From positions 1-37,678 of the forward strand of contig CAJACZ010000019.1 of NCBI GenBank assembly GCA_903938365.1: a stretch of 37,678 nt of DNA, written 5' to 3'. The notes beneath the pieces are model-generated. The model did no database searches, had not been told where the DNA came from, and was given only the letters and a program-made list of their open reading frames with translations. Shown piece by piece: positions 1 through 37,678 of this stretch. Position 1 is the first letter of the stretch. The number at the start of each line of letters is the position of its first letter. The position numbers and the translations under genes were made by a program. Source of the stretch: an uncultured Pseudomonadota bacterium (lineage in GTDB: Bacteria; Pseudomonadota; Gammaproteobacteria; Steroidobacterales; Steroidobacteraceae).

Positions 1-1785
1 GCCGTTCTCCCATTCCGTGAACCAGAGTTCCTCGGTGGTGTAGTACATCGAGCGCGTGTCGAAGATGCCCGCGTGGTTGACGATGCAGCGGAAGCGGTCC
101 GGCCACTGGCCCGCGATCCAGTTCTGCATGAAGCCGCCGTACGACGCGCCGAGCGAGCAGGCCCGCCCGCCATCCAGCCAGTCGTAGCGCTCCAGCGCCG
201 CATCGAGGCCCTTCTGCAGGTCGACCAGAGGCTTGCCGCCCCAGTCCTCGCTGATCGAGTCGGTGAATTTCTGCCCGTAGCCCGGGGAACCGTGGAAGTC
301 GATAAGCACCACCGCGTAGCCTCGTCCGGCGAAGGCCTGCGCGTTCCAGCGCCAGCTCCACTGGTTGCCGAAGCTCACCTGGGGGCCCCCGTGCACCAGG
401 AACGCGATCGGATACTTGCGCCCCGCCACGTAGCCATGCGGCTTGACCACGTAGCCGTGGACCTTCTCGTCGTTCCAGCCAGGAAAGCTGAACTGCTCGA
501 ACTCGCCGAGCGCACGCTCGCCCAGCAGGTCCGCGTTGACGCGGGTCAGCCTGCGCAGGGGCGCGGCTTCACGCGTCGCCAAGAACAGGTCGGCGGGCGC
601 CGCCAGCGTCGCCCACGCAACCACGGCACCGCCGGGCGCCGGCGAGAACTCCGCGACCTGTCCCTCGCCGACGATGCGGGTCGGGCGACCCGTGGCCGGA
701 TCGATGGAGAACAGCGCGTGCTGCCCGACGTCGTCCGCGGCGGCCAGCAGCTGGCGTCCGTCGTGACTGGCGGACAGGCGGCCCACTGAGCGATCCCAGT
801 CCAGGGTCAGCGGTCGCACCCGGCCGCTGCGCGCCTCGCGCAGCACGACATGGAAACGGTCCGCCTCGAAGCCCGGCCGCTGCATCGCGAGCCAGGCCAG
901 GTCGCCGTTGGCGAGGAACACGGGCTGCGTGTCCCAGGCCGGGTTGTCTGCCGTGAGGTTGCGCGGCGCCGTCGCGCCGTCCGCGGGTACTTCGTAGAGG
1001 TCGAAGTTGGTGGACCAGGCCTCGCCGCGGTCGGCGATGCGCGCGCTGAACACCAGCCGCGAACCGTCCGGGCTGAAGGCGTATTCCTCGTCGCCGCCGA
1101 AGGGCTTGGAGGGCACGTTGGCCCGGATGCTGCCCGACACGTTGACCGGCGTGCCGGCGGTGAGGTCGGCGCCGAGCGGCGCCGTGTACAGGCTGGAGCG
1201 GGTGCCGTCCTTCCAGGTGTCCCAGTGCCGCACGAACAGTTCGTCGTAGACCCGGCCGCTGGCCTTGGCCTTGCCGCGCTCGGCGAGTCGGTCCGCGCTG
1301 CACTTGAGGTCGGCACACTCGGGCAGCGCGTCGAGCGTCACGGCGAGCCGGTCGCCGCGCGGTGACACCTTGAACGAGCCGACATCGAGCGGGTAGTTCG
1401 TCACCTGCTGGGCTTCGCCGCCGTCGAGACTGATGCGCCAGACCTGCGAGGCGCCGGAACGGGTCGACAGGAAATACAGGGTGCGGCTGTCCGCCGCCCA
1501 GCGCGGGCTCGAGTCGGCGGCGGGGTGCTGCGTCAGGCGTCGCGACATCGCCCTGGGGTCGCCGAGTTCGAGCAGCCACAGGTCGGTCCGGCCCCGGTTG
1601 GCCTCCATGTCGGTCTCGCGCAGCACGAACACCGCATGGCGACCGTCGGGCGACACTTGCGGATCGCTGACCCGCTTGAGGCGGACGAGGTCGTCGGCTG
1701 TGAAGGGCTGGGTGGCGCCGGCCGTGGCGGCCATCGCGAGCAGCAGGATTGCGGACATCAGGCGGTGTGTTGCGCGGTATCGCAT
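1..1785 (-). CDS. S9 family prolyl oligopeptidase / acylaminoacyl-peptidase, secreted (3' end truncated by window edge)
   Basis: Manual minus-strand reading from ATG at 1785: MRYRATHRLMSAILLLAMAATAGA (signal peptide), beta-propeller-like repeats (VSPDGRHAVFVL, FSPDGSRLVFSA), then FLVHGGPQVSFGNQWSWRWNAQAFAGRGYAVVLIDFHGSPGYG and the nucleophile elbow GASYGGFMQNW. The ORF track lists only antisense or off-frame ORFs here because the gene runs off the window. Confidence 0.93.
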   Translation of the reverse strand, partial: MRYRATHRLMSAILLLAMAATAGATQPFTADDLVRLKRVSDPQVSPDGRHAVFVLRETDMEANRGRTDLWLLELGDPRAMSRRLTQHPAADSSPRWAADSRTLYFLSTRSGASQVWRISLDGGEAQQVTNYPLDVGSFKVSPRGDRLAVTLDALPECADLKCSADRLAERGKAKASGRVYDELFVRHWDTWKDGTRSSLYTAPLGADLTAGTPVNVSGSIRANVPSKPFGGDEEYAFSPDGSRLVFSARIADRGEAWSTNFDLYEVPADGATAPRNLTADNPAWDTQPVFLANGDLAWLAMQRPGFEADRFHVVLREARSGRVRPLTLDWDRSVGRLSASHDGRQLLAAADDVGQHALFSIDPATGRPTRIVGEGQVAEFSPAPGGAVVAWATLAAPADLFLATREAAPLRRLTRVNADLLGERALGEFEQFSFPGWNDEKVHGYVVKPHGYVAGRKYPIAFLVHGGPQVSFGNQWSWRWNAQAFAGRGYAVVLIDFHGSPGYGQKFTDSISEDWGGKPLVDLQKGLDAALERYDWLDGGRACSLGASYGGFMQNWIAGQWPDRFRCIVNHAGIFDTRSMYYTTEELWFTEWENG

Positions 1786-1895
1786 CGGCGTCTCCGGAAA
1801 TACAATGCCCCGATTGTAGTCGACCCGAGGGGCGTCCCCGAGGGCTGAAAGTCCGCTCGCCTGGCCCGCTTACCCTCCGCCTCCGGTGTTCCCCC

Positions 1896-2591
1896 ATGCT
1901 GCAGGGCCTGCGCGCCATCTGTTTCGACCTCGACGACACGCTGTGGGACGTGCGTCCCGTGCTGCAGCGCGCGGAGGACCGGGTGCTGGGCTTCCTGCGC
2001 GAGCGCTACCCGGCGCTGGCCGAAAACCACTCGACCCCCGGCTTCGCGGCCGCGCGCATGGCGCTGGCCCGGGCCGAACCCGGCCGTGCGCACGACTTCA
2101 CCTGGCTGCGTACCGAAACCATGCGGCGGCTCGCGGTGGATGCCGGCTTCAGCGCCACGGTGGGCGATGAAGCCTTCGAGGTGTTCATCGCCGCCAGAAG
2201 CGAAGTGCAGCCCTTCGACGACGTGGTGCCCGCGCTCGAGCTGCTGCGCTCCCGCTACGTGCTGGCGAGTTTTTCCAACGGCAATGCCGACCTCGCGCGT
2301 ATCCCGATCGGGACGCATTTCGCACTGAGCCTGAACGCGGAGCGCGTGGGCGTCGCCAAGCCCCATCCCGAGTCGTTCGGCGCCGTGGCGCGGGCGCTGG
2401 GCATGCCGCCCGCGGAGATCCTCTACGTCGGCGACGATCCGCGGCTGGACGTGCGGGGCGCGCGCGCCGCGGGCTTCCGCACCGCCTGGGTCAACCGCGA
2501 GCCGCGAGCCTGGCCTCCGGAGGCGGGCGAGCCCGGCGATCTCGAGATCCGCCATCTGGGCGAACTGGCGAGCGCGCTCGTTCCGCGGTGA
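1896..2591 (+). CDS. HAD family hydrolase
   Basis: Internal start MLQGLRAICFDLDDTLWDV in ORF 1749..2591; HAD motif I DLDDT, motif II SFSNGN, motif III K(PHPESF) and motif IV GDDPRLDVRGARAAG. Confidence 0.92.
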   Translation: MLQGLRAICFDLDDTLWDVRPVLQRAEDRVLGFLRERYPALAENHSTPGFAAARMALARAEPGRAHDFTWLRTETMRRLAVDAGFSATVGDEAFEVFIAARSEVQPFDDVVPALELLRSRYVLASFSNGNADLARIPIGTHFALSLNAERVGVAKPHPESFGAVARALGMPPAEILYVGDDPRLDVRGARAAGFRTAWVNREPRAWPPEAGEPGDLEIRHLGELASALVPR

Positions 2592-2613
2592 GCGCGCCTG
2601 CCGCGCCCGGAGT

Positions 2614-3315
2614 TCAGGCGCGAACAGGCCGCGCGGCGCTGCGGGTGAAGTGCCAGATCGCCCAGTACACGCCGCCGGCGATCAGCACCTCGCCGAGGTT
2701 GTCGAGCTTGTAGCGGGCAAAGGGCGGCGTGGCACTGATCAGCATCAGGAGTCCGCCGAGGAACATCCACGGGAAACCCCGCCGGCTCCACAACGCGAGC
2801 CCGGCGCCCATCACCACGAAGCAGGTGACCACCGGCGCCAGCGGGAAGTGGTTGCTGCCAGCGAGCGCCTGGTCCGGGAAGCAGCGCGTGGCCTCGCTGA
2901 CCGAACCCGCGTAGCGGATGAGGTCGTATTCGCAGACCGGATAGATGTCCTCAGTCCAGAAATTGGGCAGGTCGTGGATCATCAGCGCGACCGTGACCGT
3001 GCAGAACGCGCCCATCACCGCCCTGTGCCGCGCGAAGTCGAAGCCGGCCATCCTGAGGATGGCGCCGGCGCCGATGATCAGCCAGCAGCCGGCAAACCAG
3101 TGCGCCCAGAAGCTGGGCCAGGTGAGCCAGTAGAGCAGCTCGCCGTGTCCCAGCAGGGGGCCGATGGCCACCCGCAGGTTGTCCCACACCAGGAAGAACT
3201 GCGGCACCAGCAGCAGCAGCGCCACCGGTTGGCGCGTCTCGCGATGGATCCGCAGCAGCCAGACGAACAGCGCGAGCTGCAACAGGCCATAGATGAAGAA
3301 CTGAGTCGTGTACAT
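2614..3315 (-). CDS. Uncharacterised multi-pass membrane protein
   Basis: ORF 2614..3387, likely start MYTTQFFIYGLLQLALFVWLL at 3315; several hydrophobic segments; no family recognised. Confidence 0.75.
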   Translation of the reverse strand: MYTTQFFIYGLLQLALFVWLLRIHRETRQPVALLLLVPQFFLVWDNLRVAIGPLLGHGELLYWLTWPSFWAHWFAGCWLIIGAGAILRMAGFDFARHRAVMGAFCTVTVALMIHDLPNFWTEDIYPVCEYDLIRYAGSVSEATRCFPDQALAGSNHFPLAPVVTCFVVMGAGLALWSRRGFPWMFLGGLLMLISATPPFARYKLDNLGEVLIAGGVYWAIWHFTRSAARPVRA

Positions 3316-3357
3316 CTTTGAGCCCCTCCCGCCGACCTTAGGCCAGCGAGCCGTCAC

Positions 3358-3376
3358 AGGACAGTGTTGCTGTCCT
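3358..3376. promoter_or_regulatory. Candidate operator: hyphenated dyad AGGACAG-TGTTG-CTGTCCT
   Basis: Perfect 7-bp inverted repeat with 5-bp spacer, 43 bp upstream of the 3315 start codon (minus) in the gap between 3315 and 3433. Confidence 0.4.
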
Positions 3377-3432
3377 CGCACGCCCACGCAGTGGCCGCTG
3401 CGCTCAGTCCGGCAGCGGGCGTCCGCGGGCCG

Positions 3433-4194
3433 CTACTGTGCTGTGTATCCGCCATCGATCACGAGGCTCGTGCCCGTGATGAGGCTCGCGGCGGGCGAGG
3501 CGAGGAACACCACGGCCGCCGCGACGTCCTCCGTGCGGCCGATGCGGCCGAGGGGAATCCGCCGCAGCGTATCCGCGCGGAAAGCGGCGTTCTCGAAGAA
3601 CGGCTTCGTCATCGGTGTCTCGATATAGGTGGGCGCGACGCTGACCACGCGGATGCCCAGCGGGGCGAGTTCGACCGCCATGGCCTTGGTCAGGCCTTCG
3701 ATCGCGTGCTTCGTCATGCAGTACACCGTGCGGTTCGGCGCTCCCACGTGGCCCATCTGCGAGGACATGTGGATGATCACGCCGCCCGCTGCAGGGCTGC
3801 CGTCCGCGCCCGCGCGGGTCATCAGCCGGGCAGCCGCCTGCGCGACGACGAACATCGAGCGCACGTTGAGCGCGAGCAGCTGGTCGAGCGTGTCGAGCGG
3901 AACCTCGAGGAAGGGCTGGGGCCGGTTGCCGCCCGCGTTGTTCACCAGCACATCGCAGCGCGGCAGGCTCGCGAAGGCCGCTTCGACCTGGGCGGGATCG
4001 GTGACGTCGCAGGGCAGGGCGTGCACGGTGGTTCCCCGGGCGCGCAGTTCAGCGGCGGTCTGCTGGAGCTCCGCCGCGCCCCGGCTCAGCAGCGCCAGCT
4101 CCGCACCGCGCGCCGCGAAAGCCTCGGCGCAGGCGCGTCCGAGACCACGGCTGCCACCGGTGATGACCACCAGCTTGCCGTTCATGTCTTCCAT
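3433..4194 (-). CDS. SDR family oxidoreductase
   Basis: TGGSRGLGRACAEAF cofactor motif, NNAGG, catalytic region SSQ...YCMTKHA, C-terminal LITGTSLVIDGGYTAQ. Confidence 0.93.
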   Translation of the reverse strand: MEDMNGKLVVITGGSRGLGRACAEAFAARGAELALLSRGAAELQQTAAELRARGTTVHALPCDVTDPAQVEAAFASLPRCDVLVNNAGGNRPQPFLEVPLDTLDQLLALNVRSMFVVAQAAARLMTRAGADGSPAAGGVIIHMSSQMGHVGAPNRTVYCMTKHAIEGLTKAMAVELAPLGIRVVSVAPTYIETPMTKPFFENAAFRADTLRRIPLGRIGRTEDVAAAVVFLASPAASLITGTSLVIDGGYTAQ

Positions 4195-4244
4195 GCGGAT
4201 GCCCCCTCGCCCCGGTTGCTGGGGCCGGTGGGCAGTCTAGCCGT

Positions 4245-4673
4245 TCAGCGGCGTTTTTTGCCGTCGCCGCCCTTGTGCGCGGCTTCGAGCTTGCGGGTCA
4301 GCTTGATCCACTCGCTGAGCTTGCGCAGGTCCTTGGGTCGGCGGGGAGCGTCCGGTTCGGCGTCGGGGGTTGCCGGCTGGCCGTAGGGCAGCATGGCCAG
4401 CGGCGCGTCGGGCGCGCGGGCCGGGGAGACCTGGGATGCCTGGGAGGCCTGGAAGCCGTTGATGGAGTGCGGCGCAGGGTCATCGAGGATCTGCAGCACC
4501 ACCCGCTCGGCGTCGCTGTCCTCCAGCGTCCACTCCATCGTGGTCGTGTGGCGTGCGTCGTGGATGATCCGGCCGAGCTTGCGGCGCTGGATGCGACCGT
4601 CATCCGTCCTCGGCGGACCATCGGGGGTCTTGATGTCTTCAGGCTGTCTGGCCATGGCTGGAGGCTTTCCCAT
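4245..4673 (-). CDS. Hypothetical protein (142 aa; may start at MARQPED, 4655)
   Basis: Open frame in an inter-gene slot, co-directional with flanking genes; acidic/Pro-rich with a basic C-terminus; no family recognised. Confidence 0.6.
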   Translation of the reverse strand: MGKPPAMARQPEDIKTPDGPPRTDDGRIQRRKLGRIIHDARHTTTMEWTLEDSDAERVVLQILDDPAPHSINGFQASQASQVSPARAPDAPLAMLPYGQPATPDAEPDAPRRPKDLRKLSEWIKLTRKLEAAHKGGDGKKRR

Positions 4674-4721
4674 ACGTGCCTTAAAGTTAAACGCCGCGCC
4701 GGGCGGCGGCCGTGACCCGTG

Positions 4722-5252
4722 TCACGTATTCCGTGCCGCGAGCCGGTGTCCCGCCTTCAGCAGGCCCAGGCAGGTCTTGCCGTCGCTGAACTCCCCCGAA
4801 TGAACTCGCGCGATGGCCTCGTCGAGGGGAACCCAGTGCACCTCGAAGACCTCGGCCGCTTCCGGCGCCTGCGTCGCCGGGCGCAGTCCGGTGGCGAGGT
4901 AGAGATGGATGCGTTCGGTGAACACGCCAGGCGAACTGATGTACTGGCCGAGTTCCTGCCACTCGAGCGCCTCGACGCCGCCTTCCTCGATCAGTTCGCG
5001 CCGGGCCGTTTCCGCGGGTGGCTCACCGGGTTCGAGCCTGCCCGCGGGCAGCTCCCAGACGTAGCCGCCTGCGGCGTGGCGGAACTGCCGCAGCATGCAG
5101 ACCCGATGCCGGTCGTCGAGGGCGACCACAGCCGCACCGCCCGGATGATGGAGGATCTCGAGTTCGATGCGATGGCCGTTCGGCAGTTCCACCGTCTCGA
5201 CGTTCAGCCGGACGACCCGGCCGCGGTAGATTTCACGTGTCGCAAGCAGCAT
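4722..5252 (-). CDS. NUDIX hydrolase, ADP-ribose pyrophosphatase-like
   Basis: C-terminal part of ORF 4722..6356 from MLLATREIYRGRVVRL; Nudix box GRLEPGEPPAETARRELIEEGG. The upstream portion of that ORF is antisense to the aldo/keto reductase. Confidence 0.92.
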   Translation of the reverse strand: MLLATREIYRGRVVRLNVETVELPNGHRIELEILHHPGGAAVVALDDRHRVCMLRQFRHAAGGYVWELPAGRLEPGEPPAETARRELIEEGGVEALEWQELGQYISSPGVFTERIHLYLATGLRPATQAPEAAEVFEVHWVPLDEAIARVHSGEFSDGKTCLGLLKAGHRLAARNT

Positions 5253-5345
5253 GCGGGGCTCCGTCGTGCCCGGGACGCAGCGGGCATCGTTTAGGATGTG
5301 TCGGTGAGCGTGACCGGGTCCGGAACAATCGAGGGAGAGCATCGC

Positions 5346-6392
5346 ATGCGACTGAGGCTGCTGGGCAGGACGGGGCTCAAGGTTTCCGAGCTCTGTCTCG
5401 GCACCATGACCTTCGGCGAGGAGTCGGGTTTCGGCGCCGACGAGGCCGCGTGCCGCGGTGTCTTCGACGCCTACCTCGAGGCGGGCGGCAATTTCATCGA
5501 CACCGCGAACATCTACACCGGGGGCACCAGCGAGCGGATGCTCGGGAAGTTCATCGACGGCTCGCGCAGCCGTCTGGTGCTGGCGTCCAAGTTTTCGATG
5601 ACCACCGATCCGCGCGATCCCAACGCCGGCGGCAACTCGCGCAAGAACCTGCAGCAGGCGCTCGAGGCCAGCCTGCGCCGGCTCGGCACCGACTATCTCG
5701 ATCTGTACTGGGTGCACGCCTGGGACAGCAACACGCCCATGGAAGAGCTGATGCGGGCCCTCGATGACGCGGTACGCGCCGGCAAGATCCTCTATACCGG
5801 GTTTTCCAACGTGCCCGCGTGGGTCGTGTCGCGCGCGCAGACCATGGCGGAACTGTCGGGCTGGAGCCGTCTGGCGGCGCTGCAGCTGCACTACAGCCTC
5901 GTGGAACGCAACGTGGAGCGCGAACTGCTGCCCTGTGCCGAGGCGCTCGGCATGGCGGTCACCGCGTGGAGTCCGCTCGCCGGCGGCGTGCTCACGGCCA
6001 AGTACAGTGCCGATGCGGTCGAACGGGCCCGGCAACCGGGCCGGCTCACGACCACGGGCTGGGGCAGCATGTTCCTCAGCGAGCGGAACCTGGGCGTGGC
6101 CGAGGCGGTCCGGCAGGTGGGCGCGGGCATCGGCCGCAGCGCCGCGCAGGTCGCCATCCGCTGGCTGCTGCAGCAACCCGGCAACGTGATTCCGATCATC
6201 GGCGTGCGCAGCACCATGCAGCTGCAGGAACTGCTGGGCGCGACCGGGTTCGGCCTCGAGCCCGAGGCGCTCGCGGCGCTGGATGCCGCCAGCCGGATCG
6301 AGGCGGGCTACCCGGGCTCGCTGCTGCGCGGTCCCGCAGGCCGCCGGATGGTGCACGGGGAGCGGGTCGCCGAGGTGGACGGGCTGGCCTGA
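5346..6392 (+). CDS. Aldo/keto reductase
   Basis: MRLRLLGRTGLKVSELCLGTMTFGEESG, FIDTANIYTGGTSERMLG, LDLYWVHAWDSNTPMEE, VIPIIGVRSTMQLQE. Confidence 0.94.
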   Translation: MRLRLLGRTGLKVSELCLGTMTFGEESGFGADEAACRGVFDAYLEAGGNFIDTANIYTGGTSERMLGKFIDGSRSRLVLASKFSMTTDPRDPNAGGNSRKNLQQALEASLRRLGTDYLDLYWVHAWDSNTPMEELMRALDDAVRAGKILYTGFSNVPAWVVSRAQTMAELSGWSRLAALQLHYSLVERNVERELLPCAEALGMAVTAWSPLAGGVLTAKYSADAVERARQPGRLTTTGWGSMFLSERNLGVAEAVRQVGAGIGRSAAQVAIRWLLQQPGNVIPIIGVRSTMQLQELLGATGFGLEPEALAALDAASRIEAGYPGSLLRGPAGRRMVHGERVAEVDGLA

Positions 6393-6413
6393 GCCCGCAG
6401 GGCGCGCCGGCGT

Positions 6414-7019
6414 TCAGCGGCTCGCGGCGAGGTACTGTTCGTTCGGCATCATGTCGGTCGGCGTGGCGATGCGGTTGGTCATGTTGAAGAACGCCGTGAC
6501 CGCGCAGATGTCCCAGATGTCCCGGTCGTTGAATCCGGCGCGGCGCAGCGCCTTGCGGTCCGCAGCGCCGGTTTCTGCCGGCACGGTCGTGAGCCGGTGC
6601 GCGAAGTCGAGCATCGCACGCTGCCTGCGGCTCAGGACCGCGACGCGGTAGTTCATGACCAGCGTCTCGCCCAGCGACGGGTCGCCGGACATTTCGCGCA
6701 CGGCCTGGCCATGTGCCGTCAGGCAGTAGTAGCAGCGGTTCGCCGCCGAAACCACCACGGCGATCATTTCACGCTCGAGCCGGCTGAGGCGCGAATCGCC
6801 GAGCATCAGGTCGTTGTACATGGCGACGAAGGCGCGGAGCTTCACCTGGTCGAAGCTGTAGGCGGCCAGCACGTTCGGCAGGAAGCCCAGGTGCTCGTCG
6901 CAGGCTGCGAAATACCGGCGCATGTCCGGGTCGAGCCGGTCCCGTCGCGGGATCGGCAGTTGCAACGCAATCAGCGATGCCGGCTGCGCCCGATAGCGGC
7001 GGGTGCTGCGCTTCTTCAC
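6414..7019 (-). CDS. AhpD-like (carboxymuconolactone decarboxylase-like) peroxidase-related protein
   Basis: GTG start overlapping the upstream stop (GTGA). MIAVVVSAANRCYYCLTAHGQAVRE contains the CxxCxxxH motif; DIWDICAVTAFFNMTNRIA. Confidence 0.88.
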   Translation of the reverse strand: MKKRSTRRYRAQPASLIALQLPIPRRDRLDPDMRRYFAACDEHLGFLPNVLAAYSFDQVKLRAFVAMYNDLMLGDSRLSRLEREMIAVVVSAANRCYYCLTAHGQAVREMSGDPSLGETLVMNYRVAVLSRRQRAMLDFAHRLTTVPAETGAADRKALRRAGFNDRDIWDICAVTAFFNMTNRIATPTDMMPNEQYLAASR

Positions 7020-7438
7020 TTGCTGCTTACTTCGTCGACGTCGGCCTGGCCGCTCATCTGCCGCCGCAGGTGCGACCAGGACATGCCCATGGCCAGCACC
7101 GCGGCGAGCACCAGCAGACCGACCCAGACCATCGCGCTGGTGTTGTCCAGCGACAGCCAGCCATAGAAGACGGCCGTCCAGACCAGCGCGCCGAAAAAGG
7201 CCGCGAACAGCAGCACGCCCGCGACGCCGATGGAACGCATGGTCGCGCCGACGAATACCGCCCAGGCGATGAGCAGCGCGATGCCGGCCAGCACCACCGG
7301 CGGCGTGACGCCCGGTACGGACTGCGACAGCCAGTGGAAATAGGACCAGCCGCTGGGGTTGAAGGTGAGCAGCACGAGCGCGAGCGCCGCAGCGAAGCGC
7401 AGCGCGATGCCGGAGAAGCCGATCGATTCCTGGGCCAT
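7016..7438 (-). CDS. DUF6524-like small integral membrane protein
   Basis: MAQESIGFSGIALRFAAALALVLLTFNPSGWSYFHWL...; four hydrophobic segments; resembles DUF6524 from memory. Confidence 0.8.
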   Translation of the reverse strand: MAQESIGFSGIALRFAAALALVLLTFNPSGWSYFHWLSQSVPGVTPPVVLAGIALLIAWAVFVGATMRSIGVAGVLLFAAFFGALVWTAVFYGWLSLDNTSAMVWVGLLVLAAVLAMGMSWSHLRRQMSGQADVDEVSSK

Positions 7439-7514
7439 GGGGAAGAGTCTCTGAGGCTGGGGGGACGGGCCGGATCTTCCGGCAAACCCCGTTCCCGCAC
7501 AACGACCCGAAGGC

Positions 7515-8402
7515 TCAGTTGCGCGGTTTCTCGAAGCGCAGCGTGAAGCGGTCGCTCTCGCCGATGGCGGCGTAGCGGGCGCGGTCCCGGTCGCCGAGGC
7601 GGTAGGTCGGCGGCAGCGTCCACACCCCTTCCGGGTAGTCCCGGGTGTCGCGCGGATTGGCGTTGAGTTCGGATTTCGCGACCAGCTGGAATCCGGCGGA
7701 TTCGATCATCCGGATGGCATAGGCTTCGTTCACGTAGCCGCTGGCCGCCTTCGGATCCTGGGTCACGGCGGGGTTACCGCGATGCTCGACGATCCCGAAC
7801 GTGCCGCCCGGCTTGAGCGCGCGGTAGATGGTCGCGAGGGCCGGGCCCTGGAAGTCCCGGGCCATCCAGTTGTGCAGGTTGCGGAAGCTGACGACCAGGT
7901 CGGCTGAGCCCGGTGGCGCGATGTCGGCGCCGGCCGGCCCGAACGCGGTGATGACGGTCGCGCCGTACAGGTCCGGGCGCGCCTTCAGCCTGGCCTCGAA
8001 GCGCTGCAGTGCCCCGGATATGAAGCTGTTGGCGGGATTGGGTTCGTAGTGGGCGGCGTAGTAGCGGCCGCGCGTGTTCACCACCGGTGCGATCACTTCG
8101 GTGTACCAGCCGTCGCCGGGCCAGAGCTCCACGACCGTCGAGGTCGGGCGCAGGCCGAAGAAAAGCAGGGTCTCGCGCGGATGCCGGTAGGCGTCGCGTG
8201 CCCGGTTCGCTGCCGGGCGGTGACTGCCCGCCAGCGCCTCGTCGAGCGCGCGTGCCGCCTCGGCCCGGGTGCCGGGATGATTCGCGCTGCCCGTGACACA
8301 GCCCGCGAGCAGGGTCGCCGCGCAGGCCAGCAGGCCCAGGGCGATCGTGCGGCAGGCCGCGGGGCTGAAGTGGACACCGGAGCCGGAGGAGCAGGGGGGC
8401 AT
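7515..8402 (-). CDS. Class I SAM-dependent methyltransferase-like predicted lipoprotein
   Basis: N-terminal signal with lipobox (TLLAGC); FFGLRPTSTVVELWPGDGWYTEVIAPVV, SADLVVSFRNLHNWM, ALKPGGTFGIVEHRG. Confidence 0.87.
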   Translation of the reverse strand: MPPCSSGSGVHFSPAACRTIALGLLACAATLLAGCVTGSANHPGTRAEAARALDEALAGSHRPAANRARDAYRHPRETLLFFGLRPTSTVVELWPGDGWYTEVIAPVVNTRGRYYAAHYEPNPANSFISGALQRFEARLKARPDLYGATVITAFGPAGADIAPPGSADLVVSFRNLHNWMARDFQGPALATIYRALKPGGTFGIVEHRGNPAVTQDPKAASGYVNEAYAIRMIESAGFQLVAKSELNANPRDTRDYPEGVWTLPPTYRLGDRDRARYAAIGESDRFTLRFEKPRN

Positions 8403-8493
8403 GGGGATTCCTGTTGCGGAGCGTGGGGGCCGTACAGACTGGATCCGGAAAAACCGCCGGGGCGCGGGCCCCGGAGGCCTGCGTTACGGCAGT

Positions 8494-8769
8494 CTAGCGC
8501 CGGTAGGGGCCGCCCGGCGGCCGGGGCGGTCGCTCCTGTGCCTCATTGACGCGGAGCGCGCGCCCGTTCATCGAGTAGCCGTTGAGCGCCTGGATGGCGC
8601 CCGGGGCGTCACCCGAGGGCATGTCGACGAAGCAGAAGCCGCGCGGCCTGCCCGTCTCCCGATCGTTGATGAGCTTTACGGAGTCGACCTTGCCGTGGCG
8701 TTCAAACAGGACACGGATATCGGCCTCGCCGGCGGAAAAGGGGAGGTTCCCCACATAGATTGTCGTCAT
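8494..8769 (-). CDS. RNA-binding protein with a single RRM
   Basis: RNP2 IYVGNLPF and RNP1 RGFCFVDM; Gly/Pro/Arg-rich C-terminus. Confidence 0.94.
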   Translation of the reverse strand: MTTIYVGNLPFSAGEADIRVLFERHGKVDSVKLINDRETGRPRGFCFVDMPSGDAPGAIQALNGYSMNGRALRVNEAQERPPRPPGGPYRR

Positions 8770-8957
8770 CCAACCGTCTCTCTCTCGAAAGGCGGGCGAT
8801 GGCCGGCACGCGGAGGGGCGTGCCGCAGCTCCCGCGTGGTTTCAACTACAGGTCTGGGTTTCGACGCACACGATCGTCCGTCATCACTGTGAACGTCAGG
8901 CGCTTCGCCCGCTTCCTGCACCCGTCCGCGCACGCATCAGCCGAGGCGGACCAGCCG

Positions 8958-8987
8958 ATGCTACTCCGGCCCGAGCGAGCAAGTAAA
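8958..8987 (-). promoter_or_regulatory. Candidate sigma70-type promoter for the RRM gene
   Basis: Minus strand TTTACT-18 bp-TAGCAT, giving a predicted 5' leader of roughly 180-190 nt. Confidence 0.3.
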
Positions 8988-9021
8988 CGCCGAAAAATAC
9001 CGGTCGCAGTGTAAGCGGCGC

Positions 9022-9050
9022 AAAAAAAACGCCCGGCAGAGCCGGGCGTC
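9022..9050 (-). terminator. Rho-independent terminator downstream of the DUF1838 gene
   Basis: CGCCCGGC-AGA-GCCGGGCG perfect 8-bp stem followed, on the minus strand, by T8. Confidence 0.88.
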
Positions 9051-9078
9051 ATGGGTCACGCGCCAGTGCGCTTCCGGG

Positions 9079-9975
9079 TCATTTCTTTGGCGTGGCCGGC
9101 GGGACCTTCTTCTTGAAGTAGGTCCAGCTGGTCTCGTTCTCGCGCGTGTCGTCGCCCGGGGGCGGCGTGCGGTACTCGGGGTAGGTCGTCTCGACCGCGC
9201 GCAGGATGACGGGCGGCAACTGCTCGAAGCTGTCCAGCTTCCGGCCGGCCGCGTGGATGTAGATCATCCCGGCCCGATCGCCCATTTCCATCCAGGGCAG
9301 CCAGCTGGCGAGGCGTACCCAGCCCACCTGGACGGCGGGGTTGAGGTTCTTCGGGTCGACCATTTCGTCGATGTTGCCGAAGAAGTTGAACATCTCGGTC
9401 GCGTGGTAAGTGCCGCCGACGTACTTCTGGTAATCGCCACCCAGCGGGTTGGTGTAGAAGAGCGGAACCGTCAGCGTGTTCCACCAGGTCTTGCCGCTGA
9501 TGGTGCCGTTCCACGTCGCAGGCTTGCCATCGGCGCCGTAGGGGAACGACGGGCGCTGGTTCACCGGATCGTTGGCGGTCTGCAGGACGTTGACCGTCTG
9601 GTTGGTCCACGGATTGGTCCAGGTGCGCAGCAGTTCGCCGGTCACCGGGTCCGTGTAGAGCAGCAGTTCGCGGGAGACCAGCCGCCAGCCCGTCCCGCGC
9701 TTCTCGTCCTTCACGGTGACGCAGGTGCGGACGTTCATGCCCTCGACGTTGAACAGCTTGCGGTCGCGTTCGCCGGGCACGCGGCTGAAGCCCTCGCCGT
9801 GGAACCAGTACACGGTGGGTTCGCCGTCCTTCATGGAGCACTGGGTCTTGCGCCCGGCGATGCTGGCGCCTTCGGGCGTCTTGAGGTCCACGGTCTTCGC
9901 AGCGTGTGCGGCCGATGCGCCCAGGGCCAGCAGCGAGGCCGTCAGGGCGGTGCGTAGCGAGAGAGTGAGTGTCAT
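9079..9975 (-). CDS. DUF1838 domain-containing secreted protein
   Basis: Signal peptide (LTASLLALGASAAHA); GTGWRLVSRELLLYTDPVTGELLRTWTNPWT is characteristic of DUF1838. Confidence 0.85.
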   Translation of the reverse strand: MTLTLSLRTALTASLLALGASAAHAAKTVDLKTPEGASIAGRKTQCSMKDGEPTVYWFHGEGFSRVPGERDRKLFNVEGMNVRTCVTVKDEKRGTGWRLVSRELLLYTDPVTGELLRTWTNPWTNQTVNVLQTANDPVNQRPSFPYGADGKPATWNGTISGKTWWNTLTVPLFYTNPLGGDYQKYVGGTYHATEMFNFFGNIDEMVDPKNLNPAVQVGWVRLASWLPWMEMGDRAGMIYIHAAGRKLDSFEQLPPVILRAVETTYPEYRTPPPGDDTRENETSWTYFKKKVPPATPKK

Positions 9976-10011
9976 CGGGTTTCTCCAGGTGCCGGTGTGC
10001 TTCAGCCAAAG

Positions 10012-10029
10012 ATCATATCATCATGATGA
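10012..10029 (-). promoter_or_regulatory. Candidate -10 box (TATGAT) with adjoining perfect palindrome TCATCATGATGA
   Basis: 12-bp perfect palindrome at 10018-10029 directly upstream of TATGAT (minus, 10012-10017), about 40 bp before the 9975 start codon; AT-rich island in GC-rich DNA. Confidence 0.4.
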
Positions 10030-10066
10030 ATTTCCGGTGCCCCTGCGGGCATCGGCGGTCGTCCGC

Positions 10067-10423
10067 TCAGGGCCGCCGGATGGGCTGCATGTGCCGATCG
10101 ACCTCCGGGTGGATCTGCGAGACCGGCACGCGATCGCGCACGAGTTCCGACATCACCCGCTGCGTGAACGCGGCCAGGTCATCGGCGCGGGCCTGTGCCT
10201 GGCCGGGGTCGTCCTGGTGGTTTTCGACCGCGTCCACCGGCAGCACCCGCCGCGAGGTGAGCTCGGCTTCGAGCGCGGCGAGGCGCTCCCGCAGCAGGTA
10301 GACCTCGGCCGTGAGCGCGACGATCGCGCCGACCGCGTTGTCCATCGGCAGCGCGCCGAGGAAGTCAGGCTCGACGGCCTTCACCGGGCCCTGGAGGGCG
10401 GCGTGGAATGTTTTCTCGTTCAT
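10067..10423 (-). CDS. Hypothetical protein (118 aa) translationally coupled to a methyltransferase
   Basis: MNEKTFHAALQGPVKAVEPDFLGALPMDNAVGAIVALTAEVYLLRERLAALEAEL; ATGA overlap with the stop of the preceding gene. Confidence 0.75.
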   Translation of the reverse strand: MNEKTFHAALQGPVKAVEPDFLGALPMDNAVGAIVALTAEVYLLRERLAALEAELTSRRVLPVDAVENHQDDPGQAQARADDLAAFTQRVMSELVRDRVPVSQIHPEVDRHMQPIRRP

Positions 10424-11553
10424 TTTTCGAAGACGTAGAGGTTCCAGTAGTTGGCATTGATCGGCGCCCGGCCCGGTCGCTTGACCGAACGGTTGAGCCG
10501 TTCGAAAGGCTCGATGCTGACCTTCGAGAATCCTGCCTCGCGCGCCAGTTCGCCGATCGGGGTCTCGTACCACGGGGTCGAGTAGGTCTCGTTGTTCGTC
10601 CAGGCATGGCTGCGCTGCAGCACGTTCTGGAACGGATCGCCTGGCCGCAGGTGGAACTCGTGCCCGGCGAACAGGCCGCCGGGCCTGAGCACGCGGCAGG
10701 CCTCGGCGAGCAGCGCCGGCGTGTGCGCGGGGGCGAGCTCGTGCAGCATGAAATTGAAGAACACCAGGTCGAAGCTGTTGTCCGGATAGTCGAGGTGTTC
10801 GAGGTCCTGCTGCGACAGGAAGAACCGGTAGCCGCGTTCGCGCGCGCGCTGGTTCGCCAGCAGCAGGCAGGGCGCCGACAGGTCGACGCCGTGGCACTCG
10901 GATTCCGGGTGCGACTCCTGCCAGGTCATCAGCGCGGCGCCGTGGCCGGTCCCCCAGTCGAGCACGCGCGCGTAGTCACGCTTCGGCAGGGTCTCGAACA
11001 GGATCCGGTAGATGCCGTTCGGATCGGCGTGGGCGGGTACGGTGGTGCGCCGGCCGATCTCGTAGGCCACGCCGTCGAGGATGTCCTTGGCGACGCCGCC
11101 GGTGTGCTGGTGGAACGGCACGTGGCGGAAATACTCCGGGAGCTCCAGCTGCGGGTCGAGCCGCAGCTGCGCGGGCGGCGTGGCGGCGGCCGTGGCCTCG
11201 AGCTGCGCGGCCAGCGTCGCGCGCTGGGCCTCGAGCAGGGCGAAGATGCCGAGCGAGGAACGGTGGTACTTGAACCGCTGCAGGTTGCGGTACGCCCAGC
11301 AGTAGAACTGGAACTCGGTGAGCCCGTCGAGGACGGCCTCGGCGGCGCGCCAGTCCGCCGGCGGCCCCGCAGCGCCGGGGGCTTCGAGGGCGCGTTCGTA
11401 GGCGTCATGCATCTGCCCGACCAGCGGCCCCTCCATGTAGTTGCGCGCGGCGCGCAGGAAGGCGTGGTAGCTGCGGAAGTCGCGGCTTTCGCGCACCGTG
11501 AGGGGCGCGGCCGGCGGAGTTCCGGGATCGAGCGGCTGGAGGGCGGCGTTCAT
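10420..11553 (-). CDS. Class I SAM-dependent methyltransferase
   Basis: Start MNAALQPLDPG; ARVLDWGTGHGAALMTW (motif I), FDLVFFNFMLHEL, EACRVLRPGGLFAGHEFH. Confidence 0.88.
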   Translation of the reverse strand: MNAALQPLDPGTPPAAPLTVRESRDFRSYHAFLRAARNYMEGPLVGQMHDAYERALEAPGAAGPPADWRAAEAVLDGLTEFQFYCWAYRNLQRFKYHRSSLGIFALLEAQRATLAAQLEATAAATPPAQLRLDPQLELPEYFRHVPFHQHTGGVAKDILDGVAYEIGRRTTVPAHADPNGIYRILFETLPKRDYARVLDWGTGHGAALMTWQESHPESECHGVDLSAPCLLLANQRARERGYRFFLSQQDLEHLDYPDNSFDLVFFNFMLHELAPAHTPALLAEACRVLRPGGLFAGHEFHLRPGDPFQNVLQRSHAWTNNETYSTPWYETPIGELAREAGFSKVSIEPFERLNRSVKRPGRAPINANYWNLYVFEK

Positions 11554-11675
11554 CTGTTCGGGATCTCCTCGCGAAGTGCGGACAGCGTGACACAGCGTGG
11601 CGCCATGAGCCAATGCGCGCCGGTGAGGCGGCCACGCGGGTAGTATCTTCAGAGGCTGGCGCGAGTATCCCCTGA

Positions 11676-12707
11676 ATGTCACACATCGTTGCTCCCCTGG
11701 GCAGTCCTCTTGCGATCGCAGTGGTCAGCTGTGCGTCCCTCGCGACCTCGCGGGCTTTCTACCGGGACGTCCTCGGGCTGGACGCGAGCGGGGTGATCGA
11801 CTGCGCCGGCCCAGCGTTCGAGGCGCTCTGGGGCCTGGGCGCCGGATCGCGCGGGCGGGCCTGCCTGTTGTCGGGCGGCGACTCGCCGGTCGGGCGCATC
11901 CTGCTGGTCGAGTTCGACTCGCCGCAGCGCGAGCCCATCATGCCGGCGGCGGACTCCCGGGTGATCGGCCTCGCCAACCTCAACTTCTACGTCCGCGACA
12001 TCCGGGCGGCGTCGCGGCATCTCGACTCACTGGGGTACCGCAGCTGGACGGAGCCCACCCAGCACGCCTTCGCCGAATCGGTGGGAAATCCTGTCGAGGT
12101 GCTGCTCGATGGCCCGGACGGCGTGCCGTTCAACCTGGTGGAACTGGCCGTCACCGACCCGGCGACCCGCATCGGGCAGATGCGCGCCTACGTCGAGGCG
12201 CAGGGCTACACCCGCACCGGGTTCACCCCGGTCGTGACGGCCTCGCACGTGTGCCGGTCGCTGCCGGCCGCGCGGGCCTTCTGCGAACAGGTGCTGGGCA
12301 TGGGCGCGCTGATCGACGCGGTGCTCGGCGTGCCGTCCGTGAACGCCTTCCTGCGCCTGCCGCCGGATGCGCGCACCCACGTGACCTTCATGCAGGGCGG
12401 CCACATGTTCGGCAAGGTCGCGCTCGCGGAGCCGCTGAACTACGCGACCGCCTGCGTCGACCTGCGGCCGCGTGCCGCGGCGCCGAACATCGGCCTGCTG
12501 GCGCACGCCTTCGAGGTGCCGGACCTCGCCGCGGCCGCGGCCGCGTGCGAGGCGCTCGGCGTCGAGTGGGTCGCGCCCCGCGTGACCGTGGAACTGCCCG
12601 GCCTCGGCAGCCGCGAGGGCTTCATGGTGCGCAACCCGGGCAGCGGCGCGCTGCAGTGGATACTCGCCGCGCCCGCGCCCGCGGCGGTTGCGGCCTACTC
12701 GAGGTAG
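11676..12707 (+). CDS. VOC (glyoxalase/bleomycin resistance/dioxygenase superfamily) protein, two VOC halves
   Basis: PLAIAVVSCASLATSRAFYRDVLGLDASG and second half ASHVCRSLPAARAFCEQVLGMGAL. Confidence 0.85.
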   Translation: MSHIVAPLGSPLAIAVVSCASLATSRAFYRDVLGLDASGVIDCAGPAFEALWGLGAGSRGRACLLSGGDSPVGRILLVEFDSPQREPIMPAADSRVIGLANLNFYVRDIRAASRHLDSLGYRSWTEPTQHAFAESVGNPVEVLLDGPDGVPFNLVELAVTDPATRIGQMRAYVEAQGYTRTGFTPVVTASHVCRSLPAARAFCEQVLGMGALIDAVLGVPSVNAFLRLPPDARTHVTFMQGGHMFGKVALAEPLNYATACVDLRPRAAAPNIGLLAHAFEVPDLAAAAAACEALGVEWVAPRVTVELPGLGSREGFMVRNPGSGALQWILAAPAPAAVAAYSR

Positions 12708-14659
12708 GCGTAGCCGTTCAGTTCGCCCTCGTAGAACCGCTTCAGCGACTGGCTCTCGGCGACGGTCATGCGGCCCTCGCGGATCGCGCGCTCGCAGTCG
12801 CGGGCGAGGGCAGGGTAGAGCTCGGCCACGTCGTACTCCATGTACTCGAGCACTTTGTTGGCGGTGTCGCCCATGACGATCTCGTCGATCCACCAGCCCC
12901 CGCCCTCCTCGAGGCGGATGTGCACGACGTGCGTGTCGCCGAACAGGTTGTGCAGGTCGCCGAGGGTTTCCTGGTACGCCCCGACCAGGAACGCGGCGAG
13001 GTAGTACTCCTCGCCCTCCACCAGGTCGTGCAGTTCCAGCGTGCGCTTCACCTCGCGATGGCTGACGAAGTGATCGATCTTGCCGTCCGAGTCGCAGGTG
13101 ATGTCGGCGAGCACCGCGCGCCGCGTCGGGCACTCGCCCAGCCGGTGGATCGGCATGATCGGGAACAGCTGGTCGATGGCCCAGCTGTCCGGCAGCGACT
13201 GGAACACCGACATGTTGCAGAAATAGATGTCCGACAGGATCGTCTCCAGGTCCTCGAGTTCCTCCGGCACCTCGTCCAGGCGGCGGCAGTAGTCGCGGAT
13301 GCGCGCGCAGGTGGCCCAGTAGAGCCGTTCGGCAAGGCCGCGGAACTCGAGCGACAGCAGCCCGAGGTTGAACATCTGCAGGCATTGCTCGCGGGCGGTC
13401 AGCGCATCGTGCCAGCACTCGACGAGGCGGCGCTCGCTGACCTCGCGATAGGCCTCGAGCAGGTCGCGCACGGGCTGCGGCAGCTCGCGATCGACATGGT
13501 CCGCGTCCTCGCGTCCCGTCACGCGGAACTTGTCGAGCGCCGACGTGCCGAGCGTGTTGAAGATCAGCACGCTGTGGTGTGCGGCGATGGCACGCCCCGA
13601 TTCGCTGACGATCACCGGATGCGGGATGCCGCGTGCGTTGCAGACGCTCGCCACGCGGTAGACCACGTCGTTGGCGTATTCGTCCACCTTGTAGTTCATC
13701 GACGAGGCGTAATTGGTGCCGGAGCCGTCGTAGTCGACCCCCAGGCCGCCGCCGACGTCGATGTATTCGAGGCCTGCGCCGAGCAGCTTGAGTTCCGCGT
13801 AGACGTGCGCGAGCTCGTTGATCGCGTCCTTGACCCGGCGGATGTCCTGCAGCTGGCTGCCGGGGTGGCAGTGCACCAGCTTCAGGCAGTCGAGCATGCC
13901 GCGGCGCCGCAGCACCTCGACCAGTTCGAGGATCTCCGTGATGAAGAGGCCGAACTTCGACTTCTCGCCGGCCGAGTCGCGCCAGCGCCCGGAACCCTCG
14001 CTGGCCAGCTTGACGCGGACGCCGATGGACGGCCGCACGCCATGGCGTTCTGCGTTCCGCAGGATGAGTTCGAGCTCGGAGAAGTTCTCGACCACGGGAA
14101 TGATGGTGCGGCCGAGCTTGGTCGCGAGGATGACCGCCTCGATGTAGCTGTCGTCCTTGAAGCCGTTGCAGACGATCAGGCGGTCGGGCGAGGACTCGCT
14201 CATGGCCATCACGGCCAGCAGCTCGGGCTTGCTGCCGACCTCGAGGCCGAAGCCGAACTCCCGGCCGTGCCGGTAGACGTCCTCGACCACCAGCCGCTGC
14301 TGGTTGACCTTGATCGGGAAGACGGCCGCATAGCGGTTGCGGTAATCGTTCTCGGCGATGGCGCGCGCGAACGCGTCGTGCAGGTGGCGCAGCCGGTGGG
14401 CCAGGATTCCCGAGAACCGCACCACGACCGGTGCGGTCAGTTCGCGGGCCTTGAGCCCCTGGACGACGTCGTAGAGGTCGATCTCGCGCCCGGCGATCTG
14501 GTCGGGTCGCACGACGACGTGGCCGCTGTCGTTGATGGAGAAATACCCCTGGCCCCATGCACCCACGTGGTACAGGTCGTGGGACGCCTCGACGCTCCAG
14601 GACTGCGGGGCACGGCGGGACTGCGCGGCAGCAGCCGCTTCTTTCGTGTGGTTCGACAT
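12695..14659 (-). CDS. speA: Biosynthetic arginine decarboxylase
   Basis: 654 aa; FPIKVNQQRLVVEDVYRHGREFGFGLEVGSKPELLAVMAM (PLP-Lys region), LVHCHPGSQLQDIRR, CDSDGKIDHFV, AYQETLGDLHNLFGDTHVVHI. Confidence 0.96.
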   Translation of the reverse strand: MSNHTKEAAAAAQSRRAPQSWSVEASHDLYHVGAWGQGYFSINDSGHVVVRPDQIAGREIDLYDVVQGLKARELTAPVVVRFSGILAHRLRHLHDAFARAIAENDYRNRYAAVFPIKVNQQRLVVEDVYRHGREFGFGLEVGSKPELLAVMAMSESSPDRLIVCNGFKDDSYIEAVILATKLGRTIIPVVENFSELELILRNAERHGVRPSIGVRVKLASEGSGRWRDSAGEKSKFGLFITEILELVEVLRRRGMLDCLKLVHCHPGSQLQDIRRVKDAINELAHVYAELKLLGAGLEYIDVGGGLGVDYDGSGTNYASSMNYKVDEYANDVVYRVASVCNARGIPHPVIVSESGRAIAAHHSVLIFNTLGTSALDKFRVTGREDADHVDRELPQPVRDLLEAYREVSERRLVECWHDALTAREQCLQMFNLGLLSLEFRGLAERLYWATCARIRDYCRRLDEVPEELEDLETILSDIYFCNMSVFQSLPDSWAIDQLFPIMPIHRLGECPTRRAVLADITCDSDGKIDHFVSHREVKRTLELHDLVEGEEYYLAAFLVGAYQETLGDLHNLFGDTHVVHIRLEEGGGWWIDEIVMGDTANKVLEYMEYDVAELYPALARDCERAIREGRMTVAESQSLKRFYEGELNGYAYLE

Positions 14660-14677
14660 GCGCGCGACGATAGCAAA

Positions 14678-15532
14678 TCAGTCCGCGCCCGTGGTTACGG
14701 GTCGCGACGGGTCGCGGATCCACTCGCTCCACGAGCCGGCATACAGGCGCGCGCCGCCCAGGCCGGCCTGTTCCATCGCCAGCAGGTTCAGGCAGGCGCT
14801 GACGCCGGAGCCGCACATGGCGACCATCTCGCGGGGCGCGCGCGGGCCCAGGGTGGCTTGCCATGCGGCCCGCAACAGGTCCGGCGGGAGCAGTCGCCCG
14901 TCCGGGCCGAGGTTGCGCGTGAAGGGATGGTTCACGGCGCCCGGAACGTGACCGGCGACCGGGTCGATGGTTTCGTTCTGGCCGGCGTAGCGGTCTGCGC
15001 CGCGGGCATCGACCAGTCGCACGGTTCCCGCCGCGAGTTCCTGCGACAGTCCGGTGGCGTCGACGAGCCACGTCGCGTCCGGCCGGGGCTGGAGGCTGCG
15101 GGGCGGTGCGCTCGCCGTGCCCGTGTCCAGGGGGTGCCCGGCGGCGATCCAGGCGGCGAGCCCGCCGTCGAGCAGGGCGACCCGCTGCACGCCGATCCAG
15201 CGCAGCAGCCACCATGCCCGCGCTGCGTACATGCCGTTGCCCTGGTCGTAGACCACGACGTCGCTGCCTTCATCGATGCCCCAGGCGCCCGCGCGGCGCG
15301 CCAGATCCTCCGGCGCGGGCAGCGGGTGGCGGCCGCTCGTCGGGGTGACCGGGGAGGAGAGGTCACGGTCGAGGTGCGCATACTGCGCGCCGGGGATGTG
15401 GCCTGCGCCGAAGGCCTGCTCGCCCCAGCCCGGCCGCGCGAGGTCGAAACGGCAGTCGAGCAGGACGCAGCCCGGATCCGGCAGCCCCTGCGCGAGCGTG
15501 GCGACGTCGATCAGCGTTTTACCTTCGGCCAT
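14678..15532 (-). CDS. Sulfurtransferase, two rhodanese domains (3-mercaptopyruvate/thiosulfate type)
   Basis: LLDCRFDL, VVYDQGNGMYAARAWWLLRWIG, RLVDARGADRYAGQ, active-site loop CGSGVSA, GSWSEWI. Confidence 0.93.
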   Translation of the reverse strand: MAEGKTLIDVATLAQGLPDPGCVLLDCRFDLARPGWGEQAFGAGHIPGAQYAHLDRDLSSPVTPTSGRHPLPAPEDLARRAGAWGIDEGSDVVVYDQGNGMYAARAWWLLRWIGVQRVALLDGGLAAWIAAGHPLDTGTASAPPRSLQPRPDATWLVDATGLSQELAAGTVRLVDARGADRYAGQNETIDPVAGHVPGAVNHPFTRNLGPDGRLLPPDLLRAAWQATLGPRAPREMVAMCGSGVSACLNLLAMEQAGLGGARLYAGSWSEWIRDPSRPVTTGAD

Positions 15533-15552
15533 GGCATCTTCCCCGCGTGACT

Positions 15553-15573
15553 GGGCCCGAATTCTCCGGGCCC
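15553..15573. repeat. Inverted repeat GGGCCCG-AATTCTC-CGGGCCC in the divergent intergenic region
   Basis: Perfect 7-bp arms between the divergent sulfurtransferase and GST genes. Confidence 0.5.
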
Positions 15574-15616
15574 CGGCTTGCCGTTACAATCAGGGCGCAT
15601 CAATCAACGGTGGAAA

Positions 15617-16276
15617 ATGGCGATCGACCTCTATTGGGCCAGCGGCAGCGCTTATTCCTGGCGGGTGCTGATGGCGCTCGAGCACAAGCGGCTGCATTAC
15701 GCGAGCCATCTCCTGCAGCTTTCGCTCCAGGAGCAGAAGTCGCCGCAGATGCTGGCGCTGAACCCGCGTGGCCGCCTGCCCGTGCTCAAGGACGGCGACT
15801 ACGTCGTGTTCGAATCCCTCGCGGTGCTCTACTACCTCGACCTCAAGTACCCGGAGCCCCCCATTTTCGGCCGCACGCCGGAAGAAGCCGCGGTGATCAT
15901 GCGGGTGATCAACGAGTTCCAGGCCTATACCGAGGGGCAGTTGATGTCGATCTGCGCGGCTTTCCTCGGTCGACAGCCCGGCATCGTCAGCGAAGCCATC
16001 ACCGATGCGATGCATACGGTGGCGCGCGAGGCCCGCACCATCGAGCAGCGCCTGTCGCGTTCCGACTGGATCGTGGGCGAGTGCTATTCCGCCGCCGACA
16101 TGGTGCTGTTCCCGGCCATCCAGCTGCTGCGCCGTGCGCTCGCGCGCCCGGGCGCCGAGGCGCTGGCGGGCCGTTTCCTGCCCATAGAGGCAAACTATCC
16201 GGCGCTTGGCCGCTGGCTGGCCCGCATCGAGGCGCTTCCGGGTTACGATCGCACCTATCCGCCGCACTGGCGATGA
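15617..16276 (+). CDS. Glutathione S-transferase family protein
   Basis: MAIDLYWASGSAYSWRVLMALEHKRL; NPRGRLPVLKDGDYVVFESLAVLYYLDLKYP; C-terminal WIVGECYSAADMVLFPAIQLL. Confidence 0.93.
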   Translation: MAIDLYWASGSAYSWRVLMALEHKRLHYASHLLQLSLQEQKSPQMLALNPRGRLPVLKDGDYVVFESLAVLYYLDLKYPEPPIFGRTPEEAAVIMRVINEFQAYTEGQLMSICAAFLGRQPGIVSEAITDAMHTVAREARTIEQRLSRSDWIVGECYSAADMVLFPAIQLLRRALARPGAEALAGRFLPIEANYPALGRWLARIEALPGYDRTYPPHWR

Positions 16277-16304
16277 CAGTCGCGAGGAACCTGACAGGAC
16301 CATC

Positions 16305-17726
16305 ATGAGCGAGCACAAGGTGTACATCGACTTCCCCGGCCGGATCGTGCTGATCGGCTTCGGCAGTATCGGCCAGGGCGTGCTGCCCCTGGTCCTGCGC
16401 CACGTCGGCATTCCGGCGGATCGCATCACCATCGTGACCGCCGAAGACCGGGGCATCGAAGAGGCCAAGCGCTACGGCGTGCGTTTCGTGCGCGAAGTCC
16501 TGGTCCGCGAGAATTTCCGCCGCGTGCTCGAGCCGCTCGTGGGGCGGGGCGACTTCGTGCTCAACGTGTCCGTGGACGTGTCGTCCATCGCCCTCATCAA
16601 GTACTGCTGGGAACGCGGTGCGATGTACCTCGACACCTGCATCGAGCCCTGGGCGGGTGGTTACACCGACCCGGGCGTGCCGGCGGCACGCCGCACCAAC
16701 TACGCCCTGCGCGAGGAGGCGCTGGCGCTGCGTCCCGGTAACGCGAAGTCGCCCACCGCGGTGATCACCCACGGCGCGAATCCCGGGCTGGTGTCGCATT
16801 TCGTCAAGCAGGCGCTGCTCAACCTGGCCGCCGATACGGGCGTGGACGCGGGCGCGCCTGCCACGCGCGAGGACTGGGCGGGGCTTGCGCAGACCCTGGG
16901 CGTGCGGGTCATCCACATCGCCGAGCGCGACACCCAGGTGTCGCCGGTGCGCAAGAAAAAGAACGAGTTCGTCAACACCTGGTCGGTCGACGGCTTCGTC
17001 GGCGAGGGCCAGCAGCCCTGCGAACTGGGCTGGGGTTCGCACGAGCGCAATTTCCCGCGGGACGGCCGGCGCCATGACTTCGGCTGCGGCGCGGCGATCT
17101 GGCTGGCGCAGCCGGGATGCGCCACGCGCGTGCGCACGTGGACGCCCGCCGCGGGCAACATTTTCGGCTTCGCCATCACCCACGGCGAGTCGATCTCGAT
17201 CGCGGACTTCCTGACCATCCGCGACGGCGGCCAGGTGGTGTACCGGCCCACCGTGCACTACGCCTACCACCCCTGCGACGACGCCGTGCTCTCCATGCAC
17301 GAGTTCGTGGGCCGCAACTGCATCGTCCAGGACAGCAAGCGCATCCTGATGGACGAGATCTCCCCCGGCGGCATCGACGAACTGGGCGTCCTGCTGGCGG
17401 GCCACCGCAAGAACGCCTACTGGTTCGGCTCGCAGCTGACGGTCGACGAGGCGCGCCAGCTCGCCCCGTACAACAACGCGACCAGCCTGCAGGTCACGGT
17501 GTCCTGTCTCGCCGGCATGATCTGGGCGATGGAGAACCCGAACCGCGGCCTCGTCGAGCCCGACGAGCTGGACTTCCGGCGCGTGCTGGAGATCTGCGCC
17601 GACTACCTGGGGCCGGTGGTGGGCGAGTACACGGACTGGACCCCGCTCAGCGATCGCGAGCGGCTGTTCCCCGAGGACATCGACAAGACCGATCCCTGGC
17701 AGTTCAAGAACGTCCGGGTCTTCTAG
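16305..17726 (+). CDS. hss: Homospermidine synthase (saccharopine dehydrogenase-like)
   Basis: [71 protein letters not shown]. Confidence 0.9.
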
Positions 17727-18241
17727 CCCGGCGGTCCCGGGCGCGGCGCGTAGCGGATCTCCGTGATCACACAGCGCCGCAGCCCGCCCGGGAGTTCCAC
17801 CGCGAATTCGTCGTCGAGCCGCTTGCCCAGCATCGCGCGGGCCAGCGGCGCATCCATGCTGATATGGCCCGGCGCGGCATCGAACTCATCGGGACCGACG
17901 ATGCGGTACCGCGTCTCTATGCCTGCCTCGTCCTCGACGGTGACCCACGCGCCGAAGAACACGCGGCGCGGGTCGGACGGCGGCTGGTCGACGACCACCA
18001 TGCCCTCGAGCCGCTTGCGCAGGAAGCGCACCCGACTGTCGATCTCGCGAAGCCGTTTCTTCCCGTAGGTGTAGTCGGCATTTTCGGAGCGGTCGCCCTG
18101 CGCAGCCGCTGCAGACACCGCACGGGTGACTTCGGGCCGCTCGATGCGCCAGAGCTGGTCGAGTTCGCTGCGCAGCCGTGCGTGACCTTCAGGGGTGATG
18201 AATCGGGAACCCTGCGTCTGGGGCGGTCGGTAGCGGCTCAT
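17723..18241 (-). CDS. greB: Transcription elongation factor GreB
   Basis: [79 protein letters not shown]. Confidence 0.94.
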
Positions 18242-18290
18242 GGGTCGGCATCGTCGGGTTGACGTAACGCGGCAGAACGCCCGCGGAACT

Positions 18291-18319
18291 GTGGGACTGC
18301 TCACAGTCCACGGTGAGCA
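18291..18319 (+). promoter_or_regulatory. Two overlapping, mutually exclusive hairpins upstream of a small ORF
   Basis: Hairpin A GTGGGACTG-CTCA-CAGTCCAC (18291-18311, one bulge); hairpin B TGCTCAC-AGTCCACG-GTGAGCA (18298-18319). They share bases 18298-18311. Confidence 0.4.
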
Positions 18320-18340
18320 TAACGCCTAAGCTCTTTTCCC

Positions 18341-18541
18341 ATGACGACGAAGTACTTCACCCAGTTCGTCACTGGCGCGGAAGAGGCGCGACAGGCGAGC
18401 GAGTGGAGCGGCGTGGTTGAGCTGGAGCATCCGATCGAGGGCCGTCAGGGCGCTCAACGGGAACTCAAGCGGATGCTCGCCGACAGCTTCGACCTTGATA
18501 CGGATGAGATCCGGATCCTGCACTGGGCCCGCCTGCACTAG
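18341..18541 (+). CDS. Small hypothetical protein (66 aa)
   Basis: MTTKYFTQFVTGAEEARQASEWSGVVELEHPIEGRQGAQRELKRMLADSFDLDTDEIRILHWARLH; fills the gap between greB and the M13 peptidase and is followed by a strong terminator. Confidence 0.7.
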   Translation: MTTKYFTQFVTGAEEARQASEWSGVVELEHPIEGRQGAQRELKRMLADSFDLDTDEIRILHWARLH

Positions 18542-18602
18542 CGGGGCGAGCCGACGAATCCCCTAGCGGACTTCCTTCCCAAATCGAAAGTCCGCCTTTC
18601 CA

Positions 18603-18632
18603 CCCCGGGTCCATGACCCGGGGTTTTTTTTT
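18603..18632 (+). terminator. Rho-independent terminator
   Basis: CCCCGGGTC-CAT-GACCCGGGG perfect 9-bp stem followed by T9. Confidence 0.93.
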
Positions 18633-18675
18633 GCTCGTGTATGCTTGGGCGACAGCCGCAGGAAATCCTCGAAAC

Positions 18676-20784
18676 ATGTCCAAGCTCGCACTGATCCCCC
18701 TGGCCCTGTGCATGGCGTCCTGCGCGGGCGCGCCCAGCGTGCCACAGGCCCCGTCGGGACTTGCCGTCACGCCGGCCGTCACGCCGACCGTCACGCCGGT
18801 CGTGTCGCCGGCCCCCGTTCCGGCACGGCTCTCGGGCCTGGACCTCGACGGCTTCGATCGCAGCGTGCGGCCGCAGGACGACCTGTTCCGGTTCTCGAGC
18901 GGGTCCTGGCTGGCCCGCACCGACATCCCCGCGGATCGCTCCAACTACGGGACCTTCACGGTGCTCGAGGAACGCGCGCAGGGCGCGGTGCGCTCGCTGG
19001 TCGAGGCTGCCGCCGCCGACCAGACCCGGCCGTTCGGCTCGGATGCGCAGAAGGTGGGCGATTTCTACGCCGACTTCATGGACGTCGACCGCATCGCGAC
19101 GCTGGGCGCCACGCCGCTTGCCGCGGAATTCACGCGGATCCTCGCGCTGCGTACGCCGCGCGACGTGTTCGCCTACATGGGCCATGGGCAGCGCATCGGC
19201 GTGCCGCATCCGCTGATGCTGTACGTCGGGCAGGATGCCCGCGACTCGACCGCCTACATCGCCTCGGTGTACCAGAGCGGGCTGACCATGCCCGATCGCG
19301 ACTACTACCTGTCGCCGGCGGCCCGCAACGTCGCGCTGCGCGCCGATTTCCAGCGCTATGCCTCGCGGCTGCTGGCGCTTGCCGGCGAGAAATCCCCCGC
19401 GGCTGCTGCGCAGCGCATCGCCGCGCTGGAAGGCCGCCTCGCCAATCATCACTGGACCAAGGTCGAGAACCGCGACCCGGTGCGGACCTACAACAAGGTC
19501 AGCCTGGCCGAGGCGGCGCGGCTCGCGCCGGGTTTCGACTGGGTGGCCTTCCTCGAGGGCGCGGGCCCGGCTGCGGCGAAGGTTGCCGTACTCGACGTCA
19601 ACCAGCCGACCTATGTGAAGGAGCTGGCGCGGCTGGTGCGCGCGACCCCGGTGGCCGACTGGCGTCTCTATTTCAAGTTCAGGCTGCTCGATGCGCATGC
19701 CCAATACCTTGCGCCTGATTTCGAGGCCGAGCGTTTCGCCTTCCGCGAGCGCGCGCTGCGCGGCGTGCAGCAGCCACAGCCGCGCTGGCGGCTCGGGCTG
19801 CAGGCCCTCGACGGAGCCCTGGGCGAGGTGGTGGGCCGCCTCTACGTGGAGCGGAACTTCAGCCCCGCGGCGCGCACCAGCATTCTCGAGCTGGTGGACA
19901 ACCTCAGCCGGGCCTTCGGCCAGTCGATCGACGAGCTCGAGTGGATGTCGCCCGCGACCAAGGCCGAGGCGCGGCGCAAGCTCGCGCGCTTCAGCGTCAA
20001 GATCGGCCACCCGACCCGCTGGCGCGACTACTCGGCCCTGGAGGTCCGCCGCGGCGACCTCATGGGCAACGTGCTGCGCGCCCATTCCTTCGAACACGAG
20101 CGCCAGCTGGCCAAACTCGGCCGGCCCCTGGATCGCGACGAGTGGCTGATGACGCCGCAGACCGTCAACGCCTACTACAACCCGCCGATGAACGAGATCG
20201 TCTTCCCTGCGGCGATCCTGCAGAAGCCGTTCTTCGATCCCGAGGCGGACCCGGCCGTGAACTACGGCGCCATCGGCGGCGTGATCGGCCACGAGATCAG
20301 CCACGGCTTCGATGACCAGGGGCGGCAGTACGACGGCGACGGCAACCTGCGCGACTGGTGGACTTTCGATGACAGCGCGCGCTTCCGCCAGCTCGCCGGG
20401 CGCCTGGTTGCGCAGTACGAGTCCTACCCGGTCATCGACGGGCGCAAGATCAACGGTCAGCTGACCCTCGGCGAGAACATCGGCGACCTCTCCGGACTGA
20501 CCGTCGCCTATCGTGCCTACCGGCTGTCGCTCGGGGGCGCCGAGGCGCCGGTGATCGACGGCTTCACGGGGCCGCAGCGCTTCTTCCTCGGGTGGGCGCA
20601 GGTGTGGCGCCGCAAGTACCGGGACGACGAACTGCGCATGCGTCTCGTCACGGATCCGCACAGCCCCAGCGAATTCCGCTGCAACGCGGTCGTCGCCAAC
20701 ATGAGCGAGTTCCAGGAAGCCTTTGGCCTCAAGGCCGGCGATCGGCTGTATCGCGCACCTGCGGATCGTGTGAAAATCTGGTGA
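18676..20784 (+). CDS. M13 family zinc metallopeptidase (neprilysin/PepO-like), predicted lipoprotein
   Basis: Start MSKLALIPLALCMASCAG (lipobox); zinc motif VIGHEISHGFDDQGRQYDGDGNLRDWW; GENIGDLSGL; NMSEFQEAFGL. Confidence 0.95.
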   Translation: MSKLALIPLALCMASCAGAPSVPQAPSGLAVTPAVTPTVTPVVSPAPVPARLSGLDLDGFDRSVRPQDDLFRFSSGSWLARTDIPADRSNYGTFTVLEERAQGAVRSLVEAAAADQTRPFGSDAQKVGDFYADFMDVDRIATLGATPLAAEFTRILALRTPRDVFAYMGHGQRIGVPHPLMLYVGQDARDSTAYIASVYQSGLTMPDRDYYLSPAARNVALRADFQRYASRLLALAGEKSPAAAAQRIAALEGRLANHHWTKVENRDPVRTYNKVSLAEAARLAPGFDWVAFLEGAGPAAAKVAVLDVNQPTYVKELARLVRATPVADWRLYFKFRLLDAHAQYLAPDFEAERFAFRERALRGVQQPQPRWRLGLQALDGALGEVVGRLYVERNFSPAARTSILELVDNLSRAFGQSIDELEWMSPATKAEARRKLARFSVKIGHPTRWRDYSALEVRRGDLMGNVLRAHSFEHERQLAKLGRPLDRDEWLMTPQTVNAYYNPPMNEIVFPAAILQKPFFDPEADPAVNYGAIGGVIGHEISHGFDDQGRQYDGDGNLRDWWTFDDSARFRQLAGRLVAQYESYPVIDGRKINGQLTLGENIGDLSGLTVAYRAYRLSLGGAEAPVIDGFTGPQRFFLGWAQVWRRKYRDDELRMRLVTDPHSPSEFRCNAVVANMSEFQEAFGLKAGDRLYRAPADRVKIW
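18763..18810 (+). repeat. 12-bp tandem repeat (three near-identical copies plus one degenerate), encoding VTP-type linker repeats
   Basis: GCCGTCACGCCG / GCCGTCACGCCG / ACCGTCACGCCG / GTCGTGTCGCCG, in frame inside the M13 peptidase N-terminal linker. Confidence 0.85.
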
Positions 20785-20804
20785 TCCAGCATCGGGAGAA
20801 CATC

Positions 20805-21443
20805 ATGCGTCCGATCCTCGTTTCCCTGGTCGCGCTCGCTGGCCTGGCCCTGAGCGGTTGCGGGTACAACTCACTCCAGACGCAGGATGAAGCCGTCAAG
20901 GCGTCCTGGTCCGAAGTGGTCAACCAGTACCAGCGGCGTGCCGACCTGATCCCGAACCTCGTCAACACGGTGAAGGGCTATGCGGCCCAGGAAGAGCGGG
21001 TGTTGGTGGGCGTCACCGAGGCGCGCGCGCGCGCCACCTCCATCCAGCTCACGCCCGAGATGCTCGACGATCCCGCGGCGCTCAAGAAGTTCCAGGCTGC
21101 GCAGGGTGAGCTCACGGGCGCGCTGAAGAGCCTCATCGCCGTCAGCGAGAACTATCCGCAGCTCAAGTCGGACCAGAATTTCCGCGACCTGCAGGCCCAG
21201 CTCGAGGGCACCGAGAACCGCATCACCGTGGCCCGCAACCGCTACATCGAGTCGGTCCAGGTCTTCAACGGCACCGTGCGGCAGTTCCCGACCAACCTCA
21301 CCGCCATGCTGTTCAAGTACCCGGTGAAGCCGAACTTCAGCGTCGAGAACGAAGCGGCGATCGCCGCGCCGCCGGCGGTGGACTTCGCGGCGCCAGCGCC
21401 GCCGGTCCCGGCCCCGGCCCCGGCGCCAGCGCCCACGGGTTGA
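20805..21443 (+). CDS. LemA family protein
   Basis: Lipobox LALSGCGYN; YNSLQTQDEAVKASWSEVVNQYQRRADLIPNLVNTVKGYAAQE; Pro/Ala-rich C-terminal tail. Confidence 0.95.
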   Translation: MRPILVSLVALAGLALSGCGYNSLQTQDEAVKASWSEVVNQYQRRADLIPNLVNTVKGYAAQEERVLVGVTEARARATSIQLTPEMLDDPAALKKFQAAQGELTGALKSLIAVSENYPQLKSDQNFRDLQAQLEGTENRITVARNRYIESVQVFNGTVRQFPTNLTAMLFKYPVKPNFSVENEAAIAAPPAVDFAAPAPPVPAPAPAPAPTG

Positions 21444-21468
21444 CGCGGCAGCCCGGGGCCATGCCCTG

Positions 21469-22359
21469 ATGGTCCGCAGCCTCCGACTGCCGCTTCTAGT
21501 GCTGCTGGCGCTGGTCGCGCCCTGGGCCGCGCCGTGGGCCGCGGCGCAGCAGTCGCTGCAGCCGGTGCCCCCGCTGCAGGCGCGCGTCACCGACCTCACC
21601 GGTACGCTCACCGCTGCGCAGCAGGCCCAGTTCGAGTCGGAACTGGCGGCCTTCGAGGCCCGCAAGGGCGCACAGGTCGCGGTGCTCATCGTCGCGACCA
21701 CTCGACCGGAGCAGATCGAGCAGTACTCGATCCGTGTGGTCGAGGCCTGGAAGCTCGGCCGCGAGAAGCCCGACGACGGCGTGCTGCTGCTGGTCGCCAA
21801 GGACGATCGCACGGTCCGCATCGAAGTCGGCCGTGGACTCGAAGGTGCCGTGACCGACCTGGCCAGCAAGCGGATCATCGACGAGGCCGTCGTCCCGATG
21901 TTCCGCCAGGGCGACTATGCCGGCGGCATCCGGGCCGGGCTCGACCGGTTGACGGGTGTCATCGAGGGCGAACCCCTGCCCGAGCCGGACCAGGGCTGGA
22001 GCGGCAAAACTCCCATCAGCGACGTGCTGCCCTTCCTGGTCGCGGTCGTGCTGGTGGGTTCCACGGTGCTCCGCGCACTGTTCGGCCGCGTGCTGGGTGC
22101 CGCGGCGACCGGTGGCATCGCGGGGCTGATTGCCTTCGCGGCGAGCCAGGCGCTGGCGTTGTCGATCGGCGCCGGCGTGATGGCCGCCCTCGTTGCACTG
22201 GTGCTCGGTTTCGGTGGCGGGGGTCGCGGCAAGTGGTCGAGCCGGCCCCATCATGGTGGCTACGGAGGGGGCTTCGGCGGTGGCTTCGGCAGCGGCGGTG
22301 GAGGTTTCGGCGGCGGCGGCGGCAGCTTCGGGGGTGGCGGTGCTTCGGGCCGCTGGTAA
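21469..22359 (+). CDS. TPM domain-containing protein (YgcG-like) with Gly-rich C-terminus
   Basis: RVTDLTGTLTAAQQAQFESELAAFEARKGAQVAVLIVATT...VEAWKLGREKPDDGVLLLVAKDDRTVRIEVGRGLEG; TM region; GGGFGGGFGSGGGGFGGGGGSFGGGGASGRW. Confidence 0.94.
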   Translation: MVRSLRLPLLVLLALVAPWAAPWAAAQQSLQPVPPLQARVTDLTGTLTAAQQAQFESELAAFEARKGAQVAVLIVATTRPEQIEQYSIRVVEAWKLGREKPDDGVLLLVAKDDRTVRIEVGRGLEGAVTDLASKRIIDEAVVPMFRQGDYAGGIRAGLDRLTGVIEGEPLPEPDQGWSGKTPISDVLPFLVAVVLVGSTVLRALFGRVLGAAATGGIAGLIAFAASQALALSIGAGVMAALVALVLGFGGGGRGKWSSRPHHGGYGGGFGGGFGSGGGGFGGGGGSFGGGGASGRW

Positions 22360-22362
22360 GCA

Positions 22363-22860
22363 ATGAATCCGCGACGCATCCTGCGACACATGCTGGCGAC
22401 CCGATGGGCGACGCGCCGCCGGTTCACGCCGGCGGTGCTGGACGGCATCGAAGCTGCGATCGAGGCAGCCGAGACACGCCACGCGGGCGAGATCCGCTTT
22501 GCCGTGGAAACGGCCATCGACCTGCCCTCGCTGTGGCGTGGCGAGACGGCGCGGGCACGCGCACTGGAGGCTTTCGCCGGGCTCGGGGTCTGGGATACCG
22601 AAGCCAACAACGGCGTGCTCATCTACGTGCTGATGGCGGACCACGACTTCGAGATCATCGCGGATCGCGGCATCGCTTCCCGGGTCTCGCAGGCGGAGTG
22701 GGAGGAAGTCTGTCGCGAGGCAGAGGACCGCTTCCGTGCGGGCCGTTTCGGCGAGGGCGCCCAGGCCGCCATCGCGGGCGTGGCCCGGCTGCTCGGCCGG
22801 CATTTCCCGGCCCGGGGCGCGGATCGGAACGAGCAGCCTAACCAGCCCGTCCTGCTCTAG
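22363..22860 (+). CDS. Second TPM domain-containing protein
   Basis: IEAAIEAAETRHAGEIRFAVETAID...GVWDTEANNGVLIYVLMADHDFEIIADRGIA; 3 nt after the preceding gene. Confidence 0.9.
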   Translation: MNPRRILRHMLATRWATRRRFTPAVLDGIEAAIEAAETRHAGEIRFAVETAIDLPSLWRGETARARALEAFAGLGVWDTEANNGVLIYVLMADHDFEIIADRGIASRVSQAEWEEVCREAEDRFRAGRFGEGAQAAIAGVARLLGRHFPARGADRNEQPNQPVLL

Positions 22861-22901
22861 GCGGCCCCGTTCCGCTCCGTCTGGTGCCATAATCTGGCGC
22901 C

Positions 22902-24104
22902 ATGATGCAACATAGTGTCCTCAAGTCGGCAGCGCTGGCGCTGTCGACCGCTCTCCTGAGCGCGTGCTCCCTGATGCAGGCCACGCAGCCTGTGCAGCCG
23001 GTCGTGGCCCTGCCGCCGCCGCCGCCGCCCCTGCCGGTACCGACGGCGAACCATCGCTTCGAGATCGACTCCGAAAAAGACGACCTCATCGGCGTCCTGC
23101 AGGTCACGCTCGCGCGCCAGGAAGACACCCTCACCGATATCGCCCGCCGCTTCAACGTCGGCTACGAAGAACTGGTGCGCGCGAATCCCAAGGTCGATCC
23201 CTGGCTGCCGGGCGAGGGACGCGAGATCGTGATCCCCACCCGTCAGATCCTGCCCAACGCGCCTCGCGAGGGCATCGTGATCAACACCGCGGCCATGCGG
23301 CTGTATTACTTCCCGAAGCGGCAGTCGGGCCAGAAGCAGGTGGTGTACACACACCCCATCGGCATCGGCAAAGTCGGCTGGGCGACGCCCGAGGGGTCGA
23401 CCCGGATCGTGCGCAAGGCGAAGAACCCGACCTGGCGTCCCGGGGCGGGCGTGCGCGCCGAACACAAGAAGAACGGCGAGATCCTTCCTGCAGTCGTGCC
23501 GCCCGGACCCGACAACCCGCTGGGCACGCGCGCCATGTACCTCGGCTGGCCGACCTACCTCATCCACGGCACCAACAAACCGGCGGGGGTCGGGCTGCGC
23601 TCCAGCCATGGCTGCATCCGGCTCTACCCCGAAGACGTCGAGTCCATCTTCGAGATGATCCAGGCGGGCGAGAAGGTGACCGTGGTCAACCAGCCCTTCG
23701 TGTTCGGCTGGCATGACGGCCAGCTGTACCTGCAGGCCTTCGATGTGCTGGAGGACGATCCGCGCGACTGGAAGAAGGCGCAGCAGAAACTCCTGTCACG
23801 CTCGCTGGCCCGCCGCATCCAGGCCGAACTGAAGGCGCGTGGCGAGACGGTCAACTGGGATGCCGTGTCGCTGCTGGCCCATGATCCCCGCGGCGTGCCG
23901 GTGCCGATCTCCCTGCCCGGTGTATCGATCGAGTCCGTGCTCGCCGCCGCGCCCCGGGTGCGCAACAGCCTGCCGAGGGGCGCGACCTGGAACGGCGAGG
24001 GCGACGTCGGGATGGACAACACCAGCCTGCGGGAACTGCTCTCCGACAGCGACCCGCAGGCGCCGACGAGTCCGGCTGCCCGCGGCGCCCCGACCCGGAA
24101 CTGA
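22902..24104 (+). CDS. L,D-transpeptidase (YkuD/ErfK family), predicted lipoprotein with a LysM-like N-terminal segment
   Basis: Lipobox LLSAC; DTLTDIARRFNVGYEELVRANPKVDPWLPGEGREIVIP; active site HGTNKPAGVGLRSSHGCIRLYPEDVE. Confidence 0.94.
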   Translation: MMQHSVLKSAALALSTALLSACSLMQATQPVQPVVALPPPPPPLPVPTANHRFEIDSEKDDLIGVLQVTLARQEDTLTDIARRFNVGYEELVRANPKVDPWLPGEGREIVIPTRQILPNAPREGIVINTAAMRLYYFPKRQSGQKQVVYTHPIGIGKVGWATPEGSTRIVRKAKNPTWRPGAGVRAEHKKNGEILPAVVPPGPDNPLGTRAMYLGWPTYLIHGTNKPAGVGLRSSHGCIRLYPEDVESIFEMIQAGEKVTVVNQPFVFGWHDGQLYLQAFDVLEDDPRDWKKAQQKLLSRSLARRIQAELKARGETVNWDAVSLLAHDPRGVPVPISLPGVSIESVLAAAPRVRNSLPRGATWNGEGDVGMDNTSLRELLSDSDPQAPTSPAARGAPTRN

Positions 24105-24174
24105 TCCGCATGGATTGCGCGTCCCCCGCCACTGTCGCAGCGGCCGCCATCGGGCGGGGCGGGACGTCGCCATC

Positions 24175-24870
24175 GTGATTCCCGTCCGCGACGACAATCC
24201 CGCGCAGCTGCGCCCCTATGTCACCGGCGTGATCGCCGCCGCGTGCGTGGTGGCTTTCCTGTGGCAGGTGTCCTCGGGCAGCGCGCATTTCGAGCGCAGC
24301 GTGCTGGCGCTGGGCGTGACTCCGGCCGTCCTGCTCGAGGGCGCGCAGGCGCCGCAGCAGCTGGCCTGGTTGCCGGGCTGGGCCACGGTCGTCACTTCCA
24401 TGTTCCTGCACGGCGGCTTCGGCCACCTGCTGGGCAACCTGCTGTTCCTCTGGGTCTTCGGCAACAACGTCGAGGACGCGATGGGTCATGCGCGATTCGT
24501 CGCGTTCTACCTGTTGTGCGGTGTGGCTGCCGTGCTTGCCCAGGCATTGCCCGATCCTTCGGCGCGGTTGCCGATGGTGGGCGCGAGCGGCGCCATATCG
24601 GGAGTGCTCGGTGCTTACCTGCTCTTGTTCCCGTCCGCGCGTGTCCTGCTCGCGCTGCCGCCGCCGTTCATCTTCATCACGATCGGCTGGTTCCGCGCCG
24701 TCTGGGTGCTGGCGCTGTGGTTCGTGTTGCAGTTGCTGATGGGCCTGGGCGAGGCGGATCGCGCGGGCGGCGGCGTGGCCTTCGGCGCCCATGTCGGCGG
24801 GTTCCTCGCCGGTCTGCTGCTGATTCCGCTGTTCAAGCAGCCGGGAGTGCCGTTGTGGCGCAATCATTGA
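24175..24870 (+). CDS. Rhomboid family intramembrane serine protease
   Basis: GTG start (VIPVRDDNPAQLRPYVTGVI); HGGFGHLLGNLLFLWVFGNNVED; catalytic GASGAISG; AHVGGFLAGLL. Confidence 0.92.
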   Translation: MIPVRDDNPAQLRPYVTGVIAAACVVAFLWQVSSGSAHFERSVLALGVTPAVLLEGAQAPQQLAWLPGWATVVTSMFLHGGFGHLLGNLLFLWVFGNNVEDAMGHARFVAFYLLCGVAAVLAQALPDPSARLPMVGASGAISGVLGAYLLLFPSARVLLALPPPFIFITIGWFRAVWVLALWFVLQLLMGLGEADRAGGGVAFGAHVGGFLAGLLLIPLFKQPGVPLWRNH

Positions 24871-24938
24871 GCGGCCGCGCTGCGCGCGGCTCAGAGTCAG
24901 CCATCATGGATGCCGCGCCTCGCGCGGACGGGTGACAC

Positions 24939-26579
24939 ATGGCGGAAGCAGTCTCCTCCGGAATCCAGCTTGCCGAGCACAACGGCCCTGACAACGCGAT
25001 CGCGCGCGCGCCGACCGATGTCACGGCTTTCGTCGGCCGCAGCCTCAAGGGTCCGGTTGGCGTGCCGGTCGCCGTCTCCAGTTTCGCCGAGTACCAGAAG
25101 GCATTTGGCGGGCTGTGGCAGCCGGCCCCGATGTCCTACGCGATCGAGCAGTTCTTCGACAACGGCGGGCGCTCGGCGCTCGTCGTGCGCGTCATCAACT
25201 GCGGGCGACCGCCGTCCATTTCGCTGCCCGCCGAAGGTGGTGGTGTGCTAACGCTGGTCGGGCTGGCGCCGGGTTCGCGGGAGCACCTTCGCGCCTCGGT
25301 CGACTACGACGGCATCGGTGCAGCGGAGACGGACCGGTTCAACCTCGTGGTCCAGCGCATGGGCGGGGCGGGTGCCGGCCTCTCCGGCTCGGGCCTCATC
25401 GAAGAGCAGGAAATCTTCCGCCGCGTGTCCGTGAACACCGAAGACGCGCACTTCATCGGCGACGCCCTCCTCGATTCGCATCTGGTCCGGCTCTCCGGAG
25501 CGGCCCCCGTGCGGCGCCCCGCGCTGCCGCCGCCCGCTGCGCCGGGGCTCGCGATCGGATACGTCGCCACCAATAACGACGGCGACGATGGCGCCGAGCT
25601 CACCGATTACGACGTCATCGGTTCCGCCCAGGCGTGCACTGGCCTGTTCGCGCTGTCGGCCTTGCCGTTCAACCTGCTGTGCGTGCCGCCACTCGGGCGC
25701 GACCAGGATGTCGGCGCCAGCACCCTGCTGGTGGCGGCGCGTTTCTGCCGTGAACGGCAGGCTACCCTGGTGGTCGATCCGCCGCGCGAATGGCAGTCCG
25801 CGGCCCAGGCGCTAGAGGGCATCCGGAACTGGCCGTTCCGCTCCGACGCCGCGCTGATGTACTTCCCGCGCCTCGTGGCCTTCGACCGGCTGCGCGGCAA
25901 GGACGAGGTGTTCGCCGGCTCCGGCGCGGTGGCCGGCATGCTGGCCAGGTTCGACGAGAGCTCCTCGCCCTGGCGGGCCGCGCTGCCCGACCAGCCGCAG
26001 CTGCGCCCCCGCTTGCGTCCTGCCTGCGAGGTCGACGATGCCGATCGGCAACGGCTGCTGCAGTCCGGGATCAACGTGCTGCGCACCGCGCGCGGCGCAT
26101 CGCGCGAAGTCGCTGGAGCGCGGACCCTGGCTTCCGGCAATTCGCTGGCCACGGACTGGCGCTACCTCGCGCCGCGCAGGCTCGCGCAGTTCATCGTGCA
26201 GTCGGTGGAGCAGGGCACCCGCTGGACCGTGTTCGCCCAGAAGGGGCCGCACACCTGGAGGCGGGTGCGCGGGCAGGTCGAGGCCTTCCTCGAGGCGCTG
26301 GACCAGGAAGGGGCCTTCCCGGGGGAGGTCTCCCAGGAGCGCTACTTCGTGTTCTGTGACGAACGCATCAACGCCCCGGGGGCGGATGCGGAATCACGGC
26401 TCAGCCTGCTGGTGGGTTTCGCTGCGTCGCGCCCGGGCGAGTTCCACGCGTTCGTGGTGACGCAGCGCGCGAGCGGCAGTGCCGTGCGCAGTGTCTCGGT
26501 CAACCGCATGGCCACCTCGGGCGCGCGGGTCTCCGAGGAAATCGAGGCCGCGATCCTTCGCGGGCTCACCGCGCCCTAA
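24939..26579 (+). CDS. Phage-type contractile tail sheath protein
   Basis: N-terminal APTDVTAFVGRSLKGPVGVPVAVSSFAEYQKAFGG...MSYAIEQFFDNGGRSALVVRV and C-terminal SGINVLRTARG...GARTLAS...WRYLAPRRLAQFIVQSVEQGTRWTVFAQKGPHTWRRVRGQVEAFLEALDQEGAFPG...YFVFCDERIN match the conserved layout of phage/eCIS sheath proteins. Confidence 0.88.
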   Translation: MAEAVSSGIQLAEHNGPDNAIARAPTDVTAFVGRSLKGPVGVPVAVSSFAEYQKAFGGLWQPAPMSYAIEQFFDNGGRSALVVRVINCGRPPSISLPAEGGGVLTLVGLAPGSREHLRASVDYDGIGAAETDRFNLVVQRMGGAGAGLSGSGLIEEQEIFRRVSVNTEDAHFIGDALLDSHLVRLSGAAPVRRPALPPPAAPGLAIGYVATNNDGDDGAELTDYDVIGSAQACTGLFALSALPFNLLCVPPLGRDQDVGASTLLVAARFCRERQATLVVDPPREWQSAAQALEGIRNWPFRSDAALMYFPRLVAFDRLRGKDEVFAGSGAVAGMLARFDESSSPWRAALPDQPQLRPRLRPACEVDDADRQRLLQSGINVLRTARGASREVAGARTLASGNSLATDWRYLAPRRLAQFIVQSVEQGTRWTVFAQKGPHTWRRVRGQVEAFLEALDQEGAFPGEVSQERYFVFCDERINAPGADAESRLSLLVGFAASRPGEFHAFVVTQRASGSAVRSVSVNRMATSGARVSEEIEAAILRGLTAP

Positions 26580-29500
26580 GCCGGGCGCTCCGGCGGGGCC
26601 CCGTGGCCGCCGCCCCCCGGCGTCAGGATCTCGAGCTGGTCGCCCGCGCCCAGATCGAAGCCCGCGCTGGCCGGCAGCGTCTCGACCGACCCGTCGCTGC
26701 GCAGGATCCGCGTGATGCCCGCCGCGCCAGGGCCGCCCCCCGCCAGCCCGAAAGCCTGCGTGCTGCGGCGGTTCGCCAGGATGGCGCCGTGCAGCGGGGC
26801 GAGGAACTCGAGGCGCCGCAGCGCGCCATCGCCGCCGCGCTGCCGGCCCGGACCTCCTGAGCCGCGACGGATGGAAAACTCCCGCAGTCGTACCGGAAAC
26901 CGTGACTCGAGGATCTCGGGATCGGTGAGCCGGGAATTGGTCATGTGGGTCTGTACCGCATCGCAGCCCGGAAAGCCCGGTCCCGCGCCCGAGCCACCCG
27001 CGATGGTCTCGTAGTACTGCAGCGTCGCGTCGCCGAAGGTGAGGTTGTTCATCGTGCCCTGCGAGGCCGCGAGCAGGCCGAGCGCGCCGTACAGCACGTC
27101 GACGATCATCTGCGAGGTCTCGACGTTGCCCGCGACCACCGCAGCGCCGACGGGCGGATCCAGCAGCGAGCCCGCGGGCACCACGATGTCGAGCGGCCGG
27201 AGGCAGCCTTCGTTCAGCGGAATCGGACGCTCGACCAGGGTGCGGAACACGTAGAGAACCGCGGCGAGGGTCACGGCGCGCGGCGCGTTGAAGTTGTGCG
27301 CTCCCGCCGGTGAAGTGCCGCTGAAATCGATGCGGGCGCGACGCAGGCGTGCATCCAGTTCGATGCGCACCGCGATGCGCTGGCCACCATCCAGTGTCGT
27401 CGCGAAGGCTGCGCTGCGATCGCCCAGTCGCGCGATGGCCGCCTCGACGCAGTCCGCGGCATTGTCCTGCACGGCGCGCATCGCGGCCGTGATGCGCGCC
27501 GCGCCATGCTCCGCGGCCGCCCGCAGCAGTTCCTCGGCGCCGCGGGCGTTGGCCGCGAGCTGGGCGCGCAGGTCCGCGAGGTTCTGCCCCGCGTTGCGCG
27601 CGGGCCATGGGCCCGCGGCCAGCGCTGCCCGCAGCGCCGCTTCGCGCAGCTGGCCCCCGGCGACCAGCTCGAAGTCCTCGAACACAGCGCCTTCCTGGTC
27701 GAGCCGCGTGCTGAAGGGCGGCATGGATCCGGGCGTGATGCCGCCGATGTCGGCGTGGTGTGCGCGTGAGGCGACGAAGAAAGCCGGTGCCGTGCCCGAC
27801 GGCGTGAATACGGGGCTCACGACCGTGATGTCCGGAAGGTGGGTGCCGCCGTTCGCGGGATCATTGACCAGCCACGCATCGCCGCGCTGCATCCTGCCGC
27901 GGCGCGTGCGCAGCAGTGCCTTCACCGTGGCGCCCATCGACCCGAGGTGTACCGGCATGTGTGGCGCGTTGGCGACCAGTCCGCCTTCGGCGTCGAAGAG
28001 GGCGCAGGAGAAATCCAGGCGCTCCTTGATGTTCACCGACTGCGCCGTGCGCCTCAGCACTTCGCCCATCTGGGTGGCGATGTGCATGAACAGGCCGTCG
28101 TGGATCTCCACCTGGGACGGGTCGGAGACGTCGGGTCGCGCCGCCACGCCCGCGGTGTCCGCGATCCGTTCGGCCAGCAGCGCGCCGTCGCCCGCGGGTC
28201 CGATGCGCCAGCCGGGTTCGAGCACGAAGGTCGAGTGCGGTTCCACCAGCAGCGCGGGACCTTCGAGCGTGGCCTGCAGCAGTCGTGCATCGTGCACGGG
28301 GACGTCCCGCCAGCCGCCGAACCAGGCCCGCGTGCTGCGCGGCGGACTGGCGTCGGGGCGGCCCGGCACCGCGCCCGACTCGATCCGCCAGCGCGGTGCG
28401 GCGGTCGTGCCGCCGCCCCGTGCCCCGGCCGCGACGCGAGCCTCCACGCGTACCGCCGCCACCTGCAGGCGGTCCAGCGCCGGCGCATAACCGAAACGCC
28501 GCAGGTGCTCCGTGGCAAAGGCGCCGCGCAGCGCCTCCGGCGAATCCCCCTGGATGTCCAGGCTGGTTTCCGCGTGACCTTCCCGCAGTTCGAGCAGCGT
28601 AGTCACCGTCATCGCGGCCGTCGGCGTTCCCGGCTCCTGGTCGGCCAGCGCGGCGCAGGCCTGCGCGGCCAGGTCCGCAGCCAGCCGGCCTGCGGCCTGC
28701 CACCCTGCGGCGTCGAGCGGGACACCCAGGCCGCGGCGCCGCACCTCGATCCGGTCCGCGACGCCGATGCCAAAGGCGGAGAGGACGCTGGCGAGCGGAT
28801 GCACCAGCACGCGATCCACACCGCAGGCCTGCGCCACCCGGCAGGCGTGCTGGCCTGCGGCACCGCCGAAGGCGAGCAGCGTGAACCCGGTGGGGTCGAT
28901 GCCCTGCCTCACGCTCACATGGCGGATGGCGTTGGCCATCGCGGCCACGGCCACGTCGAGGAAGCCGGCGGCCAGGGTTTCGGGCGCCACGGCGTCGTCG
29001 AGCGCCGCCAGCGCGACTGCTGCGGCCTGCGGATCGATCGGCGCGTCGCGGCCCGGACCGAAGACGCGCGGCATCGAGTCGGGACTGAGTCGCCCGAGCA
29101 GGACCTGCACATCGGTGAGCGTGGCGGGGCCACCGCGGCCATAGCAGGCGGGCCCGGGGTCGGCGCCGGCGGAACCCGGCCCGACCCGGCAGCGTCCGTC
29201 GTGCAGGGCGAGGATCGAGCCGCCGCCGGCCGCGATCGTGTGCACGTCGAGCATGGGCGTGGTGATGCGGGCGCCGGCGATCTCGTGTTCGAAGCGCCGC
29301 TCGAAGGCGCCGTCATGGACCGAGACATCGGTCGAGGTGCCGCCCATGTCGAAGCCGATCAGCCGCCGGAGCCCCGCGGATTCCCCGAGCCTCGCCATGC
29401 CGATCAGGCCACCTGCGGGGCCGGACAGCACGCTTGCCAGCGCGCGGAACCGGCTCGCGCCCGTCAGGCCGCCCGAACTCTGCATGAAGTCGAGTCGCGC

Positions 29501-30202
29501 CCCGGGCGCGTCGCGGACCAGCTGCAGGGCGAGGCCATCGACGAAGCCGCGCAGGGCGGTCGCCAGGTAGGACTCGAAGACCGTGCTGTCGCCGCGCGGC
29601 ACGAAGCGGGGCAGCGGCAGGCACTGGTGCGAGCACGTCACCTGCGCAAAGCCCGTCGCGTCGGCCACGGCGGCGATGGCCGACTCGTGTGCGGTGTGGC
29701 GCCAGCCGTGCATCAGCAGGATAGCGACCGACTCCAGCCCGTCGTCGCGTGCCCGACGCAGCGCCTGCCCGATCACGGCGAGGTCCGGCTCTGCGAGTAC
29801 CGTGCCGTCCGCATCGATCCGTTCGTCCACCTCGAGCACGCGTTCGAAGAGCGGCGGCGGTCGCTGGATGTGGAGAGCGAACAGGTCGGGCCGGGACTGG
29901 TTCCCGATCAGCAGTGCGTCACCGAAGCCCCGCGTGGTGACCAGCAGCACCCGGCTGCCGCGCCGTTCGAGCAGGGCGTTGGTCGCCACGGTGGTGCCCA
30001 CCTTGAAATGCGCCGCCCCCGCCGCGGGTACGCCGGCTTCGCGCAGCATGTCGAAGGCGGCTTCGAGCCCCGGGTCGGTCGTGCCTGCCGATGCCTGCCC
30101 GGAGGGCACCTTGCGCAGCACCAGGCGCCCGTCGGGCGCAGCACCGATGACATCCGTGAAGGTGCCACCCCTGTCGATCCAGAATTGCCATGCACCGCCC
30201 AT
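26576..30202 (-). CDS. Hydantoinase/5-oxoprolinase family protein, fused A and B domains (1208 aa)
   Basis: [41 protein letters not shown]; second half [81 protein letters not shown]. Confidence 0.95.
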
Positions 30203-30261
30203 TGAGCGCGAATGCTACGCGAGGATGCAAAGTCCCGCTCGCAGGCCCTAGAATCCCGCCC

Positions 30262-30786
30262 ATGCCTTCCAGACACGTCGTTTTTTCCCACGGCAAGGAC
30301 TCCGAACCCTGGGGCAAGAAGATCATCGCTCTCGCCGACACCGCGCGCAGCGAGGGCTATGGTGTCGAGTCGATCGACTACCGGGGCATCGACACGGTCG
30401 AGGGCCGCATCCAGAAACTCGTCTCGGGTTGCCAGAATCTCCAGGGCGAACTGGTCCTGGTCGGCTCCAGCCTGGGCGGTTTCGTGGCGACTTCGGCGGC
30501 GTCGTTCCTGCACGCGCGGGGCGTGTTCCTGATGGCGCCCGCCTTCTACATGGAAGGCCTGCCGCCGCTGCGGCCGCGCGTCATCGACTGCCCGGTCGAG
30601 ATCGTGCACGGCTGGCGCGACGAGGTCGTGCCGCTCGAGAACAGCATGCGCTTCGCCCGGGAATACGGCGCGCCGCTGCACGTGCTCGACGACGACCACC
30701 GCCTGCACACCTCGGTGCGCCGGCTCAAGCATCTGTTCGAGTTCTTCCTGATCTCGATCGACCTGCCGCCCGAGTTCGCCCGCTAG
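30262..30786 (+). CDS. Small alpha/beta hydrolase
   Basis: MPSRHVVFSHGKDSEPWGKKI; nucleophile GSSLGG; VEIVHGWRDEVVP; C-terminal DDDHRLH. Confidence 0.88.
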   Translation: MPSRHVVFSHGKDSEPWGKKIIALADTARSEGYGVESIDYRGIDTVEGRIQKLVSGCQNLQGELVLVGSSLGGFVATSAASFLHARGVFLMAPAFYMEGLPPLRPRVIDCPVEIVHGWRDEVVPLENSMRFAREYGAPLHVLDDDHRLHTSVRRLKHLFEFFLISIDLPPEFAR

Positions 30787-30802
30787 CTGGCGGCAGGCGC
30801 CC

Positions 30803-31621
30803 TCAGCGGCGCTCGCGGATCGCCCGTGCGGCGATCCAGTCGATCAGCGCGGGCAGAAAAGGCTTGAGCCGCAGGCCCCAGCGCGCCCTGCCCGAAGTCA
30901 CCCGCAGCCTCTGCCGGGCTTCCATGGCCTCACGGATCTCGTGCGCGCAGCGTTCCGCCGTCATGATCCGCGATTCCTGCATGGGCGTTTCGCCCAGCGG
31001 CCGGCCATCCGCGCCGATGGCCCGGCGATGGATCTCGCTGCGCACGAAATCGGGCGCGATGATCGTGACGTCCACGCCCGAGCCTGCCAGTTCAATCCGC
31101 AGCGACTCGAAGAATCCGATCATCGCGTGCTTGCTGGCTGCGTAGCCGGTGCGTTCGGGCACGCCGGTGAGCCCCGCGACGCTCGCCACCGCCACGATCA
31201 GGCCCGCATCGCGGCGCAGCTGCGGCAGTGCAGCCTGCGTCAGCCAGGCGCTGGCGAGGTAATTGACGCGCATCAGCTGTTCGAGCACGCCCAGGTCCTG
31301 CAGTGCATCGAAGCGGCTCCACATCGTCATGCCCGCGTTGTTGACCAGCACGTCGAGGCGCCCGAACGCCGCGAGCGTGGCCTCCACCACACCGGCGACA
31401 CTCTCGAGCCGCCCGAGGTCCGCGGGGACGGCCCGCGCGTCCGCGCCCAGTGCCCGGCATTCCGCGGCCAGCGCCTCGAGGCGTTCGGCATTGCGTGCGA
31501 CCAGTGCGAGGCGGGCACCGCGCGGCGCCAGTTCGAGCGCCAGTGCGCGGCCGATGCCCTCCGAGGCCCCCGTCAGCAGGACGACTTTGCCGCGCCATGT
31601 CCCATCCGATGATCCCGCCAT
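30803..31621 (-). CDS. SDR family oxidoreductase
   Basis: Start MAGSSDGTWRGKVVLLTGASEGIGRALALEL; NNAGM; VASVAGLTGVPERTGYAASKHAMIGF. Confidence 0.93.
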   Translation of the reverse strand: MAGSSDGTWRGKVVLLTGASEGIGRALALELAPRGARLALVARNAERLEALAAECRALGADARAVPADLGRLESVAGVVEATLAAFGRLDVLVNNAGMTMWSRFDALQDLGVLEQLMRVNYLASAWLTQAALPQLRRDAGLIVAVASVAGLTGVPERTGYAASKHAMIGFFESLRIELAGSGVDVTIIAPDFVRSEIHRRAIGADGRPLGETPMQESRIMTAERCAHEIREAMEARQRLRVTSGRARWGLRLKPFLPALIDWIAARAIRERR

Positions 31622-31808
31622 CCTGCCCTCCGGGCGCGCCGCGCCAAGCCCCCGACCGCCGGTGGCCGCATCGCGTTTATGATGGGCGCCTGAATCCGCC
31701 CAGACCCGCTGCGATGACCGAACTCTACACATCCGTGACGCCGACCGGTTGCCCGGGCTCCACCAGCCGCCTGTGGATCACGGCCCGGCCGCGAGCCACG
31801 GCCCCCCG

Positions 31809-34238
31809 ATGAGCGCGCTGCTGCGTCGCCTGCTCGGCCTCTGGACGCGCGTCGAGCTGCGGCCCGAGGAGGCCGTCGCGCGCATCGGCGCCGAGGGCGC
31901 GCCCGTGTGCTACGTGCTCGAACGTCGCAGTCTCACCGACCTCGCCGTGCTCGAGAACCTGTGCGCCCGGCACCACCTGCCGCGGCCGGGTGAACGGCTG
32001 CCGGTGCCCGGCGGCAGCATCCGCAGCGCGCTGCCGCTCCTCCAGCCCCGCGGGATCTTCGACCGGCGCATCGACCGGCGGCCGCCCGCGCAGCTGCTGC
32101 GGCTCATCGAGGCGCTGGCCGCTGATCCGGCCCGCGACGTGCGGCTCGTGCCGGTGGCCGTCTACTGGGGGCGCGCACCCCAGAAGGAAGGTTCCTGGCT
32201 GCGCCTGCTGCTCTCCGAGAACTGGGTGTTCGGCAGCGGGCTGCGCAAGTTCCTGCAGGTGGTGTTCAACGGTCGTTTCACCATGGTCGAGGTGGGCGCG
32301 CCGATCAGCCTGCGGGCGCTGCTCGAGGCGGGCGTCCCGGCTCCCGCACAGGTCGCGAGGCTCGCGCGGGCGCAGCGTGCCGCGTTCCGGCGCCAGCGCG
32401 CGGCGCGCATCGGGCCCGACCTCTCGCACCGCCGCACCATCGTCACCCGCGTGCTGCGCACGCGCGCCGTCCGCGCCGCGATCGTGCAGGAGATGCGGGA
32501 CCGCAAGCTCGACCGGCGCAAGGCGCTGCTGGTGGCCAAGGGCTACGCAGAAGAGATCGCGGCCAACTATTCACACGCCTTCGTCACGTTCATGGAAGGC
32601 GTGCTGACCCGGCTGTGGAACAGGCTCTACGACGGCGTGACCTTCGGGCACGCCGAGACCCTGCACGCCGCGGCGCGGGACAAGGAAATCGTCTTCGTGC
32701 CCTGCCACCGCAGCCACATGGACTACCTGCTGCTGTCCTATGCGATCTACCGGCAGGGCTACGCCATCCCGCACATTGCGGCGGGCATCAACCTCAACAT
32801 CCCGGTCGTGGGCCGCTTCCTGCGCAAGGGCGGTGGCTTCTTCATCCGGCGCAGCTTCGGCGGCAACGCGCTCTACACCGCGGTGTTCCTGAAGTACCTC
32901 GCCACCATCATGGGCCGCGGGCATTCGATCGAATACTTCATCGAGGGCGGGCGCTCCCGTACCGGGCGACTGCTGCAGCCGCGCACCGGCATGCTCTCGA
33001 TGACCGTGCGCAGTTACCTGCGCGGGCCGCGGCGTCCCGTGGTGTTCCTGCCGGTGTACTTCGGCTACGAGCGCGTCGTCGAGGCCGGGACCTACGTGGG
33101 CGAGCTCTCCGGACGGGCCAAGAAAAAAGAGAGCTTCCTAGACTTCCTGCGCGCCCTGCGGGTGCTGCGCGAGAAGTTCGGCCAGGTGCACGTCAACCTC
33201 GGCGCGCCGATCGAGCTCGACGGTCTGCTGGATGAGCGTGCGCCGCAGTGGCGCGATACGCGTTTCGAGGACGACACCCGCGCGGCCTGGGTCGGCGGAG
33301 TCGTGGACGAACTCGCGCAGCGCATCATGCGCCACATCAACGGCGCGGCGGCCGTGACGCCGATCAACCTGCTTGCGGTGACGCTGCTCGCGACGCCGCG
33401 CCAGGCGATGCTGGTGGCCGACCTCGAGCGCCAGGTGGACATGTACCTCGAACTGCTGCGCGCTGCGCCCTATGACCCGCGCGTGACGGTCAGCGCGCTG
33501 TCCGGCGCCCAGGTGATCGCCTACGGCGAATCCATGAAGGTGCTGACCCGTCAGTCGCACAAGCTCGGTGACCTTGCCCGCATCCCGGATGCGGGCGCCG
33601 TGCTGATGACCTACTACCGGAACAACGTGCTGCACCTGTTCGCGCTGCCCTCGCTGATCGCCTGCGCCTTCATCAGCAACACCGTGGTGCGCACTGAGGA
33701 TATCCAGCGGCTCGCCTGGCGCATCTACCCCTACGTGGCCGCCGAACTGTTCCTGAAGTGGGGTGAGGACGAACTCGCGCCCGCCGTGGAATCCATGCTG
33801 CGCGCGCTGGGCGGCCTGGGAATCCTCGAGTCCATGGACGATGGCGCCGCCTGGCGCCGTCCCGCGCCGACCTCGCCGCGGGCCATCCAGCTCTCGCTGC
33901 TGGCGCAGGCCACCGTCCAGACCATCGAACGCTACTATCTGGCCATCGCCCAGCTGCTGCAGGCCGGCAGCGGTACGATCAACGCCCGCGGTCTGGCGGA
34001 GCGCTGCCAGCTCATGGCGCAGCGGATCAACATGCTCTATGGGTTCAATTCACCCGAGTTCTCGGACCGGGCGATGTTCGAGCAGTTCATAGGGCAGTTG
34101 CTTGCCCGGCAGGTGATCCGGGCCAACGATGCCGGAATGCTGGTGTTCGACGAGGTGCTGGAGCGGGTCGCCGCGGATGCCGAATACGTGCTGTCCGAGC
34201 AGATCCGGCACAGCATCCTGCAGGTCACGCACGGCTGA
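31809..34238 (+). CDS. plsB: Glycerol-3-phosphate 1-O-acyltransferase
   Basis: VPCHRSHMDYLLLSY (HX4D motif), FFIRRSFGGN, EYFIEGGRSRTGRLLQPRTGM, FLPVYFGYERVVE. Confidence 0.95.
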   Translation: MSALLRRLLGLWTRVELRPEEAVARIGAEGAPVCYVLERRSLTDLAVLENLCARHHLPRPGERLPVPGGSIRSALPLLQPRGIFDRRIDRRPPAQLLRLIEALAADPARDVRLVPVAVYWGRAPQKEGSWLRLLLSENWVFGSGLRKFLQVVFNGRFTMVEVGAPISLRALLEAGVPAPAQVARLARAQRAAFRRQRAARIGPDLSHRRTIVTRVLRTRAVRAAIVQEMRDRKLDRRKALLVAKGYAEEIAANYSHAFVTFMEGVLTRLWNRLYDGVTFGHAETLHAAARDKEIVFVPCHRSHMDYLLLSYAIYRQGYAIPHIAAGINLNIPVVGRFLRKGGGFFIRRSFGGNALYTAVFLKYLATIMGRGHSIEYFIEGGRSRTGRLLQPRTGMLSMTVRSYLRGPRRPVVFLPVYFGYERVVEAGTYVGELSGRAKKKESFLDFLRALRVLREKFGQVHVNLGAPIELDGLLDERAPQWRDTRFEDDTRAAWVGGVVDELAQRIMRHINGAAAVTPINLLAVTLLATPRQAMLVADLERQVDMYLELLRAAPYDPRVTVSALSGAQVIAYGESMKVLTRQSHKLGDLARIPDAGAVLMTYYRNNVLHLFALPSLIACAFISNTVVRTEDIQRLAWRIYPYVAAELFLKWGEDELAPAVESMLRALGGLGILESMDDGAAWRRPAPTSPRAIQLSLLAQATVQTIERYYLAIAQLLQAGSGTINARGLAERCQLMAQRINMLYGFNSPEFSDRAMFEQFIGQLLARQVIRANDAGMLVFDEVLERVAADAEYVLSEQIRHSILQVTHG

Positions 34239-34280
34239 GGCCCGCGGCCGGGGCCTGTTACGGCGAGCGCCGAGCGCGCC

Positions 34281-34748
34281 TCAGAGGTAGCGCCAGACCG
34301 CGAATGCCGCGGCCTGGCCACAGCGCGCGCCGCGCTCGTCGAGCAGGTTCCACACCGTGGCCTGCTCGATCATGAAGCGCCTGCCCGTGCCCGAGATGCG
34401 CACGCCTGCGTAGTCGTCCACGAATCCCTGGCTGGACACCGCGGAGAGCAGGCGCTCGCGTTCGCCGCGCTCCGGAGCTTCGGCCGTGAGGCGCGACGGC
34501 GTACGGGTGAACTTGTCCCAGGGCATTTCCCACAGCGCGAGCGCGGCGGCATTCCCGTAGTTCAGCACCGGATCCGCCTCCAGCCCATGGGAGACGATCA
34601 CGAGTGGCGCATGCTGCAACGCGGCCGCCACGCCTGCCGCATCGGGGACCCCGGCAGGCAGGAGGTCGCGGCCGGTGAGCAGACGGTGGCTGTCGACGAT
34701 GCGCCGCGCCTGGAGGACGGCCGCCGCCGCCCGCCACGCCGGGGTCAA
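34281..34748 (-). CDS. MEKHLA domain-containing protein
   Basis: NYGNAAALALWEMPWDKFTRTPSRLTAEAPERGERERLL...GFVDDYAGVRISGTGRRFMIEQATVWNLLDERG; TTG start overlapping the preceding stop (TTGA). Confidence 0.85.
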   Translation of the reverse strand: MTPAWRAAAAVLQARRIVDSHRLLTGRDLLPAGVPDAAGVAAALQHAPLVIVSHGLEADPVLNYGNAAALALWEMPWDKFTRTPSRLTAEAPERGERERLLSAVSSQGFVDDYAGVRISGTGRRFMIEQATVWNLLDERGARCGQAAAFAVWRYL

Positions 34749-35284
34749 GGGACGACGGCGATGCGGTTGTGGACCGTGCGGACGCCCGAGATGCCTTCAG
34801 CGGCCCTGCCGGCCGCGCTCTTTGCCGATTCGGTACCGACGAAGCCACTGAGCAGCACTTCGCCGTTGCGCACCTCAGTGTTGATGGCGATCGCCTCGCC
34901 GAGGCTGGCCCGAGCCAGTGCGGTCTTGAGCTTCGCCTGGATGGTGGTGTCGTCGAGGGTGCGGCCCGCGGATCGGCCCGCCTCGAGGACGACGATGGCG
35001 TCGAACACGTTCCCTTCGCCCGCCATGTCGGCGCCGACGCGCAGCGCCTCGCTCTTCTGGAAGGCGGTTTCGACGAAGCCCCCGAACTGCAGCTTGCCCT
35101 TGCGCACCTCGACGTTGAGGCGGGCAGCCGCTGTCTTGTTCACGTCGGCGAGCGCAGCCTTGGTCCGCGTGGCCAGCGTCGAGTCGCTCAGCACCTGGGT
35201 GGGACTCTTGGCCAGCGCCGTCGGCACTGCCGGGGCGAGACCCAGGAGGAGGGCCGCGAGGACGGTGAACAGTGGCTTGTGCAT
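34745..35284 (-). CDS. BON domain-containing secreted protein (two BON domains)
   Basis: Signal peptide MHKPLFTVLAALLLGLAPAVPTALA; two BON-like repeats (LATRTKAALADVNKTAAARLNVEVRKGKLQFGGFVET and IQAKLKTALARASLGEAIAINTEVRNGEVLLSGFVGT). Confidence 0.9.
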   Translation of the reverse strand: MHKPLFTVLAALLLGLAPAVPTALAKSPTQVLSDSTLATRTKAALADVNKTAAARLNVEVRKGKLQFGGFVETAFQKSEALRVGADMAGEGNVFDAIVVLEAGRSAGRTLDDTTIQAKLKTALARASLGEAIAINTEVRNGEVLLSGFVGTESAKSAAGRAAEGISGVRTVHNRIAVVP

Positions 35285-35321
35285 GGTTGTGGGCTCCGGT
35301 TCCGGCAGGCGTGCTGCGCGG

Positions 35322-35744
35322 TCAGTCATCGTGGTGGATCTTGCCGCGCCCGGACTTGGTGCCCGAGCGTCGCGTCTTGCTTTCCAGTCGACGTTCCTTC
35401 GACGCACGCGTTGGCCTGGTGGCGTAACGGACTTTCGGTTCGACCAGGGCGCGTCGCAGCAGTTCCGCGAGCCGCCCCTCGGCCTCCCGGCGGTTGCCTT
35501 CCTGCGTGCGGTGGTTGCGGGCGATGATCAGCACAGAGCCTTCGTCCGTCAGCCGCTGGCCCGCGAGGGTGCGCAGCCTGGCCTTGACGCGCGGCGCGAG
35601 CACCGCGGTCCCGGCCAGGTCGAAACGCAGCTGCGCCGCGGTGGCCACCTTGTTGACGTTCTGTCCACCCGGGCCGCCGGAGCGCACGAACACCAGGCTG
35701 TAGTCGCGATCGGGGATCACCAGCCCGTCGATCTCAATCGGCAT
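35322..35744 (-). CDS. arfB: Alternative ribosome-rescue factor ArfB (YaeJ), class I RF-like peptidyl-tRNA hydrolase
   Basis: FVRSGGPGGQNVNKVATAAQLRFDL (GGQ motif); basic C-terminal tail TRASKERRLESKTRRSGTKSGRGK. Confidence 0.94.
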   Translation of the reverse strand: MPIEIDGLVIPDRDYSLVFVRSGGPGGQNVNKVATAAQLRFDLAGTAVLAPRVKARLRTLAGQRLTDEGSVLIIARNHRTQEGNRREAEGRLAELLRRALVEPKVRYATRPTRASKERRLESKTRRSGTKSGRGKIHHDD

Positions 35745-36924
35745 CGGAATCGCTGCGGGAGCTGCGCGTCATCATGGCGCCCGGCTCGAGCACCCGGACC
35801 TCGTGCTGCGAGACCGGGATCTTGATGCCGTTGTCGCGGAACAGCTTCCAGATGCGGCGGTTCACGTCGGAGCGCACGTTGTTGACGCCGTTCATGGGGT
35901 CGCGGATCCAGAAGCGCGCTTCGAGCTTCATGCCGTAGTCCTCGAAGGACATCAGGCGCGACACGGGGCCCGGGTCGCGCAGGATGCGCGGGTGCGTGGC
36001 GGTCGCCTCGATCAGCAGTTCGAGGGCGCGTTCCGGGTCGTCGTCGTAGCTGATCATCACCGGCAGGCGCAGGCGGACGCGCTGGTCCGAGTAGCTCCAG
36101 TTGATCACGGAATTGGTGATCAGGTTCTGGTTGGGCACCAGGGTTTCGACGCCGTCGCGGTCGCGCACGACGACATAGCGGCCGCGCAGTTCCTGCACCC
36201 AGCCGAAGTTCTCGGTGCTGGTCCCCGTGTGCTGGGTGAAGCTGATGACATCGCCGGGCTTGATGGACTTGTCCATCAGCAGCACGAAGCCGCTGACGAA
36301 GTTGCTGGCGATGGCCTGCAGGCCGAAGCCCAGGCCCACGCCGATGGCGCCGGTCAGGACGGTGAGCGCGGTCAGATCCACGCCGGCCGCGTTGATGCCG
36401 AGCAGGATGCCCAGGCCCACCAGCAGGAAGTGCGCGAACTTGGAGATGCCGATGCGCGTCGAGAGCGCCACGGCGTCCATGGCCATGACGCGGCGCTCGA
36501 GGGTGCGCGCGATCAGGCTCGTGATGAGCACGAAGCCTGTCACGACCACTACGCCCCTCATCACCGCCCACAGGCTGAAGGTGGCCTTGCCCGGGAGCAG
36601 GTCGATGCTGTCGAGCGAAGATTCGAGCTTCCCGAACCAGCCCAGCAGGTGGAAGCCGATCGCGAGCCAGATCGCGAGGGTCAGCCGGTTCTCCCAGCCG
36701 CGCAACCAGCTCTTTTCGCCCAGCAGGATCGCCAGCAGGTGCACGCCCATGCGGACCAGCAGCAGCGCCGCGACGAGCTGCAGCGCGATGTCCAGCACGG
36801 CGGTGGGCAGATCCAGCGAGCCGGCGGCGCCGCGCAGCGGAAGCAGCAGGAGCAGGGCGACCAGATAAGGTGCACCGACCACGCCCGTCTCGAGCAGCGG
36901 CCACTGCCAGCCGTCACGGGGCAT
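35734..36924 (-). CDS. Mechanosensitive ion channel family protein (MscS)
   Basis: LTGAIGVGLGFGLQAIASNFVSGFVLLMDKSIKPGDVISF; TLVPNQNLITNSVINWSY. The frame remains open upstream to at least 37080 (see findings). Confidence 0.93.
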   Translation of the reverse strand: MPRDGWQWPLLETGVVGAPYLVALLLLLPLRGAAGSLDLPTAVLDIALQLVAALLLVRMGVHLLAILLGEKSWLRGWENRLTLAIWLAIGFHLLGWFGKLESSLDSIDLLPGKATFSLWAVMRGVVVVTGFVLITSLIARTLERRVMAMDAVALSTRIGISKFAHFLLVGLGILLGINAAGVDLTALTVLTGAIGVGLGFGLQAIASNFVSGFVLLMDKSIKPGDVISFTQHTGTSTENFGWVQELRGRYVVVRDRDGVETLVPNQNLITNSVINWSYSDQRVRLRLPVMISYDDDPERALELLIEATATHPRILRDPGPVSRLMSFEDYGMKLEARFWIRDPMNGVNNVRSDVNRRIWKLFRDNGIKIPVSQHEVRVLEPGAMMTRSSRSDSDAD

Positions 36925-37090
36925 GGACGTGCCGGTTTTGCGAAACCAGCCGCGGATGAAGTGCGCGGCGGTTGCGGCGAGCGCGGCGGCGAGCAGGATC
37001 GCGATGATTTCCGCGAGTATGCCCGGACGGGTGAGTTCGACGAACAGGTTGCCGGCGGCACCTTTGGAAACGGATTCGATGGCGGTGGCC

Positions 37091-37321
37091 TCAGGCGTTG
37101 AGATCGGGGATCAACTGGCTCTGCTGGCGTTCGATCTGGTCCTTGAGCATCAGTTTGCGTTTCTTCAGGCGCTTGATCTGGATCTCGTCGACGTAGATGT
37201 CCATGGAGAGCCTGGAGATCACCTCGTCCAGGTCGCGGTGCTCGATGCGGAGCTGGCGCAGTTTTTCCACGTTGCGGAAAAGCTCGCGGTCGACGTTGTC
37301 TTTCTCTTCGTTTTCCGTCAT
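37091..37321 (-). CDS. DUF465 (YdcH-like) small protein
   Basis: IEHRDLDEVISRLSMDIYVDEIQIKRLKKRKLMLKDQIERQQ resembles DUF465; begins immediately after the preceding stop (TAA-ATG). Confidence 0.85.
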   Translation of the reverse strand: MTENEEKDNVDRELFRNVEKLRQLRIEHRDLDEVISRLSMDIYVDEIQIKRLKKRKLMLKDQIERQQSQLIPDLNA

Positions 37322-37678
37322 TTACAGCTGGCTGACGATCGAATCGAGGTCTTGGGGTAGCTTAACGAAGCGTCCGGGGGTATTCCATCGCAGCGCCGGG
37401 TCGTGGAAATCCGAGCCGGTGGAGGCGGCCAGTCCCGAGCGCCGCGCGAGAGTCGCGAGGCGGTCGAGATCACCGTGTGCCATGCCGGCGACGCTCACTT
37501 CCATGCCGTGGCCGCCCAGGCTGCGGAATTCCTCGATGAGCTGGCGCAGCGCGCCCGCCGACAGGCGATAGCGGTGCGGATGGGCGAGCACGATCTTTGC
37601 TCCGGCGCTCCCCAGCACGGCCAGAGTCTCCTCGAGGCCCGGCCATTCGGCCGCCACATGCCCCGGCTTGCCGCGGCC
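37322..37678 (-). CDS. PHP domain-containing protein, C-terminal part (5' end truncated by window edge)
   Basis: LAVLGSAGAKIVLAHPHRYRLSAGALRQLIEEFRSLGGHGMEVS...LAASTGSDFHDP resembles the RNase AM/YciV C-terminal region. Confidence 0.88.
   Translation of the reverse strand, partial: GRGKPGHVAAEWPGLEETLAVLGSAGAKIVLAHPHRYRLSAGALRQLIEEFRSLGGHGMEVSVAGMAHGDLDRLATLARRSGLAASTGSDFHDPALRWNTPGRFVKLPQDLDSIVSQL

Follow-up and report, generated by a model that had tools for sequence, protein, structure and literature searches.

The window analysed here, a stretch of 37,678 nucleotides that makes up a whole contig (C19) of a draft genome from the Steroidobacteraceae (3.59 Mb, 99.4% complete, 359 contigs), encodes a solitary homologue of contractile tail sheaths. 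In much of the order, such a solitary sheath has a settled place beside housekeeping genes, and constraint on it has moved from the surfaces that build the lattice and face the tube to other domains of the protein. It probably now serves a new purpose other than injection. With moderate confidence, we propose that a former injection-machine sheath has become, in the whole order, a core cellular protein that does not contract, carries a new binding surface and has no tube.

A sheath homologue among housekeeping genes

The sheath gene (24939-26579, + strand) encodes 546 amino acids, has no internal stops and is of ordinary composition (GC 0.706, GC3 0.87) for the window (GC 0.694). Its identification draws on profile, structure-sequence and fold matches, on its orthologues and on its place in a tree. 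In a profile search, residues 1-511 matched the PHROG_23 tail sheath at 6.9e-33, and the solved CIS sheath 8bky was matched at 1.9e-34 by sequence and at 2.1e-55 with the family profile. Pfam returned Phage_sheath_1 (5.6e-6) and Phage_sheath_1C (3e-4), both under Pfam's own cut-offs, and searches of NCBIfam and PADLOC gave zero matches. An AF2 monomer model was computed from an alignment of the protein with one orthologue (L032) and 37 sheaths from a viral collection, the other solitary orthologues being left out, and showed a confident fold (pLDDT 85.4, pTM 0.82). Using this model as the Foldseek query, the best match was the solved sheath 9ezm (1.5e-28), and all matches listed were sheaths. 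A first-pass annotation, made from the letters alone, had named this reading frame a sheath homologue and put forward a structure prediction as a check. Sequence homology and predicted fold both bear it out, and the product is predicted with confidence to be a tail-sheath homologue that keeps the sheath fold.

Upstream of the sheath gene and on the same strand lie a LemA-like gene and two TPM-like genes (LemA and TPM named by eye), a LysM + YkuD L,D-transpeptidase gene (22902-24104, +) and, as the immediate neighbour across a gap of 68 bases, the gene of a rhomboid-family protease (24115-24870, +), whose place is not conserved in all relatives. The convergent downstream neighbour, identified by domain search as a 5-oxoprolinase / hydantoinase A+B (26576-30202, - strand), overlaps the sheath gene by 4 bases. 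These are the two flanking genes, rhomboid protease and 5-oxoprolinase, that the first-pass annotation had named. A scan for promoters and terminators returned nothing informative. The sheath gene is likewise flanked by housekeeping genes in the neighbourhoods fetched from relatives, and synteny, also proposed at first pass as a check, extends to the L,D-transpeptidase, which is found on the same strand and at most four genes upstream in 23 of 33 loci spanning at least four families.

No detectable contractile machine in the genome

Contractile sheaths are known from phage tails, T6SS and eCIS, in which sheath, tube and baseplate go together. No such set surrounds the window sheath: its neighbours are housekeeping genes only, no phage structural, packaging or integration gene lies beside it, and the parts of an eCIS cluster were not found elsewhere in the genome either. 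The first-pass statement that the sheath has no phage or injection-system partners within the window thus holds. No second sheath was found in the draft genome (G000). The genome-wide profile search suggested in the same annotation found neither the tube family PF06841 (Phage_T4_gp19) nor GPW_gp25, Phage_base_V or Pvc16_N in G000, and in place of a full eCIS ATPase it found matches to the AAA core only, in two other proteins. As a control, the same tube profile finds the eCIS tubes of four relatives (G041, G053, G065 and G067) at 1e-34 to 1e-43, and their clusters have sheaths of their own, about 30% identical to the window protein. We also considered whether a tube like that of the sister eCIS had been overlooked and rejected this, as that tube itself, used as the query, had no match in G000.

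Six phage records matched the window protein, covering 38% of it at 27-29% identity. A prophage or phage origin was rejected, both on this limited span and because the 'viral' relatives (L073-L076) carry an eCIS-type sheath and tube. In two of these IMG/VR contigs classed as viral (L073 and L074), Zot-like (inovirus-type) genes are joined to the eCIS sheath and tube; the label 'viral' is therefore no ground for calling the sheath a gene of phages.

Distribution across the order

A single-copy orthologue of the sheath was present in 59 of the 98 relatives examined. All 36 genomes from the family's other genera carried it, as did 2 of 24 from the same genus and 21 of 38 from other families of the order; two further relatives had other kinds of sheath only. 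One orthologue, 49% identical, was located on a gammaproteobacterial MAG (JAGWPU010000102.1). Tube matches were obtained in four of the carriers (G041, G053, G065 and, as a weak fragment, G081), leaving 55 of 59 without a tube. These figures bear on the proposal, raised at first pass, that the protein is a component supplied in trans. The window sheath might serve a contractile machine encoded at another place in the genome, with a tube and baseplate that have diverged beyond detection. The draft state of the genome, in 359 contigs, and the use of sequence profiles as the only means of search leave some room for it. Against it, the searches of G000 came back without a tube, gp25, base_V, Pvc16 or the ATPase, while the same tube profile is strong in relatives, most carriers are tube-less, the tube-facing wall is relaxed (see below), and the true eCIS of carriers G041, G053 and G065 have their own sheaths. 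With no system detectable in the genome, we regard supply in trans as very improbable.

Most members of its own genus have cleanly lost the sheath. The rest of the locus can still be recognised in 12 of these sheath-less genomes, where the sheath gene is missing and the L,D-transpeptidase gene is kept; in some of these the L,D-transpeptidase and rhomboid genes abut the oxoprolinase gene, and others are without the rhomboid or oxoprolinase gene too. The sheath-less congeners have small genomes (1.4-2.8 Mb), yet some small genomes of other genera retain the gene. A functional tie between sheath and L,D-transpeptidase through shared loss was rejected, since the transpeptidase is retained in the sheath-less congeners. 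The link is positional and may reflect shared inheritance alone. A role in the envelope is a first candidate, suggested but not established by the lasting position of the sheath gene behind that of a LysM-YkuD L,D-transpeptidase.

Several loci stood apart in this survey. In one sheath-less genome of the same genus, a short tube gene on a contig of 4205 bases (L086, G020:C8, 2964-3908) runs directly into a Pvc16_N gene, and neither gene has a sheath for a neighbour; this piece is either what is left of an eCIS or a stray contig. In a different and distant clade, two sheaths related to each other have no nearby tube (L064, G074, 9387-10919, - strand; L066, G067:C210, 4353-5771, - strand) and perhaps represent a second lineage of orphan sheaths.

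Purifying selection on the solitary sheath

For close pairs of orthologues at 93%, 87% and 84% identity, dN/dS (NG86) was 0.068, 0.188 and 0.184, respectively. Pooling five pairs gave 0.17, with every region of the sheath within 0.11-0.27, and about 70 residues are invariant over 26 members. By this substitution pattern the window sheath is a working protein under purifying selection. The dN/dS comparison had been proposed at first pass, where an isolated relic was one of the readings. Decay into a functionless relic could draw on the fact that few genomes of its own genus have the gene and on the single in-frame stop (TGA) in each of three solitary orthologues (G048:C354, G062:C59 and G097:C23), which are recent pseudogenes or sequencing errors. 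However, almost all carriers, drawn from many families, have an uninterrupted gene of full length, and with dN/dS of about 0.07-0.19 and so many invariant residues we find this reading scarcely credible.

A single origin among eCIS sheaths

Outside the order, full-length sheaths of the same subfamily lie in eCIS clusters (loci L128-L137 and, from IMG/VR, L073-L076). The gene order there runs small protein, sheath, tube, T4_baseplate-like zinc protein, further protein, Pvc16/DUF4255-like protein, AAA ATPase and DUF4157-type protein (named by eye). A plasmid of Streptomyces europaeiscabiei (NZ_CP109155.1) is annotated with this gene order too. A tree of 79 sheaths was computed with IQ-TREE under LG+C20 PMSF, its root not being inferred. 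Of these, 35 solitary sheaths form one clade (support 100/100, stem 0.59), nested among gammaproteobacterial eCIS sheaths; the branch uniting this clade with the nearest eCIS sheaths is weak (93/76). Most families come out as groups inside the solitary clade, which is the pattern that vertical descent predicts. On this unrooted tree a single loss of the tube is favoured, since it is simpler than a gain of tubes by several clusters. Up to rooting and sampling, the tree shows one domestication near the ancestor of the order, followed by vertical descent as a single-copy chromosomal gene. The first-pass suggestion of a domesticated orphan sheath is thereby strongly supported, through order-wide orthology, the single clade, purifying selection, the housekeeping locus and the tube-less state of nearly all carriers.

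Two other sheaths in the tree also lack a nearby tube. L054 (G079:C3, 9130-10608, +) stands alone as well, and its genome has a solitary orthologue besides; it branches among the eCIS-A sheaths and is a separate case from the solitary clade. L134 (G583:C22, 8733-10963, - strand), near the base of the eCIS-A clade, adjoins a 201-residue piece of an AAA ATPase and is possibly another independent orphan sheath.

Loss of conservation in the lattice-building surfaces

In the handshake of contractile sheaths, the N-terminal arm of one subunit and the C-terminal arm of its neighbour join the two-stranded sheet of domain I in a subunit of the next ring (PMC11915804, PMC10457771), and an attachment helix of domain I touches the tube (PMC8894135). 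We divided the window sheath into regions, with domain boundaries read by us from the alignment and secondary structure, and counted how many positions conserved in at least 85% of eCIS sheaths are kept in the solitary clade. The equivalent of the N-terminal arm (residues 1-24; 24939-25010, +) is eroded: the canonical YPGVYxEE is lost, 1 of 16 positions is kept and AF2 pLDDT falls to 44-58. The N-terminal core and domain III (residues 25-210; 25011-25568, +) are conserved in the alignment, with the motifs GRxLxGP, FGGLWQPSxLSYA, PG[ST]RExLR, DYD and FNLVVQR, and keep 17 of 26 and 10 of 13 positions, respectively. Domain II (residues 211-345; 25569-25973, +), with DGDDGxxLTDYDxIGS, keeps 21 of 39.

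Beyond domain II the picture changes. The region that should hold the arm-accepting two-stranded hairpin (residues 346-404; 25974-26150, +) keeps 5 of 31 positions, and the hairpin is not predicted. In a control model of the sister sheath L073, strands at 388-394 and 398-402 (pLDDT 93-96) were read as this acceptor hairpin; the equivalent part of the window protein has no such strands, and pLDDT is below 50 at residues 386-391. The C-terminal part of domain I, which forms the tube-facing wall, together with the C-terminal arm (residues 405-511; 26151-26471, +), has lost family-wide conservation by alignment and entropy. Residues 405-436 keep 5 of 23 positions, the long helix keeps 3 of 17, and the arm, where the canonical AEFVVIKIQQ is eroded, keeps 2 of 19. 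A C-terminal extension (residues 512-546; 26472-26576, +) is absent from eCIS sheaths; alignment and AF2 show in it a GSxVRPVSVNR strand and, in some members, a helix. The N- and C-terminal hallmarks of a sheath that the first-pass annotation had seen, and the handshake arms it would have checked, are therefore not kept in their canonical form.

To compare conservation directly, 15 solitary sheaths of the family were set against 15 sister eCIS sheaths, the two sets being about equally diverged (mean identity 0.54 and 0.57, respectively), with arms and inner wall defined as residues 1-24 and 405-511. Entropy in the sister eCIS set was 0.45 in arms and inner wall versus 1.41 elsewhere. The order is reversed in the solitary set, at 1.52 versus 1.15 (Mann-Whitney p 5e-5), and runs in the normal direction in other sheaths from phages and further eCIS (1.70 versus 2.18). 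At the level of sequence, conservation of the lattice-building surfaces (N-terminal arm, C-terminal arm, accepting hairpin and tube-facing wall) has been let go. Neither a conserved handshake nor a tube partner in the genome, as a functional contractile sheath would have, was found.

These losses weigh on the possibility that the protein polymerises unaided into tubules (polysheath), serving as a cytoplasmic filament or scaffold. The sheath fold is kept, and the C-terminal core is itself under purifying selection (dN/dS 0.18 in close pairs, versus 0.17 for domain III). The core has thus not decayed, as constraint on it persists within each lineage; what has gone is the family-wide identity of the lattice surfaces, and self-contacts may have been rebuilt instead of lost. 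However, both arms and the acceptor hairpin, which join subunits in known sheaths, and the tube-facing wall have lost conservation across the family, and the hairpin is missing from the window model. The filament role raised at first pass is thus disfavoured, and we consider it unlikely.

A proposed non-contractile role

Judged on sequence evidence, the former sheath is fairly likely to be a non-contractile, cytoplasmic binding or scaffold protein that arose by a single domestication. The sheath gene of a gammaproteobacterial eCIS of the Pvc16/DUF4255 type would have been retained once when tube and baseplate were lost, and its product would then have taken on a task for which the fold is required, above all in the N-terminal core and domains II and III, but the lattice is not. 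The protein would no longer power injection; it may be a monomer or small oligomer whose N-terminal core and domains II and III, the conserved parts, serve for binding or as a scaffold. A location in the cytoplasm is suggested solely by the lack of an obvious signal peptide.

A sheath homologue without a machine of its own could alternatively act as a decoy or poison subunit that disturbs the tails of contractile phages during infection, or CIS arriving from outside, and a capped subunit might stop a growing sheath. It is a single copy in a fixed housekeeping locus over an order, whereas defence genes typically sit in variable islands; PADLOC assigns it to no anti-phage defence family, and the arms needed for entering a foreign lattice are eroded. 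We hold this to be improbable. The rivals to a domesticated binding or scaffold protein rank, in falling order, as a filament with altered contacts, a phage or CIS decoy, a cryptic system acting in trans, and decay.

Solitary sheaths offer a natural test of what the sheath fold is capable of without contraction. They also carry a warning, as genomes flagged as CIS- or prophage-bearing by a sheath match alone may have neither.

Comparison with known systems

We found no report of a conserved orphan or tube-less sheath in the open-access literature searched, which included few subscription papers. By both sequence and fold, the best solved matches are the CIS sheaths of Streptomyces coelicolor (Cis2, 8bky) and Halogeometricum borinquense (9ezm). 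Unlike the window sheath, both belong to complete contractile machines; the Streptomyces CIS is cytoplasmic (PMC10066040). The sheaths of PVC/Afp, AlgoCIS and R-pyocin share domains I and II of the fold with the window protein at lower scores. They have the handshake lattice and a tube, whereas the window protein has lost conservation of those surfaces. Another protein named as a tail sheath, which belongs to a virion, gives a precedent for binding in place of contraction. Nearest in the tree are the sheaths of the Pvc16/DUF4255-AAA ATPase-DUF4157 eCIS, which are of the same subfamily and 31-38% identical to the window protein over nearly its full length. Those sheaths precede their own tube, baseplate-like, Pvc16-like and ATPase genes, whereas the window sheath stands alone, and the arms and inner wall that are their most conserved part are the least conserved part of the solitary sheaths.
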